DNA from: Thelephora terrestris
Lineage: Eukaryota; Basidiomycota; Agaricomycetes; Thelephorales; Thelephoraceae
Reading direction: 5' to 3'
DNA length: 64,000 nt
NCBI GenBank assembly: GCA_015956445.1
Contig: WIUZ02000021.1
Location: 248,001-312,000 of the forward strand
Below, piece by piece: positions 1-64,000 of the stretch. How positions within the stretch are numbered: position 1 is the stretch's first letter; every line of letters begins with the position of its first letter. The notes beneath the pieces are model-generated. The model searched no databases. It saw only the letters and a list, made by a program, of their open reading frames with translations, and was not told the DNA's origin. The translations under genes and the position numbers were made by a program.

Positions 1-1245
1 TGACTTCTGACCTGGGACCCAAAGTCTAGGATGAGGATCGTGTCGAACTGATCGTGAATTTCAGCCATGATCTCTTCCCCTGCGAACCTCTCTTGCGCGT
101 CAAAGTTCCAGACAAGATTGGAAGATTTTGGTGGCCCGGAGATCCGCCGGAGACTTCCGGACCTGCCCCTCCCGTCGATCTTCCCACCCCTTGTCGCTCA
201 CCAAGGCATTCGGCCCCGTTCAGTACCCGCTATAGTATTCCAGGCCCTCCACCCTTTTAGCCTTCGGAAATCGAGCTGTGCTAAGCTGTATGATCGACGA
301 CATTTATAGGCCAGGCACCGGCCACGTTGCGCCTGCAGTCTTGCACGAGGCCGCCACCAGACTTTGATCAGGAAGTTCTAACCCACCGCACACGCCAGGC
401 ATCAGTGAACGTGCACACGACTTTTCTACTCGGCACAAGACTTGGCCGGTCAAGCTGCAAGTCCCCTTCACCACTCCCGCCGCTCACCTCCCCTCCCTTG
501 CGCCCATCGTTTACGTGGATGACAACTCGTCGTCAAATTTGGTATTACTCGGGAGAGAACCGACGAGTCGCCCCGCGCTTCCATCTTCCTTTCCAACTAG
601 ACTTCATAAATCCTCCAACCCTCCCACAAGACCATGGTTCGCCGCCCACTTCATCCCTTCACGTGCAAGTACGAGAGCTATCTACCCCCATCGATCTTGA
701 TAATAGACAGTGTCATCCTCCCACAATATTGGACGGAACCAAGGCTCCATCGCAACCTTGCCATTCTGGGGTCAAGGCTGTGAACACCTGGCCTGTCTTT
801 TCTTTCTCCTGTGAGGTTGTAGTCCGGGAGCCGTCCACCTGGGAAGGATTGGAGTAAAATTAAATGTCAGGGCTGGCTCGCCCAGCCCTAGATCCTTCCA
901 CCGCTCTGTTCGGCTTCCGGATCCAGGCTGCCGCCATCATTCAGGTATCCTTTCTCGTGGTCCACATCCCCGTACTCTAGCCGATATCACCCCAACCGCC
1001 GGGGGCCACCCTCGGGAGTGAACAATGAGTTGTACCCGAATTACAGCAAAGGTCCCGGGGCACTACTGCTCGTCATTTCCGATGCTTGACGTGACACTTT
1101 CGTTTCCACGGCTGCCTTTCTGCGCTGGACAATTGCTCGGGTGAATTTGTGCTAGGTTTATGGGAGTGGGGCGAGATAAAAGGAACTGGTTGAGCGTCTC
1201 CCTATCGCCTCTCCCCTCCGTCCCCTTCCCCTCTACCTTCCGACG
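1..1245. other. Region with no supported gene
   Basis: Open frames of 60-176 codons occur here, but none shows a family I recognise and none joins across plausible introns. The last ~200 bases before 1246 are pyrimidine-rich and are probably the promoter and 5' leader of the following gene. Confidence 0.5.
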
Positions 1246-3024
1246 ATGGTAATCAGTTTGGACCTCAGCAGCACGTTGGGTGCCGCTTTTATCGGCATGG
1301 TCGCCGCTATTGTGTGAGTTCCATCCGGATGCGGGCCGAGCCGTTCCGGGCGCTGACCTCAGCCCACGATGCAAGGTTGTTCGGCGTGTCCAACCTTCAG
1401 ACATACATCTACTATATGCAGTATCCTCGTGATTGGATCGTCTACAAGATCTTTGTGAGTCGTTTTTTGTGCCCCATACCATGAGCGCGCCCTTACATGT
1501 GCACTTTAGGTTGCCGTGCTGTGGTCCGTGCATTACATCGACTCAGGCGACAGATATTGACTTCTGCGGCCCTCATAGGTTGCTCGATGCTTTCAACCTG
1601 ATACTCACGATTCATGCGATGTACTACTATCTAGTGGTTAACTTCGGCGGGGTTGAAGCCCTCATTCAGGTCGTGTGGTACGTTTGATTTATCCACCCTA
1701 TTCCCGGGTCGTGCTAAATTTATGTCCAGGAGCTTCAAGGTCCAACAGATTCTTCTCGTTTGGGAGGGCTTCCACTTACGAGCCATTCTTCTAGCTTCAA
1801 ACGGTCATGAACGTGCCAATAATCGTCATGGTACAGGGATTGTATGCCTTGAAGCTGTGGAGGCGTACGTTCCCCCGCAAACTCACTTTATTCGACGTGC
1901 CGAATTGATTCGTCTCTAGTTAACTATCGGGGAGACTGGATTCCGCGCCTGATGGTGTGTAGGAGACTAGTACTAAAATAAAGGGTGTATCTGTTGCTAA
2001 CCCATACGTTTTCTCTAGCCATTGTCCGTTCTTATCGCCACCGGTAAGCTTCCAGGATTTTTTATGTGGACCCCAGCCGCTGAGACGACCATCCTTGTAA
2101 TTTCAAGTCATCGGTTCCGGTATGTGGTATGTCTCTGTACTGTTGACCTACCCGCTAATAGCTCCTTCACAGTCCTCGCCTTTAAAACTTGTCAACTCAA
2201 GTATTTCTGGGAACTCCCATCCATGGCGGTGAGTAATTCGGCCTTCATGATGCTATGTTCGCTTATCGTGGAAACTCTGTGGTAGTGGATCACGTATGCT
2301 GCCTTTGGAAGCGCCGTCGCGGTTGATTCAATGTTGGCTGTGGCAATCATCTACTATTTGCGGCGCTCGAGGGGCGAATTCGAATCGTAAGTCCCCCGCC
2401 CTGACCATGTTGGCATCCCAAGGTCTGATCATCCAATCCCAGCACCAACAACAGGATTGAAAAGCTTGTCTTCTGGACATTGAGTACCGGCATCGTCACA
2501 AGGTAAAGTCATTGCACCTCGCATACTTTGATGCGTGTGACTGCTGGCTGACGCAGGGACTCCACAGTGTCTGCTCACTGGCCGCCCTCATCACCGTAAG
2601 CCGAATTACCCACCCCTTCGCTCGGTTCTCGGTTCTGACGCGAAAGCGGGTCAATCCAGTACATTGTGTTCCCAGACAAGTTGTACTTCTTGGCGATTGA
2701 GTTCCTGCTTACAAAACGTGCGTTGCTTTGTCAATCATTCATGTTCTCCATTCTTTTGTGCTCATATTTGGCATAGTCTACATGAACTCGTTGTTAGCCA
2801 TGTAAGGAAGAAGGTTATTCGGGCGATCCAGCACTGATCAGGGAACGTTCTATAGGTTAAACGCCCGAAAGAGCATCCGCGAAGGAACGGACATTTCAAT
2901 CAATTTCACCCGGTCTAACAATTCAAACGCGCCAACCTCCCCTTCGTCGCCACGTCAGAGATCGATGTCGATTTTGCCCTCTCCCGTGTCCATGAAGGTC
3001 GGGAAAACGGATCCACTCTCATGA
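1246..3024 (+). CDS. DUF6534-family seven-helix membrane protein
   Basis: This is a multi-intron gene for a small polytopic membrane protein of the basidiomycete-expanded DUF6534 family, whose function is unknown. The start is MVISLDLSSTLGAAFIG at 1246. Exon 1 ends at 1313 and exon 2 begins at 1376 with LFGVSNLQTYIYYMQYPRDW, the family's hallmark N-terminal stretch. Later exons give hydrophobic helices (LDAFNLILTIHAMYYYLV, then MNVPIIVMVQGLYALKLWR). The last exon carries the other hallmark, MNSLLA / LNARKSIREG, followed by a polar Ser/Pro-rich cytoplasmic tail ending at the TGA 3022-3024. Each coding block is split by short introns, so no long open frame is visible. The family assignment rests on the two motifs and the helix pattern. 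The exact middle exons are less certain. Confidence 0.8.
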
Positions 3025-3691
3025 CTGTGATTTTGACTTGGTCGTGATCAGAGCGAATATCCAATGCAGCCGATTTCTATGACCAACACGATGCAGGTGA
3101 ACGATTCGGCGATTTCTGTCAATTACATCAAGCCGCCACCTGTCGCGCGGGCAGTACGTTCTTGGACGAGACCCGGATACGCTCCCCTCGACTGACAGTG
3201 GCCTACGCAGGTCGGAATTTCCTTTTGAACCTAGATCCGTCTTGACTGGTATACCTATCACCGTCGCCCGCATTCGCACGAACGACCGCTGGGGAGGAAG
3301 GACATAAAGCACATACTAACATATCAAAACTTCGTTCGTTACACTCTCACACCTACAAACCTGTAAACTTCGTTTCTTCTCTCTCTCTCTCTACCCAATT
3401 TTTTTTTGTTGTACTCTCATTTGATTGTATAGATGTTATAGGTTTACCGTGAAGGAAGTATTCACACAACGTTCGTTTCTTCCTATCCTTATTCTTTTTC
3501 TTGCATTTTTCTTAGCTCTCTTCGCATTATCCGTCGATTTGAAGGTCGTTGCTTCCGTGTACCATAGAAACATCCCCTCGCCAATATACCATTCGTACTC
3601 CTCGCTTCGGGTCCAGGTCGAATGTTGTCGGACAAATCGCGTGAAGAGGCGCGTTAGGCGCCAGCCAATCGCGACTCTTCCGAAAGCAACC
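3025..3691 (+). promoter_or_regulatory. Intergenic region and probable QCR6 promoter
   Basis: No gene is seen. A CT-repeat and T-rich tract lies at about 3375-3415, a common core-promoter and leader feature in fungal housekeeping genes. An open frame continues upstream from QCR6 to 3425, but it is basic and hydrophobic, unlike the family, so it is treated as leader. Confidence 0.4.
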
Positions 3692-4334
3692 ATGACCCTC
3701 ACTTCATTCGTCTCCTCCCTCTTCTCCACCGTATACGCCGACGCTCCTGCCGAAGAGCAAAAGGCCGAGGAGACCCCGGAAGCCTCTGAAGAGGCCACTG
3801 AGCAAACGGTTGAGGAGGAGGAGGAACCAGAGCCAGAAGACGTGAGTTTCCCCCCAATCTTTTTCTGACGCGGCGGTGTGCCGATTTACATGGACCGTTC
3901 AGTTGCAACCTTTGATTCGGGAAGAATGCCAAAACGGTCCACAATGTGCTCCGTCTACCAAACACTACTTGCACTGTCAGGAAAAGGTAAACAGTGGCAA
4001 GGGTTACAAGGGAGAGGATTGCGTTGAGGAATTGTAAGTTGTTCTCCGTGCACTTGGTCGAATCCGTCGCTGAAATATTTGTTTTGTAGATGTGAGTCTG
4101 CACTATTTCTTTGTGGCTGACTCGTCTGACTTATGGTCACTCCGATTCACTGATTGACAGTCCAGTGAGTATCCTGACTACTATGCATGCCGCACAGCAC
4201 ACCTGATAACCTACGTCACACAGCATGATGCACTGTGCGGACGTACGTATGCTACCCACTCCCTCACCCGTTCCTTGCTCATGCGCACGTATAAGGCTTG
4301 CGCCGCTCCCAAACTCTTCTCAAAGCTCCGCTAG
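3692..4334 (+). CDS. QCR6: Cytochrome bc1 complex subunit 6 (hinge protein), with 2-nt and 4-nt micro-exons
   Basis: This is the acidic hinge subunit of ubiquinol-cytochrome c reductase (complex III), which assists the interaction with cytochrome c at the intermembrane-space face of the inner membrane. The start MTLTSFVSSLFSTVYADAPA is followed by a long Glu/Pro run (residues ~18-50). The Cys-rich helical hairpin follows, with EECQNGPQCAPSTKHYLHC, then GEDCVEEL and the end CADACAAPKLFSKLR. Exons by eye: 3692-3841, 3903-4033, 4090-4091, 4161-4164, 4224-4242, 4296-4334. The sum is 345 nt, or 114 residues, normal for the family. The 2-nt and 4-nt exons are inferred: with them the junction reads E-E-L-F-H-M-M-H-C, the conserved spacing. 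Without them the frame survives but two residues are lost. The start at 3692 is chosen because the acidic region begins right after it. Confidence 0.88.
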
Positions 4335-5875
4335 AGGCTGGAGTTTATACGGTCACGGTGCGTGTGCTCTTTGTCCTCACCAACCCTCTGTACATTGAAG
4401 AAAGTAGGGTTTGATGCATTTAGAGTGCTATCTCGGTCAATCAAGTACTCGTAGCTCCAAAATAGAATACGACATATCTCACTTCCTCTACCTTGTCGAC
4501 GGGTGTGGTTCCTCGTCGTAACGTGAACTAGGAGGTCCTCTCTGAAGACGATGTATCAATACGGAACCACCCTATCAAAGGACGGGAGGAGGTGTAACTT
4601 GTGTCACCCCATGTTACCGGTGTTCTGTGTCCCCAACCGGCTCTTGAAACCTCCCCGCCGTGCATCGCAAGAAACCCTACCCGACGGATGGTTTGCCTCA
4701 ATCCCCGTTTCGCAACAAGCGCCGATCGCTCGGGTTCATCTGTCTCGCGATTATGTTCGATGTAACTTTACTCTTTGTCCAAGAGCCTTGCCATCGCAAT
4801 GCCTCTCGATACTTGGCTTTAGTTTGGAGCTGTGTTGCTCGTCCGACCGGTCACACTACGCCCCGGTGGGGATTGTTCTCCCAAACCGAGTTGGCTGCCG
4901 AACAACCGTGTCCAGTCCGGGCCAGCACGTTGCGTCTGGAAAACTCGATGCTGTAGCAGCTGATGTGCATTTACCAAGATACATCCGTGATATTATACTT
5001 GAAGCAACTGGAACGAATACCGGCCAGGATAATCGACTACATAGGATACTGTGGTCCTGCTATTCTATCGCCTTGGGCAAGCTGGACACGCCCTGGAATA
5101 GGAATTGAACCAATAGGTGATTTGGGTCCTTTGGGGGATGCGAAGCTTCATGCAGCCGCCCTCTGGGATCCTCGACCGATCTTGTGAAGTAAAACTTTTC
5201 GTTGATCCCAGTTACCTTGGTCCTATGGCCCGTGGCGGCCCCATTCTCACACTCCTGGCCTCTCTCATCTCTGGTCCACTCCTAGATGCCAGAGCGTCGT
5301 AATTACCACGGCGATGGAACGTGCCCTCGCACCGTTGAAAGCTGATATCCACTGTGTTTATCGGGAAACACCACATTCACTGATTCCCTTTATCCGTGAA
5401 GTGTTTGACGAACTCCCCGGCTTGGACTACAAAAATCCCCACCATCGCCCCCACCTGCCTCTCGAAAAAGGAGCGGCGGCGCCTGAGGAAAGGGACGGAG
5501 AGGTTTTTTGCCCTAATCGAACGCTCTTCTTACTTTGCCTTGAGGCTCAATTGTCACCAGTCACTATTTGTCTGTATATAAACTTTACTAGAGTGAATCG
5601 CTGGGAACCCGTGGAATTCCCTGAGATCGTGCTTTGAGTTGCAAAATTACCCAAGAGATTACTGTGTATTAGCTTCGTCTTTTGGGGGGAACGGATCCTG
5701 AAGGCATCGCACCACCTCGCACCACCCTCATGGCCCGGGTATCATCATACCCATGGCCCGTTGGTACATCACGCGTCGCGGTCTATACGTGTGAATGTTT
5801 GACGTTTAACATTATGCAGACCAGCTGATAAGTAACTCGCCTCAGGTGCACGGGAGATCCCGACTGCACTCACCA
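4335..5875. other. 1.5-kb region with no supported gene
   Basis: The longest frames (185 codons at 4551-5108 and 107 codons at 5314-5637) have no recognisable domain and no consistent intron joins. I see no repeat, tRNA or transposon end. It may hold the 3' region of QCR6 and the promoter of the F-box gene. Confidence 0.4.
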
Positions 5876-7264
5876 ATGGACTTCCACCCTAGCCCCAATG
5901 TGTCGAACAAATTCCCTCAGGAAATAGTGGACGAGGTTATCGACAACCTAGATAACCCTCGCGATTTACGCGCATGTAGCCTGGTTTCTTCCAGATGGCT
6001 GGAGAGGAGTAGGTGTAAGCTCTTCGCGAACGTGTCACTCAACACGTGGAATTTCAACAAGTGGCGAAAGAACATACCTCCAGGACCAAATGGAATCGCA
6101 ACCTACGTCCGCTCTCTCTCACTACGACAGGCGCGATCTATCATCACTTTGGAGCCTGAGACCTTGATGGGAATCATGGACCACCTCACCTCCTTCCGGC
6201 GACTGAAAACACTCATTCTCCAAGACGTGAACTTTGACGACTTGTTCGATGAACCATCTCTTACTCAATGCTTTGGACATTTCGGAGCATCCGTTGATTC
6301 GCTGTACCTGCATGGAATTTGGACGGATATGAGCACTTTGCTCTTCTTCGTCAATCTGTTCCCAAACCTCGGCCACCTGACGATCAACTCTCCCATACTT
6401 TCCGAGGGAGTAACAGAGCTGCCGGAAAGGGTCCTTCCTCTCCGGGGAACGCTTCGGCTGATTGGCCTCGGAACGAAAAGCTCCACTCTTCTACACGGGA
6501 TACTTATCGCCCCTCTTCACCTGGAGGAGGTATCCATCACTCATAGCCGAATCCATGACCCGGGAACTCTCAATAGGTTCATAGAAGCATGTGCTCCAAC
6601 CTTGGAGAGGCTGGAGCTCACTCATGTGATATCCGGTACTTACATCTTTTTGATCCTGTGTGGGGCCGGTTGACTGACGATAACTTGGCAGATGACAATG
6701 GAAGCGCTCCTATTAGTCTTGCTCCTTGCTATGCTCTCAAAGAGCTCACGATGGATACCGCAATGATTAAACGACCGAGCCCATGGGTCAAAGCTTTGCT
6801 CTCCACCATTAGCTCACAAGCGACCCAGTTCAAGAGGGTTACGATCAGTGTTCAGCGTCAGCTCTCCTCTTCGGACATTGGCGATCAAGTACACATGGAT
6901 GCATGGGAGAGCGTCGAAGACATTCTTTACGGACTTGCCTTGAAGCTCGAACCCAGCTCGAAATTTGAACTCGTTTTCATGGCGAACCCGACGTACGATG
7001 AAGAAGAAATTGACCTCGGGGAATTCTTGGAACGATTTGCAGAAGTAGGAGTGGTGAAGTTCGGGAACGTGTGGTAATTTAGTATTGGTACGAGTTTTGG
7101 ACGCTCTTTGAGACTTCGGTGTTGATTTTTCCTTCAGGGTGCCATTGGACGACAGAATCCTCACCCGGAGGAGGTTCAATTTCGCCTCAAAAATGGCCGC
7201 GTATCCTTACACCCAACCGAAGAATAAAACCAAAGTGAATGTTTTTGTCAAACCCCTGGCATGA
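5876..7264 (+). CDS. F-box-type protein
   Basis: The protein looks like the F-box proteins that are abundant in agaricomycetes, which act as substrate adaptors of SCF ubiquitin ligases. The N-terminus reads FPQEIVDEVIDNLDNPRDL, then CSLVSSRWLERSR, the usual F-box-like helix set at residues ~15-50. It is followed by degenerate leucine-rich repeats such as LKTLILQDVNF and LEEVSITHSRI. The start at 5876 is the first ATG before the F-box. Exon 1 ends at 6635 and exon 2 begins at 6692. The frame meets a TAA at 7077, but a good donor at 7074 and a TTCCTTCAG acceptor ending at 7137 allow a third exon to the TGA at 7264 (42 codons more). Either end is possible. The substrate is unknown. Confidence 0.72.
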
Positions 7265-8350
7265 TTTCCGATGCCCGCTGAGATTATTCAAGAACGACAA
7301 TGTCATCAGCCAGCTTTGTTCCCGGTCGTGGTCTGATAGGCTTTTTGACTGGGAATGCGTCGGGGACCAATGACCAAATTGTTTCGTGATCCTGGAGGTC
7401 GCCACATGCACACACAATGACTTCGTTGGTGCTTCTCTTGCTTGAGTCTGGAGCTCTTCCACATTCCCTTGCAGCCGACCCGAAGCTGTACTCTGTCCCT
7501 CTCACAAATGTGCAGATCGATAAGTCTTTGGTCGTATGAGGGCCCCTCTGCGGTATTTGCTGAGGGTGGATTTACGGATGATGCTCCCTCCTGTGCACAA
7601 TAATAGCCACACCCCTTGCTCGATTGGATACACGATGCGAACAGGCCACCGACAACGTGTTAACACGCAAAAAAAAAAAGGCACGCACGGCGTTTGAGGA
7701 ATTGGTGATCTTCCGCAGCCGAAATTTATTTGCAGCTTGGGCACATCGATATACTTAGGTGATTTTCCAAAGTGGCTAGTGCAGTGAAAATTCCAGAAAA
7801 GGGGCTTGATATGGGCGCAGCTTTGAAACTTCCGTAAGCGTATGAGAGCGGAACCGCGTCGACAACAAGCTGCCCTGACAACAAACTTTGAAGGGCGTAC
7901 TGAATGAGGGCAAACTCGCCTCAGGCCCCCCGGGGATTGGTACCCACGGCTTATCCGTCAGCGACTTATCCCGAACAGAGGCATACCTTTCCAGAACGCC
8001 TGGATCGTTCCGAAGAGAAAACGGCGATGACAAAAATAGTGCGATAGATAGCAAACGGAGAGCGATTAGAGGGTGTGGAGTACCCCAGGCGACCTGCAGG
8101 GGGATGTTTACTTCGGAGAGGGTCGCGGGGGTACAAACCGAGTAGGCACAAAGCATACAGTTGAGCCTATCGCGCAGAATGAAGTTCGTCGGTGGCCAAG
8201 CAAGGTGGCACAGCAGAAGAAGGTCAACCTGTGGTGCCGTGAATCCTCTGGACATTGTAGAAGTTGCCTCAAGATATTTCCGTGGGGTTGTCGAGAGAGC
8301 AGTGACCACGCTCTTAAACATTGGAGCCGATTAGGCGCTAGAATTACAGC
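7265..8350. other. Region with no supported gene
   Basis: A 181-codon minus-strand frame (7776-8321) shows no known domain or intron logic and is probably chance. An A-run of 11 lies near 7668. The right side should hold the promoter of the glycosyltransferase gene. Confidence 0.4.
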
Positions 8351-10129
8351 ATGCGACCTTCCATCCTACCGACCAGCTCACCAGACACCATTCAGCCAAT
8401 CGTTCCAAGGAGATACTTGAAAGCCGCCATCTATCTCCTCTGTGTATCTGGAGTCCTCACCACTATCTCCTTCCTATCTGGTGTCGCCTGGGATGATGTT
8501 AAATCGGCGCGCGACTGGTCCCCGTTCGCACAACGACCGCCGCAAAACGGCAAACACCCTGCCGGGAGTCTCGCTGATTTTCCTGATTACCCACCAAATT
8601 ACACGGAATGGCACGAAATCGAGGAGGCGCTTCCACAGCATAACGAGAATTTGACGTTCCCCGAGGGAAGGACAGGCAGATATGTCTATTTCTCAGAACA
8701 CGTCAAAAGTACGCGCATTCTTATCCCAATTTTCGCTTTGAAAGTCTTCGTGTTTGACCGTCCTATTTTACAACAGCGGCAGGGTGGGGAAACGTACTTC
8801 AGGAGCATTTCTTCCATGGACTGTTGGCCTACCTGGGACGAAGATCGTGCGTGGTCGCTCTTTGAGCCCATATTGTCAGTCAGCGTTTTTGATTCCCCTG
8901 GTGACCTACAGGTATGCATTCGATAGCTTCGAGGGCACGAGTGACGCACCGCCGTTCAGGGACGAGGAAGGAAATATCGTCCCTGTCGATATCCCAATGG
9001 TCGCATTCCTTAGTGGTTCGCCGTTCCCTCTCGACCGCCTCGCATGGCGCTTATGCTCTTGTTTCGTATTGCAGGCCCTCTTGCTGGTGGTCCCTTCCCG
9101 CCTAGGGACTTGACCCCTCGCTTCGTTCGAAAATCTTACTTCGACAAAGTGTGTCCACACCCCAAACTTCTCGACAAAGCTGCTATTAGGGCAAAACTAC
9201 CCAAAAATTACACCGCACTGCACCTCCTTGCGGTGTGGGTGAGGATGATGAATGATGAGCCGGCAAGATGTGTAGAAATCAACGAGAGGATATTCGATGT
9301 CGAGTGAGTCGGTCGTACCTGCCTGGGTCGTGTGACCCGTGGCTAACAGCGATCCTTTCTCCTTTCAGTGTATTTGGTTCTCCACGTATCCACGATGGCC
9401 TGCCCGTTCTTTTCAATAATCCCATAATCAAACTCTTTGGGTGGTCACCCCTCATCGAAGACGCCTTCACGGTTAATAAACACCTCTTCGCTCTCACTCG
9501 CAAACTCCCTCCACCAACTCCGGCCCTTCGATACCCACCTATACCTGGCCTCCTCGCTCTTCACGTCCGTAGAGGAGACTTTGAACATCACTGTCCAAAT
9601 ATGCGTAGTTGGGGGACGCAATTCAGTGGACTGAACACCCAACCGGGGACAATCGACAGAGGTCCCGATCTGGTCGAGAACAACGATACCCAGGGTTCAA
9701 TAGACGCGTTTCAGAGGGCCTGTTACCCTAGCACAAAACAAATTGTCGAACGCGTTCGACAGATCAGAATGACGGAGGATGGCAAGGGGCTCAGGAACAT
9801 TTTCATTATGACGAACGGTTCCCCCGAGTGGGTAGAAGAGCTCAGGGAAGCTTTGATGAAGGACCACCCGTGGAAACAGATCTCGAGTTCGTTACAGATG
9901 AAGGTCACTTGGGAACAGAAGTTTACCGCTCAGGCTGTGGATATGATGATTGGCCAACGGGCAGATGTGTTCGTTGGCAACGGGGTGAGTTCATCGATCC
10001 TCGCTCGATGATCGGTCTCTTCATCACTCGTTCATTCGATTTTTTTAGTTCTCAAGTCTAAGCGGGACTGTATTCATGCTGCGTATTGCCAGCGGACTCT
10101 CGGCTGGGCGTCAGCGGCTCTGGCTGTGA
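8351..10129 (+). CDS. Fucosyltransferase-like type II membrane glycosyltransferase
   Basis: The protein is a predicted type II membrane protein: a short basic N-terminus, one hydrophobic anchor (residues ~23-45, YLKAAIYLLCVSGVLTTISF), then a lumenal domain. It contains LALHVRRGDFEHHC at about two thirds of its length, matching the HxRRGDF nucleotide-sugar motif of alpha-1,6 and protein O-fucosyltransferases. Near the C-terminus, VFVGNGFSSLSGTVFMLR matches the family's acceptor/donor loop. Six exons fit in phase: 8351-8708, 8783-8846, 8912-9015, 9075-9303, 9369-9984, 10049-10129, giving 483 residues. The 64-nt exon 2 carries WGNVLQEHFFHGLLAYLG, which conserves the donor-binding end of the fold. 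Acceptor and linkage cannot be told from sequence. The fucosyltransferase fold is likely, the exact reaction is inferred. Confidence 0.75.
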
Positions 10130-10575
10130 AAGTTTCGTTCTACCCTGGATAATTACCTCTCTATTGCAGCGTCACATCTCGTGCGTAGCAATTATGATAC
10201 CCCCCTTGATGACCTTCTGGCATCAACCTCACGGCCACTTTCGAGTGCTGACCATCCCATCCGGCAATGCTTGCGGTTTTCATTCTTGCCGCTGGGAATA
10301 TCCTACGAGTCCCGAGGCGCCACAGATACTTTTCTATAAATGTCTTTTAATGATGTAGGCCACAGAAATACATACCCTGACGCTATACATAGCACATCCG
10401 ATCAGTGGCCTCGAGTAATGTCATCGATTCGTCACCAAACCTCATGACATTAAGCTGTCTGTGAAACTCTACTCGTACAAGATACAGGACAAAGGTTCAT
10501 CTTAACAGGCGAAAAACACGGCTATTTTTAACAGTCGCCGTAGAATTCGTGATGGCGAAGCGTAACTGCCCACGT
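10130..10575. other. Convergent 3' intergenic region
   Basis: This lies between two convergent genes and probably contains both 3' untranslated regions. No coding, RNA or repeat signal was seen. Confidence 0.4.
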
Positions 10576-13500
10576 TTATTGCACTCTCTTTCCGATTCCC
10601 ATACCAACTCTAACGAGGGTTTCCAAGCTGGCCCTTCCGTTGATCAATAAATCTTCGTCCCATTCCACGACGCCACGTTCAAACAACACGACGATAGTCG
10701 AGCCCCCAAAGGCGAAATACCCGAACTCTTCACCGCGTTTCACGTCTTGGCCTTCGTCGACAGTAGTCTTTATGCTGCCGACCATCATAGCCCCAATGCA
10801 AACCGCAAACACGCGTCCGAACTGCGGGCTATCAATCGGCACGACCTTCCGCACGTTCTCACCGTAGACGTCGAGGGCGGTTCGGATGGCTTGCGGCTGG
10901 GAATGGACGTAAACGGCAATTTAATTTCGCTCACCAAGAAGGTGACGAATTGAACGACACTCACGTTGACTGTGTAATACTCGCCAGAAATGTACGTCAT
11001 CTTCCCAATCCTGCCGTCAACGGGCGAATGAAACCTGTGATAATCTTGAGGAGCGAGACGGAAGATGCACAACGCCCCTCCGTTGTACTTTCCTGCTTGA
11101 TCGGCGTATGCCTCCCCTAGCAAACGTGTAACTGTGAAATCTCGGCCCTTGATCCAGATTTTTGTAGCCTCGTTGACAGTTTCAAACGCCATCAGTCGGC
11201 AGTCTGCGCCAGAGACGAGTCGATTAGGGTCATCGGGGTTCTCGACAGGTCGAGCATCAATTTTAAGTTTGCTGAGGAACAACGAATGGAGAATATAAGC
11301 GCGGGGGTGATAACGATACAGAAAAACGCACCGGTAGAAGAACTCATTAAAGTTTTTGAATGAATCCAATGGGTCCCGAATTTCATCCATCTTCAACTTA
11401 TGGAATTCGATGAACGAGGGGATGTCCTTCGCAGACTCAGGCGCATCATACTTGATACCTTGCTTGACAGACATGCTCTTTAGAAGCTTCCGAGCTGTGG
11501 GAGACCAAGTCAGACTCTGGTCAGGATCACATAGAAGAATCGAAGCATCTGCGTACCCTTGTGGCCCTCCATGTGGGACTTGGCTCCCTTGTAAAGGAGC
11601 CTGATTCCCAACCGAACGTAAACCTGCATTTTCTCTTCTTCCAGCTGACCAGTCATACGGTTCTGCACGATAATGTTTGCGGAGTTCTACGCGAATAGTT
11701 ATAGTTCGTAAGCATCAGACGTCCAAACTGAACAAGGAGAGAGATGCTCACGGCTCCAAGCTTGTAATCTCCAGAGGACAGCTTCCCGAGGATCTTCGTG
11801 TACCATTTTCTCTGAGCCTGGCTGGCTGTGACAAAATTTCCAACGACGATCTTGTCCATCCTGCCCCAGTCCTGGCTGGCGCAAAGCGCAATATGGGTAA
11901 CGATATCCACTTCGGCTTTGGAGCTGAGCCTCGGCCGGTGGCACAGAGGACAGTTCCTGATATTAATGACCCTCTCGCGAGCTTCCTCAGATCCTCCAGA
12001 ACTACTGTCTTCCCCGCCATCTTCGCTCGAATTAGAAGGGTGTCGAGACGATTGAGGCCGGTCGCTCCAACCCGCCACATGGTGTAAAGGAAGGTTGGTC
12101 CCTTCAGTTTGGTGCGAGTCAAACGGTCCGGGCCTTAGCCCACCATTATCCTCATTAGGCCGTAAGTGAGATGGACCAGAGAAGTCGATTCTGTCCAGCG
12201 GTAGAGGGCCGTCCATCTTTAGACCAGTTGGGGTGCTGGGGGCCGTATCTGCCTCGTTCGGAGAAGACGTCAAACGTTTCCTCTCGCTCTGAGGTTTACA
12301 GATCTCAGTTTCCAAGCATTGCACCGCTTGGGGAATTGTGATGGATCCTTCGAACGGATCTTTCCCGAAGCGTGTAAAGAATGAGTTAATTGTTTGGGAA
12401 GAGAGGGTAGAGCCCAGTGAATCAAGCATAGAGCTAATCTCGAGCCTGCTCATGTCGCCTGATTCATCGATGTCGTATTGTTTGAGGAACTGACGCCAGA
12501 ACATCTGACGAAGTGCATCGTATGGTTGGTACTTAGCCCTGTTTGGTCGCTATCCGTCAGCGGATGAGAAACGAGCACACAAACAGTCCAAACCTAAACG
12601 TCAACTCGGGTTTGTACTTGGGAAGGTCTTTCGGCATGACGAGTTGGACTGTGAAAGGATCCAAATCATGACCTTCCTCGCTGGCAGCGTATAAATCAGT
12701 GCTTGGATCTTTCTGCGGCGCCTTGCTAATCAACTCGGACAACTCCAAGCTTGCGTCGCCAATGTGATCGTTCGCTGAAAGCTTATCCCAGTCGAGAACG
12801 GAAAACTGAATCTCGAACTTCGATTCATATCTACGCACGTGGAAAATGAGCTTTTCGTCCCAGGTCGGGTTGAGGGAATGTCGGATGACGCGCGTGCGGA
12901 AGACTTTCTTGCCGAATGAGATGACGACGAAGGGGTCCATGTCCCAACCGGTTCTAGTCACTGTGCGGCACTATAAATAAATGAGGAAAACGGTAGCCGC
13001 AAACACACGCACTGTTGCTAAGTTTAGGAAGATCTTTAGCTCCCTTAATTTCCAGCATGACGATACCCAAAACGTCATTCTCTGGATTTAAATGGTATTC
13101 ACCACCACCAGCCTTCCTGGACCTTCTGAATTTGCGTTTCTTCTCCTTTGAATCTTGAGCGCTGATGGGCCTTTGCGGGCTTGGGGTGGATGCGGAGGAA
13201 TCGGCGAGCGTGGAATCAGATGAATCCATGCGTTGCGACTGGGCACGTTTCCCAGGAAAGAACTTTGCAAGCCCACCGACTGGCTTGGGAGCAATTGGAG
13301 TTTTATCTCCCCCGGCTGTGGGGGTGGTGGGCGTATGGCTTTCGACAGGTGCCAGGAGATCCTCATCCTCGTCGTCCTCTTCATCTGAAGAAAGAGCATC
13401 CTGGATGACTGGGGCACCCGCGCTAGAGCGGATCGTACCAATACCCTCAGTCTAGGACGCAAATGTGAGAGGTCATGAGAGAGTAACGAAAGAGAGAGGA

Positions 13501-14263
13501 TCTGGATCAGGGACTCACGGGAGGAGCGGAAACTATGGATGGTCTCGATCGAGTTACGATTTCGGAGTAAATGTCAGAAAACTCCATGGAGATTTGAGAG
13601 TGATGAGGTCTGACGAAACCAAGCTTAATCCTGACAGAACCTTGTGACCCGATGCTCCCTCGCGTAGACGCAAGGGGGACGTCGAACGGCTGCGGATCAG
13701 CGAGACTACCACGTCAGTGGCCGCACGCGGGATGCGACATAATCGGTTGACTGACTTGAGTAGCCTCCCAGGCATATTCACGCCCCCCGGGCGCATCCAA
13801 GAACCACTCCTCGAGAGGGAGGGCTGCTTCTCCAAGATAATCTTTGCTGAAAGTGTCTTTGTCCCAGGCGATGAGTTCGATGGCGGAAAGTTTATCTGCC
13901 AACGAGAGATAAATGTTGAAATCAAAAGTAGCATCCTTCTCTGGAAAGGATGGATTCAAAGTCTTTTTGATCACGCATGTCTGGTGTCGAACATTGAGAC
14001 ACGAGACGACGAAGAAGCTGGATTGAATTCTTAGAAGATGTGAAGGGCAAGCAAGCGAGGCTGAAGACGTACGGATCGCTAAAGCCGTTCCTATCTTTCG
14101 CTAGAAGATTGCTGGCTCCGAGAACCTGTATGCGGAGGGTGACGAGGGGAAGTTCACCGGGATTAGGTGCGAATGCGTTGGATTGCTTGAAAGACGGCGA
14201 GGAAACTTTGAGGGGGAGTTTGGTCTTGAGGGCCTTCAACGCCTTGGTGGGTGCGGGGACCAT
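10576..14263 (-). CDS. PSD2: Phosphatidylserine decarboxylase with two C2 domains and an EF-hand (PSD2-type)
   Basis: The enzyme converts phosphatidylserine to phosphatidylethanolamine. The domain order matches the Golgi/endosomal yeast Psd2 class, not the mitochondrial Psd1 class. From the start at 14263 ([20 protein letters not shown]) the first C2 follows ([20 protein letters not shown], then SDPYV). A Ser/Pro-rich linker and a second C2 come next ([38 protein letters not shown]). An EF-hand lies near 12430-12490 ([15 protein letters not shown]), and the catalytic domain at ~11470-10576. That domain has [13 protein letters not shown] and the self-cleavage motif FGGST (near 10694-10712), where the Ser becomes the pyruvoyl group. 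GGST rather than LGST also fits Psd2. About ten introns are present, and the gene encodes roughly 1,050-1,100 residues. An upstream in-frame ATG at 14350 exists but adds an unlikely extension. Calcium-dependent membrane targeting is inferred from the C2 and EF-hand domains. Confidence 0.9.
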
Positions 14264-14524
14264 GGTTGTAGTGTTATTAGAAAAGAGATAAGAATAGTGT
14301 AAGAGGGTTTTATATGTGTGATAACAAAAGTGTACCAACCCCTTTTCCAATCACACTTTCACGGAATATTCTGCGGACAAGAGCGTGGGAAGATGTTTGC
14401 TTACCTAATACTTCTCCTGTAAATAAAACGGAGGAGGCTTGCAACCTCGCTTCCCAACGCTCTCTCTTCCCTCTTCTTCTCGCTCGACTCTTTCCACCTC
14501 CCATCCACTCCACTCTTGAGGACC
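14264..14524. promoter_or_regulatory. Shared divergent promoter region
   Basis: Only about 260 bp separate the starts of the phosphatidylserine decarboxylase gene (-) and the secreted glycoprotein gene (+), so both promoters must lie here or overlap the first exons. The right half is strongly pyrimidine-rich on +. No specific operator was identified. Confidence 0.5.
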
Positions 14525-15743
14525 ATGCCTCGTTTCACTCTTTCAACCTTTGTGGCTCTCGCCATCGCCTCGTCCAAGGTGTACGCTCAGGACAGTTCCT
14601 CGACCTCCTCTTCTCTTATTCCTTTGGCTTCCAAGCACTTCGACTACAATAACCTTGTACGCGCTTTCTCCGTTTTCAATCTGCGTATCCTCTAACCTCT
14701 TAATTCCACAGCCTTACCAAGCTGACCCAGACAATGGTGTTCGTGGCACCCAATTCGGTTACAACAGGTGCAATTCCACCACGGAAAACCAATCCTCGCT
14801 CTGCCAGACTGCCATCATCAACTCGATTGACGGTGATTTCGGTTTCCTTAACTACTTTCTATGTTTAGTCGCTCACATCAAACTATTTTTAGATTTCTGC
14901 CTCTGGGGACCTCCGACCGGTCCCACGACCATTGCTGACACGGAACAAGAGGAAGTCGCCTGGTGTACGAAGCCCGGTCACGGCACCCGTCTCATCCCGG
15001 CTGGTGCTCTCAAGGGTGTTCAGTTCATGACCACCCCAGACTACGTCCAAGTCGTTGGATTCATCGACCAGACATTCATCGACCTCGAAGCCTCCGACTA
15101 CGGAGGAGAACTTGACCCCCATGGTGCCGATTTCCGCGGTAACCCCCTCGGCGGTCTCGTCTACTCCACCGCTTGGTCGAACGGCAGCGGCAACTACGAG
15201 CAGGTTATCGAGTGGCACAACTTCATGGGCGGTAGCGTGTTCTGCTTCAAGATTTGCGACCCTGCTGGTCCCAACGCTGCCAACTACTGCCAACACATTT
15301 ACGACCGTATCGGATGCGCTTACAATGCTCCCAACAACGCCCAAAACGGAACCTTCGAGACTTGCCAAGGTGCAAACCAGGACTTCCCAGGCATCTACAC
15401 CGATTCAGCTGGTAACATCCAGACTTACACTCAGCCCCCTGAGTCTTTGGGCGCTATCAGCTCCATTCCCTACACGCCCAAGGTCCCTGCTTCTTCCAAC
15501 TGCGTCACTTACACCTCATCCCTCCTGTACGCCTCTCTCCCCACCAGCAGCGTCGTACCTTCTTCCACCGGCAAGATCTCCAGTAGCATCCACACCAGCA
15601 GCACCAAGACTGGCTCCACTGGACCTTCGAACACTGGCACCAGCTCCAACGCCAACGGTAGCAGTGGTAGCCCCACTACCATTGCCCTCTCTTCGCTTAC
15701 TTCTCTGGTTGGCGTTGCTTTGGCTGTTTTCATCCTCTCGTGA
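14525..15743 (+). CDS. Secreted GPI-anchor-type 'macrofage activating glycoprotein'-like protein, copy 1
   Basis: A signal peptide (MPRFTLSTFVALAIASSKVY, cleavage near AQDS) opens a secreted protein of the basidiomycete 'macrofage activating glycoprotein'-like family. The core has conserved Cys and the blocks CLWGPPTGPTTIADTEQEEV, WCTKPGHGTRLIPAGALKG and YDRIGCAYNAP. A Ser/Thr-rich stretch (residues ~300-345) and a C-terminal hydrophobic tail (SLTSLVGVALAVFILS) suggest GPI attachment at the wall or membrane. Exons: 14525-14656, ~14712-14832, 14893-15743. The second intron keeps the frame open, so unspliced translation would insert about 20 residues. A paralogue lies about 31 kb away at 45983 on the same strand. 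The molecular function is unknown; the family name is historical. Confidence 0.82.
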
Positions 15744-16595
15744 GGTGTGTTGCGGTAAAATTTAGGACTGTTGTGACGATCTTTATCCCTCAACGTCATC
15801 CAGCCATTCCGTTTACGCTTTCACGAAGACACTTTCGAACTTGCATTTTTCTATCTTTTACTTTTACGTTCAGTTTATTGACGGGCCTCGGACCATCTTC
15901 TATATACTCACTTTGGCTTGATCTACGTTTTTGCGAAGCGAGAACATGCTGCTTCCTACGGCTGACTGAGGCCTGGTTTGCTTCTGGTCATGAAGCTGAT
16001 TCTACTTCTACCGGAAATATACCCAGAATAGAACACTCGCCACCACCAGGGAATCTAATTTCTTTCAACCAGCCTTTGTTAGCGAGCGACGAGTGAAATT
16101 GGCCAACTCTTCCCTTGTCTCTGCTTACTTGAGCATCCGTTGTCGGGCTGTCATTCAAACTCCAAGGGGACACACAGCCGAGGGCGACCCTGGTTCCTGG
16201 CCTCTTTAAATAAATTCTCGCTACACGTTTGGCTCGCAGAGGTATTTATGACCTGACGTGGATAAAGATACTTTCGTCATCACACAGGACGTTACTCTCG
16301 AAATAAACGACCTCCCCAACTCCGCACTTTGCCACTCTGGCTGTGGACCGCTCAAACGCGCGTCCGCAAGGTGGGAGTCGGATCTTGTCTCAAACAGTGC
16401 TACATATAATTAGGCGGTTGACAAACCTGCGAGGAGCGAAGGACGAGAAGATGACCAGGGCTGTTCAACATGCATCTTCGCTCTCAAGCGGCATGCATAC
16501 ACGTGTCCAGCGAACTTGGAAGCTGCCAGTGCCATGAAATTGACATCCTTCGTCTCCTCGGAGATTGATACCGTGTCTTTCTGAGGTTTGCTGGA
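15744..16595. other. Intergenic region
   Basis: I see the 3' region of the glycoprotein gene and then sequence without coding support up to the tRNA. No repeat was recognised. Confidence 0.4.
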
Positions 16596-16684
16596 GGGCA
16601 CGTGGTGTAGTTGGTTATCACGCTCGCTTAGCACATCCATGAGAAGCTTGCGAGAGGGGTCCGGTTCAATCCCGGACGTGTCCA
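16596..16684 (+). tRNA. tRNA-Ala(AGC) with intron
   Basis: The acceptor stem GGGCACG pairs with CGTGTCC (16677-16683), and A16684 is the discriminator base. Position 3-70 is a G-U pair, the identity element for alanyl-tRNA synthetase. The anticodon stem is CTCGC/GCGAG (16623-16627 with 16650-16654), with anticodon AGC at 16630-16632. The loop is 22 nt, so an intron of about 15 nt (near 16634-16648) sits at the canonical place one base after the anticodon. The T stem is TCCGG/CCGGA around loop TTCAATC. CCA is not encoded, as is usual in eukaryotes. Confidence 0.9.
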
Positions 16685-16687
16685 TCC

Positions 16688-16692
16688 TTTTT
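16688..16692 (+). terminator. RNA polymerase III T-run
   Basis: Five consecutive T residues begin four bases after the tRNA discriminator, the normal Pol III stop signal. Confidence 0.75.
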
Positions 16693-16847
16693 ACTGACCC
16701 CCTCATCATCCCTCTAGTATACTGTCCCTCTGATTGGGGGAACAGAAAGCAGTTTAGAGGCGATCGAGATCCTGATGAAAGCCGGCGCAGACACTTCATC
16801 CCACCCCCACATCATGATGAACGATCTCTCTCATTCCTTCTACTCAT

Positions 16848-18790
16848 ATGGCCGAACTCTTAGTCCCGGTGTACACAAGCATTGATCAGGTGAACGAGAG
16901 GAACGAGCAAACGTGGGTGATCCCTTATTCATCGTGGACCGATGATTCTAATCCCCCACCCCACCCATAGACAGAAACGGATCAAAGTCGCAGAGGAGTT
17001 TAGGGCTCGTTACGGCCGAAATCCTACCTACATAGCAAGAGCTCCAGGAAGAGTCAAGTGAGCCTTTCATCCTCCGGACCGATTAAAAGCATCGCCTCTG
17101 AGACCCACGACTCGAATACAGCTTGATCGGTGAACACATCGACTACGCCTTGTTCGGTGTCTTCCCAGCTGCCATCGAACGTGACATACTCATCGCCCTC
17201 GCACCTCGTCCGCTAAACGACCAACCAGGCGTCATCGTGGCGAATGCAGATCCAAAATATGCCGAGCAGAGGTTCTCACCCTCCCGCGCCATCGCCACAG
17301 CCGGCGCTCGAGATCAAGACGCTTGGCTGATAGATATCAATACGAATGAGCTCCGATGGGATAGCTACGTGAAAGCAGGGTACTATGTGAGTTTTCTGCA
17401 CACACTCTTCCGCTTGGCAGGGCTTGTGCGCTTATCTCGGTCTCTTTCAGGGCGTCCTGAACAATTTCTTCAGAGAAGGAGAGAGCGATCCCACCCCAGT
17501 TGACATGCTCATATCAGGCACTATCCCAGCTGGCTCAGGGCTATCCTCAAGTGCTGCAATTGTGGTAGCCTCAACACTCGGCTTCCTCGCCGTAAACGAC
17601 AAACTGAACGGCATGACCAAAGGAAGACTCGTAGAGATCGCGGTCGCAAATGAAAAACGGGTTGGAGTCAACAGCGGCGGGTGAGGAGTTCACGCGTGTG
17701 TATTCGTATCATACTCAGGCAGCTCCTTTCTAGAATGGACCAAGCCGCTTCCGTGATTTCCACTCCCAATTCTGCGTTGTACATTTCCTTCTACCCCACG
17801 CTCTCTGCTCAACTGATCGAGTTACCGACGGAGCGAACCGACCCTCCGGCTGTGTTCGTCATCGCGAACTCACTCGTGGTATCCGATAAAGCGGTCTCCG
17901 CCAAGACGCAATACAACCTCCGCGTCGTCGAGACCCTGGTAGGCGCACGGATCCTCGCAAATCGTCTTGGGGTGAAGATCGGACGTCAAGAGAAGGTGAC
18001 GTTCAGAGAAGTTCTCGGGAGGTGGATTTCCGGGGATGAGAGAGAGTCTGGAAAGGAAATCGAGATGGAGAAGGGGTTGGAGAGTATTTTAGAGGAGGTA
18101 GAAAGCCTCAAGCCTCCCCCAGAGACGGTTGCGAGTGGTCAGCTAGGCGTGACCATGGAAGAGATGATCAACCTCAGTGGGCTACCTCAGTCCGAATTCC
18201 ATCAACTCTACCTATCGTGGGTGGAAGGCAGGTGCTTCATCGTTCACTGATCTGTAGCCTTACTTACCGAATCAATAGTCGAAGCAACCCACTTCCACCT
18301 CTACAATCGAGCGAGACACGTCTTCTCAGAAGCTCTCCGGGTCCTCCAATTTCGCAACTTGTGCCTAAAGTCTCAACCTTGCTCTCAGCCGTCATCTGCT
18401 GAAGAAACCCTCCAAGCACTCGGAAATCTCATGAACGAGTCTCATCGGTCCTGTTCGGATTTGTTCGATTGTTCATGTCCCGAACTCGACGAACTAACGG
18501 CGCTAGCCCGCGCGTCTGGAGCGTATGGGTCCCGTTTGACAGGGGCAGGATGGGGAGGATGCACCGTCAGTCTGGTTTCCGAAAGCAAAGTAGAGGATTT
18601 CAAGAACAAGTTGAGGGCGGGATACTCCAGATACCGGGACCTGACTGGAGAAAAATTAAACGAGGTCGTGTTCGCCACAAAGCCGAGCTCTGGAGCATTT
18701 GGTATGTGTTGGGATTCCGTTAAGCTCACGGGTACTGACCACGAACTCGCAGTCCTCCAACTGGAGGTGTTGGGTGTAGCTCAGAAGTGA
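16848..18790 (+). CDS. GAL1: Galactokinase
   Basis: This enzyme phosphorylates galactose with ATP, the first committed step of the Leloir pathway in the cytosol. It is a GHMP-family kinase of about 530 residues. The galactokinase signature is PGRVNLIGEHIDY. The GHMP ATP loop is TIPAGSGLSSSAAIVVAS near residue 170. The third motif, SRLTGAGWGGCTVSLV, is near the C-terminus. The start at 16848 gives MAELLVPVYTSIDQVNERNE and the stop is at 18788-18790. At least seven short introns are present. One of them, 18228-18278, can be joined in frame only with a GC donor (exon ..GAAG, then GCAGGT), restoring WVEVEATHFHLYNRARHVF. No other galactose genes are adjacent. The last codons and 3' flank belong to a direct repeat found again at 24660. 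Confidence 0.95.
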
Positions 18791-19052
18791 AAGTGCACGG
18801 TCGTGGTATCATATGGGTACGAGTAGGTGGTCACTGTGTTTGAGTGCTCGGCATGTCAGGCGCGGTCTCAGGATATTCCACATAGTACCCCCTCGTCGAT
18901 CGTACGCACTATATCAATGGCTTACTGATGCTTCGCAATCCCCGTCCTGGCAGCGCCTATCTCGATAAGAGCGTGCCTGACCTCTCGCAGCAGACAGACC
19001 CTCCCAAGCTCGTCCCACACCCTCCCCTCCGTTCACACTCGCCCCCCACAAC
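18782..19052 (+). repeat. Direct repeat copy 1, over the galactokinase 3' end
   Basis: This ~270-bp sequence recurs in the same orientation at 24660-24939. By eye the copies match at roughly nine bases in ten, with small indels. Shared stretches include GCGCGGTCTCAGGATATTCC and TCGATCGTACGCACTATATC. Copy 1 overlaps the galactokinase stop codon. Copy 2 ends about 11 bp before the next gene's ATG. Confidence 0.9.
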
Positions 19053-19447
19053 ATTTGGGGGGTATTTTTGCGCCTTCGATACTAGTTCCTAGCGTTTCGC
19101 TCGGGTCAAAATCTGACGAAGGCTCCAGCGAGATACCCAACCGGGGAGCTACCGAGATACGTCCTAAGCAAGCGTTATCTCGAGAGGTTATGTAACCTCA
19201 CCAGGGTTTGCCTTATAGCTTGGTGCCACTATACCTTCCCTCCATCCTTCGACCGATCATCGATCATCCTAGATCGCGCTGCCCCCAAAATCGGCAGAAC
19301 CTGAGCCTTATGAGGGTCCGCAGTCATAGATTCGCGTAGTTCGGGCCTGGGGAAGGAATGTCGGAAGGTAGATGGTCAAAGCGCACTGCTTCCTCATCGA
19401 CGTATCTTTCCCGATTTCAGATCTAGTAGGTGCCGCGGGCGGGGGCG
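19053..19447. other. Unassigned 395-bp segment inside the insertion
   Basis: This lies between direct repeat copy 1 and the TIR element. It has no coding support and no match elsewhere in the window that I can see. Confidence 0.4.
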
Positions 19448-20776
19448 CATCAGGAAAAACCTCTGAGGCTACGCGACACTAGGCGAAACTATGTGATCCC
19501 GGGTCCATAGTTATAGCATAGCGGTCCTCCTAGCCCATCATTATTCGATAGCGAGCCGATAGCTATCCCATAGAGCACTGGTAGCGTCTCTTAGACCCCA
19601 CTAGCATGGTCGTAGGTAAACTTGCTCTCGTAATTGCCATCCAGATGAGTTTTAAAACCAGTATATTTGAAAGCCGGGGGAACTCATGTAATGTACAAAG
19701 GAAATATACGTATATACGTATATAAAAGATAATAATATAGGGTGGGTGTAACCCCCGCATAAAAAGGTGATACGCTCCACCATATACATGGCCAGACGTA
19801 TGGTCGCAATCCAACTATTAGATGTGGCACGCCGATAGAGCCCAACATACATGTTGGACTCAAACGGGTCATCATCCTGCTGCAAAGTGGGATTGGGCGG
19901 CTGATCGAGTGGCTCAGGGGTGATGTGTCGGCAGTTGCTGAAAGTGGGAATGAGCTAGTTATCGACAAAAGGCCGGAACAGTTACCTCAGCCATAATCTG
20001 GCATGCCCCTGCCACTGCAGAAGAGCATTTCAAGGTCGTTGTTATTCGCCAGGGTCAACGGGAGCATGGCGGCATCTCCAGAGGCAGGGTGGACTCAAAT
20101 ACTGCCACTGGGGGAGCAGGTATCACGTAAGGTGGAAGGATCCCATAGCGTGGCAGAAACATTGGCCTGGATGGACACCATAAATACGTGAGCGTCGGAA
20201 TTGAGACCAGCAGTCTCAACTATAGACCGCCTGGCGGGGCCAGTGATGGGAAGAACTCGGCAGTTGATCCAGCGGCGCCTCCCTCAGTCAACGCATTGGC
20301 AATTTCCCACCGACCACACGCGGGAGTCGGGAACAAGATTGGGGTGAGAGCCAATGCAAGGGTTGAACGTTGACAATACAAACGGCACGGGCCCTGTCGT
20401 AGCTCTGGTAAGTACGTCGTATCGAGCCGAGTCACCGCTGGGATTCGAGGGGTAAAATGCTCACCAAATAGAACCCCAAGCAGGGTGGCACGGAAGGTGG
20501 TGAGGGGCATGAGGTAACGGACTTACCGTTTCACTTGATGGTCCCGGCAGAGGGAGGAATGGTCGAAGCCGCGTACATGGGAGCTTCAGTCAAAGGAAGT
20601 GAACCACGTGGTTTCTCGTGCAACACTTTAACGTCCCTCGGATAACTTCGGATAAGCTCGGATACTCTCGGATAGCCTTGATTAACTTTGCGTGGTGATG
20701 GCTAGTTGATGGCTAGTGCGGTTAGCCTGTCATAGCTTCGCATAGCGTCGGCTAGCTGAAGAGGTTTTTCCTGATG
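19448..20776. mobile_element. Non-autonomous TIR DNA element (~1.33 kb)
   Basis: The left end begins CATCAGGAAAAACCTCT (19448) and the right end closes with its exact reverse complement (to 20776). Beyond the 17 perfect bases the inverted similarity continues imperfectly for about 30 bp, including GCGAAACTATG against GCGAAGCTATG. The right subterminal region carries four near-tandem motifs of the type GGATAACTTCG (about 20640-20680). The interior has AT-rich stretches (TATACGTATATACGTATA near 19705) and no recognisable transposase. A clear target-site duplication was not found. The superfamily is undetermined. Confidence 0.6.
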
Positions 20777-23700
20777 GCACAGGTTCTGGTTTTTCCCTCG
20801 GTAATACTGGGGAGGCGACCCGGCCTCCGAGCATACTGCCAACGCCGGTAGAGATGCATGTACGGCTACGCATCTTTGCCGAGCGTCTGTTCACACATTT
20901 GAGTTGGTTGCTTGTGCTTAGTACTGTAGAGTCACCGTCCGCCGCCTATTGCCATCTATCCATTCTCTGTATATATGTAACCGGGCCATGCCATTTGACA
21001 CGACTTTGAGGTATCTGAGCTACGTCACAGCTGTGCTGTTGAAACCGAATCTTTCCGATATAAACATAGCTACCAAGACACGATCTGCATAGCCTGATTG
21101 GCTGTGCACGACCAACATCAAGTGGCTCACCCAAGCCTCAAGGTGTTCCCACTTTCTCTCATCCCCACTTCCGTCCCTATTGAACTTGATTTCGATCCCA
21201 GGATGCAAACGAGTGAGTCTGGTGAAAAGATATAATCAGACGGTTTATATGAAACTACACATTTTTCTAGCAAACCCCGAAATTTTGGGGGAAGCTGGGG
21301 CCAACCCGAAAGCGAGATTTCACTACATGTTCCAACGGGAAGTAGAGGAACACGATCAGGACCTTGAGAAGAAATATGATGAGGACTTGAACACGACCCT
21401 TATCTTCGTGAGTATCGCACTGTTGAGGCAAGATTGGGCCTCACGATCACCACGGTGTTTCACGCAGTCTGGTTTATTCTCCGCCGTGGCATCGGCATTC
21501 ATCATCGACATCCAATCCGAGCTCAGCCCAGATTATGAACAGGCGAACAATGTGTTGCTTGAGATGCTCCTCAACGCCACCACTGGCACCCTACCCCCAA
21601 ATTCTGCGGCGTCCATACCTCGATGGAACGGCCCCGATCCCGTCGTCGTCCAGGTTCAATGCATTCTGTATGCGACCCTGTGTGCGGCCCTCCTAGCAGC
21701 GTTCCTCGCCATGCTCGGGAAACAGTGGCTCAGCCGATACAAGGAAAACGAGACGCGCGGGTCAGCCGCAGACAGGAGCAGGTTGCGCGAGCGGAAGTTA
21801 ACAGGAATTGGGACCTGGAAACTCCATCTTGTTTTGGAGTCCCTGCCCCTCATCCTCCAGTTCGCTTTGTTCCTTTTGGGATTTGCGCTTTCCCGGTACC
21901 TCTGGGAGGTCAACTCCTCGGTCTCATCAGCTGTCATTGCGTTCACGGGTTTTGGGTTCCTTTTTTACCTGTCCATCGTCACGGCGTCCGTGTTCTCCTT
22001 CGATTGCCCGTTCCAAACGCCATTTTCACTTCTGATTCGTTACGCGGTCAGATTGACTACCCCTTACTTACGGAACCTCCGACACACCTTTGGATCCATC
22101 CGGCAATCTCTCCAGCCCGGAGTGCAGCAGGCGGGAATCGGTCTGCCTCTTTCAATTTTCACCGTCAGCAGAGGCCACGACTCAAGAACCGCACTCACTC
22201 CCATAACGACCCAGCCTCCTTGGCCGATTACCCCTCTCTTCGTTCAAGGAAACGATTTGGAGGGCGATAGACTCGACGCCAAGTGTGTCAATATTTTGTT
22301 CGAGATGTCTACCGACATCGACGTTGTCGTTTCGAACATGGATTTCATACCGGAGATCATTTGGCACGGCGGAATCAAAGACGTTCCTCGCAAACGTATC
22401 TACGACATTCTCATCGACTGTTTCGATTTCTCTGGCGCCGACCCGGTCGTGGTTCCCAAGTCACGAAGCGTAGCTTACCTCAGCGCGAGGGCCTTCGTCC
22501 ATATAGAGCTCCAGCGACGATGTATTGTCCAGTACGAGGATCACGAGCGGAACAGCTGGGAAGCCCTTTGTGCCAACCACCGCCCTCTGTTGTCCGCGAA
22601 CAATCGCTTCGACCCTGACCTTGAAGCAGTCCTCTTTATGGTCGATATGGCGCTCGGGTACAATAACGGGTTTTCCTGGGCGGAATCGAAGATGACATTA
22701 CCCCACCGCGCATGGATGTCCCATGTGTTGCTTTACCATGCCTGCCACGAGCGACAAGTGCCAGAGGTCGTGTTAGACTTCGTGGAGAACTCGTTATCAC
22801 TTGAATCAACGAGTAACGCAGTCATCGCAGACTGCTTCTTCATCATCGGGTTGACAATCGGAGTCTCCTTTCACGTCAACGACATCCTTGTGAAGGACAA
22901 AAGGTCAGATTTGAATCTACCCTGGGCCCTGTCCTCCGCTGACCCCTCACCGTCCAGTTATGAGATGGGAGCTATCATCGGGAGCGTCTTCGAAGCCTTC
23001 GAGCGAATATTTTCCTCCGATTCCGTTCAAAACCTGTCTGCCATTCGCGCACTTCAACTCGCAACGCTGATCTCAGGCTTTGGTGTCTGCGACGTCAGTT
23101 ATCGGCTGTTCAAAACGATAATGGCCCTCGATCTCCTGACGGATGAGCATTGGGAGGCTTCCCGCCTTGCAATCTATGCGGCATTCCATCACTGGGAATA
23201 TGTGGCGAACCCAGGGAATCCCAAGGAAATCCTCAAGTTCCTCGACTACCATGTCTGCTTCCTAGGCGCAGAAGAGGAACACGATTCATACATCATGTCC
23301 GCCTTGATTCCACTTGTCCGATTCGATGGACCCGACCTTCTGACATTTGGATGCGCCAGGGACTTCGATTGGACTAGTCCATCCTTTGTGAGAGGGGTTT
23401 GTTCAATGATGGAACCTCGCCGTCTCCCCTCACTCAAGGCGAAAGACCTTTATCTAGTAGCCCTCCTATCGGATAGCTGGTTCCACGGCTCGGCACCCGC
23501 CCTAAAGCCAGAGGATATGTCTAAATTCTGTGAAGGCATTGCCTCACACATGGACAAGATTTCTCATGTCCCACTTCCCAGGAAGGCAGCTGTCACCGTC
23601 CTATTTGGAATGCTCTGCTCCCCGGAGTGGAGGAGGCATATACCCACCAGGTTTTGGAGAGTGCTCGCATACTGCACTCAGGCTTACAACACGGAATCCG

Positions 23701-24656
23701 CCAGGTGGTGTTTGCAAAACGCTATCGAGCTGTTGGAATTTACGAGGGGGTTACCTGATGGGGAAGGGTTGAAGTGGTGGTGCGGAACGCTGTGGCTCTG
23801 CTACAACAAGCTTGATACCACGGTTCGGGATGAGGTCAAGCAGATTGCAGCGGTCATGTTGCGCGACGATGGTCTCTCGGACCTTAACTTGTACCTCAGT
23901 CTCATGCAAGAAGAACTCAAGAGGATCCAGCAAGAGCTAAACGCGCTCCCTGACGAGACAATCGGACGGGGTCCTCCTGGGAGGGAAATACAAGCTCGCT
24001 TGATCACAATGGAGGGGAATTATGATCAATTGGCTCGAATTGCAGGGAGGCGGTAGAGATCGAACCCAACACATTTGTAGTATGTGTATGTGTCGTTCAA
24101 GCCCGGATGTTTCGTTTTATGTCGGTTAACAGTTGCCGAGCCTCCACGGATTATGTACACTGGAGGGCCCAAGATCGTGCTCAACTGCAGGGTGCGGTGA
24201 TGGAACAAAAACGTGCGCACGAGATAGTCGTCTTTGGGCAATATAATTATTTGGACACCTTGACTGGTGAGGCCTTGAGGAGAAGTGACATTGCTGCCAC
24301 TAACTGGCGACGTCCCAGACACGCCCCTGTCTTTTACCCGAGTCAAAGCCACCAGGAAAATGTAAACTGGCACATCATCCTCACTTCAGAATTCGAGGCT
24401 GAATTCCAGCCTAGATTACGACGTCATGTTGAAAAATATGTTCGTAGCTAGTAGCGATCCCTCTCTCCTCGACAATCATCATACCGTTGTCCTCTCCGTT
24501 CTCGCCCCGCTATCTCTGAGCGTTGCCGCCTCGCGGCGGCTTCCAGATAATCCGATCTGGAAGTCACCGAGACTCTATGTAGCGACCGAGGCGATTCCAG
24601 CTGTCTAATGTTGGTGAACAGCGGTTACTCGAGGAACGAGTTTGACGAGGGTGGTA
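20777..24656 (+). repeat. Inverted duplicated DUF6535 unit, copy A
   Basis: This ~3.9-kb segment matches 47559-51465 in opposite orientation. The homology covers a 5' flank of about 400 bp, the DUF6535 gene and about 600 bp of 3' flank. On the left it begins where the TIR element ends. On the right it stops at about 24656, immediately before direct repeat copy 2. No terminal inverted repeats of the unit itself are seen. Confidence 0.85.
21203..24056 (+). CDS. DUF6535 membrane protein, intact copy
   Basis: This is a large protein of the basidiomycete DUF6535 family, function unknown. By eye exon 1 is only 10 coding nt (21203-21212, MQT), exon 2 is 21271-21407 and exon 3 is 21468-24056. They sum to 2,736 nt, or 911 residues, with no internal stop. 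The N-terminal DUF6535 module has the amphipathic LFSAVASAFIIDIQSELSPD. It also has four likely transmembrane helices: QCILYATLCAALLAAFLAML, LPLILQFALFLLGFALSRYL, VSSAVIAFTGFGFLFYLSIV and part of the first, at residues ~50-230. The long C-terminal half is soluble and helical without a named domain. The gene sits within an insertion between galactokinase and an oxidoreductase. Its mutated partner lies at 48186-51027 (-). Confidence 0.8.
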
Positions 24657-24659
24657 GTT

Positions 24660-24939
24660 CATAAGTGGAAGAGCACGGTCGTGGCATTATATGGGTACGA
24701 GTAGGCGGTCAGTGTGTTTGAGTGCTCGCCATGTCAGGCGCGGTCTCAGGATATTCCACACGTACCGGTACCCCCTCGTCGATCGTACGCACTATATCAA
24801 TGGCTTACTGATGCTTCGTAATCCCCGTCATGGCAGCGCCTATCTAGTTAGATAAGACTGTGCCCGACCTCTCGCAGCAGACAGACCCTCCCAAGCTCAT
24901 CCCACACGCTCCCCTCCGTTCACACTCGCTCCCCACAAC
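24660..24939 (+). repeat. Direct repeat copy 2, promoter of the oxidoreductase
   Basis: Second copy of the sequence at 18782-19052. Here the galactokinase-type stop TGA reads TGG, so the repeat begins within sequence equivalent to the galactokinase 3' end. It continues almost to the ATG at 24951 and so makes up nearly all the visible promoter of that gene. Confidence 0.9.
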
Positions 24940-24950
24940 CTAACGGCGCC

Positions 24951-26978
24951 ATGCCTACCCACACCATCAAAGGCTGGCACCAAGGCGAACGCGCCGTCCA
25001 CGCCAAGCTAGGTTTCGCCGACGAGGTTCGAATGAGCTACAAAATCACAAAGACCTACATGCCAGAACAGCACCAAGTCTTCCACACCTCAAACGTGCCC
25101 TTTTTTCCCGTCACGATCCTCGATGAGGCCGGTCGGCCGTGGGGTTCGATCTTTACGGGTAAAGGAGGCGAGATCGGGTTCGTCAAAAGCCCCGATGAAT
25201 CTTCTCTATCTATGGATTTGATGACATGGGAAAGGGACCCCCTCCCAAGGATCGCAAGTGGATGGGGGAATGAAGAAATACTCGTGGCCGGGGTCGGTGT
25301 CGAGTTGTCGACCAGACGAAGGAACAAGTTCGCCGGTCAGATCGGGAGTTTCTCCCTCGACGAGTGCGATGCAACCAGCGTGCATCTGGAGATGAACGTC
25401 AACAGCGCCGTCGGGTTCGTGCGCAAATCACTTGCGTGATATTCTGGTCGGGAATAATCTGACATTCGATTCCAGGAACTGTCCGAAATACATCAACGTT
25501 CGGGAGCTCACCCCGAGCGCGAAGCCGAACCCCCGTGTCGTCTACGAAAACCTACGAATGGGTCAGGACGACCGTTTGCCGGATGAACTTATCTCCTTCG
25601 TCCACGAAGTCGACACGGTTTATTTGGGAACCAGCTATGTCGCTCCGCCGGAGGCCGCAGAGGATTTCCCATCTCACGTCGGGATGAATCACCGTGGAGG
25701 GCTTCCAGGCTTCATGCGCGTGAGACCAAGTGACGGCCGGACGGTAGTCCTGCCAGACTTCTCAGGTAAGCTCTTAAGCTCGCCTTGAGCTTGAGCGAAT
25801 CACTGAATGTCCGTGTGCGCGTAGGAAATCGGTTCATGAGCTCTCTGGGTAACATTGAGGTGACGCCCCTCGCTTCCCTAACCTTCCTCAATTTCGTCAC
25901 GGGAGACATTCTGTACATCACCGGGGAGGCAAAGACCCTCTTCGGCGAGGAGGCAGAAGCACTCATGCGCCGACAACGGGTTTTGACCACGGTGACGACG
26001 ACTGGCTACACCTTTGTCCGAGATGCTCTTCCTCTCCGTCAGGATCCAAAAGTAACCGCAGAGAGAAGCCTGTACACTCCGCCCATCAAGCTCCTCAATG
26101 AAGAAGCCTCATCAGCTTCACTGCAATCCTTCGCGGACACCCGTGTGACGCTCACGAAGGTCGACCTGCTAAGCCAAGACCTCGCCGTATTCTGTTTCGA
26201 AACACAAGGGACGGGGCTCGAGATCCTCCCCGGCCAAAGCGTCGCGTTGGATTTCACCGATTTCGTGGGCCCCCAGCAGTACGCGCACATGAACCCTTGG
26301 AAGCCTACATCTCTCAACGACGATCGAATCCGCACTTGGACCGTATCCTCCGCGCACGTCAACGGGCAAACGCAAAGGTTCGAGTTGACGATGAGGGAGA
26401 AACCGGGGGGCCTCGTCACGGGGGCCTTGTTCGCCGTCGCGAGGAAGTTGAGGGAATCTATGCCGCACGTGATGGGAGATTGTAGGGTGTTGGGGATGGT
26501 CGTCAAGTTGGTCGGCGTCGCCGGAGATTTCGTTCTTCCCCCGATCCAGGACTCTCCGTCGGCGGCCGCGGGGAAGAAGCTACTGTTTGTGGCTGGAGGG
26601 ATTGGAATCACCCCGTTCTTGAGCATGCTGAAAGCGATTCGAGAGAGGGGCGATTCGAGAGACGTGCTGTTGTTGATGTCGACGAGAGAACCGACGGTCC
26701 TTTTGAATCTGGTTGCGGAGGCGATTTCACCGCTTCCCGAAAAGCTGAAACTGGTCGTGCACGTCTTCTCGTCACAGGAAATCCTCGACTTGGACATCTC
26801 TGGCGTGGAGGTGCACAAACACGCGTCGCGGATTTCGCAAAGCTTTTGGGCCAACGGCGTTGAAGATGTGGACGAAAGGGAAGTATTCCTTTGTGGTCCA
26901 CCGGAGTTCAACAAAGCGATCCAGGAGTTCCCAGGCTTGGAACCGGATAGAATTCGCTCCGAAGGATTCAATTACTGA
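24951..26978 (+). CDS. Two-domain flavin oxidoreductase (PNPOx-like plus ferredoxin-reductase-like)
   Basis: The protein has about 630 residues and two modules. Residues ~40-330 resemble the pyridoxamine 5'-phosphate oxidase-like split-barrel FMN-binding fold (FHTSNVPFFPVTILDEAGRPW; FMSSLGNIEVTPLASLTFLN). Residues ~370-630 resemble a ferredoxin-NADP reductase type module. That part has an FAD-binding RTWTVSS stretch (the R-x-Y/W-S/T-x-S motif), the NAD(P) loop FVAGGIGITPFLSML and the terminal LCGPPEFNKAI. It is probably an electron-transfer flavoenzyme. The substrate is unknown. Introns at ~25406-25473 and ~25766-25824 restore SAVGNCPKYINV and FSGNRFMSS. The start at 24951 is the first ATG after direct repeat copy 2. 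Confidence 0.82.
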
Positions 26979-27229
26979 CCCTCTGTTCACATATTCCGTT
27001 TACCATCGTTTTGGTCGGCAGACTACGGTATACAACGATAGGATGATCGTGAAGCAATGACTGTAACGAGCACAATTCTACACAATATTTGCGGATGAGA
27101 ACTAGATGTGGAGGAAGTATATCAGAAACGGACGCGGGCGGGAGGGGGCCGGGAAGAACGTAGATCCAAAAAGGATGAATCGGAACCCAGAACGAAAAAA
27201 GGGGTCGGCGGCGAGGACAAGAGGTGAGG

Positions 27230-29037
27230 CTATACCAGGCCTTGGCCAGCCATTTGTATGGTATCGCTGATGGCCCTTTTGGTTTCGTTCCAAAGTCCGC
27301 CGAGCAATCCGGCGTTCCTCTGTTCTCGGCCAACGGTCAGTCTCCTCTTGACACCATCCACGACGCTTTGGTTACTGCTCCCCGCGAGCTGTCCGCCGAC
27401 CGAAGCGAGATAAGCTAACCCCTCCTCTTTCACGCCCACGTGCACGGTAGGTGTTGAACCCCTAGTGGAGGCCCTGAGCCTCCGCCGCGTTCGTAGATAA
27501 TGAATGAATCCAATCACAGCGGCGATGGCGAACAAGACGGTCCCAACACTGGGTCTGGCAGACAGTAGGTAGGCCTTCCAAGTGTGAAATCCAGAACGGA
27601 TTAGTGCAAGGGGCCCATGTGGGTATGACGAGGTCGCTAGAACTCGTGAAGATGACGACTGTGATCCAGAGACAGGGTCTGGAATCAATGGGGGAACTGG
27701 CAAGCCCTCGGTATGCCCATTCGGGAGCGATATGGGGTTTTGTTTCTGTAAAGTGGAATTTGTGGGGTGTCGAATTTTGTACTTTGATTTTCCATTTGTA
27801 GACGTCGCCGTGGGAGTAGGTGCCGGTATTGGCACTGGTGTTGCGGTCCTAGATGTATCCGTCGAACCAGACAAAGAAGGGTCGCTAATTGTCGACATAG
27901 AAAGAGGGTCGAAGGGGTTCTTGGCATTTCCGTTTATTTTTGCATCCTCCTGTGCTTTCGCTATCTTGAACCTGGCAGTGATTGGGGTCTCAGTCTTCTC
28001 ACTTGACTCGCTGGATGAAGACTCGGCGGGAGATGATGGTCGAGATTGCGAGCGTGAGCGTGACGGGGAAAGCGCCGGCGTTGAAGGGGTTGTTGAGCGG
28101 TAGTGGGGAGGATGCGCCTCTGAACGGATGTTCTCGAGTGTTGAGAGGAGTTTCTGGATATCACCAGGCGGCGAGAACTGTCAGAGAGAGGACGGAATGA
28201 GATGGACGGCCGCACCTGTTTCTTAGCGGCATCAAGTTCTCCTTCGTATTGGAGGTACTCTGAGGAGAGATTCCACTCTTCCAAGCGGGGGAGAATGTGG
28301 AGGCAGTAAAGCTCAATGATCTTCTCGTAGCTATCATCACCCCCTGAGACGTTCTCCTCGGGACCGCCTCTGCCTGAAAGCCAGTCCTCAATCATCCCCT
28401 TCCCGACCTCTGGGGCATTCAATTTGAGACTGGCGAGGATGAGAGTCACGACTACTTGTGGTGGGAGATATCTCGAACTCAAACTTCGTTGTGACCCTGT
28501 ACCTGCTTCTGAGTTTTCGGTTTTGGGGGCGAAGAACTTGAGAGAACGGGTGTATAGAGACGCGAGGAGACTTTGTGGCGAGAGCATTAGGTTGACCCGA
28601 ATGGAAGATGGGAGCTCTTCCGCCCCGCTAGGTGGTGTAGAATAGACGGTGGTCTCCAACGTCAGTCTGAGAATGTCCCATTTTCTTCTCCAAACGCTAA
28701 GTTGACGGTCTGGATCTATGTTCGCCGAGGGTGGGGAAGGTATGAGTTGGAGGGCAGATGTGATCAAAACGTGGGTTTGGGGGATGTCGCGGTTCAGGAA
28801 AGATTTGGTAGCTCTTGAATAGAGGGAACGAAGGGTGGCCTCTGTGCTGATGGTCGAGCTGGAGCTGGTACTTGTGCTCGGGCCAGGGCTAGAGATGGTG
28901 GTGGTGGTGGTCGAGGACATGGAGGAGGTGGCTGATATCACATGCCTCGGAGTCGGGTTTCGACGCTTGCTTTTATCCGAGGGCCGTGTCACCGAGTCTG
29001 AGTCAAATCTGGGCGGACTTGACAGCGGTGATCTCAT
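27230..29037 (-). CDS. Protein with C-terminal membrane segment, possible Pex26-like peroxin
   Basis: The start at 29037 gives MRSPLSSPPRFDSDSVTRPS; a second ATG at about 28922 (MSSTTTTTISSPGPS) is also possible. After a Ser/Thr-rich head comes a helical TPR-like region: LRSLYSRATKSFLNRDIPQT, VWRRKWDILRLTLETTVY and IIELYCLHILPRLEEWNLSS. One intron near 28215-28154 links AAKKQ to KLLSTLENIRSEA. A Ser-rich linker then leads to one membrane helix (SVGTVLFAIAAVIGFIHYL) about 100 residues from the C-terminus. This layout resembles fungal Pex26 (peroxisomal docking of Pex1/Pex6), but no diagnostic motif is visible, so the function is only a suggestion. Its 3' end converges with the oxidoreductase gene. 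Confidence 0.65.
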
Positions 29038-30031
29038 CGGATCAGAACTTACTGCTTCGGAAATAAGCGTTTTCTGCCATCTACCGGAGTAACCTCACAG
29101 CGATTGCTTTGCAATCCATACAGGCCGAGGGACGCTGACGTCTTGGGCGGGCTGGTATTCGTCCGGTGCGGAATTAAGCAAGACGGGTCTGTCAACCGCC
29201 GCTGCCGTAGGAACGCCCACACCGAGAGAAACCCAGAGTGTGGGCTTGGAAAGGCAGAAATTGCTCGAGAGTTAGCGTTCAAAGGGAACTTAGTGTCGAC
29301 ATTTCATGCTCTCCTGTCTCGCGTTGGGGTCACCGTCGGCTCTCTTGAAATCGTGCTACTTCAATTATCGGATTGGGATCTAAATTCCTCGCTGTGCGCC
29401 CTCCTGCAACGGCGTCTGTCTGCCCAATGGAATATTTGCGGACACCATCCTTTTTCGCCAGCACCATTGCACGTAGTACCTTATCGAATGTGGGGGTCGG
29501 ACTACTAACAATCTAGTTGAGTTCGATCGTTTCGTGAGGGGTTCGAGCGTATCCTGGACTTGGATAGCGATGATGACTCGCACCGTCGACGGGTCATGGA
29601 GTCAGAAGGGTTTCCTGCTGCATTTTTTTATACCCAACCTTGCAAGTAACCACGCGTCTCTCGGAGTCCGTACCGATCTCAGGTCCCGTTCGCGATTTAG
29701 GCTTGGGTTCACGTCCAAATTCGGCTAATTGGGCGGGGACTTAAATCGCTCTTGCAAGCTCCGGACGCCCTTTCTTTTGAACTTGTCCACTTTCTCTTCC
29801 TCGAGCTTTCCCCTTTCCCACCCCTCTTCCTCTCTTCCATCTCTCACCTAAACAACCTCCTGAACCCACTTGGTGATTACGACTCAATCCGACCGTTTCG
29901 TCGCTAGAGTTTGTCTCCGTCTTACGATTTCAACCCCGCTCCGTTAACCCCACATCCGTCCACTCTTCTCCGCAGATACCAAGCAAATTTCACCTCCCTC
30001 TCCAATTAGAACCCAGTGGTTGATATCAGAC
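29038..30031. promoter_or_regulatory. Divergent promoter between the peroxin-like gene and trehalase
   Basis: About 1 kb separates the two divergent starts. The right 250 bp are CT-rich and likely form the trehalase promoter and leader. A minus-strand frame at 29049-29282 has no recognisable product. Confidence 0.45.
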
Positions 30032-32703
30032 ATGGCCCCTACCGTCTCTCATCCTCCTGGCGTCACTTTCGTCGACGACCAACACACGACACCCATCGTC
30101 GGTTCTGAGGCCTCTATCTACTATGGAGGAGCCGAGGCTTTCAGCCGCTCGAGGACTTACAGCGCCGTAAGTTCCGCCGTGTTACCCTTTCGCTCGATCA
30201 CCTGGCGCTCACGTCAGATCTGATACCGATCCGGTCCGTCTTCACGATCGCAGACCTTCATGCATGGGTACACACCTAAGCGCGCCCCTGCGTTCGGAGA
30301 GCATCAACACAGCCGAACCAGGCGAATGTCTCATGACGAAAAATCCGTGGCTGCCGGCCCCCGCCGTTTCCTGATCGATGTCGAAGAGACCATTCGTGTC
30401 GTGCTTGAACAAGAGGATACCGATGGCGACTTCCAGATCTCCGTCACAGACGCCGGTCCCAAGCTTATGGCCCTCGGAACTGCCACTTCCAATGGCTTCA
30501 AGACATTTGATATTCGTGGAACATATATGCTGTCAAACCTTCTCCAGGAGCTTGCCCTCGCAAGGGATCACAATCGCAAGAGGATAGTGTTAGATGAGGC
30601 CAGATTGACAGAGAATCCGGTTGACCGGCTATCTAGAATGATCAAGCACTCCTTTTGGCATTCACTCACCCGAAGGATCGATGGTGAAGGCCTCGAGATC
30701 ATCTGTGCAGATCCCAAAAACAGAACTGGAAGGGTGAACCCCAGGATTTACGTCCCACACGACGAGCCCGCTATGGCAGAATATTACAGGAAGGTTGCTA
30801 AGGAGAAGCCCCACCTGAACCTCGATGTTCAGGTCCTTCCGAAGAAGTGCGATGACCCCGCGTTCGTGAAGAGCTTGAACAACAAGCCCGGTATCTTGGC
30901 GTTGGCGATGAACGAGGTAGATGACAGCAAAGGCGGCAAGACCCTCAAGGGTATCCCGTTCATCGTACCAGGTGCTCGTTTCAACGAGGTTTGTTCCCTT
31001 TTCCTCCCCCCCCTCTATTACCCATCCAACTCGTTTGTTCTAGTTGTACAACTGGGACTCCTACTTCATCTCTTTGGGGCTTTTGGTTGACGGTCAAGTG
31101 AACATGGCCAAGGGTATGGTCGACCACTTTATCTTCGAGATCAAACACTACGGCAAGATCCTTAATGGCAGTCGATCCTACTATCTGTGCAGATCTCAGC
31201 CTCCTTTCCTCACCGACATGGCTCTCCAGATCTACAACCAACTGGACCGTTCGGATATAGATGCCAACCGCCAGTGGCTTAAACGGGCTATTCAGGCTGC
31301 CATCAAGGAATACCACACCATCTGGGTTGCCGAGCCTCGAATAGATCCCAAGACTGGTCTCTCCAGGTTCAGGCCGGACGGGTTGGGTATCCCGCCAGAG
31401 ACGGAGGCAACCCACTTCACTCACATACTTGAGCCTTATGCGATGAAGCACGGACTCTCCGTCCACGAATTTACCGAGAAATACAACGATGGTACCCTCA
31501 AGGAACCAGAACTCGACGAGTACTTCTTGCACGATCGGGCCGTCCGAGAGTCCGGTCACGACACGACCTATCGGTTCGAGAAACGTTGCGCGAACCTCGG
31601 AACTGTTGATCTCCAGGCTCTCTTATACAAGTACGAAGTGGATATTGGCACTGCTATCCGGGAAGTCTTCGATGACGAAATGGAGTTGGAAGAGTCCTTC
31701 CCGCTTGCGCCTTTCCCTCCTTCTGTGGAGTCGTATGCCAATCCTTACAGGGAGGATTCGATCAGTAGGGTGCAGACTAGCGAGGAGTGGTTCAAGAGGG
31801 CGGAATTCAGACAGCAGATTATCGACAAGTACCTGTGGAACGAGAACAAGAGCTTGTACTTCGATTATGACACTGTTCAAGAGAAGCAGAGCCTCTACGA
31901 GTCCGTCACAGCCTTCTGGACTCTGTGGGCTGGTTGTGCGAGCGAAGATCAGTGCTGGAAGTTGATGTGCGCTCGCCAAGCTCTGCTATTTTATCTAGGA
32001 TGCGCTGACATTTACCCTCAGCGACAACTCCTTGAGCAAATTTGAGGTGCTTGGAGGCTTGGTATCTGGAACGGAGGAATCTCGTGGTAAGATCTCTCTC
32101 GATCGACCCAACCGTCAGTGGGATTACCCGTAAGCATGCCCCTGTCACCCCTTCTTGACACCATCTTGAAATTTGATATTTCAGGTATGCCTGGCCACCC
32201 CATCAGATCATGACATGGGTCGGGATGGAGAGGTATGGATATTTGGAGGATGCCCAAAGGCTCGCGTACAGGTTCCTCTACATGATGACCACGGCGTTTG
32301 TCGACTTCAATGGTGTCGTTCCGGAGAAGGTCGGTACTCTCGGTATAGAATGCTCTGGGAAAACTTGACTGATAACCATTTATTGTAGTTTGACGCCGTT
32401 AAGCTCTCGCATCTGGTTGACGCAGAGTATGGAAACCAGGGTATCGATTTTAAGATGGTTCCCCGCGAAGGTTTCGGTTGGATGAACGCTGCGTATCAAG
32501 TCGGATTGTCCTTCTTGACGACTCACATGCGTCGTGCCGTCGCTGCCTGTACGAGCCCAGAGGTGTTCTTTGGAGCCGTCGTCGATGGACAGACCACCTC
32601 GGCTCCTGTTGTCGCGACCACCGCTGACCCTCTTGGCCTCGCGATGGAGAGTTTGTCGCTTGTTCAGCCTGTGACTATCTCTGGAATCCCCTCAGCCTAT
32701 TAG
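30032..32703 (+). CDS. NTH1: Neutral trehalase
   Basis: This cytosolic enzyme hydrolyses trehalose to two glucose molecules (GH37) when cells leave stress or germinate. It has about 780 residues. The start [16 protein letters not shown] is followed by [10 protein letters not shown], a basophilic phosphorylation site like the PKA sites of yeast Nth1. An EF-hand-like calcium loop follows ([12 protein letters not shown]). The trehalase signatures are [20 protein letters not shown], reached across an intron at ~30990-31043, and [19 protein letters not shown]. An intron in the 31960-32020 region restores [15 protein letters not shown]. The N-terminal regulatory extension and calcium loop separate it from acid trehalases, and no signal peptide is present. 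Regulation by phosphorylation is inferred from the family. Confidence 0.95.
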
Positions 32704-33220
32704 GCGAACCCAAGTCAGCAAAACCTTTCTCATGCAAATGTATATTCCCGATGTCGCCACGGACTTTCTCTTTCCCCTCCACATCCTACATCCTACGTCG
32801 CTACTTTACGGTTCAGCCATCTGCCTTAGACTGCGGGTGCCCGCGTGGAACAGTAATCATCCATTTAAGATAGAGTCTCTTCAACGGAACCCTTAATATC
32901 CAACATAGAAAGTAACTTCGCGCTGCCTGCCCTGTCATTTTGTTACTCGGCATTCCGGTGGTCTTTGTTTTAGATTTTTTTGGTTTCGTGAATTACGTTT
33001 TGTCGTTTGCCCTCTTTCTCTCTGAACGAGGACTCTCCTTGGGCTACGCGCCCACGGCTCATAAATCATCATAAGTACGCCGGTAGCGTGTGATATTCTC
33101 CGATTGGTGATCGCGCGGGATCCGGAACGCCGAACTTGTCGTCGTCCATTAATGAGCGGGTCAGGGGCGCAACGCTCTCTCTTCCATCTTCCTCCTCCGC
33201 ACGTTCCCTAAAAGTTGACC
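32704..33220. other. Intergenic region between trehalase and carrier genes
   Basis: The trehalase 3' region is followed by a pyrimidine-rich stretch that should act as promoter for the carrier. No other feature was seen. Confidence 0.4.
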
Positions 33221-34651
33221 ATGTCTACTCAATCGAAACCGGTAAAGCAGCAGCAGTTGACCCCGTTTGGTCATGCCCTTGCTGGCGCGTTGGGGGCCTG
33301 CTTCAGCACTGCGTGAGTCTCTCGGTAATCGTCGTTTGTCCCGGTCATCTTGCTTCGCCTCGCCCCCGTGTGCTCACCCTCTTCCCTATATAGTGTCGTG
33401 TATCCACTTGATGTGTGAGTGCTATGCGTCTGGTGATTATGCCACTTGCCACGGGGCCAGGGCTGAATTAGGTTGCTTATCCAGCGCCAAGACCCGTATC
33501 CAGGCCGAGAAAAGCTCAAAACCGCAAATGGGGATGTTCCGTTTGCTTCTCGCAATTTTGAAGGACGATGGTGTTTGGGGGTTGTACAGAGGCTTCACGG
33601 CCACGATGTTGAACACCTTCTCGATGCGTACGTCCTGGGCCTGACCCACTGGCTTTACGAAATCCCGGAAGCCGTTGCCCCCGCATCTAACCGCATCTTT
33701 TGGTTTTGTGATTGCAGAATACGCGTATTTCTTCTTCTACTCGCTGGTTCGCGGCGCATATATCAAGAGGAGGACCGCGCAGAGGGGAAATGCGCCCGGG
33801 TTGTCCACTGCGGTGGAGTTAATGCTTGGAGCCGCTGCGGGAGGTTTGGCTCAGATCTTTACCATTCCTGTTTCGGTGATTGCTACTCGGCAACAGGTTG
33901 GGAGCTCTACGCGGACGGTTAGAAGGAAGGTGGTCGTCCCCTCAGCTAATGGGACCGCGATTGAAGGCGCGAACGGCAACGGCGAGGATGAAGGGTTCGC
34001 AGAGAAGTGGATCGAAGAGGAGGAGTACGTGGATAACTCTTTCTGGGGCGTCGGAAGGGAAATCGTTCGGGAAGAAGGCGTCACTGGTCTTTGGCTGGGT
34101 ATCAAACCCGGGTTAGTGTTGACCGTTAACCCCGCGATTACCTACGGGATGTTCGAGCGGATCAAGTCCGTTCTTCTCTTGGCTCAGGAGAAAGCCGCGT
34201 CCGTCGCCGCTCCGTCGAATGGGAAGCTGACGCCGGGTACGAACTTCCTCGTCGGAGCGTTGAGCAAGACCTTGGCCACGGTGGTTACGTATCCGTATAT
34301 TATGGCCAAGGTGAGGATTCAGACTCGTGGATCTGACGCGCGGATGGCCCAGGAGAAGGGCCTGCCAGCCCCCCCGCATCACGCTTACCATCATGGCGCC
34401 AACTCGAAACACCCTGGTGCCCTGGACCTCTTGAGGGCCGTATATAAGAGAGAAGGTCTGGTTGGGTGGTATCAGGTCAGTTTGTTAGATCAAGTTTCTG
34501 AAACTTCCCGTTGACGATAGCGTTCCTGCAGGGAATGGGCGCACAGATCGTCAAGGCGGTCCTCTCGCAGGCGCTTTTGTTCATGTCCAAGGACCAGTTT
34601 GAACACTGGGCGTTGGCTATCATGGCCATGCTTTATGTAGCGAAAAAATAA
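33221..34651 (+). CDS. ANT1: Mitochondrial-carrier family protein, peroxisomal adenine-nucleotide type
   Basis: The protein is a six-helix SLC25 carrier resembling yeast Ant1 and Pmp47, which import ATP into peroxisomes. Repeat 1 shows VVYPLDVAKTRIQAE, the P-x-D-x-x-[KR] signature, with LLAILKDDGVWGLYRGFTAT. Repeat 2 has IFTIPVSVIATRQQV, then the second-half motif VREEGVTGLWLGIKPGL. Repeat 3 has VTYPYIMAKVRIQTR and YKREGLVGWYQGMGAQIVKA. The second exon is a 21-nt micro-exon (33394-33414) carrying most of VVYPLDV. The middle loop (about 60 residues, Gly/Glu-rich) is longer than usual. The end is ...FMSKDQFEHWALAIMAML to the TAA at 34649-34651. Peroxisomal location is inferred from similarity only. 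Confidence 0.82.
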
Positions 34652-35247
34652 CCACGCCTCGAGTAACCGCACTCTGGTTTGGGTTCCCCCACCAGCACGG
34701 CATTCGCTTATCGACTGCTGTATTAATTTTCGCTTCTTGTTGTACTTAATTACCTGTAATTATCTGTATGCACATACACGCTTGCGTGACCCGCCTTCTC
34801 GCTGGGCGGGCAGATTGCCGCATGATAGATCATTGAAATTAGAGCCTTACAGTAGAAGAACATCTTGATGAATTATAACCGGTGACCGCTGTGGATGGGC
34901 AGCGCTGGTTACCCGATCAAGGGTCTAGGGTGCATTGATACAACGCTTGGGCCAAGCTGGGAGAAATCAAGGCGCCATGATAGGCTCTTCGATGACGAAT
35001 CAGGTGGCTTTGATGGAGATTGTGCAGTTACCCAAACCCTTCTGCCCTGGCAGGAACATCTCCCGTAAGCTAAGTGTGATCAGGGAATAGCGCATGTGGG
35101 GCAACGACAGAGATGACCTTCGTTCTTACCTCCAGTCGTACTAGGGCTAGATTGCCGTAAGCGGGGGGTCAAGTAGCGTGGGAATTGGGGGAGAGGCGAC
35201 CATTACCTGGACTCCCAACGGCCAGCGACGCACCATTGTCGTCAAGT
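34652..35247. other. Intergenic region
   Basis: No coding or repeat signal was seen. It includes the carrier 3' region and the promoter of the following gene. Confidence 0.4.
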
Positions 35248-36951
35248 ATGAAGCGAACCGCGTCCGACCTTGATGCGGACGAGACGAGGGTCCCTTCGAA
35301 GCGTCTCAAAACGGAGTTCGGCCCGAGACCCGTCTCGAATGAGCCTGTTGAGATCGAACGAGAGGGAAGCCCGGCGCCCCAGGTGGAAGATACTGGGAAA
35401 CCTTCCCCAAAGTCGGAATTGGCTTACCCGCCCAAGAGCCTATCTTCTGGGAGGAGCGGACCACTGGTCACATTCCAACAACCGAGCCCCCTCACCACCT
35501 TCTCGTATGATTCGAAACGGGAGCTCCGGTTTGATGATTCAGCCTTGAGGTATTACGTCGACCCGCCTCACGGGGCCGACCTGCGCTACGGTTACGAGAG
35601 GTGGGTCAAGAGACCGGAAGAAAAAGGGCGGTTGGACGGCCTTTTGAAGGCTTGGCTTAGAGTCCGGGATGGGTTCCCAGAAGGGTTCATGAATGGCGGA
35701 GTTATTGCGTGGAGGGGTGTTATGACCAGGTATGTGAATGACTCGTGACCGGGTCCTCTTCCCGCTTTTGCTGTTTTCCTTTCTCCTCTGAGACCATGTG
35801 AACTGGGTGATATTTATGGTTTAGGAGAGAATTCTGACAGCCCCGTATGAGGAGCGCGAAGGATGGCATCTGAACGTGATGTGCGTAAACGGGACGCTCT
35901 ATCTGGAGGAGCACGTTTCGGACGCGAAACTATTGGAAAAGTGAGTGGAACATTGACTTTTTGGAACGTGCTTGCTTGTGATGGCAAATTGACACGACTG
36001 TGGCTGGTTATCGCAGAGAGGATCTGACGCCGCATCATCGCCTGCAAAGCTACTATGGGTATTCGTTCGAATCATTCTGCACGGCCGGAACGCCACATGC
36101 GAAACCGGGGTGGGGTGGTGATGTGGACACGAACGTCCAGTGGTGTAGCGTCGTGAGGACGAAGTTGGGTAACACAAGGCTCGTGATCGGTGGCGAAGTG
36201 GACTGCGTGCGTGGTGCGTCCAGACCTTTTTCACCCTGCCTTTGGAATTTCACGCCCGTTGAATTGGTATCAATAAAGGTAAATTGACAAAGACGAACGA
36301 CACGTTGGTAGAGCTGAAGACGTCATTGACGATCCGTAACCAACTGGATGAATCTCGGTTTGAAAAGTGAGCAGATGATGCATCGGATCCGGGTGCATTC
36401 GATGGGGCTAACGACGATATCTTACTATATCACTGTCAGGAAACTGCTCAAATTCTACTTTCAGTCGTTCCTATTGGGAGTACCGGTGAGTTGATTGTGG
36501 TGCTCTGACCGTTGATGAACGAGCATCACGGCGATATCGACTAATCACTAATCCCAATCGCTTTTCCTGCATCCTTCTGTCACGATTTCAGGAAATTGTC
36601 GTCGGGTTCAGAAGTCCGGCAGGTAAACTGGGTACGATCCAATCATTTCAAACGATGCAGATACCCCGTATGGTTCGCGGCAAACCCGGCAGTTGGGATC
36701 CGAGCATTTGTCTTGGCTGGGGGGAACGCTTTTTGGCGTTTGTCAAAGAGGCTGTTCAAGGCGATGTCCGCAGTGCCGCCGCCAAGGAGGAAGAGGCACC
36801 GGTCGTTTGGAGAGTGGACTTTAAGCCCAGAGTGGGGGTAAGTATAATCCAGTTGGGCCCTGAAGCTGTCGAGGAAGTCCAAGCTGGCTCGGACCGGTAT
36901 GGGTTCTTGCCCAGGTGGTACTGGGAGGAGCAATTACATAATCAGGTATAA
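35248..36951 (+). CDS. RAI1: Rai1/DXO-family decapping and pyrophosphohydrolase nuclease
   Basis: Enzymes of this family remove incomplete caps or 5' triphosphates from RNA, and Rai1 works with the exonuclease Rat1/Xrn2 in the nucleus. The start MKRTASDLDADETRVPSKRL is followed by a low-complexity, nuclear-signal-like head (KRLK). Family motifs appear in order: LRYYVDPPHGADLRYGYERW; the GVIAWRGVMTR region; then FESFCTAGTP; DTNVQWCSVVRTKLG and the metal-binding IGGEVDC (E of the E-x-D pair). Next come LVELKTSLTI (the E-L-K-T core) and KLLKFYFQSFLLGVPEIVVG. The C-terminal end is FLPRWYWEEQLHNQV. About six short introns are present and the protein has roughly 430 residues. All visible active-site motifs are intact. 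Confidence 0.9.
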
Positions 36952-37221
36952 TGAAAATACCATATCGGGACAATCAGAGATTAGATAATAAACTCGGTAA
37001 AAAATATATTCTGCCGGTAAAAGCCGGTTAGAAATAATTCGACGCGTTTCGGATCGCGTTCAGCTCAGTCCTTCAAGCCCCCTACGCCATCCACTGTGCC
37101 CTCGAGCCAACGCTCCCCCCTTCCGCTCCCACCTTCGTCATCGCACCCCACGGGAGTTACTTTCGTGTCTTCACCACCGACGACAGCGAGCTCCCCCGTT
37201 TTCGTTGCTTTATCTTCAGAA

Positions 37222-39011
37222 ATGGAGACGCCATCGTCGTCAACCACGACCCCATCTCCCTTGTTAGGTTATCTGCGCCCAGAACCAGTTCCTTCGTCTT
37301 CAAAGATTGCTAACGGGCCTGTCGATATGGCAGAAGTTCGGGAACGCCAGCAGGCCGTCCAGAAATTCTTGGCTGGTGCCGAGATGTCCAAGGTATGTAC
37401 CTCACCACGCTCCACCGACCAGTGGATCCGCAGACGCGTCCACTTTTTCCAAACCCCACAACCCTATGCCTCTGCGTCTCAATGCATGCGTGTCTATGCG
37501 CGGATCTTTTACCAGTCTGCGTTTTCACCCTTATTGAATGCGATTATTAATGCCTCCTCGTTCTCGTCGTGCAGCTTACTCGCGCCTTGCGCGCACGTCT
37601 CGGCTATGCTTCATACAAGGCTACCCATGACCTGTCTAAGAGTAACATACGCGATCTTGAAGCCCATCCCCCTTCACAGCCTATTTCGTACCCACGCCCT
37701 AGTTTATTCCAGTCGGCTTCGCCCAGGAAGGGTTCCATGGGTCCCCCTGCTCCCGTAACCGCCTCCGCTGGACAGACCCTCTTCGCGTCATTGCTTGGAC
37801 CCCCTCCCGCGAAACGGGCGAGAACGATCTGTAACCCTGAAGATCCGCCCGTGCCTGCCCCGGTTCGGCCGACGGGCACAGCACCCTCGGAGAAAAGGGC
37901 AATGGGCTCGTCGGAACGCTCCCGCGTCTCCAAGTCTACTATTAATACCTCTGTGGCAGAACGTACACGGTCTCATAACAAACCCGAGAAACGGGACACG
38001 AGAAAGAGGGCTAGGGTTACCAAGAAACCCAGGACCAAGGCTAGTGGTTTGAGCGAAGTGGACGAAATGAAAGCGGCGAAAACCCTGACTTCATTGCTTA
38101 TGCATTCGCGCCCAGGAGCGGGGAGCGCGTCTTCGCCACGCTCGACAATTTCCGCATTGTCGGACGGGGATTCGTCATACTCTCACTTTGCTGAGAGCTC
38201 GTCCCGAACTTTTGCCGGACCTTCATCAGTGAATCTTGCTAACAATTCATCCACGCCCCCTCCGCCCGCCCATCACACCCCTGGCGCAAAACCGCCGAAG
38301 GTGAAGCGTGGAGAAGACGAGATTTCGAGACCGGGTCCTTCCGACAGTGAGGCAGCAGAAATCATGATGTTCCTCGCGACCTCCCCATCCCCCGCGCGTG
38401 CTACCGCTACTAAAGACAGGGATGCTGAAGCATACCGAATACTTGGAGGGGGCGCTCGCGTTCTGTTCCCAAATCTGCCCGACACCCCCAGCCAGCCCAA
38501 GTCGCTCCGCAGAGACCAATCCGGGAGCTTCGCTTCGACGATCACCGCGATTGGAGATATGGAAGGAGGATCCCTACGCCCTTCACAATCGTCGACGATT
38601 GCCGAAGCCCCCAGCAGAGGCGAGAAGGCGGAGGGTATGCAGGTCGACGTTGTTCCTCCCACTCCTACCGACATTCCCCCGTCTCGTTCTGGCCCATTCC
38701 CTCCCAGCTCCCCTGGTCGTTCTTCGACAATGCCTCATACCGGGTACACCCCTCTACAATTCCTTTCACGACCTACGGAATCCCCGCAAACCCCAGCTAA
38801 TTTCCCCTTCCACCTCAGCGAATACTTGAACGTATCTCCTTCTCCTCTCGTTCCCCCGAGGATGGGTCTCACTCCGTTGGCATCCTCGAAAAAGGACGCA
38901 GTAGGAAGGAGGTTGTTTGAGGATGAACACCGCCGAAGCGGATCCCCTACACATGCAATGAGTTCTGGTCCCTTGGGATCCGGAATCGACATTGTGCGGA
39001 CCGTTTCGTAA
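37222..39011 (+). CDS. Whi5/Nrm1-like G1/S transcriptional repressor
   Basis: The protein is largely disordered, Ser/Pro-rich and about 540 residues long. Its one ordered block, LTRALRARLGYASYKATHDL, follows the intron at ~37393-37574 and matches the short GTB-type motif by which Whi5 and Nrm1 bind SBF/MBF transcription factors. Many S/T-P sites, several with basic residues nearby, look like CDK targets, as expected for repressors inactivated by cyclin-CDK. Further short conserved-looking blocks are AAKTLTSLLMHSRPGAGS, AAEIMMFLATSPSPARA and GYTPLQFLSRPTESPQTP. Basic stretches (RKRARVTKKPR) suggest nuclear entry. The start is uncertain: 37222 (METPSSSTT) and 37327 (MAEVRERQQAVQKFL) are both in frame. 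Confidence 0.72.
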
Positions 39012-40036
39012 CTCCATCTGTCTCGCCGATCAGCATCGATTCGTGCTTCTCACCACCAAGTTGAGTACCTTTTCACCTGTCATCTTTGCCCATTCTATAC
39101 TATTTTTTCCATCCCTGGCACAAGCATCTGTTTCGCCCTCGTTTTCCACTTTGTTCCGACTTGACCCAACACTATTGTGTCTTCATAGTATTCGCACCTA
39201 GCCGTCCACACGAGAACCATGTATCACTATTACCTAACCTTTTCCTTTTTCTCCCTCGTCGACTTGTTGTGTCTTTTAACTCTTGCTATTTGTCAAGTTT
39301 TTTTTTCCACTCCAATCTATTTTTCGCCATCTTACTGTCTTCGACACAATCTTGTGTAACACCGCCTTCCTCGCTCCTTTATCCCGTCCTCCGCCCTCTT
39401 CTCTGATGCCCGCCTCCTCCACACCTAACTACCGTTCGACGATCCGTGAATTATTCCCTTATTGTTTTTGTCTTCCTTCCCCCAATGACTCGTCCTCTTC
39501 GACTCACTCCTGATCAACTATTACCCAACTCCAACGCGCGTTAATTCCCTGTAAATATCCTTATGACTTACGCATCTCACGTGTACCCGGAATGTATCTT
39601 GGTCATCTTGTTTCTTTTCCGTACCCAACCGAATGAATGTTAATGTCCGCGGGCGTGCAGGCTGGGGGACCCAAGAGATAGGTTCCTGGCTGTGGGTTAG
39701 GCTCACAAGAAGAGAGTGGAGGTCATTTCGATTGCGTTATGTGCTACAGGATTGCGGAAAGGAAAAACGAGAGGCTAAGCCTGGCCAGGTAGATGAGTAA
39801 ATTTAGCTCCACTACTGGGATAACTCTGTATTAGCGTATATATCATTAGGGCGAAAATGAGGATGGCGCGTGGCGGAAATGTACCACCTCTATAGGGGTC
39901 CTGAGGGAATGAAGAGGGGGGCGAAGCCTAAGTTTCTGTCCCTCAAAGTCAAATCTACGAAATCCCCCCTCCCACCGGAAGGAGTATTAACCTCAAGCAC
40001 TAAGGAAAGGTATGACGGGGGCCCCGTAGGAGCTTT
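39012..40036. other. Convergent 3' region, pyrimidine-rich
   Basis: The + strand from about 39060 to 39520 is strongly T/C-rich and probably forms the 3' untranslated region of the Whi5-like gene. The rest, up to the Lon stop, shows no gene. Confidence 0.4.
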
Positions 40037-43000
40037 TCAGTAGCTGAGTGTTTCTTTCCATCGTTCGGCGATTGGCTCGTCTTTGAAAACCTCTTGTAAC
40101 ACCTGTCGAACGTCCTCGACGTACACGAACCTGATCCCTTCCTTCACGCTCTCTGGGACGTTTTCCTCAATGTCCGCACGATTGGCTGCAGGAGCGAGGA
40201 TCGTCTTGATGCCTGCGCGGTGAGCGGCCAAGATCTTCTCCTTCAAACCGCCGACGGGGAGAACCTGTCCTACCAGAGAAATTTCTCCCGTCATGGCTAG
40301 CACCGATGAATTAGTCTACGACGGGCTTCCGCTTGAAATACGATCGGCAGGACGTACCGATGTCAGGGTTGATCTTCGTTTTCGTGAACAGCGAGACGAA
40401 AGCGGACAGGATAGCCGTCCCGGCACTCGGCCCCTCTTTACCAATACTTCCCTCGGGCATGTGCACATGAATGTCCCGATCGTTCAGGAACTGAGCGTCT
40501 GGGGATGATGTCACTCCGAGTTCGTAAGCGTGGGCTTTGACCCAGCTCAAGCCGATCTGCGCGCTCTCTCGGATGACCTCTCCGAGTTTTCCGGTCAACT
40601 GAAGGCCACCCTTTCCTGGCATGGACTATGTACGCGGAAAAAGAAGACAAGACATGAAAACACCGGGGATTCCAAGATTCAGAAAGGGCATTCTCTCACG
40701 GATGTGGATATCTCAACGTACCGAAGCTTCCACGGGCATAACCGCACCTGACCCGTTGCCCAGGTATCCTAATCCAGTGCTAACCCCGGGAGGTGGAGGG
40801 TGGACGTACATCCTATCCTTCTGGTAGATGGGTGGCCCAACATAATCCTTGAGGTTATCGGGAATGATCCTGACGTGAACGCTGCTAGGGACTTCGAGCG
40901 GCTTCCGTTGCTCTGTGGTTACATTGCTATCTTCACCGACGCTGTTGGAGGAAGTCTTGGTGTCAGGCTGCGCGTTGGTGGACGCAGTGGCAGAGTTGGA
41001 GTTTGCGGACTCGGATGATTCTTCCTTGGGGGGTTCCTCGGCCTTCACGGCTTTCTCTTCCGGGAAGGCGTCTTCACCAAGGTCCTGAATGATCTTGAGG
41101 GCAGCTTTGCGATAAATCTAGAAAGCGGCCAATTAACTCCACCATCTACGTAACGATGCTTACAGGTCCCCACCTTCTCAATATGCTTCTTCAGGTTGCG
41201 GACACCACTCTCACGGCAGTAATACTTGATAAGAACGTCCACAGAGGTGGGATCGAGGACAACATCCGCATTCTTCAGACCAGATGCTTCACGGGCTTGC
41301 GGTCCAAGGTACTTCTCGGCGATCATGGATTTCTCCTCCGAGACATAACCGCTAACCTGGATGACCTCCATACGATCTAACAGCGGGGCAGGGATGGTAT
41401 CCAGGTTGTTGGCTGCGACCGAGTTAGTACAAATGCAATGCGTGCGGTTCAAAGGCATACCAGTGCAAACGAATAATACCCGGGACAGGTCGACGGGGAG
41501 ATCCATGCTTGGGCGTACGGTAAGCGCAGGCACGAAAAAGCTTCAGGCGTTGGACTTACTAATGATCCAAGAAAGCGTTATTCTGCTCAGGGTCGAGCAT
41601 TTCGAGGAGCGCGCTGGCAGGGTCACCATTTATCCCCTTACCGATCTTGTCGACTTCGTCAATGAGGACCAATGGGTTCTCGACACCAACGCGCTTGAGT
41701 GCTTGGATGATCTTCCCCGGCAGGGCTCTGTGGTCGCGCAGACGTCAGCTCAAGCCAGTTCAAGTAAAAGCTTCGCAGCATACCCGACGTAGGTCCTTCG
41801 ATGCCCCTTGATCTCCGCGACATCGGTCAAACCTCCGACCGAGAATCTAAAGAATTTCCGCTCCAAAGCCCGAGAAATCGACTTCCCGATCGATGTTTTT
41901 CCAACACCAGGGGGACCAACGAGACAGATGATCTTTCCTTCCACAGTTCCACGAAGCTTTCCGACGGCCAAGAACTCCAGGATCCGGTCCTTGACATCCT
42001 TCAATCCATAATGGTCCTCGTCCAGAATCTTCTGAGCGTTGGCGATCGAGTAGTTTTCCTTGGAATGTTGGCCCCATGGGATCTAGGCAAGATTAAATAT
42101 AGTGGCTTCGCTTCACATACCATTCACACGTACCTGGGTGATCCACTCCAAGTAGTTCCTCGTGACGTTCGCCTCAGAAGCAGCGGGCTCAAGATGGGTG
42201 AGTTTGTTGAGTTCTTCGTCAAAGACCCTCTGCACGGCTTCTGGCATCTTTAACTGAGCGGCCCGCTCCTTGAACTTCTCAATCAACTTGTCCTTCCCGT
42301 CAGACTCCATACCAAGTTCCTTTTTGATACCTTTGAGTTGTTCCATGAGATAATACTCGCGCTGTCTCTTCGCAATCTTGGAGTCGACGTCCCGTGAGAG
42401 CTTGCTCTGAAGTTGAGCGTTGATCAATTCTTTCTTGAGAACCAGGAGTGCCTTTCGAAGGCGATCGTCAACGGTCAAGCTCTCCAAAACATCCTGCAAC
42501 TCCCGAACGTCTCCAGTAGATACGGCAGCCGCAAAATCAGCAAGCTTGTCGGGCTCGTCAAAGACATTGGAAGCGACTTGGTTGATAGAAAAGTTCGTGA
42601 TCTGGTCTCGGAATAGTGGGTTGAGCTGAGCGATATCCTTGAATACGGAAATGATCTCGGACATAAAGGCGCGAATGTATTGATCGTCCTTGTTGTACGG
42701 GAGAGTGGACAGGTTCTCGACGTTGACCACAGAGATATTGAAGTCGTGTAAGAACGAAGTCTGGACCGAATTGAAGTGCGATTCCGGAGGAGGCGAGGAA
42801 GGTGGGGTGGGTAGTGACTCTTCCTCGGTCTTTGGTTCCTCTGCTTGTTCTACGGAAGCGCTTGTGCGGCCATCTGCAGGTTTAACCAAATCCGTAATCC
42901 GAATGCGACGGTGGGGGTAAAGAACAGCGGTCAGTCCCTCCTCGCCCCCATCTTTTCCAACCGTGCTAGGAGAATTGGCAGCAAATATACTCGTGATCTG

Positions 43001-43687
43001 GGCAAAAACGCCAACTTCGTGAACCGCGTCCAAATCCGTGATAACGTCGCTGTCCGAAGTGTCGTCCTTGAGAAGGAAAGCACCGATGTACGGTTGTCCG
43101 CGTTTCATCATTTCCTTGATTGCTGCAACGACCGCTGGGTTTCGAATGACGACCGCCTTATAGAACCCGGGGAAGAGCGGGCGTCGTGCGATGGGTAAAG
43201 CCAGGACCTGAGGATAGTTTTCGGGAATAGAGGGTTTGGTGAGTGTAGTCGGTGAAGGAGACTGAGGTGCGGGGGATTGTGAAGATTCTTCTGAGGGTGA
43301 GGATGAGTCGAACCCATCAGAGTTTTCGTTATCTGACGGAGGTGCGGAGGACGGCGGAGGACTTGCGCTGGATGGCGGCTTTCCATCTTCCGACCCATCT
43401 AACCAAGCGGTTGAATCATTTGGGTCGTGTCCGGGTGAGGATTTCGAGTGTTTTTGGTCACCACCATCTCCGCCATCCCGATTGACCCATCGAGGGTAAT
43501 GCCACCGTGGTGAGGCCCGAATGTATCCAGCGGCGAGAGCTGAGCTTCGGAACGCTCTGAAAGTGAGAGCAGGTCGGGAACTTGACGGTACGAGTGGTAG
43601 TCTCGACGGACCCGCCTCCGAGGTGAGGTATCGGGTGACGGTCGCGGAACGACGCGCCGCCGTGAACCAAGAACCGGGAAAAGCCAT
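40037..43687 (-). CDS. PIM1: Mitochondrial Lon protease
   Basis: This ATP-dependent serine protease of the mitochondrial matrix degrades misfolded and oxidised proteins and supports mtDNA maintenance. It has about 1,070 residues. The Arg/Ser-rich start ([20 protein letters not shown]) is a typical presequence. A low-complexity acidic linker follows, then the Lon N-domain ([20 protein letters not shown]). The AAA+ module has Walker [12 protein letters not shown] (near 41900) and the Walker B region [13 protein letters not shown] (near 41650). The proteolytic domain has EGPSAGTA with the catalytic Ser (near 40420) and PVGGLKEKI with the catalytic Lys (near 40245). Exon 1 (43687-42134) carries half the protein and smaller exons follow. 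An acidic Ser/Asn-rich insertion (near 41050-40900) lies before the protease domain, as in yeast Pim1. All catalytic residues are present. Confidence 0.96.
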
Positions 43688-43845
43688 GGCTACACGGTAG
43701 TGTGTCCCCCTCGAGAGCCTTAGGGCGGCTTGTCAACTAGCGGGGTTGTCGGAAGAGGAAAAGCGGATGACGAATCCAATTCCGAAATGCGCCAAATTAA
43801 AGCCCACTGGCGAAGCGGCTTCAACTGCACGTGACTCCGCGTTTG

Positions 43846-45217
43846 ATGCTTAAAATTCTCAAAGGCGAAGCCTTTGGCTCACCCGCCGTGCTCAACTTTG
43901 CTTCAGGCCATGACGACGATTGCGTTGTCCCCGAGCCCTCTCCCCGAAAAAGCCAGCTCCGTACAAGGCATGGGGTGCAATCCAGCGCAACCACCTCAGC
44001 GCGTACGACATGATACTCAACGCCGAATACCATGCAAACCTGCAAGTCGAAGCCAATCCTTCCAGAAAGGACGCAAAGGATAATGTCATATTCGCCAGAG
44101 TGGCTGGATATCTCCTCCTTGAACTCTATGGTCGACGCATGACCCTCTCCGATGAACCCGCCTCATCCCTTGTCTCACAGCTCTTGTCAAGGTCCGAGGA
44201 GGGCAAGTGCGGGCACGACGTTGTATTTGAGGTTGGTAAATGGCATCACGATTACTTGCTGCGCCGGTGTGCGTCTGATTTATTTCTATGCCGTTTGGCG
44301 TCTCAGTTTCCCCGCAGTTCGTGCTTCTACCACGAAGTACCCTACACCCTCTTCACACCCTTCGCGTCCCTCCATCGACACGTGGAAAGATATGACTAGG
44401 GATTGTATGATGGCCGATGGAAAAGATTATTGGACCGCCAGGCGTAAGGTGCGCATATCCATCACACCCTGCATCTTTTCTGCTCATGACTGGTTAGGCT
44501 CTTGCGCGCGACAGCTTTCGACGCTTACTGATCGGCTCGTTCGATCGTACATCAATCCAGAGGAGTCGTGAACTCAGACAGATCTGTCTTGACCTGGGCA
44601 CTACCTCCGTCACCGTTCACGCATGCCACATTTGGAACGAGTCGAGGATTCAGGGCATTAACCCCTTGGAGGGCAGTGAGAAATCACAGAGTGCGCTGTC
44701 AACGATATGATCGTCCTTGGACGCTTCGGACTTGGGACTCTTGTTGATGAACTCCTCGAGGCAGACGGCATCCACAATTTGGGGAATATTCTATCGTTGG
44801 AGTCTAATGTTCATCAATATTTCGAAAAACTGGAGCTGTGGTTCGAAGGCACCAATGAAGTGCGCTACTCGTAGGCTCCCCAGTGATACCAATCTAACCC
44901 GTATACAGCCCAACCGCTACCATGTCCTTCACGTGAGATATCTTCGCAAGTTTGAACACCTTCACGCCGATGGTGATCATACGTTTGTGACGTTTTCTCC
45001 CTCTCCCCACTACGAGGGCGCGCGACTGCCCAATCCCCAGCTGCTTGCTCTCCATGCAGCGTGTGCTCGAGTTGCGCACATGTCTGGCGCTGCCGAGGCC
45101 TTCGACGAGTTGGAGCGTGAAGTCGAGGAAACAAACCTCCTCGCCTCTGATGGGTCATCTGCTTATCCGCTTGACCACCTCATGTCCCTCTTTGCAACAA
45201 TTCCCGGGGTTGCCTAG
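43846..45217 (+). pseudogene. HNH-endonuclease-domain gene with a disrupted frame
   Basis: The sequence resembles a basidiomycete family with a C-terminal HNH_2-type domain, function unknown. Recognisable blocks are YKAWGAIQRNHLSAYDMIL, IFARVAGYLLLELYGRRM, ALARDSFRRLLIGSFDR, VHACHIWNESRIQGINP (containing the first HNH His), then IHNLGNILSLESNVHQYFEK, and after an intron PNRYHVLHVRYLRKFEHL. The frame changes between GINPLEG and the IHNLGN block: the first frame meets TGA near 44710 and the second begins just before it. An intron of normal size cannot explain the change. The 14 bases from about 44679 have GT and AG ends and would restore the frame, but are too short for known splicing. A second frame change near 43950 makes the start uncertain. 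Confidence 0.55.
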
Positions 45218-45982
45218 CAAGTTGTGGTACCTGCGCTTCCTGCGGTCCGTATACGGGTCCAAATGATATTCAATGCCTTCGACCCTCGTACGACTGCGAA
45301 GGACGATCAGGGGTGTGAAGTGACTGGGTTCCGCGAGGAGTAGAAAGAAGTGAATTCCTCGTTGCATATTGAAACCCAACTCACCTCCTCACTACTTCCA
45401 TGTCGACCATAATCCTTCGCTTGGACGATCGATGTTTCTGCTTTTATTTTCGTAAAAGGTTCTTGGGCCGGAGGCGACTTCACTGCACGCTACCTGCCCT
45501 CGAACCGCTTCCCTCGGCCTGACTAAGCTCTGCGACTTTCCCACCGTGACCCATCTTCTCATCTTTGTCCTTATTCGTGCCGCCTATGGGAGCATTTCGG
45601 TGTGACAGTTCGACACGGGGAAGGATCTACATTGTACTTGTCGGAATTGCAAATTCATCCCACAACCAGTGATTACCATCTCAGCGTCATCCCTCCGATT
45701 TTCCCGACTTCTTGTGGCAGCTGTTCTCTGTCTACTGCAATTTAGTCATGGACACCGTGCATCTCTCTAGGCCACAATGAACAGTTTCTGGGCAGTTGAT
45801 AGGATTGACTACGGACGCGGTCCCTTGGGTCTCGTTCTTCCTCTTGAACATCCTTGGCGATCCTCGCACGCTGCCTCTTGGCTGGTTCATAAAAGTCGTG
45901 GTTCGTTTCAACCAACAAAAAACACAGTCCTCGATCCCCTCCTCCCTTAGGTCGCCCATATTCTTCCTTTCTCATTATCATC
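45218..45982. other. Intergenic region
   Basis: No coding support was seen. The right part is pyrimidine-rich and likely the promoter of the second secreted glycoprotein gene. Confidence 0.4.
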
Positions 45983-47287
45983 ATGTCCCCCTTCGTTTTC
46001 CTGGCGTCTCTGGCGCTCGTCGCGACACCCCACCTCGCTCGCGGACAAAATACCACAAGTACAACTTCTAGCGCGTTCCAACCCCTAGCCTCCAAATCCT
46101 TCGACTGGAATAACCTCGTACGTTTCCTCTTTTGCCCAGTGTGTCAGTCCCTAATTTACGTCAATAGCCATACCAAGCAGACACAGAGACTGGAGTTCGC
46201 GGCCACCAGAATGGCTATAATCGCTGCAACTCGACGACTGAGAACCAACAATCGCTCTGCCAGACCGCTGTTATCAACTCGATCGATGGTGGGTAGCGCA
46301 GCTTTCCCTTTTTCAACCCTGGGCCTTGCTACGCTTGCAGAGTCGCCTCGGATTTCCAGACAGTTGAACCTTCCCTCACTGATACCGCTTTGTTTGTTCA
46401 GACTTCTGTATATGGGCCCCGCCTAATGGACCTACGACCATCGGTGAAACCGAACACGAGGCCGTCGCATGGTGTACCAAGCCTGGTCATGGCACGCGTC
46501 TTATCCCCAGTGGTGCTCTCAAGGGTGTCCAATTTATGAGGACCCCGGACTACGTCCAAGTCGTCGGTTTCATCGACCAGACGCAAACCAACCTCAAGGC
46601 AGATGATACGGGAGGGGAGATGGATCCTCACGGTGCTGATCTCCGTGGAAACCCGCTCGGCGGTCTCGTCTACTCAAACGCCTGGAGCGGCGACAACAAG
46701 ACTGATTACAAACAGGTGATCCAATGGCACGAGTAAGCCTCTCTTGGAATTCACTCAACGCAGCCTGTCTTACCCTCCGTCTTAGCTTCTTTGGCGGACA
46801 GTCCTTCTGCTTCAAGGCCTGCGACCCTTCTCGCCCCAACGCCAGCCGCTTCTGCGAACACATCTACGACCGCATTGGATGCGCCTATAATGCCCCCAAC
46901 GCCGCTAAGAACAACACGTTCGAGTCTTGCCAAGGTGACAACCAGGAGTTCCCCGGCGTTTACACCGATCCATCCGGTCAGATCCAGACCTACACCCAGC
47001 CACCTGAGTCTCTGGGTGCCATCACCACCATCCCATACCAGCCTAAGGTTCCTGCTTCTTCCAATTGTGTCACCTACACTTCGTCGGTCATCTACGCTGC
47101 TCTCCCTACTCCTAGTGGCGCCACACCTTCCTCAACCGGGACCAGGACTTCCGCTACTGGTCCCCTCAACACTTCTGGAGGTGACACCGTAAACAACGCC
47201 TCTGCGAATCTTAAGATCGGATCTGGGATACTCTCCGTGGCCGTCGGTGCTGTTGGAGTTTTCTTTGCCATCCTCACTCTGGCTTAA
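45983..47287 (+). CDS. Secreted GPI-anchor-type 'macrofage activating glycoprotein'-like protein, copy 2
   Basis: This is a paralogue of the gene at 14525. A signal peptide (MSPFVFLASLALVATPHLAR) is followed by the same core: CIWAPPNGPTTIGETEHEAV, WCTKPGHGTRLIPSGALKG, YDRIGCAYNAPNAAKNNTF and QTYTQPPESLGAITTIPY. A shorter Ser/Thr stretch and a hydrophobic tail (LSVAVGAVGVFFAILTLA) suggest GPI attachment. It shares the first two intron positions with copy 1, but has a third intron (about 46734-46786, between QWHE and FFGGQSFC) that copy 1 lacks. The Cys pattern is the same in both. The function is unknown. Confidence 0.82.
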
Positions 47288-47558
47288 GCAACGAACATTT
47301 CCCACCTTACATATTCGTTGAAGTTACGGATATCGGACTTTTATCCCCCCGACGAAGCTGAAGAATCGAGGCTTAAGTGGGCACCACAAATCACCTAACG
47401 CATTCTATCCCCCCTGTACATCTAATTGGTTCTGTTTCCCTTCGATAGTCATTTCCTCGACCTCTTCTCATCACTCACCGTTCAATTAGGCGGCCAGGGG
47501 ACCTTGTAGTACAACTATTATACTCCCGTTCGTTTCTAATACATTCTCCGCCAGATTT

Positions 47559-50500
47559 TACCATTCTCGTTGAACTCATTCCTCGAGTAACCGCTGGGAT
47601 CACCTCGGTCGCTACATGTCTTGGTGACTTCCAGATCGGATTATCTGGAAGCCGCAACTCTCAGAGCGATAGCGGGGCGAAAACGGAGAGGACAACGGTA
47701 TGATCATTGTCGAGGAGAGAGGGATCACTACTAACTTATCTGCGAACATATCGCAGGAAATATATATCACTGGAAATCAACATGACGTCGTAATCATGTG
47801 AACATGTGCCAGTTTACATTTTCCTGGTGCCTTCATCAGGCTTTGACTCGGGGAAAACACAGGGGCATGTCGTATAATACCCCCTTCCAGCTTCACAGAC
47901 TGGGACGTCGCCAGTTAGTGGCAGCAATGTCACTTCTCCTCAAGGCCTCACCAGTCAAGGTGTCCAAATAATTATATTGCCCAAAGATGACGATTATCTC
48001 GTGCGCAAGTCTTTGTTCCATCACCACACCTCGCAGTTGAGCACGATCTTGGGCCCTCTAGTGTACTTAATCCAGTGGATGTGGAGGCTCGGCAACTAGT
48101 AGCCGACAGAAAACGAAAAAAAAAACGGGCTTGGACGATACATACATCGACTGTATACATACTACAAATGTGTTGGGTTCGATCGCTACCGCCTCCCCGC
48201 AATCCGAGCGAATTGGTCATAATTCCCCTCCATGGTGACCAAGCGAGCTTGTACTTTCCTTCCAGAAAAATCCCGCCTTTTCTCCTCAGTGAGTGCGTTC
48301 ACCTCTTGCTGGATGCTCTTGAGCTCTTCTTGCATGAGACTGTTAAGGTCCGAGAAACCATCTTCGCGCAACATGACCGCTGCGATCTTCTTGACCTCGT
48401 CCCGAACCGTGGCATCAAGCTTGTCGTAGCAGAGCCACAGCGTCCCGTACCACCACTTCAATCCTTCCCCATCAGGCAAGCCCCTCGTAAACTCCAACAA
48501 CTCGATAGCGTTTCGCAAACACCACCTGACGGATTCCGTGTTGAAAGCCTGAGTGCAGTATGCGAGCACTCTCCAGAACCTGGTCGTTATGTGCTTCCTC
48601 CACTCCGGGGAGCAGAGCATTCCGAATAGGACGGTGACACCTGCCTTCGTCTGAGTTGGACGATGAATAACATTGTCCATGAAAAAGGCAATGTCTTCAC
48701 AGAATTTAGACATCTCCTCTGGCTTCAGGGCGGGTGCCGAGCAATGAAGCCAGGTATCCGATAGGATGGCTACTAGATCAATGACTTTCCCCCGGAGTGG
48801 GATGAGACGGCGAGGTTCCATGATTGAACAAATCCCTCTCACAAAGGATGGACTAGTCCAGTTGAAGTCACTGACGCTTCCAAACCCCAGAAGGCCGGCA
48901 CCATCGACTCCGACAAGTGGCCTCAAGGCGGACATGATGTATGAATCATGATCCTTGTTTGCGCCTAGTAGGCCGACGTGGTAGTCAAGGAACTTGAGGA
49001 TTACCTTGAGGTCCCCTTGTTTTGCCGTGTGCCTCCAGTCCCAAAATGCTCCATAGACTGCAAAGCGAGCAGCTGCCCAATGCTGATCCGTCAGGTTATC
49101 AGGAGCCATTATTGTTTTGAACAGCTGATAGCTAGCGTCGCAGACACCAAAGTGTGACATCCGCGTTGCAAGTCGGAGCGCGTGAAGGGCTGATGGCATT
49201 CGGATGGAGTCGGAGGAAAATATCTCCGCAAAAGTTCCAAAGACACCCTTGACGATAGATTCCATCTCAGAACTGGATGGTGAGAAGTCAGCGGGTTTGA
49301 ACATTCAAGCGAATTTCAGACCCAACCTTTTGTCCTTCACAAGGATGTCGTTGACGTTAAAGGAGACTCCGATTGTCAATCCAATGATGAAGAAGCAGTC
49401 TGCGATGACGGCTTTATTCGATGATTCAAGTAACAATGAGTTCTCCACGAATTCTAACACGACCTCCGGCACTTGTCGCTCGTGGCAGGCATGGTAAAGC
49501 AACACGTGGGACATCCATGCGCGGTGGGGTAATGTCATCTTCGATTCTGCCCAGGAGAACCTGTTATTGTTCCCGAGCGCCATATCGACCATAAAGAGGA
49601 CTGCTTCAAGGTCAGGGTCGAAGCGATTGTTTGCGGACAACAGAGGGCGGTGGTTGGCACAAAGGGCTTCCCAGCTGTTCCGCTCGTGATCCTCGTACTG
49701 GACAATACATCGTCGCTGGAGCTCTATATGGACGAAGGCCCTCGCGCTGAGGTAAGCTACGCCTCGTGACTTGGGAACTACGACCGGGTCGGCGCCAGAG
49801 AAATCGAAACAGTCCATGAGAATGTCGTAGATACGTTTGCGAGGAACTTCTTTGATTCCGCTGTGCCAAATGATCTCCGGTATGAAATCCATGTTCGAAA
49901 TGACGACGTCAATGTCGGTAGACATCTCGAACAAACGATTGATACACTTGGCGTCGAGTCTATCGCCCTCCAAATCATTTTCCCAAACGAAGAGAGGGGT
50001 ACTCGGCCAAGAGGGCTGGGTCGTTATGGAAGCGAGTGCGGTTCTTGAGCCGTGGCCTCTGCTGACGGTGAAAATTGAAAGAGGCAGACCGATTCCCGCC
50101 TGCTGCACTCCGGGCTGGAGAGATTGCTGGATGGATCCAAAGGTGTGTCGGAGGTTCCGTAAGTAAGGGGTAGCCAATCTGACCGCGTAACGAATCAGAA
50201 GTGAAAATGGCGTTTGGAACGGGCAATCGAAGGAGAATATGGACGCCGTGACGATGGACAAGTAAAAAAGGGACCCAACACCCGTGAACGCAATGACAAC
50301 TGACGAGACGGAGGAGTTAACTTTCCAGAGGTACCGAGAAAGCGCAAATCCTAAAAGGAACAAAGCGAACTGGAGGATGAGGGGCAGGGACTCCAAAACA
50401 AGATGGAGTTTCCAGGTCCCAATTCCTGTTAACTTCCGCTCGCGCAACCTGCTCTTGTCTGCGGCTGACCCGCGGGTCTCGTTTTCCTTGTATCGGCTGA

Positions 50501-51465
50501 GCCACTGTTTCCCGAGCATGGCGAGGAACGCTGCTAGGAGGGTCGCACACAAGGTCGCGTACAGAATGCATTGAACCTGGACGACGACGGGATTGGGGCC
50601 GTTCCATCGAGGTATGGACGCCGCAGAATTTGGGGGTAGGGTGCCAGTGGTGGCGTTGAGGAGCATCTCAAGCAACACATTGTTTGCCTGTTCGTAATCT
50701 GGGCTGAGCTCGGATTGGATGTCGATGATGAATGCCGATGCCACGGCGGAGAATAAACCAGACTGCGTGAAACACCGTGGTGATCGTTAGACCCAATCTT
50801 GCCTCAACAGCGCGATACTCACGAAGATAAGGGTCGTGTTCAAGTCCTCATCATATTTCTTCTCAAGGTCTTGATCGTGTTCCTCTACTTCCCGTTGGAA
50901 CATGTAGTGGAATCTCGCTTTCGGGTTGGCCCCAGCTTCCCCCAAAATTTCGGGGTTTGCTAGAAAAATGTGTAGTTTCATATAAACCGTCTGATTATGT
51001 CTTTTTACCAGACTCACTCGCTTGCATCCTGGGATCGAAATCGACTCAATAGGGACGGAAGTGTGGATGAGAGAAAGTTGGGATGAGAGAAAGTGGGAAC
51101 ACCTCGAGGCATGGGTGAGCCCCTTGATATTGGTCGTGCACAGCCAATCAGGCCACGCAGGTCGTGTCTTGGTAGCCGTGTTAATATCGGAAAAAATCGG
51201 TTTTGACAGCACAGCTGCGGCGTAGCTCAGATACCTCAAAGTTGTGTCAAATAGCATGGCTCGGTTACATACATTCAGAGAATGGATAGATGGCAATAGG
51301 CGGCGGACGGTGACTCTCCAGTACTAAGCACAAGCAACCAACTCAAATGTTTTAACAGACGGTCGGCAAAGATACGTGACCGTACACATTTTTGCCGGCG
51401 TTGGCTGTATTCTAGGAGGTAACCTCCCAGTATTACCGAAGAAATAACCCAAAGCTGGTACATAC
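47559..51465 (-). repeat. Inverted duplicated DUF6535 unit, copy B
   Basis: This is the opposite-orientation partner of 20777-24656, about 23 kb apart. Homology ends near 47559 on the left (matching ~24656) and near 51465 on the right (matching ~20777). Non-coding flanks are conserved along with the gene, so the copied unit is larger than the coding region. No terminal inverted repeat or target duplication was recognised. Confidence 0.85.
48186..51027 (-). pseudogene. DUF6535 gene, copy with a nonsense codon
   Basis: The start matches copy A: ATG at 51027 with a tiny first exon (MQA) before a GTGAGT donor, then the main frame from about 50765. The protein parallels copy A closely (for example WKLHLVLESLPLILQFALFL unchanged). 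An in-frame TGA at 49305-49307 stands where copy A has TGG (Trp), and the frame is open again to 48186 (RIAGRR). Translation would give about 530 residues with the whole membrane module but without the C-terminal half. It may be a pseudogene or a truncated but expressed membrane protein. Confidence 0.75.
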
Positions 51466-51479
51466 TCGTCAACAGCGGA

Positions 51480-51917
51480 AGGGGGTCGAACCCATGGTCA
51501 GGGACACCTTCACTTCGACCACGCTCAGCGACGTCGCGCTTGATCCGTGGCGCAAGCATGATGTCGCATTGCACAAAGATCTGCACCGCAGCGTCCCAGA
51601 GAGCCTAACGTGGCACGGTCCCCTCTGCGAAGGAAGATGGGTTCGATGATGCACAGGATCACATCAGTCGATCCAAGTCGCATGTCACCACTAGTGGCAC
51701 ATACGACCCTGGTTGCGCGATGGAGATGGAGGCTGCGGTCTGGTACCGACAAGACCGGCTCGAAGATGCAGCCTCTGAGGCTTTGGGAGCGCTCGGGATC
51801 TATGAGACGCTCGGGGCATCGAAGGACCCAGCGAGCTGCAAAGGTCTACTCCAGGATATCCAAGACAGTATTAAGCATCTGTCGCCATCAGCTTTGTATT
51901 TGTTTGGTTCGTTTTGA
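51480..51917 (+). pseudogene. 3' fragment of a tetratricopeptide-repeat gene
   Basis: From about 51630 the frame reads DDAQDHISRSKSHVTTSGTY, then MEMEAAVWYRQDRLEDAASE, LGALGIYETLGASKDPASC and the stop at 51915-51917. This is the usual C-terminal end of agaricomycete TPR proteins (helix pairs with A/L/Y-rich spacing). Upstream of ~51630 the similarity fades, and at ~51480 the sequence meets the edge of the DUF6535 unit. No start or upstream exons are seen, so it looks like a remnant cut off by that unit. Confidence 0.55.
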
Positions 51918-52354
51918 CGCCCAAGAGCTCCACCGGGTCACCGTCTTGAGATCGGCGTCCGTTCCCCGTTCCTTCGACTGTAATGTGGGTTAATTTGAAG
52001 CCCATATATGTTCGAGCCTCAAACTGAATGCCGTGGCGAAGCCCGGCAAGGCTTGTAGATCAATAAGCCATCGCCGGTGCCGGTGAGCTTCCGAAGGTTC
52101 ATTTTTCCACGCCGGCTCTTCGTCGATCTGCCTCCTGTAACTGCAAACTCTATGTTTCCCTGTTGTTGTTTTTTCGTGTTGGTTGTGGAATGTCCGTAAA
52201 TTTTTGAAGGTCTGGCTGTACGATACTGTTACAAAGCCTTTGGTCGAGATAGATGTATAGATGTATCCGCTCACGTCGATCCAAAGACTACAGATATCAC
52301 CCCAATGTTGGCGACCACCACACCGCATAGGTTTCCACCCCGTCCACTTACATC
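51918..52354. other. Intergenic region
   Basis: Nothing is recognised between the TPR remnant and the 3' end of the P450 gene. Confidence 0.4.
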
Positions 52355-54520
52355 TCACAAATCAGGAACGTAAACCTTAACATACAACGGCAACTTCTGT
52401 CCATCTTGCTCCTCACCCTTGACGAACGGCCGCCGAACCACGGCATGGTTCCCCCACACAATGTCCTCCGCGGGGATGACCAACTCGAACTCGAACTTGC
52501 GAATCAGCGCGAACAAGAGACATTTCATCCTGGGGAGAAGTGAATGGTTGTCAGGAATATATTTGGGGGGGGTGGCGAAGCAGAGAGAGAGGACGAACTC
52601 TATGATCGTGAACTGATACCCGATGCATGCGTGAGAGCCACCGAGGAAAGCCATAAGGTTCGCCCACACGCCATGGTGTTCCGAGATTGCTTCCGGAGGC
52701 GATTCCCATCGTTCGGGTCTGTTGTTCCATCAGGGGGTCAACATTTGTCTCGGTGGCAATAGGACAAGGTCAAAGACGCACTTGAACTCGAGAGAGTCAT
52801 CTCCCCAGATATCTTTATCCGTGTTCATAGCGTAGATCGGGATCGTAAAAGAGTCACCTTCACTCATACTGTCCACGAAGAGATAAGGTCAGGTATCGTG
52901 ATGTCAAGGCGATACGCACCTGATCGAAGACCCATCTCTCATCGGCAGGACGGTATCCTTGACGGCCACTCTCCTCGAGACGAACACAGGCGAGTAGAGC
53001 CGAAGAGATTCACGAACAACCATATCCAAGTAGGGAAAGGACTTGAGCTCGTCCATCGTCGGATCGTCCGTGTCGAGAGTCAGAAGCTCCTCTCGTAGTC
53101 TCTTCTGCGCTCCCAGGTTTTGACAAAGCCCGAAGAATGTCCACGACATGGCGGTGCTCGTTGTCTCATGGCCAGCAATGAAGAAGGTGCCGATTTCTGG
53201 GGGAAATGTCGGTCATTCTGAGGAATCAATAGAGAGAGAGAGCGGGAACGCTTACGCGCACAAACATCTGAGTCATTCATGCAGTCCGGGTCCTGAAGGT
53301 TTGCCCGTATCAACAAGGTCAGTAGGTCCCTTCCATATGTGCCCGATGTTTCTTTGACTCCGCTGGACTGTTCTCGAAGGAAGGTTGATTTCCGTTCAGC
53401 GATAAGTTCATTGCCGATCCGGTCGATGGCAGCCTTGGGTTTCCGAAGTCTTCTCGTGAGGCATGGCTAAATTACCGCGCTATTACGACAGGTTCGTGAA
53501 CGGGAAGTAAAGGACACGTACGAGCTTGGTGAGTATAGGGGCAAGTGCCAGCAAGTGCGGTGTGATGGTCCAGCGAGCCATGGGCGCATTCCCGCCGGAG
53601 GCCAACGAGCTGAAAGCAATGCCGAGTTCGTCTCCCTTGGAATGAAGCGAGTCGAACTTGTAGTCGAACCCTGTGTAGACCGTTATCGGCAAGGAGCAAC
53701 GACTTTGTCGCAAGTATGTACTGACCTGCCAGCCCGATGATATCCAACGTGACTCTTCCCATGTAGTTTGGGACGTCTACTTTAATGACATCGGCCTGGG
53801 CCTCGTTGAGTTGCGAGAGCCAGATGTTTTCAACTTCGTGAGCCTTCTGGTTGAAGATGGGAGTGAATGACCTGAGCTGTCCCGGTCCAAAGGCCGGGTT
53901 CTGCGAAAAAGCCGTCAATAAAGCGTGGTAGAAGTCTTCGAATGGTTAAGTGTACCATGATGCGACGCTGTGGGCGAAGGGTGATGAGTCATGGCGATGA
54001 TATGTTCGAGCGACGTTGGGCTCACCTGCTTGCGATGTCTTTCACCCTCAGCAAAGATTAAACCTTGGAAATAATGTGGATTAACAAGCGAGATCAAATC
54101 GCAAGCCAAGTGCGTACCATCTCCTAGTAGTCCGAGGGCGGCTTTCCCCACGGGAGGTTTCTCGAATTCATCCGAGTGTGTAAGGACGTGGTTTATCGCC
54201 CGGGGATCCGTGGTGAACAGTGAAGGATACTGAAAAGTACAAGCTTGGGATAAGGCTGATAACGGTAAGGGAAGGAAATGTACGTTGAACATGAGCGGGT
54301 ATTGGAAAGTCTTCCCATAGGTCGCGACCCACTCATCCCATGCGACGGATTGGCCTTTCTCGAGGATGTACGTGACGTTTCCATAGAACCAACTCTTAGC
54401 GGGCGGTCCGGGAAGTTTCCTGAGTGGAGACCTGGCACTACGAATCTGGAGTTTGACGAATGTGAAGATGAGGATGAGGAGAGGCGTCGCAAGAAGCCCA
54501 AGAGAAAGTAGCCAAAACAT
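52355..54520 (-). CDS. Cytochrome P450, first of two
   Basis: This is a microsomal-type monooxygenase of about 530 residues. The N-terminal membrane anchor is MFWLLSLGLLATPLLILIFT, followed by the proline-rich hinge LRKLPGPPAKSW. The helix C region is built as EGERHRKQ-RRIM-NPAFGPGQL, where RRIM comes from a 12-nt micro-exon (53956-53967). The I-helix is FFIAGHETTSTAMSW (AGxET). The K-helix is VVRESLRLYSP (ExxR). The heme loop is FLGGSHACIGYQF with the thiolate Cys; the usual Arg of the loop is His here, which is common in this fungal group. Many short introns are present. The substrate is unknown. A fold-back element sits about 150 bp upstream of the start. Confidence 0.9.
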
Positions 54521-54668
54521 TATTTCTTGGAATTTGAGAGAGACGAGTCGCAGAGGGGTGGGTTATATACTGATTGTAGCTTTCATTAGGGAATGTGATT
54601 CTCCAGATAGTCAGCAAGAAGGGGTCATCCCCAGTAGAGCGATGGTGTCGGCCTATAAGTTAAGAAAA

Positions 54669-55799
54669 TATGCCGGTCAAAGTGCACAAAAAATAAATTC
54701 ACCCGCGCGATGCAACCACTTCGCGCGAAACCTGTCACCCCGCACGAAACTCAACACTCACCTCGCGCGAAACTCGTCAGCCGCCTCGCGCGTTTTATCT
54801 CGCACCTCGCACGAACATTCGGATCCCCCCTAAGGGGAATTTCTGCCCTTGTCCAGGCAAATTCAAAGGTAGGCAGACTTTTCCGCCGGTTTGTATGTTG
54901 TAGAGAGGTAGTTTCGGGGCAGTATTCCCATTTTTCTGGGCTTCGGAACGGCGTCGGGATTTTCCGAGACCCGTGATCCGCTTAACATCGCCGCAAACCA
55001 ACATTGGGAAACCCACCGGGGCGTTACTTATGTTGTTGCTGAGACTCCTGTTATAATATTTTCGAGTCCATATTTTTACCCCTCTAAGACTCGTGATACC
55101 CTTCCTATGTTTGTTTTTATCTTATGTTATTTCTGACATATACTAGCAGTTAGAAGGAGTGCGTGGGATTGTGTCTAGATAGAAAACCATCTCAGTGCAA
55201 AGAAATAAGAGTAACACCGAGGGGTCGAAGCGGGTGAACCGTAGCGGGGTTATCTACTGAGCGGGAAGCAGAATGACTCAGAATGGGATGCAGTCAAGGC
55301 GGAAAACAGCCAAACAAATGATAAATAATATGTCGAAAATAACATAAGATAAAAACAAACATAGGAAGGGTATCACGAGTCTTAGAGGGGTAAAAATATG
55401 GACTCGAAAATATTATAACAGGAGTCTCAGCAACAACATAAGTAACGCCCCGGTGGGTTTCCCAATGTTGGTTTGCGGCGATGTTAAGCGGATCACGGGT
55501 CTCGGAAAATCCCGACGCCGTTCCGAAGCCCAGAAAAATGGGAATACTGCCCCGAAACTACCTCTCTACAACATACAAACCGGCGGAAAAGTCTGCCTAC
55601 CTTTGAATTTGCCTGGACAAGGGCAGAAATTCCCCTTAGGGGGGATCCGAATGTTCGTGCGAGGTGCGAGATAAAACGCGCGAGGCGGCTGACGAGTTTC
55701 GCGCGAGGCGAGTGTTGAGTTTCGTGCGGGGTGACAGGTTTCGCGCGAAGTGGTTGCATCGCGCGGGTGAATTTATTTTTGTGCACTTTGACCGGCATA
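54669..55799. mobile_element. Fold-back DNA element with ~470-bp inverted arms
   Basis: The first ~474 bases are the reverse complement of the last ~474, with only a couple of mismatches seen at the inner edge, around a ~180-nt spacer (about 55143-55325). The ends are TATGCCGGTC and GACCGGCATA. The same six bases AGAAAA flank both ends (54663-54668 and 55800-55805) as a probable target-site duplication. The outer arms carry repeated TCGCGCGAAAC-type motifs. No transposase is encoded. It is a non-autonomous TIR/fold-back element of undetermined superfamily. Confidence 0.85.
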
Positions 55800-57391
55800 A
55801 GAAAAGATCATGATCGCGGCTTCACTCTCCCGGGAATCTCATCCGCACCCTCGAGGCCAGACGGAATCAGAACATCCCCACCCCGCTCTGCATTTGAGGC
55901 TGGATCCCAGCCTACGTACGGTACACACTTGGCGTTTCAATGGTCTCGTCTCACTCGGATTTCTCTGCAAGTTGCCATCAGCCTTGTACCGGTTTGGGGC
56001 GCAGCAACTTGCGGCCCCAGACTCCCCTGTAACCGACCTCACGCCTTGGGGGAGCAAAGAGATGGTCCGGGGTCTTACCGATCTTTGTAATCCTACTGCG
56101 CTCATCTCCGGGAAACTATTCATTCATCCAACGCTAAGTTGATGTTGGTCTCAAACCACAGTCCAACGTTGCGGCCCGCTACCGTTCAACGAAGGTTCCA
56201 GTCGGTGACTTATCTGCACCCCGACTCCCAGTTGCGAGACAGAACCGCGTAACTTATCGCAGGTCATCGGCGCTAGCGCGGCCATGTGCTCCCTCTCATC
56301 TGAATGTTTGCTACGGGCCTCGAGGGAGCCTCCCGACCCACGGCTTATATCTTGTGCCCGGTGGAGTCAGGTGCTCTTCGCGCAAGCTATTGCTTCCCTC
56401 AACCGTAAACGTTTACTTGAACAGGCAAGGAAGCTTCATGATTATGGACGACTAACCACCTTTCTCTCTAGAAAGAGCCAACACGCCAAGCATAAGAACA
56501 TATAAATCCCAGTGATGGAGTGTTTTTATTATGACGGACAACGCTTGCTTTGTTCTCTCGCGTATCTCCGAACGTCACCCTTCTCGATAACTTCTACCCC
56601 GTCCAACTCTTCAGCCTGTTCCGGGTTAACTCAAACTCGACGGAGCAGGTTGAGTCAAGGGAGAACATCACCAACTCGAGCACGTTCGAATACAGCACCG
56701 AATTCGCACAGACCCTTGACGTATGTAGCACTTTGAGCGGGCAACGGCTCTGGCTCCGTTACGCCCATATGGAATTAAAACCGATATCGACGGTGGCAAT
56801 ATAGTAGCTCACCAGGCTGTTGTTCTAAACTAGCCTGACGAACCTGAAATCGAAAAATTCTGGAGATCAGTCCTCAGCAGGCTACCATTCCTGTTATTTG
56901 ACAGGCCCAGGAACAAAGCCTCTGCAGGAGTGATCGACTCAGCGGGACGCCGTATGCACTGCAATGATTTTCATCTCCATTTCAACCTTCCTTCTGTGGT
57001 GCCGGAACGAATCTTACGGAAAATCCAAATCCAGCAAAGCTAGACTGAGTATCTCATCTTCATCAAACTCGAGGGTCCCGCCAAATACTATTAGGATAAT
57101 TAGGAGAGGGAGTCAGGACGTTTCCGGAGAGCGCACCGAAACCACGTTGTCGTCCCAGGGAACGAGGCGAAACTGCCAGCCGGGTTCAAAAAAGAACGGT
57201 TTGGCCCGAACATGAGGCCACCGCGTTGCCCACGTAACTTTGTCTTTACTTGTGCGCCAACTCGCTTTTTCTCGGCATTTTTATCTCCCCACAAGTCTTC
57301 GGGAGAGTAGAGCGAGTCGGGAACCACCCTCTCCCTTCCCCCTCTTCCGCCACTCCCTCCGCACACCACCGTCGACTTTCGAGGTCCTAGA
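55800..57391. other. 1.6-kb region with no supported gene
   Basis: Frames up to 166 codons (57100-57600 on -, which overlaps the next gene) lack known motifs. I see no repeat or RNA gene. The right end is pyrimidine-rich and likely the promoter of the gene at 57392. Confidence 0.4.
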
Positions 57392-58482
57392 ATGTCGTCC
57401 TTCGGTTTGCGCAACGGAATAGTGGTCGCCGTCTCGCTCAATCCCGCAGCTTCAACTTCGTTCGTCGATCCGGGGCTGAACAAGTTGGCAAGCGAGATTG
57501 TGGTGAGGAAGTACGTCGCCGTTCTTTCTGGAATTGTACGCCTATCCTCTCCTCTCTCGTTCCCTCTCGTTTTCCGTCGGTGAACGTGGCTGACACGCAT
57601 ATACCGTCTCTTTCCCCCCTCGGTCCAGAGCGTAGATCAGGATGGAAACACCTTGACAGATATTTATTTCATCGGCCCTGGGATGCCTCGACAGAATGAC
57701 CAATACGACGAAAACGAGTCCATGTCTATTCCTATTTCACCCGCGAAGAAACACCCGTCCGGTCGACGATCGTTACAACTCTCCAACCCGCTTCCTTGGC
57801 TGGATCAGGACTGCTACGTCAGGACCCTTCTTACGGAACGTCAGGTTCGCATCTCCTCCGTGACGAGGAGGACCTCATCGACACCTCAAACCCCTAGGTC
57901 CGGTTCGAGCTCCTCCTCGACAACGCTCGCCACCTCGGTCGTGATGGTCCCTGATGTACACCTACGGAATCTGATGACCCTCTGCGACGCTGACCAACGT
58001 AGAGCCAGAGCACCCGAGATTGTCATGCCTCGGTCGGATTCGGATTCGGAACTTACTCGTACTCGGACGCGTGATTCTGGGGACCGTGACTCGTGGATCG
58101 AAGACGCCGAATTTCACCCTCCGAATAGACTGTTCCTGTCGTTTGACGTGTGGCTGGATCCTAGCGTCTGCTCTCAAGTCCCTGAACCGAATGGTTTGAG
58201 GAAGGAGCTCGAGCAGCTTTACATGTACGTCGCCTTTCAGAACTCCCCGTTCGCCTCCGGGATATAGTTTGGTGTCTAACTAATTGTCTGTTCCTTCACA
58301 GATTCCAGGAGAAAGACGCTCGCAAGCAAGAGAGGCAATATCAACGAGCGAGACGCGTTAACACGCGTCCAAGCGTAGAGCACGCATCCCGCGCCCTCAG
58401 ATCAGAACACGAGCAACATGACGAAAAACGGCATCCAGCTCCCCGAAGTGAGCCGCACTTCTCCGACTCCCATCACCTGTAA
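57392..58482 (+). CDS. Hypothetical protein, conserved-looking, unknown function
   Basis: Three exons join in frame. The first starts MSSFGLRNGIVVAVSLNPAA at 57392 and ends at LSGI (~57537). The second runs from SVDQDGNTLTDIYFIGPGM (~57629) to about 58225. The last is from about 58302 to the TAA at 58480-58482. The total is about 310 residues. The first ~85 residues look folded. The middle is Ser/Arg-rich (RRTSSTPQTPRSGSSSSST). A second ordered block is FHPPNRLFLSFDVWLDPSVC, and the end is a basic, charged helix (FQEKDARKQERQYQRARRV). There is no signal peptide or membrane segment. I do not recognise the family. Confidence 0.65.
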
Positions 58483-59438
58483 TACCGTACTGAAATTTTC
58501 TTACCTTTTCAGAACGCGGACTCCTGTCACGAATATTCAAGAAATTACTGTGCCTGGGCCCCTGAAGGCGCGCGTCACGTTCTGCATCCCCGTTCGCACT
58601 TCATCCCCTCGACTCACCGCGCGATCACGAACTCTTTATGCATCTCACGAACGATGAGACTGGCCTCTGTGCGTCCTTACGTATATGTGATACCTTCACA
58701 AAGACTCTTTTTCAGATATCTATCCAAACGTTATTTTAACTCGGTTTCCCTTCTGTGATTTTTTTCGCCGCCCTGTCATCTGTCATATGGTGTCTTTCGC
58801 TTCACATTTTTTAACGTTAGATGCGTGTGTGTGGCCGCTCGTGAAGAGGAAGGAGGCCATTGGCGGTTCGGTTTTTCATATTCATCATGGTTGACTTATC
58901 ACTCACCCCTCATCCTTTTCACTCCTCGTACACCCATTATCTGCATCGTTCTCGCCACCGTTGTTTTTCCATGTGCATTACCCCTTTGTTTCCAAATCCT
59001 TTTGTGTCTCGGGCCTCGATGGCTCGGAGTCACGGAACAGTTATTCAAAACACCACGTTGCGGCCTCGGGGTGCATCGTAGTGCGTAACGCGTATTTCCT
59101 CGTGTCGAGAAGTTTCATCTTTGTCTTGAACGCCGATGATGGTAATTTTTGACCGCTACAAGTCTCCATGAGGAGAACACGAGCCCGGGTATCGGCGGAC
59201 TCCGGTCCGTCCGCCGTTGCGGCCAAGTAAATTGATGACGGAGGCTGCGTGAAATGAAATGCGTCAGAGAAAATCATCCGTCCCAGGCGGCCGATTGACT
59301 TCAGAGTCGTCATAGAGTAACGTGGGTGGATTCATGGCATATATCATAGATGACGAGATCTCAAGACAAAACAAGGTATATCGTACCGAAGTGGGGGATG
59401 TTTACATCCATGGGGTAAACATGTTTTCGGAGGTGATG
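58483..59438. other. Convergent 3' intergenic region
   Basis: It contains the 3' ends of the hypothetical gene (+) and the second P450 (-). No other gene was recognised. Confidence 0.4.
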
Positions 59439-61833
59439 CTAGGTATCTTTGACAGGAGTAATGGTCAACGGGAGCTGGGGGCCCTTATCCTCCTCTCCAA
59501 TGACCATAGGAACGATAATCCCAGGCCGGATAGTTCGGACGTTCCTACCCTCCGGTACGGAGAGCTCGAACTCTCGGATGAGGGTCACCAAGAACGCCTG
59601 GATCTCCGCAACGCTTTTCCGGGTCGAATGAGAGTCTGGGCCCGGCCAACCGGAATATGAATGAACTCACGCGAACCTCCAACCTATACAACTCCTTTCC
59701 CCGGCGGAGAAAGTGAGCCTTGCGTCAAACACGGGTTAGCCCAAAGTTCGTGGTTCCGTTCAGAAGGGGAGAGACCGCACAAGTTTCCGTACACCCCTAA
59801 CGGGGTTTCGGTTTTCTCATTCGAGGGTTCCAACCACCTCTCGGGACGGAACTCCATCGCGTCTGGACCCCACACGTCTTTGTTCCTAAGCGAGCGCGAT
59901 TAGACCCAGCGTAGGCCAACGGGCTGTGCGTCTTACAGATTATACCCCCACATGGAAACATGGACAATCGTCCCCTTCGGGACAGCCAAGTGATGATACG
60001 TTTTCCCCGATCGGCCGACCATGGGTCTCGTCAACGGCAAAACGTCGTCTTGCCATGTCACTCGTTGGAGTTCAATGGCAGAGCCGTGGCGTCTCAGACC
60101 CTCCTATTTGTCCGTCAGCATCTGATAGCGCAGGTGAAGAGGTAGCCTGACCTTTACAACAGCATTTGCATAAGGGAGATTATCAATATCCACCGGAGTA
60201 AGGTCCTCGTCTCCTCTCGCCCTTGCCGCCTCGTACATCTCAGTAACTTCTTCCCGCAGCCTGCGCTGGATCTCAGGCCGCCTCGCAAGCTCCCATAGCA
60301 TAAATATTAACTACAGAAAGAAGGTTATTGAAGTTGCGACGGGACGGGACGTCTAATTCGCTCACGGTTTTCGCTACCGTCTCGTGCCCAGCGAGCATGA
60401 ACGTCCGAACTTGAGCGACGATCTCGTCGTCTCGTAATTTCGATTGCTCGTCCTGCGCATCGTTCGCCTTGACTGCAACGCGATCGATTAAATGTTACTC
60501 CTCTCGGTCGGAAAGGACAACTCGGTAGCACGCACCCAACAAGCTCAAAATATCCTTTTCAGATCGGCCAACTACCATCTCCTCTCTCTTCTGCTGAATC
60601 AACTCCTTTGCGACACGATGAGCATGGCCCCGATTCTCCCTGGCTTTCTGGAGACCGGGATCCGATCCCGTCTCGAAGATGTACCGAATGACCCTGGCGG
60701 GGAGGTACCGGCAGAGGTTCATGAACAGGAGCTGACCACGTGAGGGGGCGCCAAAGGTTGAGTACACGATGTCCGTATAGGATTTTGTCAGGGGGTTATC
60801 GAGGTTGTCCAAAGCGCCGAACTCGTAGTCGAATGCACCTGGTAAAAAGCGAAGCAGCGTCGCGATAAACTGTGCTATCTTCGGTTTCATAAAGTCGATA
60901 ACTCACCGACACCAAACCTGAATGGATGCATGGTGCAGTAAATCGATAGGGTCAATATAACGGGTATCAAAAGCTGCTGCGCTTCAAGGAAACCCCTTAC
61001 GCGTCTAGTGTCGCCTTTCCCATCCACGTCGGCATATCCAGCGTAAGCGAATCCCCAGAACCTTCATTCACAATAACGTCCTTCCACTTATCGACCAACT
61101 GTGTGCGAAATTAAACCGGGGAAATCAAATTCAGGTGGTGTCACCCGTCTGAATTGAGAAAAACGTGTGCGAGACGCCGGTGTGTTTTGTTCACGTACCT
61201 TATTGGCTACCAAGAGAAAACGTGGGACCAAAGCTCTCGATTCGCTGAGGCCGAAGGCAGGGGTCAACGCTCTCCGCTGTCGTTTGTGAACGTCCCCTTC
61301 TGCCCAGACCAAACCCCTATCGAGCAAAACTGCGCCCATCTCGCGGCCGCTTGCGGTTTTTTCCCATACGTCTGCAGAATGGAGGATGTGGAAGATCGCT
61401 TTAGGATCAGCAATCCACAAACGATCTTCCTAGCCAAAGTGCCACCTGTCAGGATCCGAAGCAGGAGAGGGTGTCGGATGTTAACTCTAGAGATAACGTA
61501 CTCCGAGAGGTCCTTTCCAACGCACGATACTACCGTACGTGGTCAGATAATCGTTCTCAAACACTCCTGCTTCAGCCGCCTGCCAAAGCGGTAGATGTCC
61601 TGCGTGGTCCACGTGCCCACATGCGCGTTGAGTGTAAAGCGAGGGAGTCGGAGATTGAACATACCGTGGAGGAAGGAAGGATTCTCTGGGCCTGGGACAT
61701 CATCGAGGGATAGCCTAGTGAATCTCCGGTACAGCGCATATGTCACGACCGCAGCTCCACCGAAAGCGGCCCATTGTTTAGAATCTATACCCGAAATGGA
61801 TCGGAGTGTACGCTCGAGCAGGTCGCACGACAT
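59439..61833 (-). CDS. Cytochrome P450, second of two
   Basis: The N-terminal anchor (WAAFGGAAVVTYALYRRF) and the PGPENPSFLHG hinge are followed by WIADPKAIFHILHSADVWEK and the helix C block GDVHKRQRRALTPAFG. The I-helix reads FMLAGHETVAKTVSE and the K-helix follows near 60130. The heme-binding loop FSAGERSCIGWRF (FxxGxRxCxG) lies alone on a 48-nt exon (59671-59718) between two introns. The last exon reads VAEIQAFLVTLIREFELSVP to the TAG at 59439-59441. Joining GVYGNL to LTFSAGERSC needs the acceptor ending at 59719. The protein has about 540 residues and belongs to a subfamily clearly different from the first P450. The substrate is unknown. Confidence 0.87.
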
Positions 61834-62254
61834 GTAGCGTCAGCGTATAGCAAAATCTGTCAGCAGTCGTCGCGTCAATTGGGGCAACAAGAGAGGGGAT
61901 CACGGTTCAGCGACAAGAGCGGACGTCTGTGCGGCCAGGGGTGGAATTTGGCAAAATTGAAACTTCGTATGATTGACATCTGACTGAGAAGCAGCGAGGT
62001 CAGCTCGCGAGTGGACAGCTCAAGCGCCGCAGCTGAATTGTTCCCCCATACTGAGCGGCGGGATTGGTGACCCTACGCACTAAAATTCGCCCAGGCCGAG
62101 ACGTTTTGTCAAGAACTTGAGCGTCCCATTTCGGGGCGTCACACAAATTCGCGCGAATTTCATAAGGAGAGTTTCTCATCAGCAGCGTCATTTGTATAGT
62201 GATGAGAAATCCTTTCTGTGTATGAACTTCTAGAAACAATAAAGTATGGGTGTA
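61834..62254. other. Intergenic region between second P450 and MIC60
   Basis: This is the promoter side of the P450 and the 3' side of MIC60. No further feature was seen. Confidence 0.4.
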
Positions 62255-64000
62255 TCACACAACAAGCAAAGACGCGAAAGTAGCTTGCGTCTGAACGATA
62301 TCCAACGCCTGCTCGACCTCTAACCTCTCCCTCGCCGCTTTCAACCAATCCTGCAACAAAACCTTGGCAACACCCTTCAACTGATTAAGCTCCCTCGCCG
62401 CGCTATCGAGATCCTTCTCGCACAAGTGGTGTTCAGCTCGCGCAAGCACGCTGAGCACGTCGTCACCCTCCACGAGGCCGGTCCTCCTAAATCTGAACGA
62501 CGAGAAAAAGCCGGAGGCGAGGTGTGAAAGGAGACCTGCATCTTGGTCTGGGACCAGGGCGACGGAAGCAACCTTGGGTGCGACTGTTGTGGTGAACCAG
62601 GTCGAGAGGTCGGCGAAGGGTTCAACTCCAGTGTCCGGGATCGTTGAAGTCTCCAGCGTCTCCAGGACAGTAGCAATCACGGGGTCCTCTTTGGCCATGT
62701 TCAGGTGCCTCAGGATCCTCAGCTCGCCCCGGAACGGCTTCCTCTCGTGAGCTTCGATGGTGTTGTGGGTGAGCGCACGGATGGCAGTCCAGAGGGCGTG
62801 GATGCCGATGTTTTCATCGAGGTAGGAACTGTTGTCGAGAGTAATCCGTTCAAGCTTCTTAAGGTTACTGGCGAGTTCTTCAAGCTTGGCGAGACGACCG
62901 CCACGTTCTTGCTCGACCCGAAGCTTGACCTCCCGGATCCATCGGCGTTGCAGCTCTATGCCTTGGGCAATGACCTCCTCTTTCAGCCTTGAACAACATC
63001 ATTTAATCGGTAGCTTCCCAAATCGATCGTTTTAGATCACCTACCGCTCATTGATGATCTCACTCTGTGTTTGCAGTTCCTGAGAAAGCTTCTCCCTATA
63101 TGCCCTGACTAATCTGGCCCTCTCCTCGTCGAATAACTTCCTGAACTCGTCCTCCTGGCTATCGAGCTTATCCTGAGCAGTCATTTCGAGCTCCAACAAT
63201 TTCAAGGTATATTCGCGGGCCTGGTCATCAAGTTCCTGCTCCAACTTGGCCTGTTCGTCCTCCTTGATCTTCTGGACCTTTGTGGCGAGGTTCGTGAGGT
63301 CCAGTTTGGCGGTATCAATGACACCGTGAGCCTTTTCCGCAGCGGCAGGGTTGGCATTGAGGAACACGGTGAGGTTGTCAATCGTGGTCGCCAGTTGGCC
63401 AATGATCGGTTCTGAAGCAGCGAGTTCTGAAATATCGGGCGCGATGAGGGGTAACGGAGGAGGCGCGGGAGGAGCCTCTAGTTTGCGAGCAGGGGGAGGT
63501 TTTGGTCTATTGAAACCCGGAGGAGGCTCAAAGCCAAGCGGCAGGGGAGCATCGTACACGTTCTTGGGAGCGTCGGAAGGAGGTGATACATCCTCCGCCT
63601 CCACCGCGGGCTGCAAATGTGTCGGAAGAGCGAGCTCGGGTTGCTCAGGTGACGTAGTGACCCCAGGTCCAGGAATTGACTCGGTGGTTTTCGCTTTCTG
63701 TGGTCTAGGCTTGCCGGCCAAAGCGGCCTCTGCCTCTTCGACTAGCTCTCTGACGGAATCCGAGAGCTGTACCGATTGGTGTTTCGCGACAGCAGTGACA
63801 GTGTCCTCAGACTTCTTGACGGTCGTCCTCAACCTGTCAGCCGCATGAATTATTCTGCCCCTCGACTGAGAAACCGCCCTGTTCATCGTCCGGGCTGTTT
63901 CCTGAGCGGTCTGAGACGGTTTCTCCGGAGGACTTCCCCAGCCGGTCTGGTCATAAACGAACTGCTGGACCGTGTCTGAAGCGGATTTGGCCGAGTCGAC
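62255..64000 (-). CDS. MIC60: MICOS subunit Mic60 (mitofilin), 5' end outside the window
   Basis: Mic60 is the core of the mitochondrial contact site and cristae organising system and holds crista junctions at the inner membrane. The visible part starts within a Pro-rich region (FEPPPGFNRPKPPPARKLEA). A long coiled coil follows (near 63340-63040: KVQKIKEDEQAKLEQELDDQ ... RKLFDEERARLVRAYREKL) and continues across an intron near 63040-62990. The mitofilin C-terminal domain then ends with LARAEHHLCEKDLDSAAREL, then NQLKGVAKVLLQDWLKAARE, the signature lipid/partner-binding end. The presequence and transmembrane helix must lie beyond 64000. Confidence 0.92.

Follow-up and report, generated by a model that had tools for sequence, protein, structure and literature searches.

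The excerpt of PMC12940212 used here, which cites exons of 2-5 bp for Arabidopsis, Drosophila and humans, describes a single-nucleotide exon in the Fusarium gene CYP621A that is supported by reads and orthologues. Like the exons of QCR6 considered below, this ultra-small fungal exon was deduced from the reading frame and a conserved motif within an over-long intron (139 nt, compared with a median of 56 nt in F. graminearum), and it lies inside a conserved codon. However, the CYP621A case is one exon in an ascomycete P450 gene, and at 1 nt it is smaller than the AT exon proposed here. In Arabidopsis, the 1-nt exon of APC11 has been demonstrated by experiment, and Guo and Liu suggest intron definition with recursive, stepwise splicing for it (PMC4674806, in excerpt). 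This exon is constitutive and phase-breaking, as the QCR6 microexons would be, and the 1-nt exon of plant VPS55 shares GTRAGT donors with them (PMC8831610, in excerpt), whereas both plant cases are single microexons that have been experimentally tested or RNA-verified (PMC4674806, PMC8831610). A first-pass annotation of the present locus placed a 2-nt exon at the known limit of splicing, which is overstated because exons of 1 nt have been shown in plants (Arabidopsis, PMC4674806) and one with read support is reported from Fusarium (PMC12940212).

Adjacent pairs of microexons have also been described. According to the excerpts of the respective papers, 5-nt and 12-nt microexons missed by annotation stand next to each other in a rice transcript (PMC8831610) and in a Peptidase M1 gene of Zygnema (PMC11096116), an arrangement of two as in QCR6, but these exons are larger, occur in plants and algae and are RNA-verified. 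Human RPS24 contains several consecutive microexons in a housekeeping gene, but they are alternatively spliced (PMC11162997, in excerpt). Among basidiomycetes, the P450 genes of Phanerochaete chrysosporium resemble QCR6 in having very short exons and small introns, although the shortest exon reported in the excerpt of PMC1184071 is 6 bp, in contrast to the 2 and 4 nt proposed here. The excerpt of PMC11121469 describes an unannotated fungal microexon in Xlr2 of Trichoderma virens, but it is 20 nt long and alternatively spliced. Fungal stwintrons are complex introns excised by consecutive reactions, as is proposed below for QCR6, yet by the definition in the excerpt of PMC7138796 a stwintron leaves nothing in the mRNA, whereas 2 and 4 nt would be kept in QCR6. 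In the open-licence literature, neither a tandem as small as 2+4 nt nor a basidiomycete exon of less than 6 nt was found among the matches listed, and the excerpts of PMC13149111 and PMC8042270 make no mention of 1- or 2-nt exons. The element without a counterpart among those matches is the tandem, frame-coupled arrangement of 2 and 4 nt; ultra-small exons themselves are already known.

The window analysed here is the whole stretch of 64,000 nucleotides of Thelephora terrestris DNA, in which the QCR6 gene occupies 3692-4334 on the forward strand and is recognised by its match to the Pfam family UCR_hinge (PF02320). Exon 1 (3692-3841, 150 nt) encodes the acidic N-terminal part in a frame open from the ATG and ends at a GTGAGT donor, and it is followed by intron 1 (3842-3902, 61 nt; GTGAGT to TTCAG, with CTGAC 34 nt upstream of its 3' end). 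Exon 2 (3903-4033, 131 nt), which lies inside the UCR_hinge match, ends in GAG GAA TT immediately before GTAAGT. The next longer coding segment downstream is a small exon of 19 nt (4224-4242; C ATG ATG CAC TGT GCG GAC), which is separated by the last intron (4243-4295, 53 nt) from the last coding exon (4296-4334; ACAAPKLFSKLR and the stop codon); the 19-nt exon aligns to hinge proteins in the PDB. With AAG as its acceptor and nothing that matches YTRA as a branch site, the last intron is weaker by consensus than the introns around the microexons; its donor is GTACGT.

Between 4033 and 4224, two very small segments are each bounded by a consensus acceptor and donor and by introns of normal length. 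The first is AT (4090-4091), preceded by TAG (TTTTGTAG) and followed by GTGAGT; the second is TCCA (4161-4164), preceded by CAG (TTGACAG) and followed by GTGAGT. The intervals around them would be intron 2 (4034-4089, 56 nt; GTAAGT to TTTTGTAG), intron 3 (4092-4160, 69 nt; GTGAGT to TTGACAG) and intron 4 (4165-4223, 59 nt; GTGAGT to CACACAG). Branch-like sites lie upstream of the 3' end by 40 and 31 nt (CTGAC) and 7 nt (CTGAT) in intron 3, and by 46 nt (CTGAC) and 17 nt (CTGAT) in intron 4. Intron 2 contains only CTGAA, 16 nt before its 3' end, which is off the CTRAY consensus and counts against the microexon reading.

A re-reading of the sequence confirms the bases, coordinates, phases and intron lengths (56, 69 and 59 nt) that the first-pass annotation had given for AT and TCCA. 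As it had also proposed, direct joining of 4033 to 4224 is in phase and two residues short (EEFMMHC), inclusion of both segments gives EELFHMMHC, and inclusion of AT alone or TCCA alone breaks the reading frame in both cases. AT would complete a Leu codon with its third base and begin the codon of the conserved Phe, and TCCA would supply the second and third bases of that Phe codon and the first two bases of a His codon; only the two together keep the frame and restore the conserved motif. Joined with both microexons, the exons encode a protein of 114 residues that matches UCR_hinge over profile positions 1-65 of 65 with 96.0 bits (cut-off 27.2).

To compare the possible splice paths, exon 1 was held fixed together with the first and last introns. 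A path could leave from any GT at 3995-4060 and had to reach the exon that ends at 4242 through an AG-bounded start at 4075-4236; it could include none, one or two inner exons (1-60 nt each), and every intron had to measure 40 nt or more. The resulting 360 paths yield 23 distinct open in-frame proteins, which were scored with a profile built from ten relatives. AT+TCCA ranks first (67.0 bits), ahead of a 6-nt exon ATGTGA (60.5 bits) and a 3-nt exon at 4166-4168 (58.5 bits), and direct joining ranks sixth (54.6 bits); the other 22 proteins are weaker than AT+TCCA and were rejected. Among the enumerated paths, only AT+TCCA and the direct join use GTRAGT at all donors and YAG at all acceptors, and AT+TCCA is the sole microexon path in which every donor is GTRAGT. 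On protein and splice-site grounds, AT and TCCA as predicted microexons are accordingly the best-scoring solution among those enumerated, which supports the reading of the first-pass annotation.

The second-ranked path, which the first-pass annotation had overlooked, reads positions 4090-4095 as one exon, ATGTGA, with the same TAG acceptor as AT and a GTCTGC donor. It keeps the frame and restores the correct length and spacing (E-E-L-C-D-M-M-H), and its Pfam score is 90.7 bits. Its donor, however, matches only one of the four RAGT positions while a GTGAGT lies four bases upstream, the conserved Phe is replaced by Cys, the second intron would be 128 nt long, and the YAG and GTGAGT that flank TCCA are left, along with that site, unaccounted for. 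We regard a single ATGTGA exon as very improbable.

The protein comparison also bears on the possibility that 4034-4223 is one intron of 190 nt, that QCR6 is two residues short, and that the sites inside it are mere decoys or what remains of a nested intron. The two outer sites are good and in phase, and the shorter protein, at 82.5 Pfam bits, is still well past the cut-off of 27.2, but it scores 13.5 bits below the protein with AT+TCCA. In phmmer searches against the PDB, each of the 32 hinge sequences listed by both searches gains in score when the microexons are included, and the best E-value changes from 3e-13 to 4.1e-10 upon direct joining. When the directly joined protein is aligned to PDB hinge proteins, a two-residue gap falls exactly at the junction in three of three alignments displayed.

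The spacing of conserved residues points in the same direction. The ten relatives are PDB-derived and represent 10 of 14 aligned sequences, u159052, u93134, u5381 and u116611 being omitted as near-copies of the human or yeast proteins, and the remaining PDB hinge sequences were used solely in the comparison of the 32 scores; to our knowledge, no basidiomycete is among the ten. From the Cys of the second helix to the C-terminal [LIV]F, the distance is 19 residues in all ten (for example, positions 38 and 57 in u157237), and in the window protein it is 19 with the microexons and 17 without. The Cys-to-Cys distance is 14 residues in all eight of the ten relatives that have both Cys, and it is 14 with the microexons and 12 without. 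When the window protein is aligned to six of its relatives, four columns are invariant (C27, C42, F47 and F62), one of which is the Phe that would be split across the microexons (T from AT, TC from TCCA). This Phe is kept in nine of the ten relatives, with Glu in its place in u162945. The 19-residue spacing and the Phe in the second-helix segment are both present with AT+TCCA and both absent upon direct joining. For the motif E-E-[LF]-F-[HD]-x-x-H, which the first-pass annotation had taken as conserved, the spacing holds in all ten relatives, whereas the exact letters occur in only five (four fungi and human); plant-type relatives read GQYFDYW. Two scans of prokaryote contigs and two of viral contigs found no relative; the two alignment scans used one pattern that covers this very intron site, and they are blind to a similarly built gene.

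Sites of this kind can arise by chance, and several controls indicate how often. Single sites of the form YAG(1-8 nt)GTRAGT occur 10 times on the forward and 3 times on the reverse strand of the window, with 4.9 expected per strand; an AT or TCCA site alone is therefore weak evidence, since 13 sites on both strands stand against about 10 expected. When a site must also have, within 40-110 nt on either side, a GTRAGT donor upstream and a YAG acceptor downstream, two sites remain on the forward strand (AT and TCCA) and one on the reverse strand, with an expectation of 0.087 per randomised strand. The reverse-strand site is a single-microexon-like chain at 39508-39509 (CAG, GA, GTGAGT, preceded by a GTRAGT donor and followed by a YAG). 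A chain of two microexons occurs once in the two strands of the window, in QCR6, and in none of 150 randomised 64-kb strands, so that a single 190-nt intron would leave the double chain of strong sites as a coincidence absent from all of these strands.

Dinucleotide shuffles of the 190-nt stretch provide a further control. With strict sites, the motif [LF]-F-[HD] is restored in 0 of 200,000 shuffles for introns of 40-110 nt and in 2 of 150,000 for introns of 40-150 nt; with looser GTRNGT donors it is restored in 8 of 150,000, and with any GT and AG in 85 of 60,000, a figure that weighs against the microexon reading. The motif in these tests was not chosen blind, because it came from the first-pass annotation and from recall and was then found in the PDB sequences. 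Weighing the lost Phe, the shortened 14- and 19-residue spacings, the lower Pfam score and the coincidence of sites, we consider one 190-nt intron very unlikely. A search with Rfam on 3600-4500 gave three matches far below the cut-offs, none of which overlaps 4034-4223, and a snoRNA or other RNA gene as the cause of a long intron was rejected.

AT and TCCA are thus very probably two adjacent constitutive microexons of QCR6, as predicted from the DNA, and the 190 nt at 4034-4223 most likely consist of three ordinary short introns of 56, 69 and 59 nt and not one long intron; what is directly established is the splice sites, the phases, the reading frame, the fit to the protein family and the rarity by chance. 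The six added bases would build the Leu-Phe-His codons over four exons, with the Phe codon divided between the microexons, and the mRNA junction would read GAGGAATT-AT-TCCA-CATGATG. In other Agaricomycetes, a QCR6 gene without these introns would on this reading run uninterrupted as TTATTCCAC or a synonymous sequence. Skipping both microexons would keep the frame and remove two residues inside the conserved Cys-to-Cys segment. The survival of the frame also permits mixed splicing, in which full and double-skipped forms coexist and the two microexons serve as an alternative cassette of two residues. The deletion would, however, hit a respiratory subunit in one of its conserved parts, so that the short form is unlikely to be useful, and we judge such a cassette extremely improbable.

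For the two constitutive microexons, a possible route of removal follows from the lengths involved. Since the QCR6 introns are short, each may be recognised end to end by intron definition, and splicing factors are unlikely to sit on both ends of a 2-nt exon simultaneously, so that the introns are probably spliced out one by one. Excision of intron 2, for example, would join AT to the 131-nt exon, whose new end would then be followed by a normal GTGAGT donor; TCCA would be joined likewise in the next step. Each step would leave an exon of normal size beside a fresh GTGAGT, and the order of removal could run either way. The scheme resembles recursive splicing, except that 2 or 4 nt would be retained per step, and the geometry of the sites is compatible with recursive splicing through a re-created 5' splice site. 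The protein fit favours retention of AT and TCCA over their loss as in a stwintron.

Short introns and small exons are found elsewhere in the window. Within a permitted length of 40-110 nt, a rough intron finder detects 25 introns of 50-97 nt (median 62), compared with 9.25 expected by chance, and a stricter setting detects 16 (median 63), compared with 1.75; the list is rough because the threshold was lowered after earlier settings gave 1 and 1 to 5 introns, and the 40-110 nt range has no bearing on the frequency of 190-nt introns. Small exons recur, as in the 19-nt exon of QCR6 (4224-4242) and a 21-nt exon (33394-33414) between introns of 81 and 70 nt in a gene of the mitochondrial carrier family (33221-34310, forward strand). 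The 21-nt exon provides residues of the YPLDVAKTRIQAE carrier signature, and when it is skipped the frame is kept and the Pfam score falls from 77.0 to 46.0 bits (31 lost). Additionally, family matches identify two genes of DUF6535 (PF20153), at 21093-24053 on the forward and 49308-50786 on the reverse strand, a family that we take to be typical of Agaricomycetes, the mushroom-forming fungi.

It is probable, in our assessment, that QCR6, a core gene of respiration, carries a tandem, constitutive, frame-coupled pair of exons of 2 and 4 nt that split a conserved codon between them, with stepwise removal through short-intron definition, that this is the smallest such tandem known to us, and that it is a sign of many unannotated exons of less than 6 nt in mushroom genomes. 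If true, nature would have provided a very tight test of the spliceosome on exons too small for recognition as exons, with two out-of-phase microexons in tandem in a housekeeping gene, where failure is presumably costly. If the arrangement is shared, QCR6 models would be predicted wrong at this place, as two residues short, truncated or frameshifted, and such genomes would require microexon-aware annotation.
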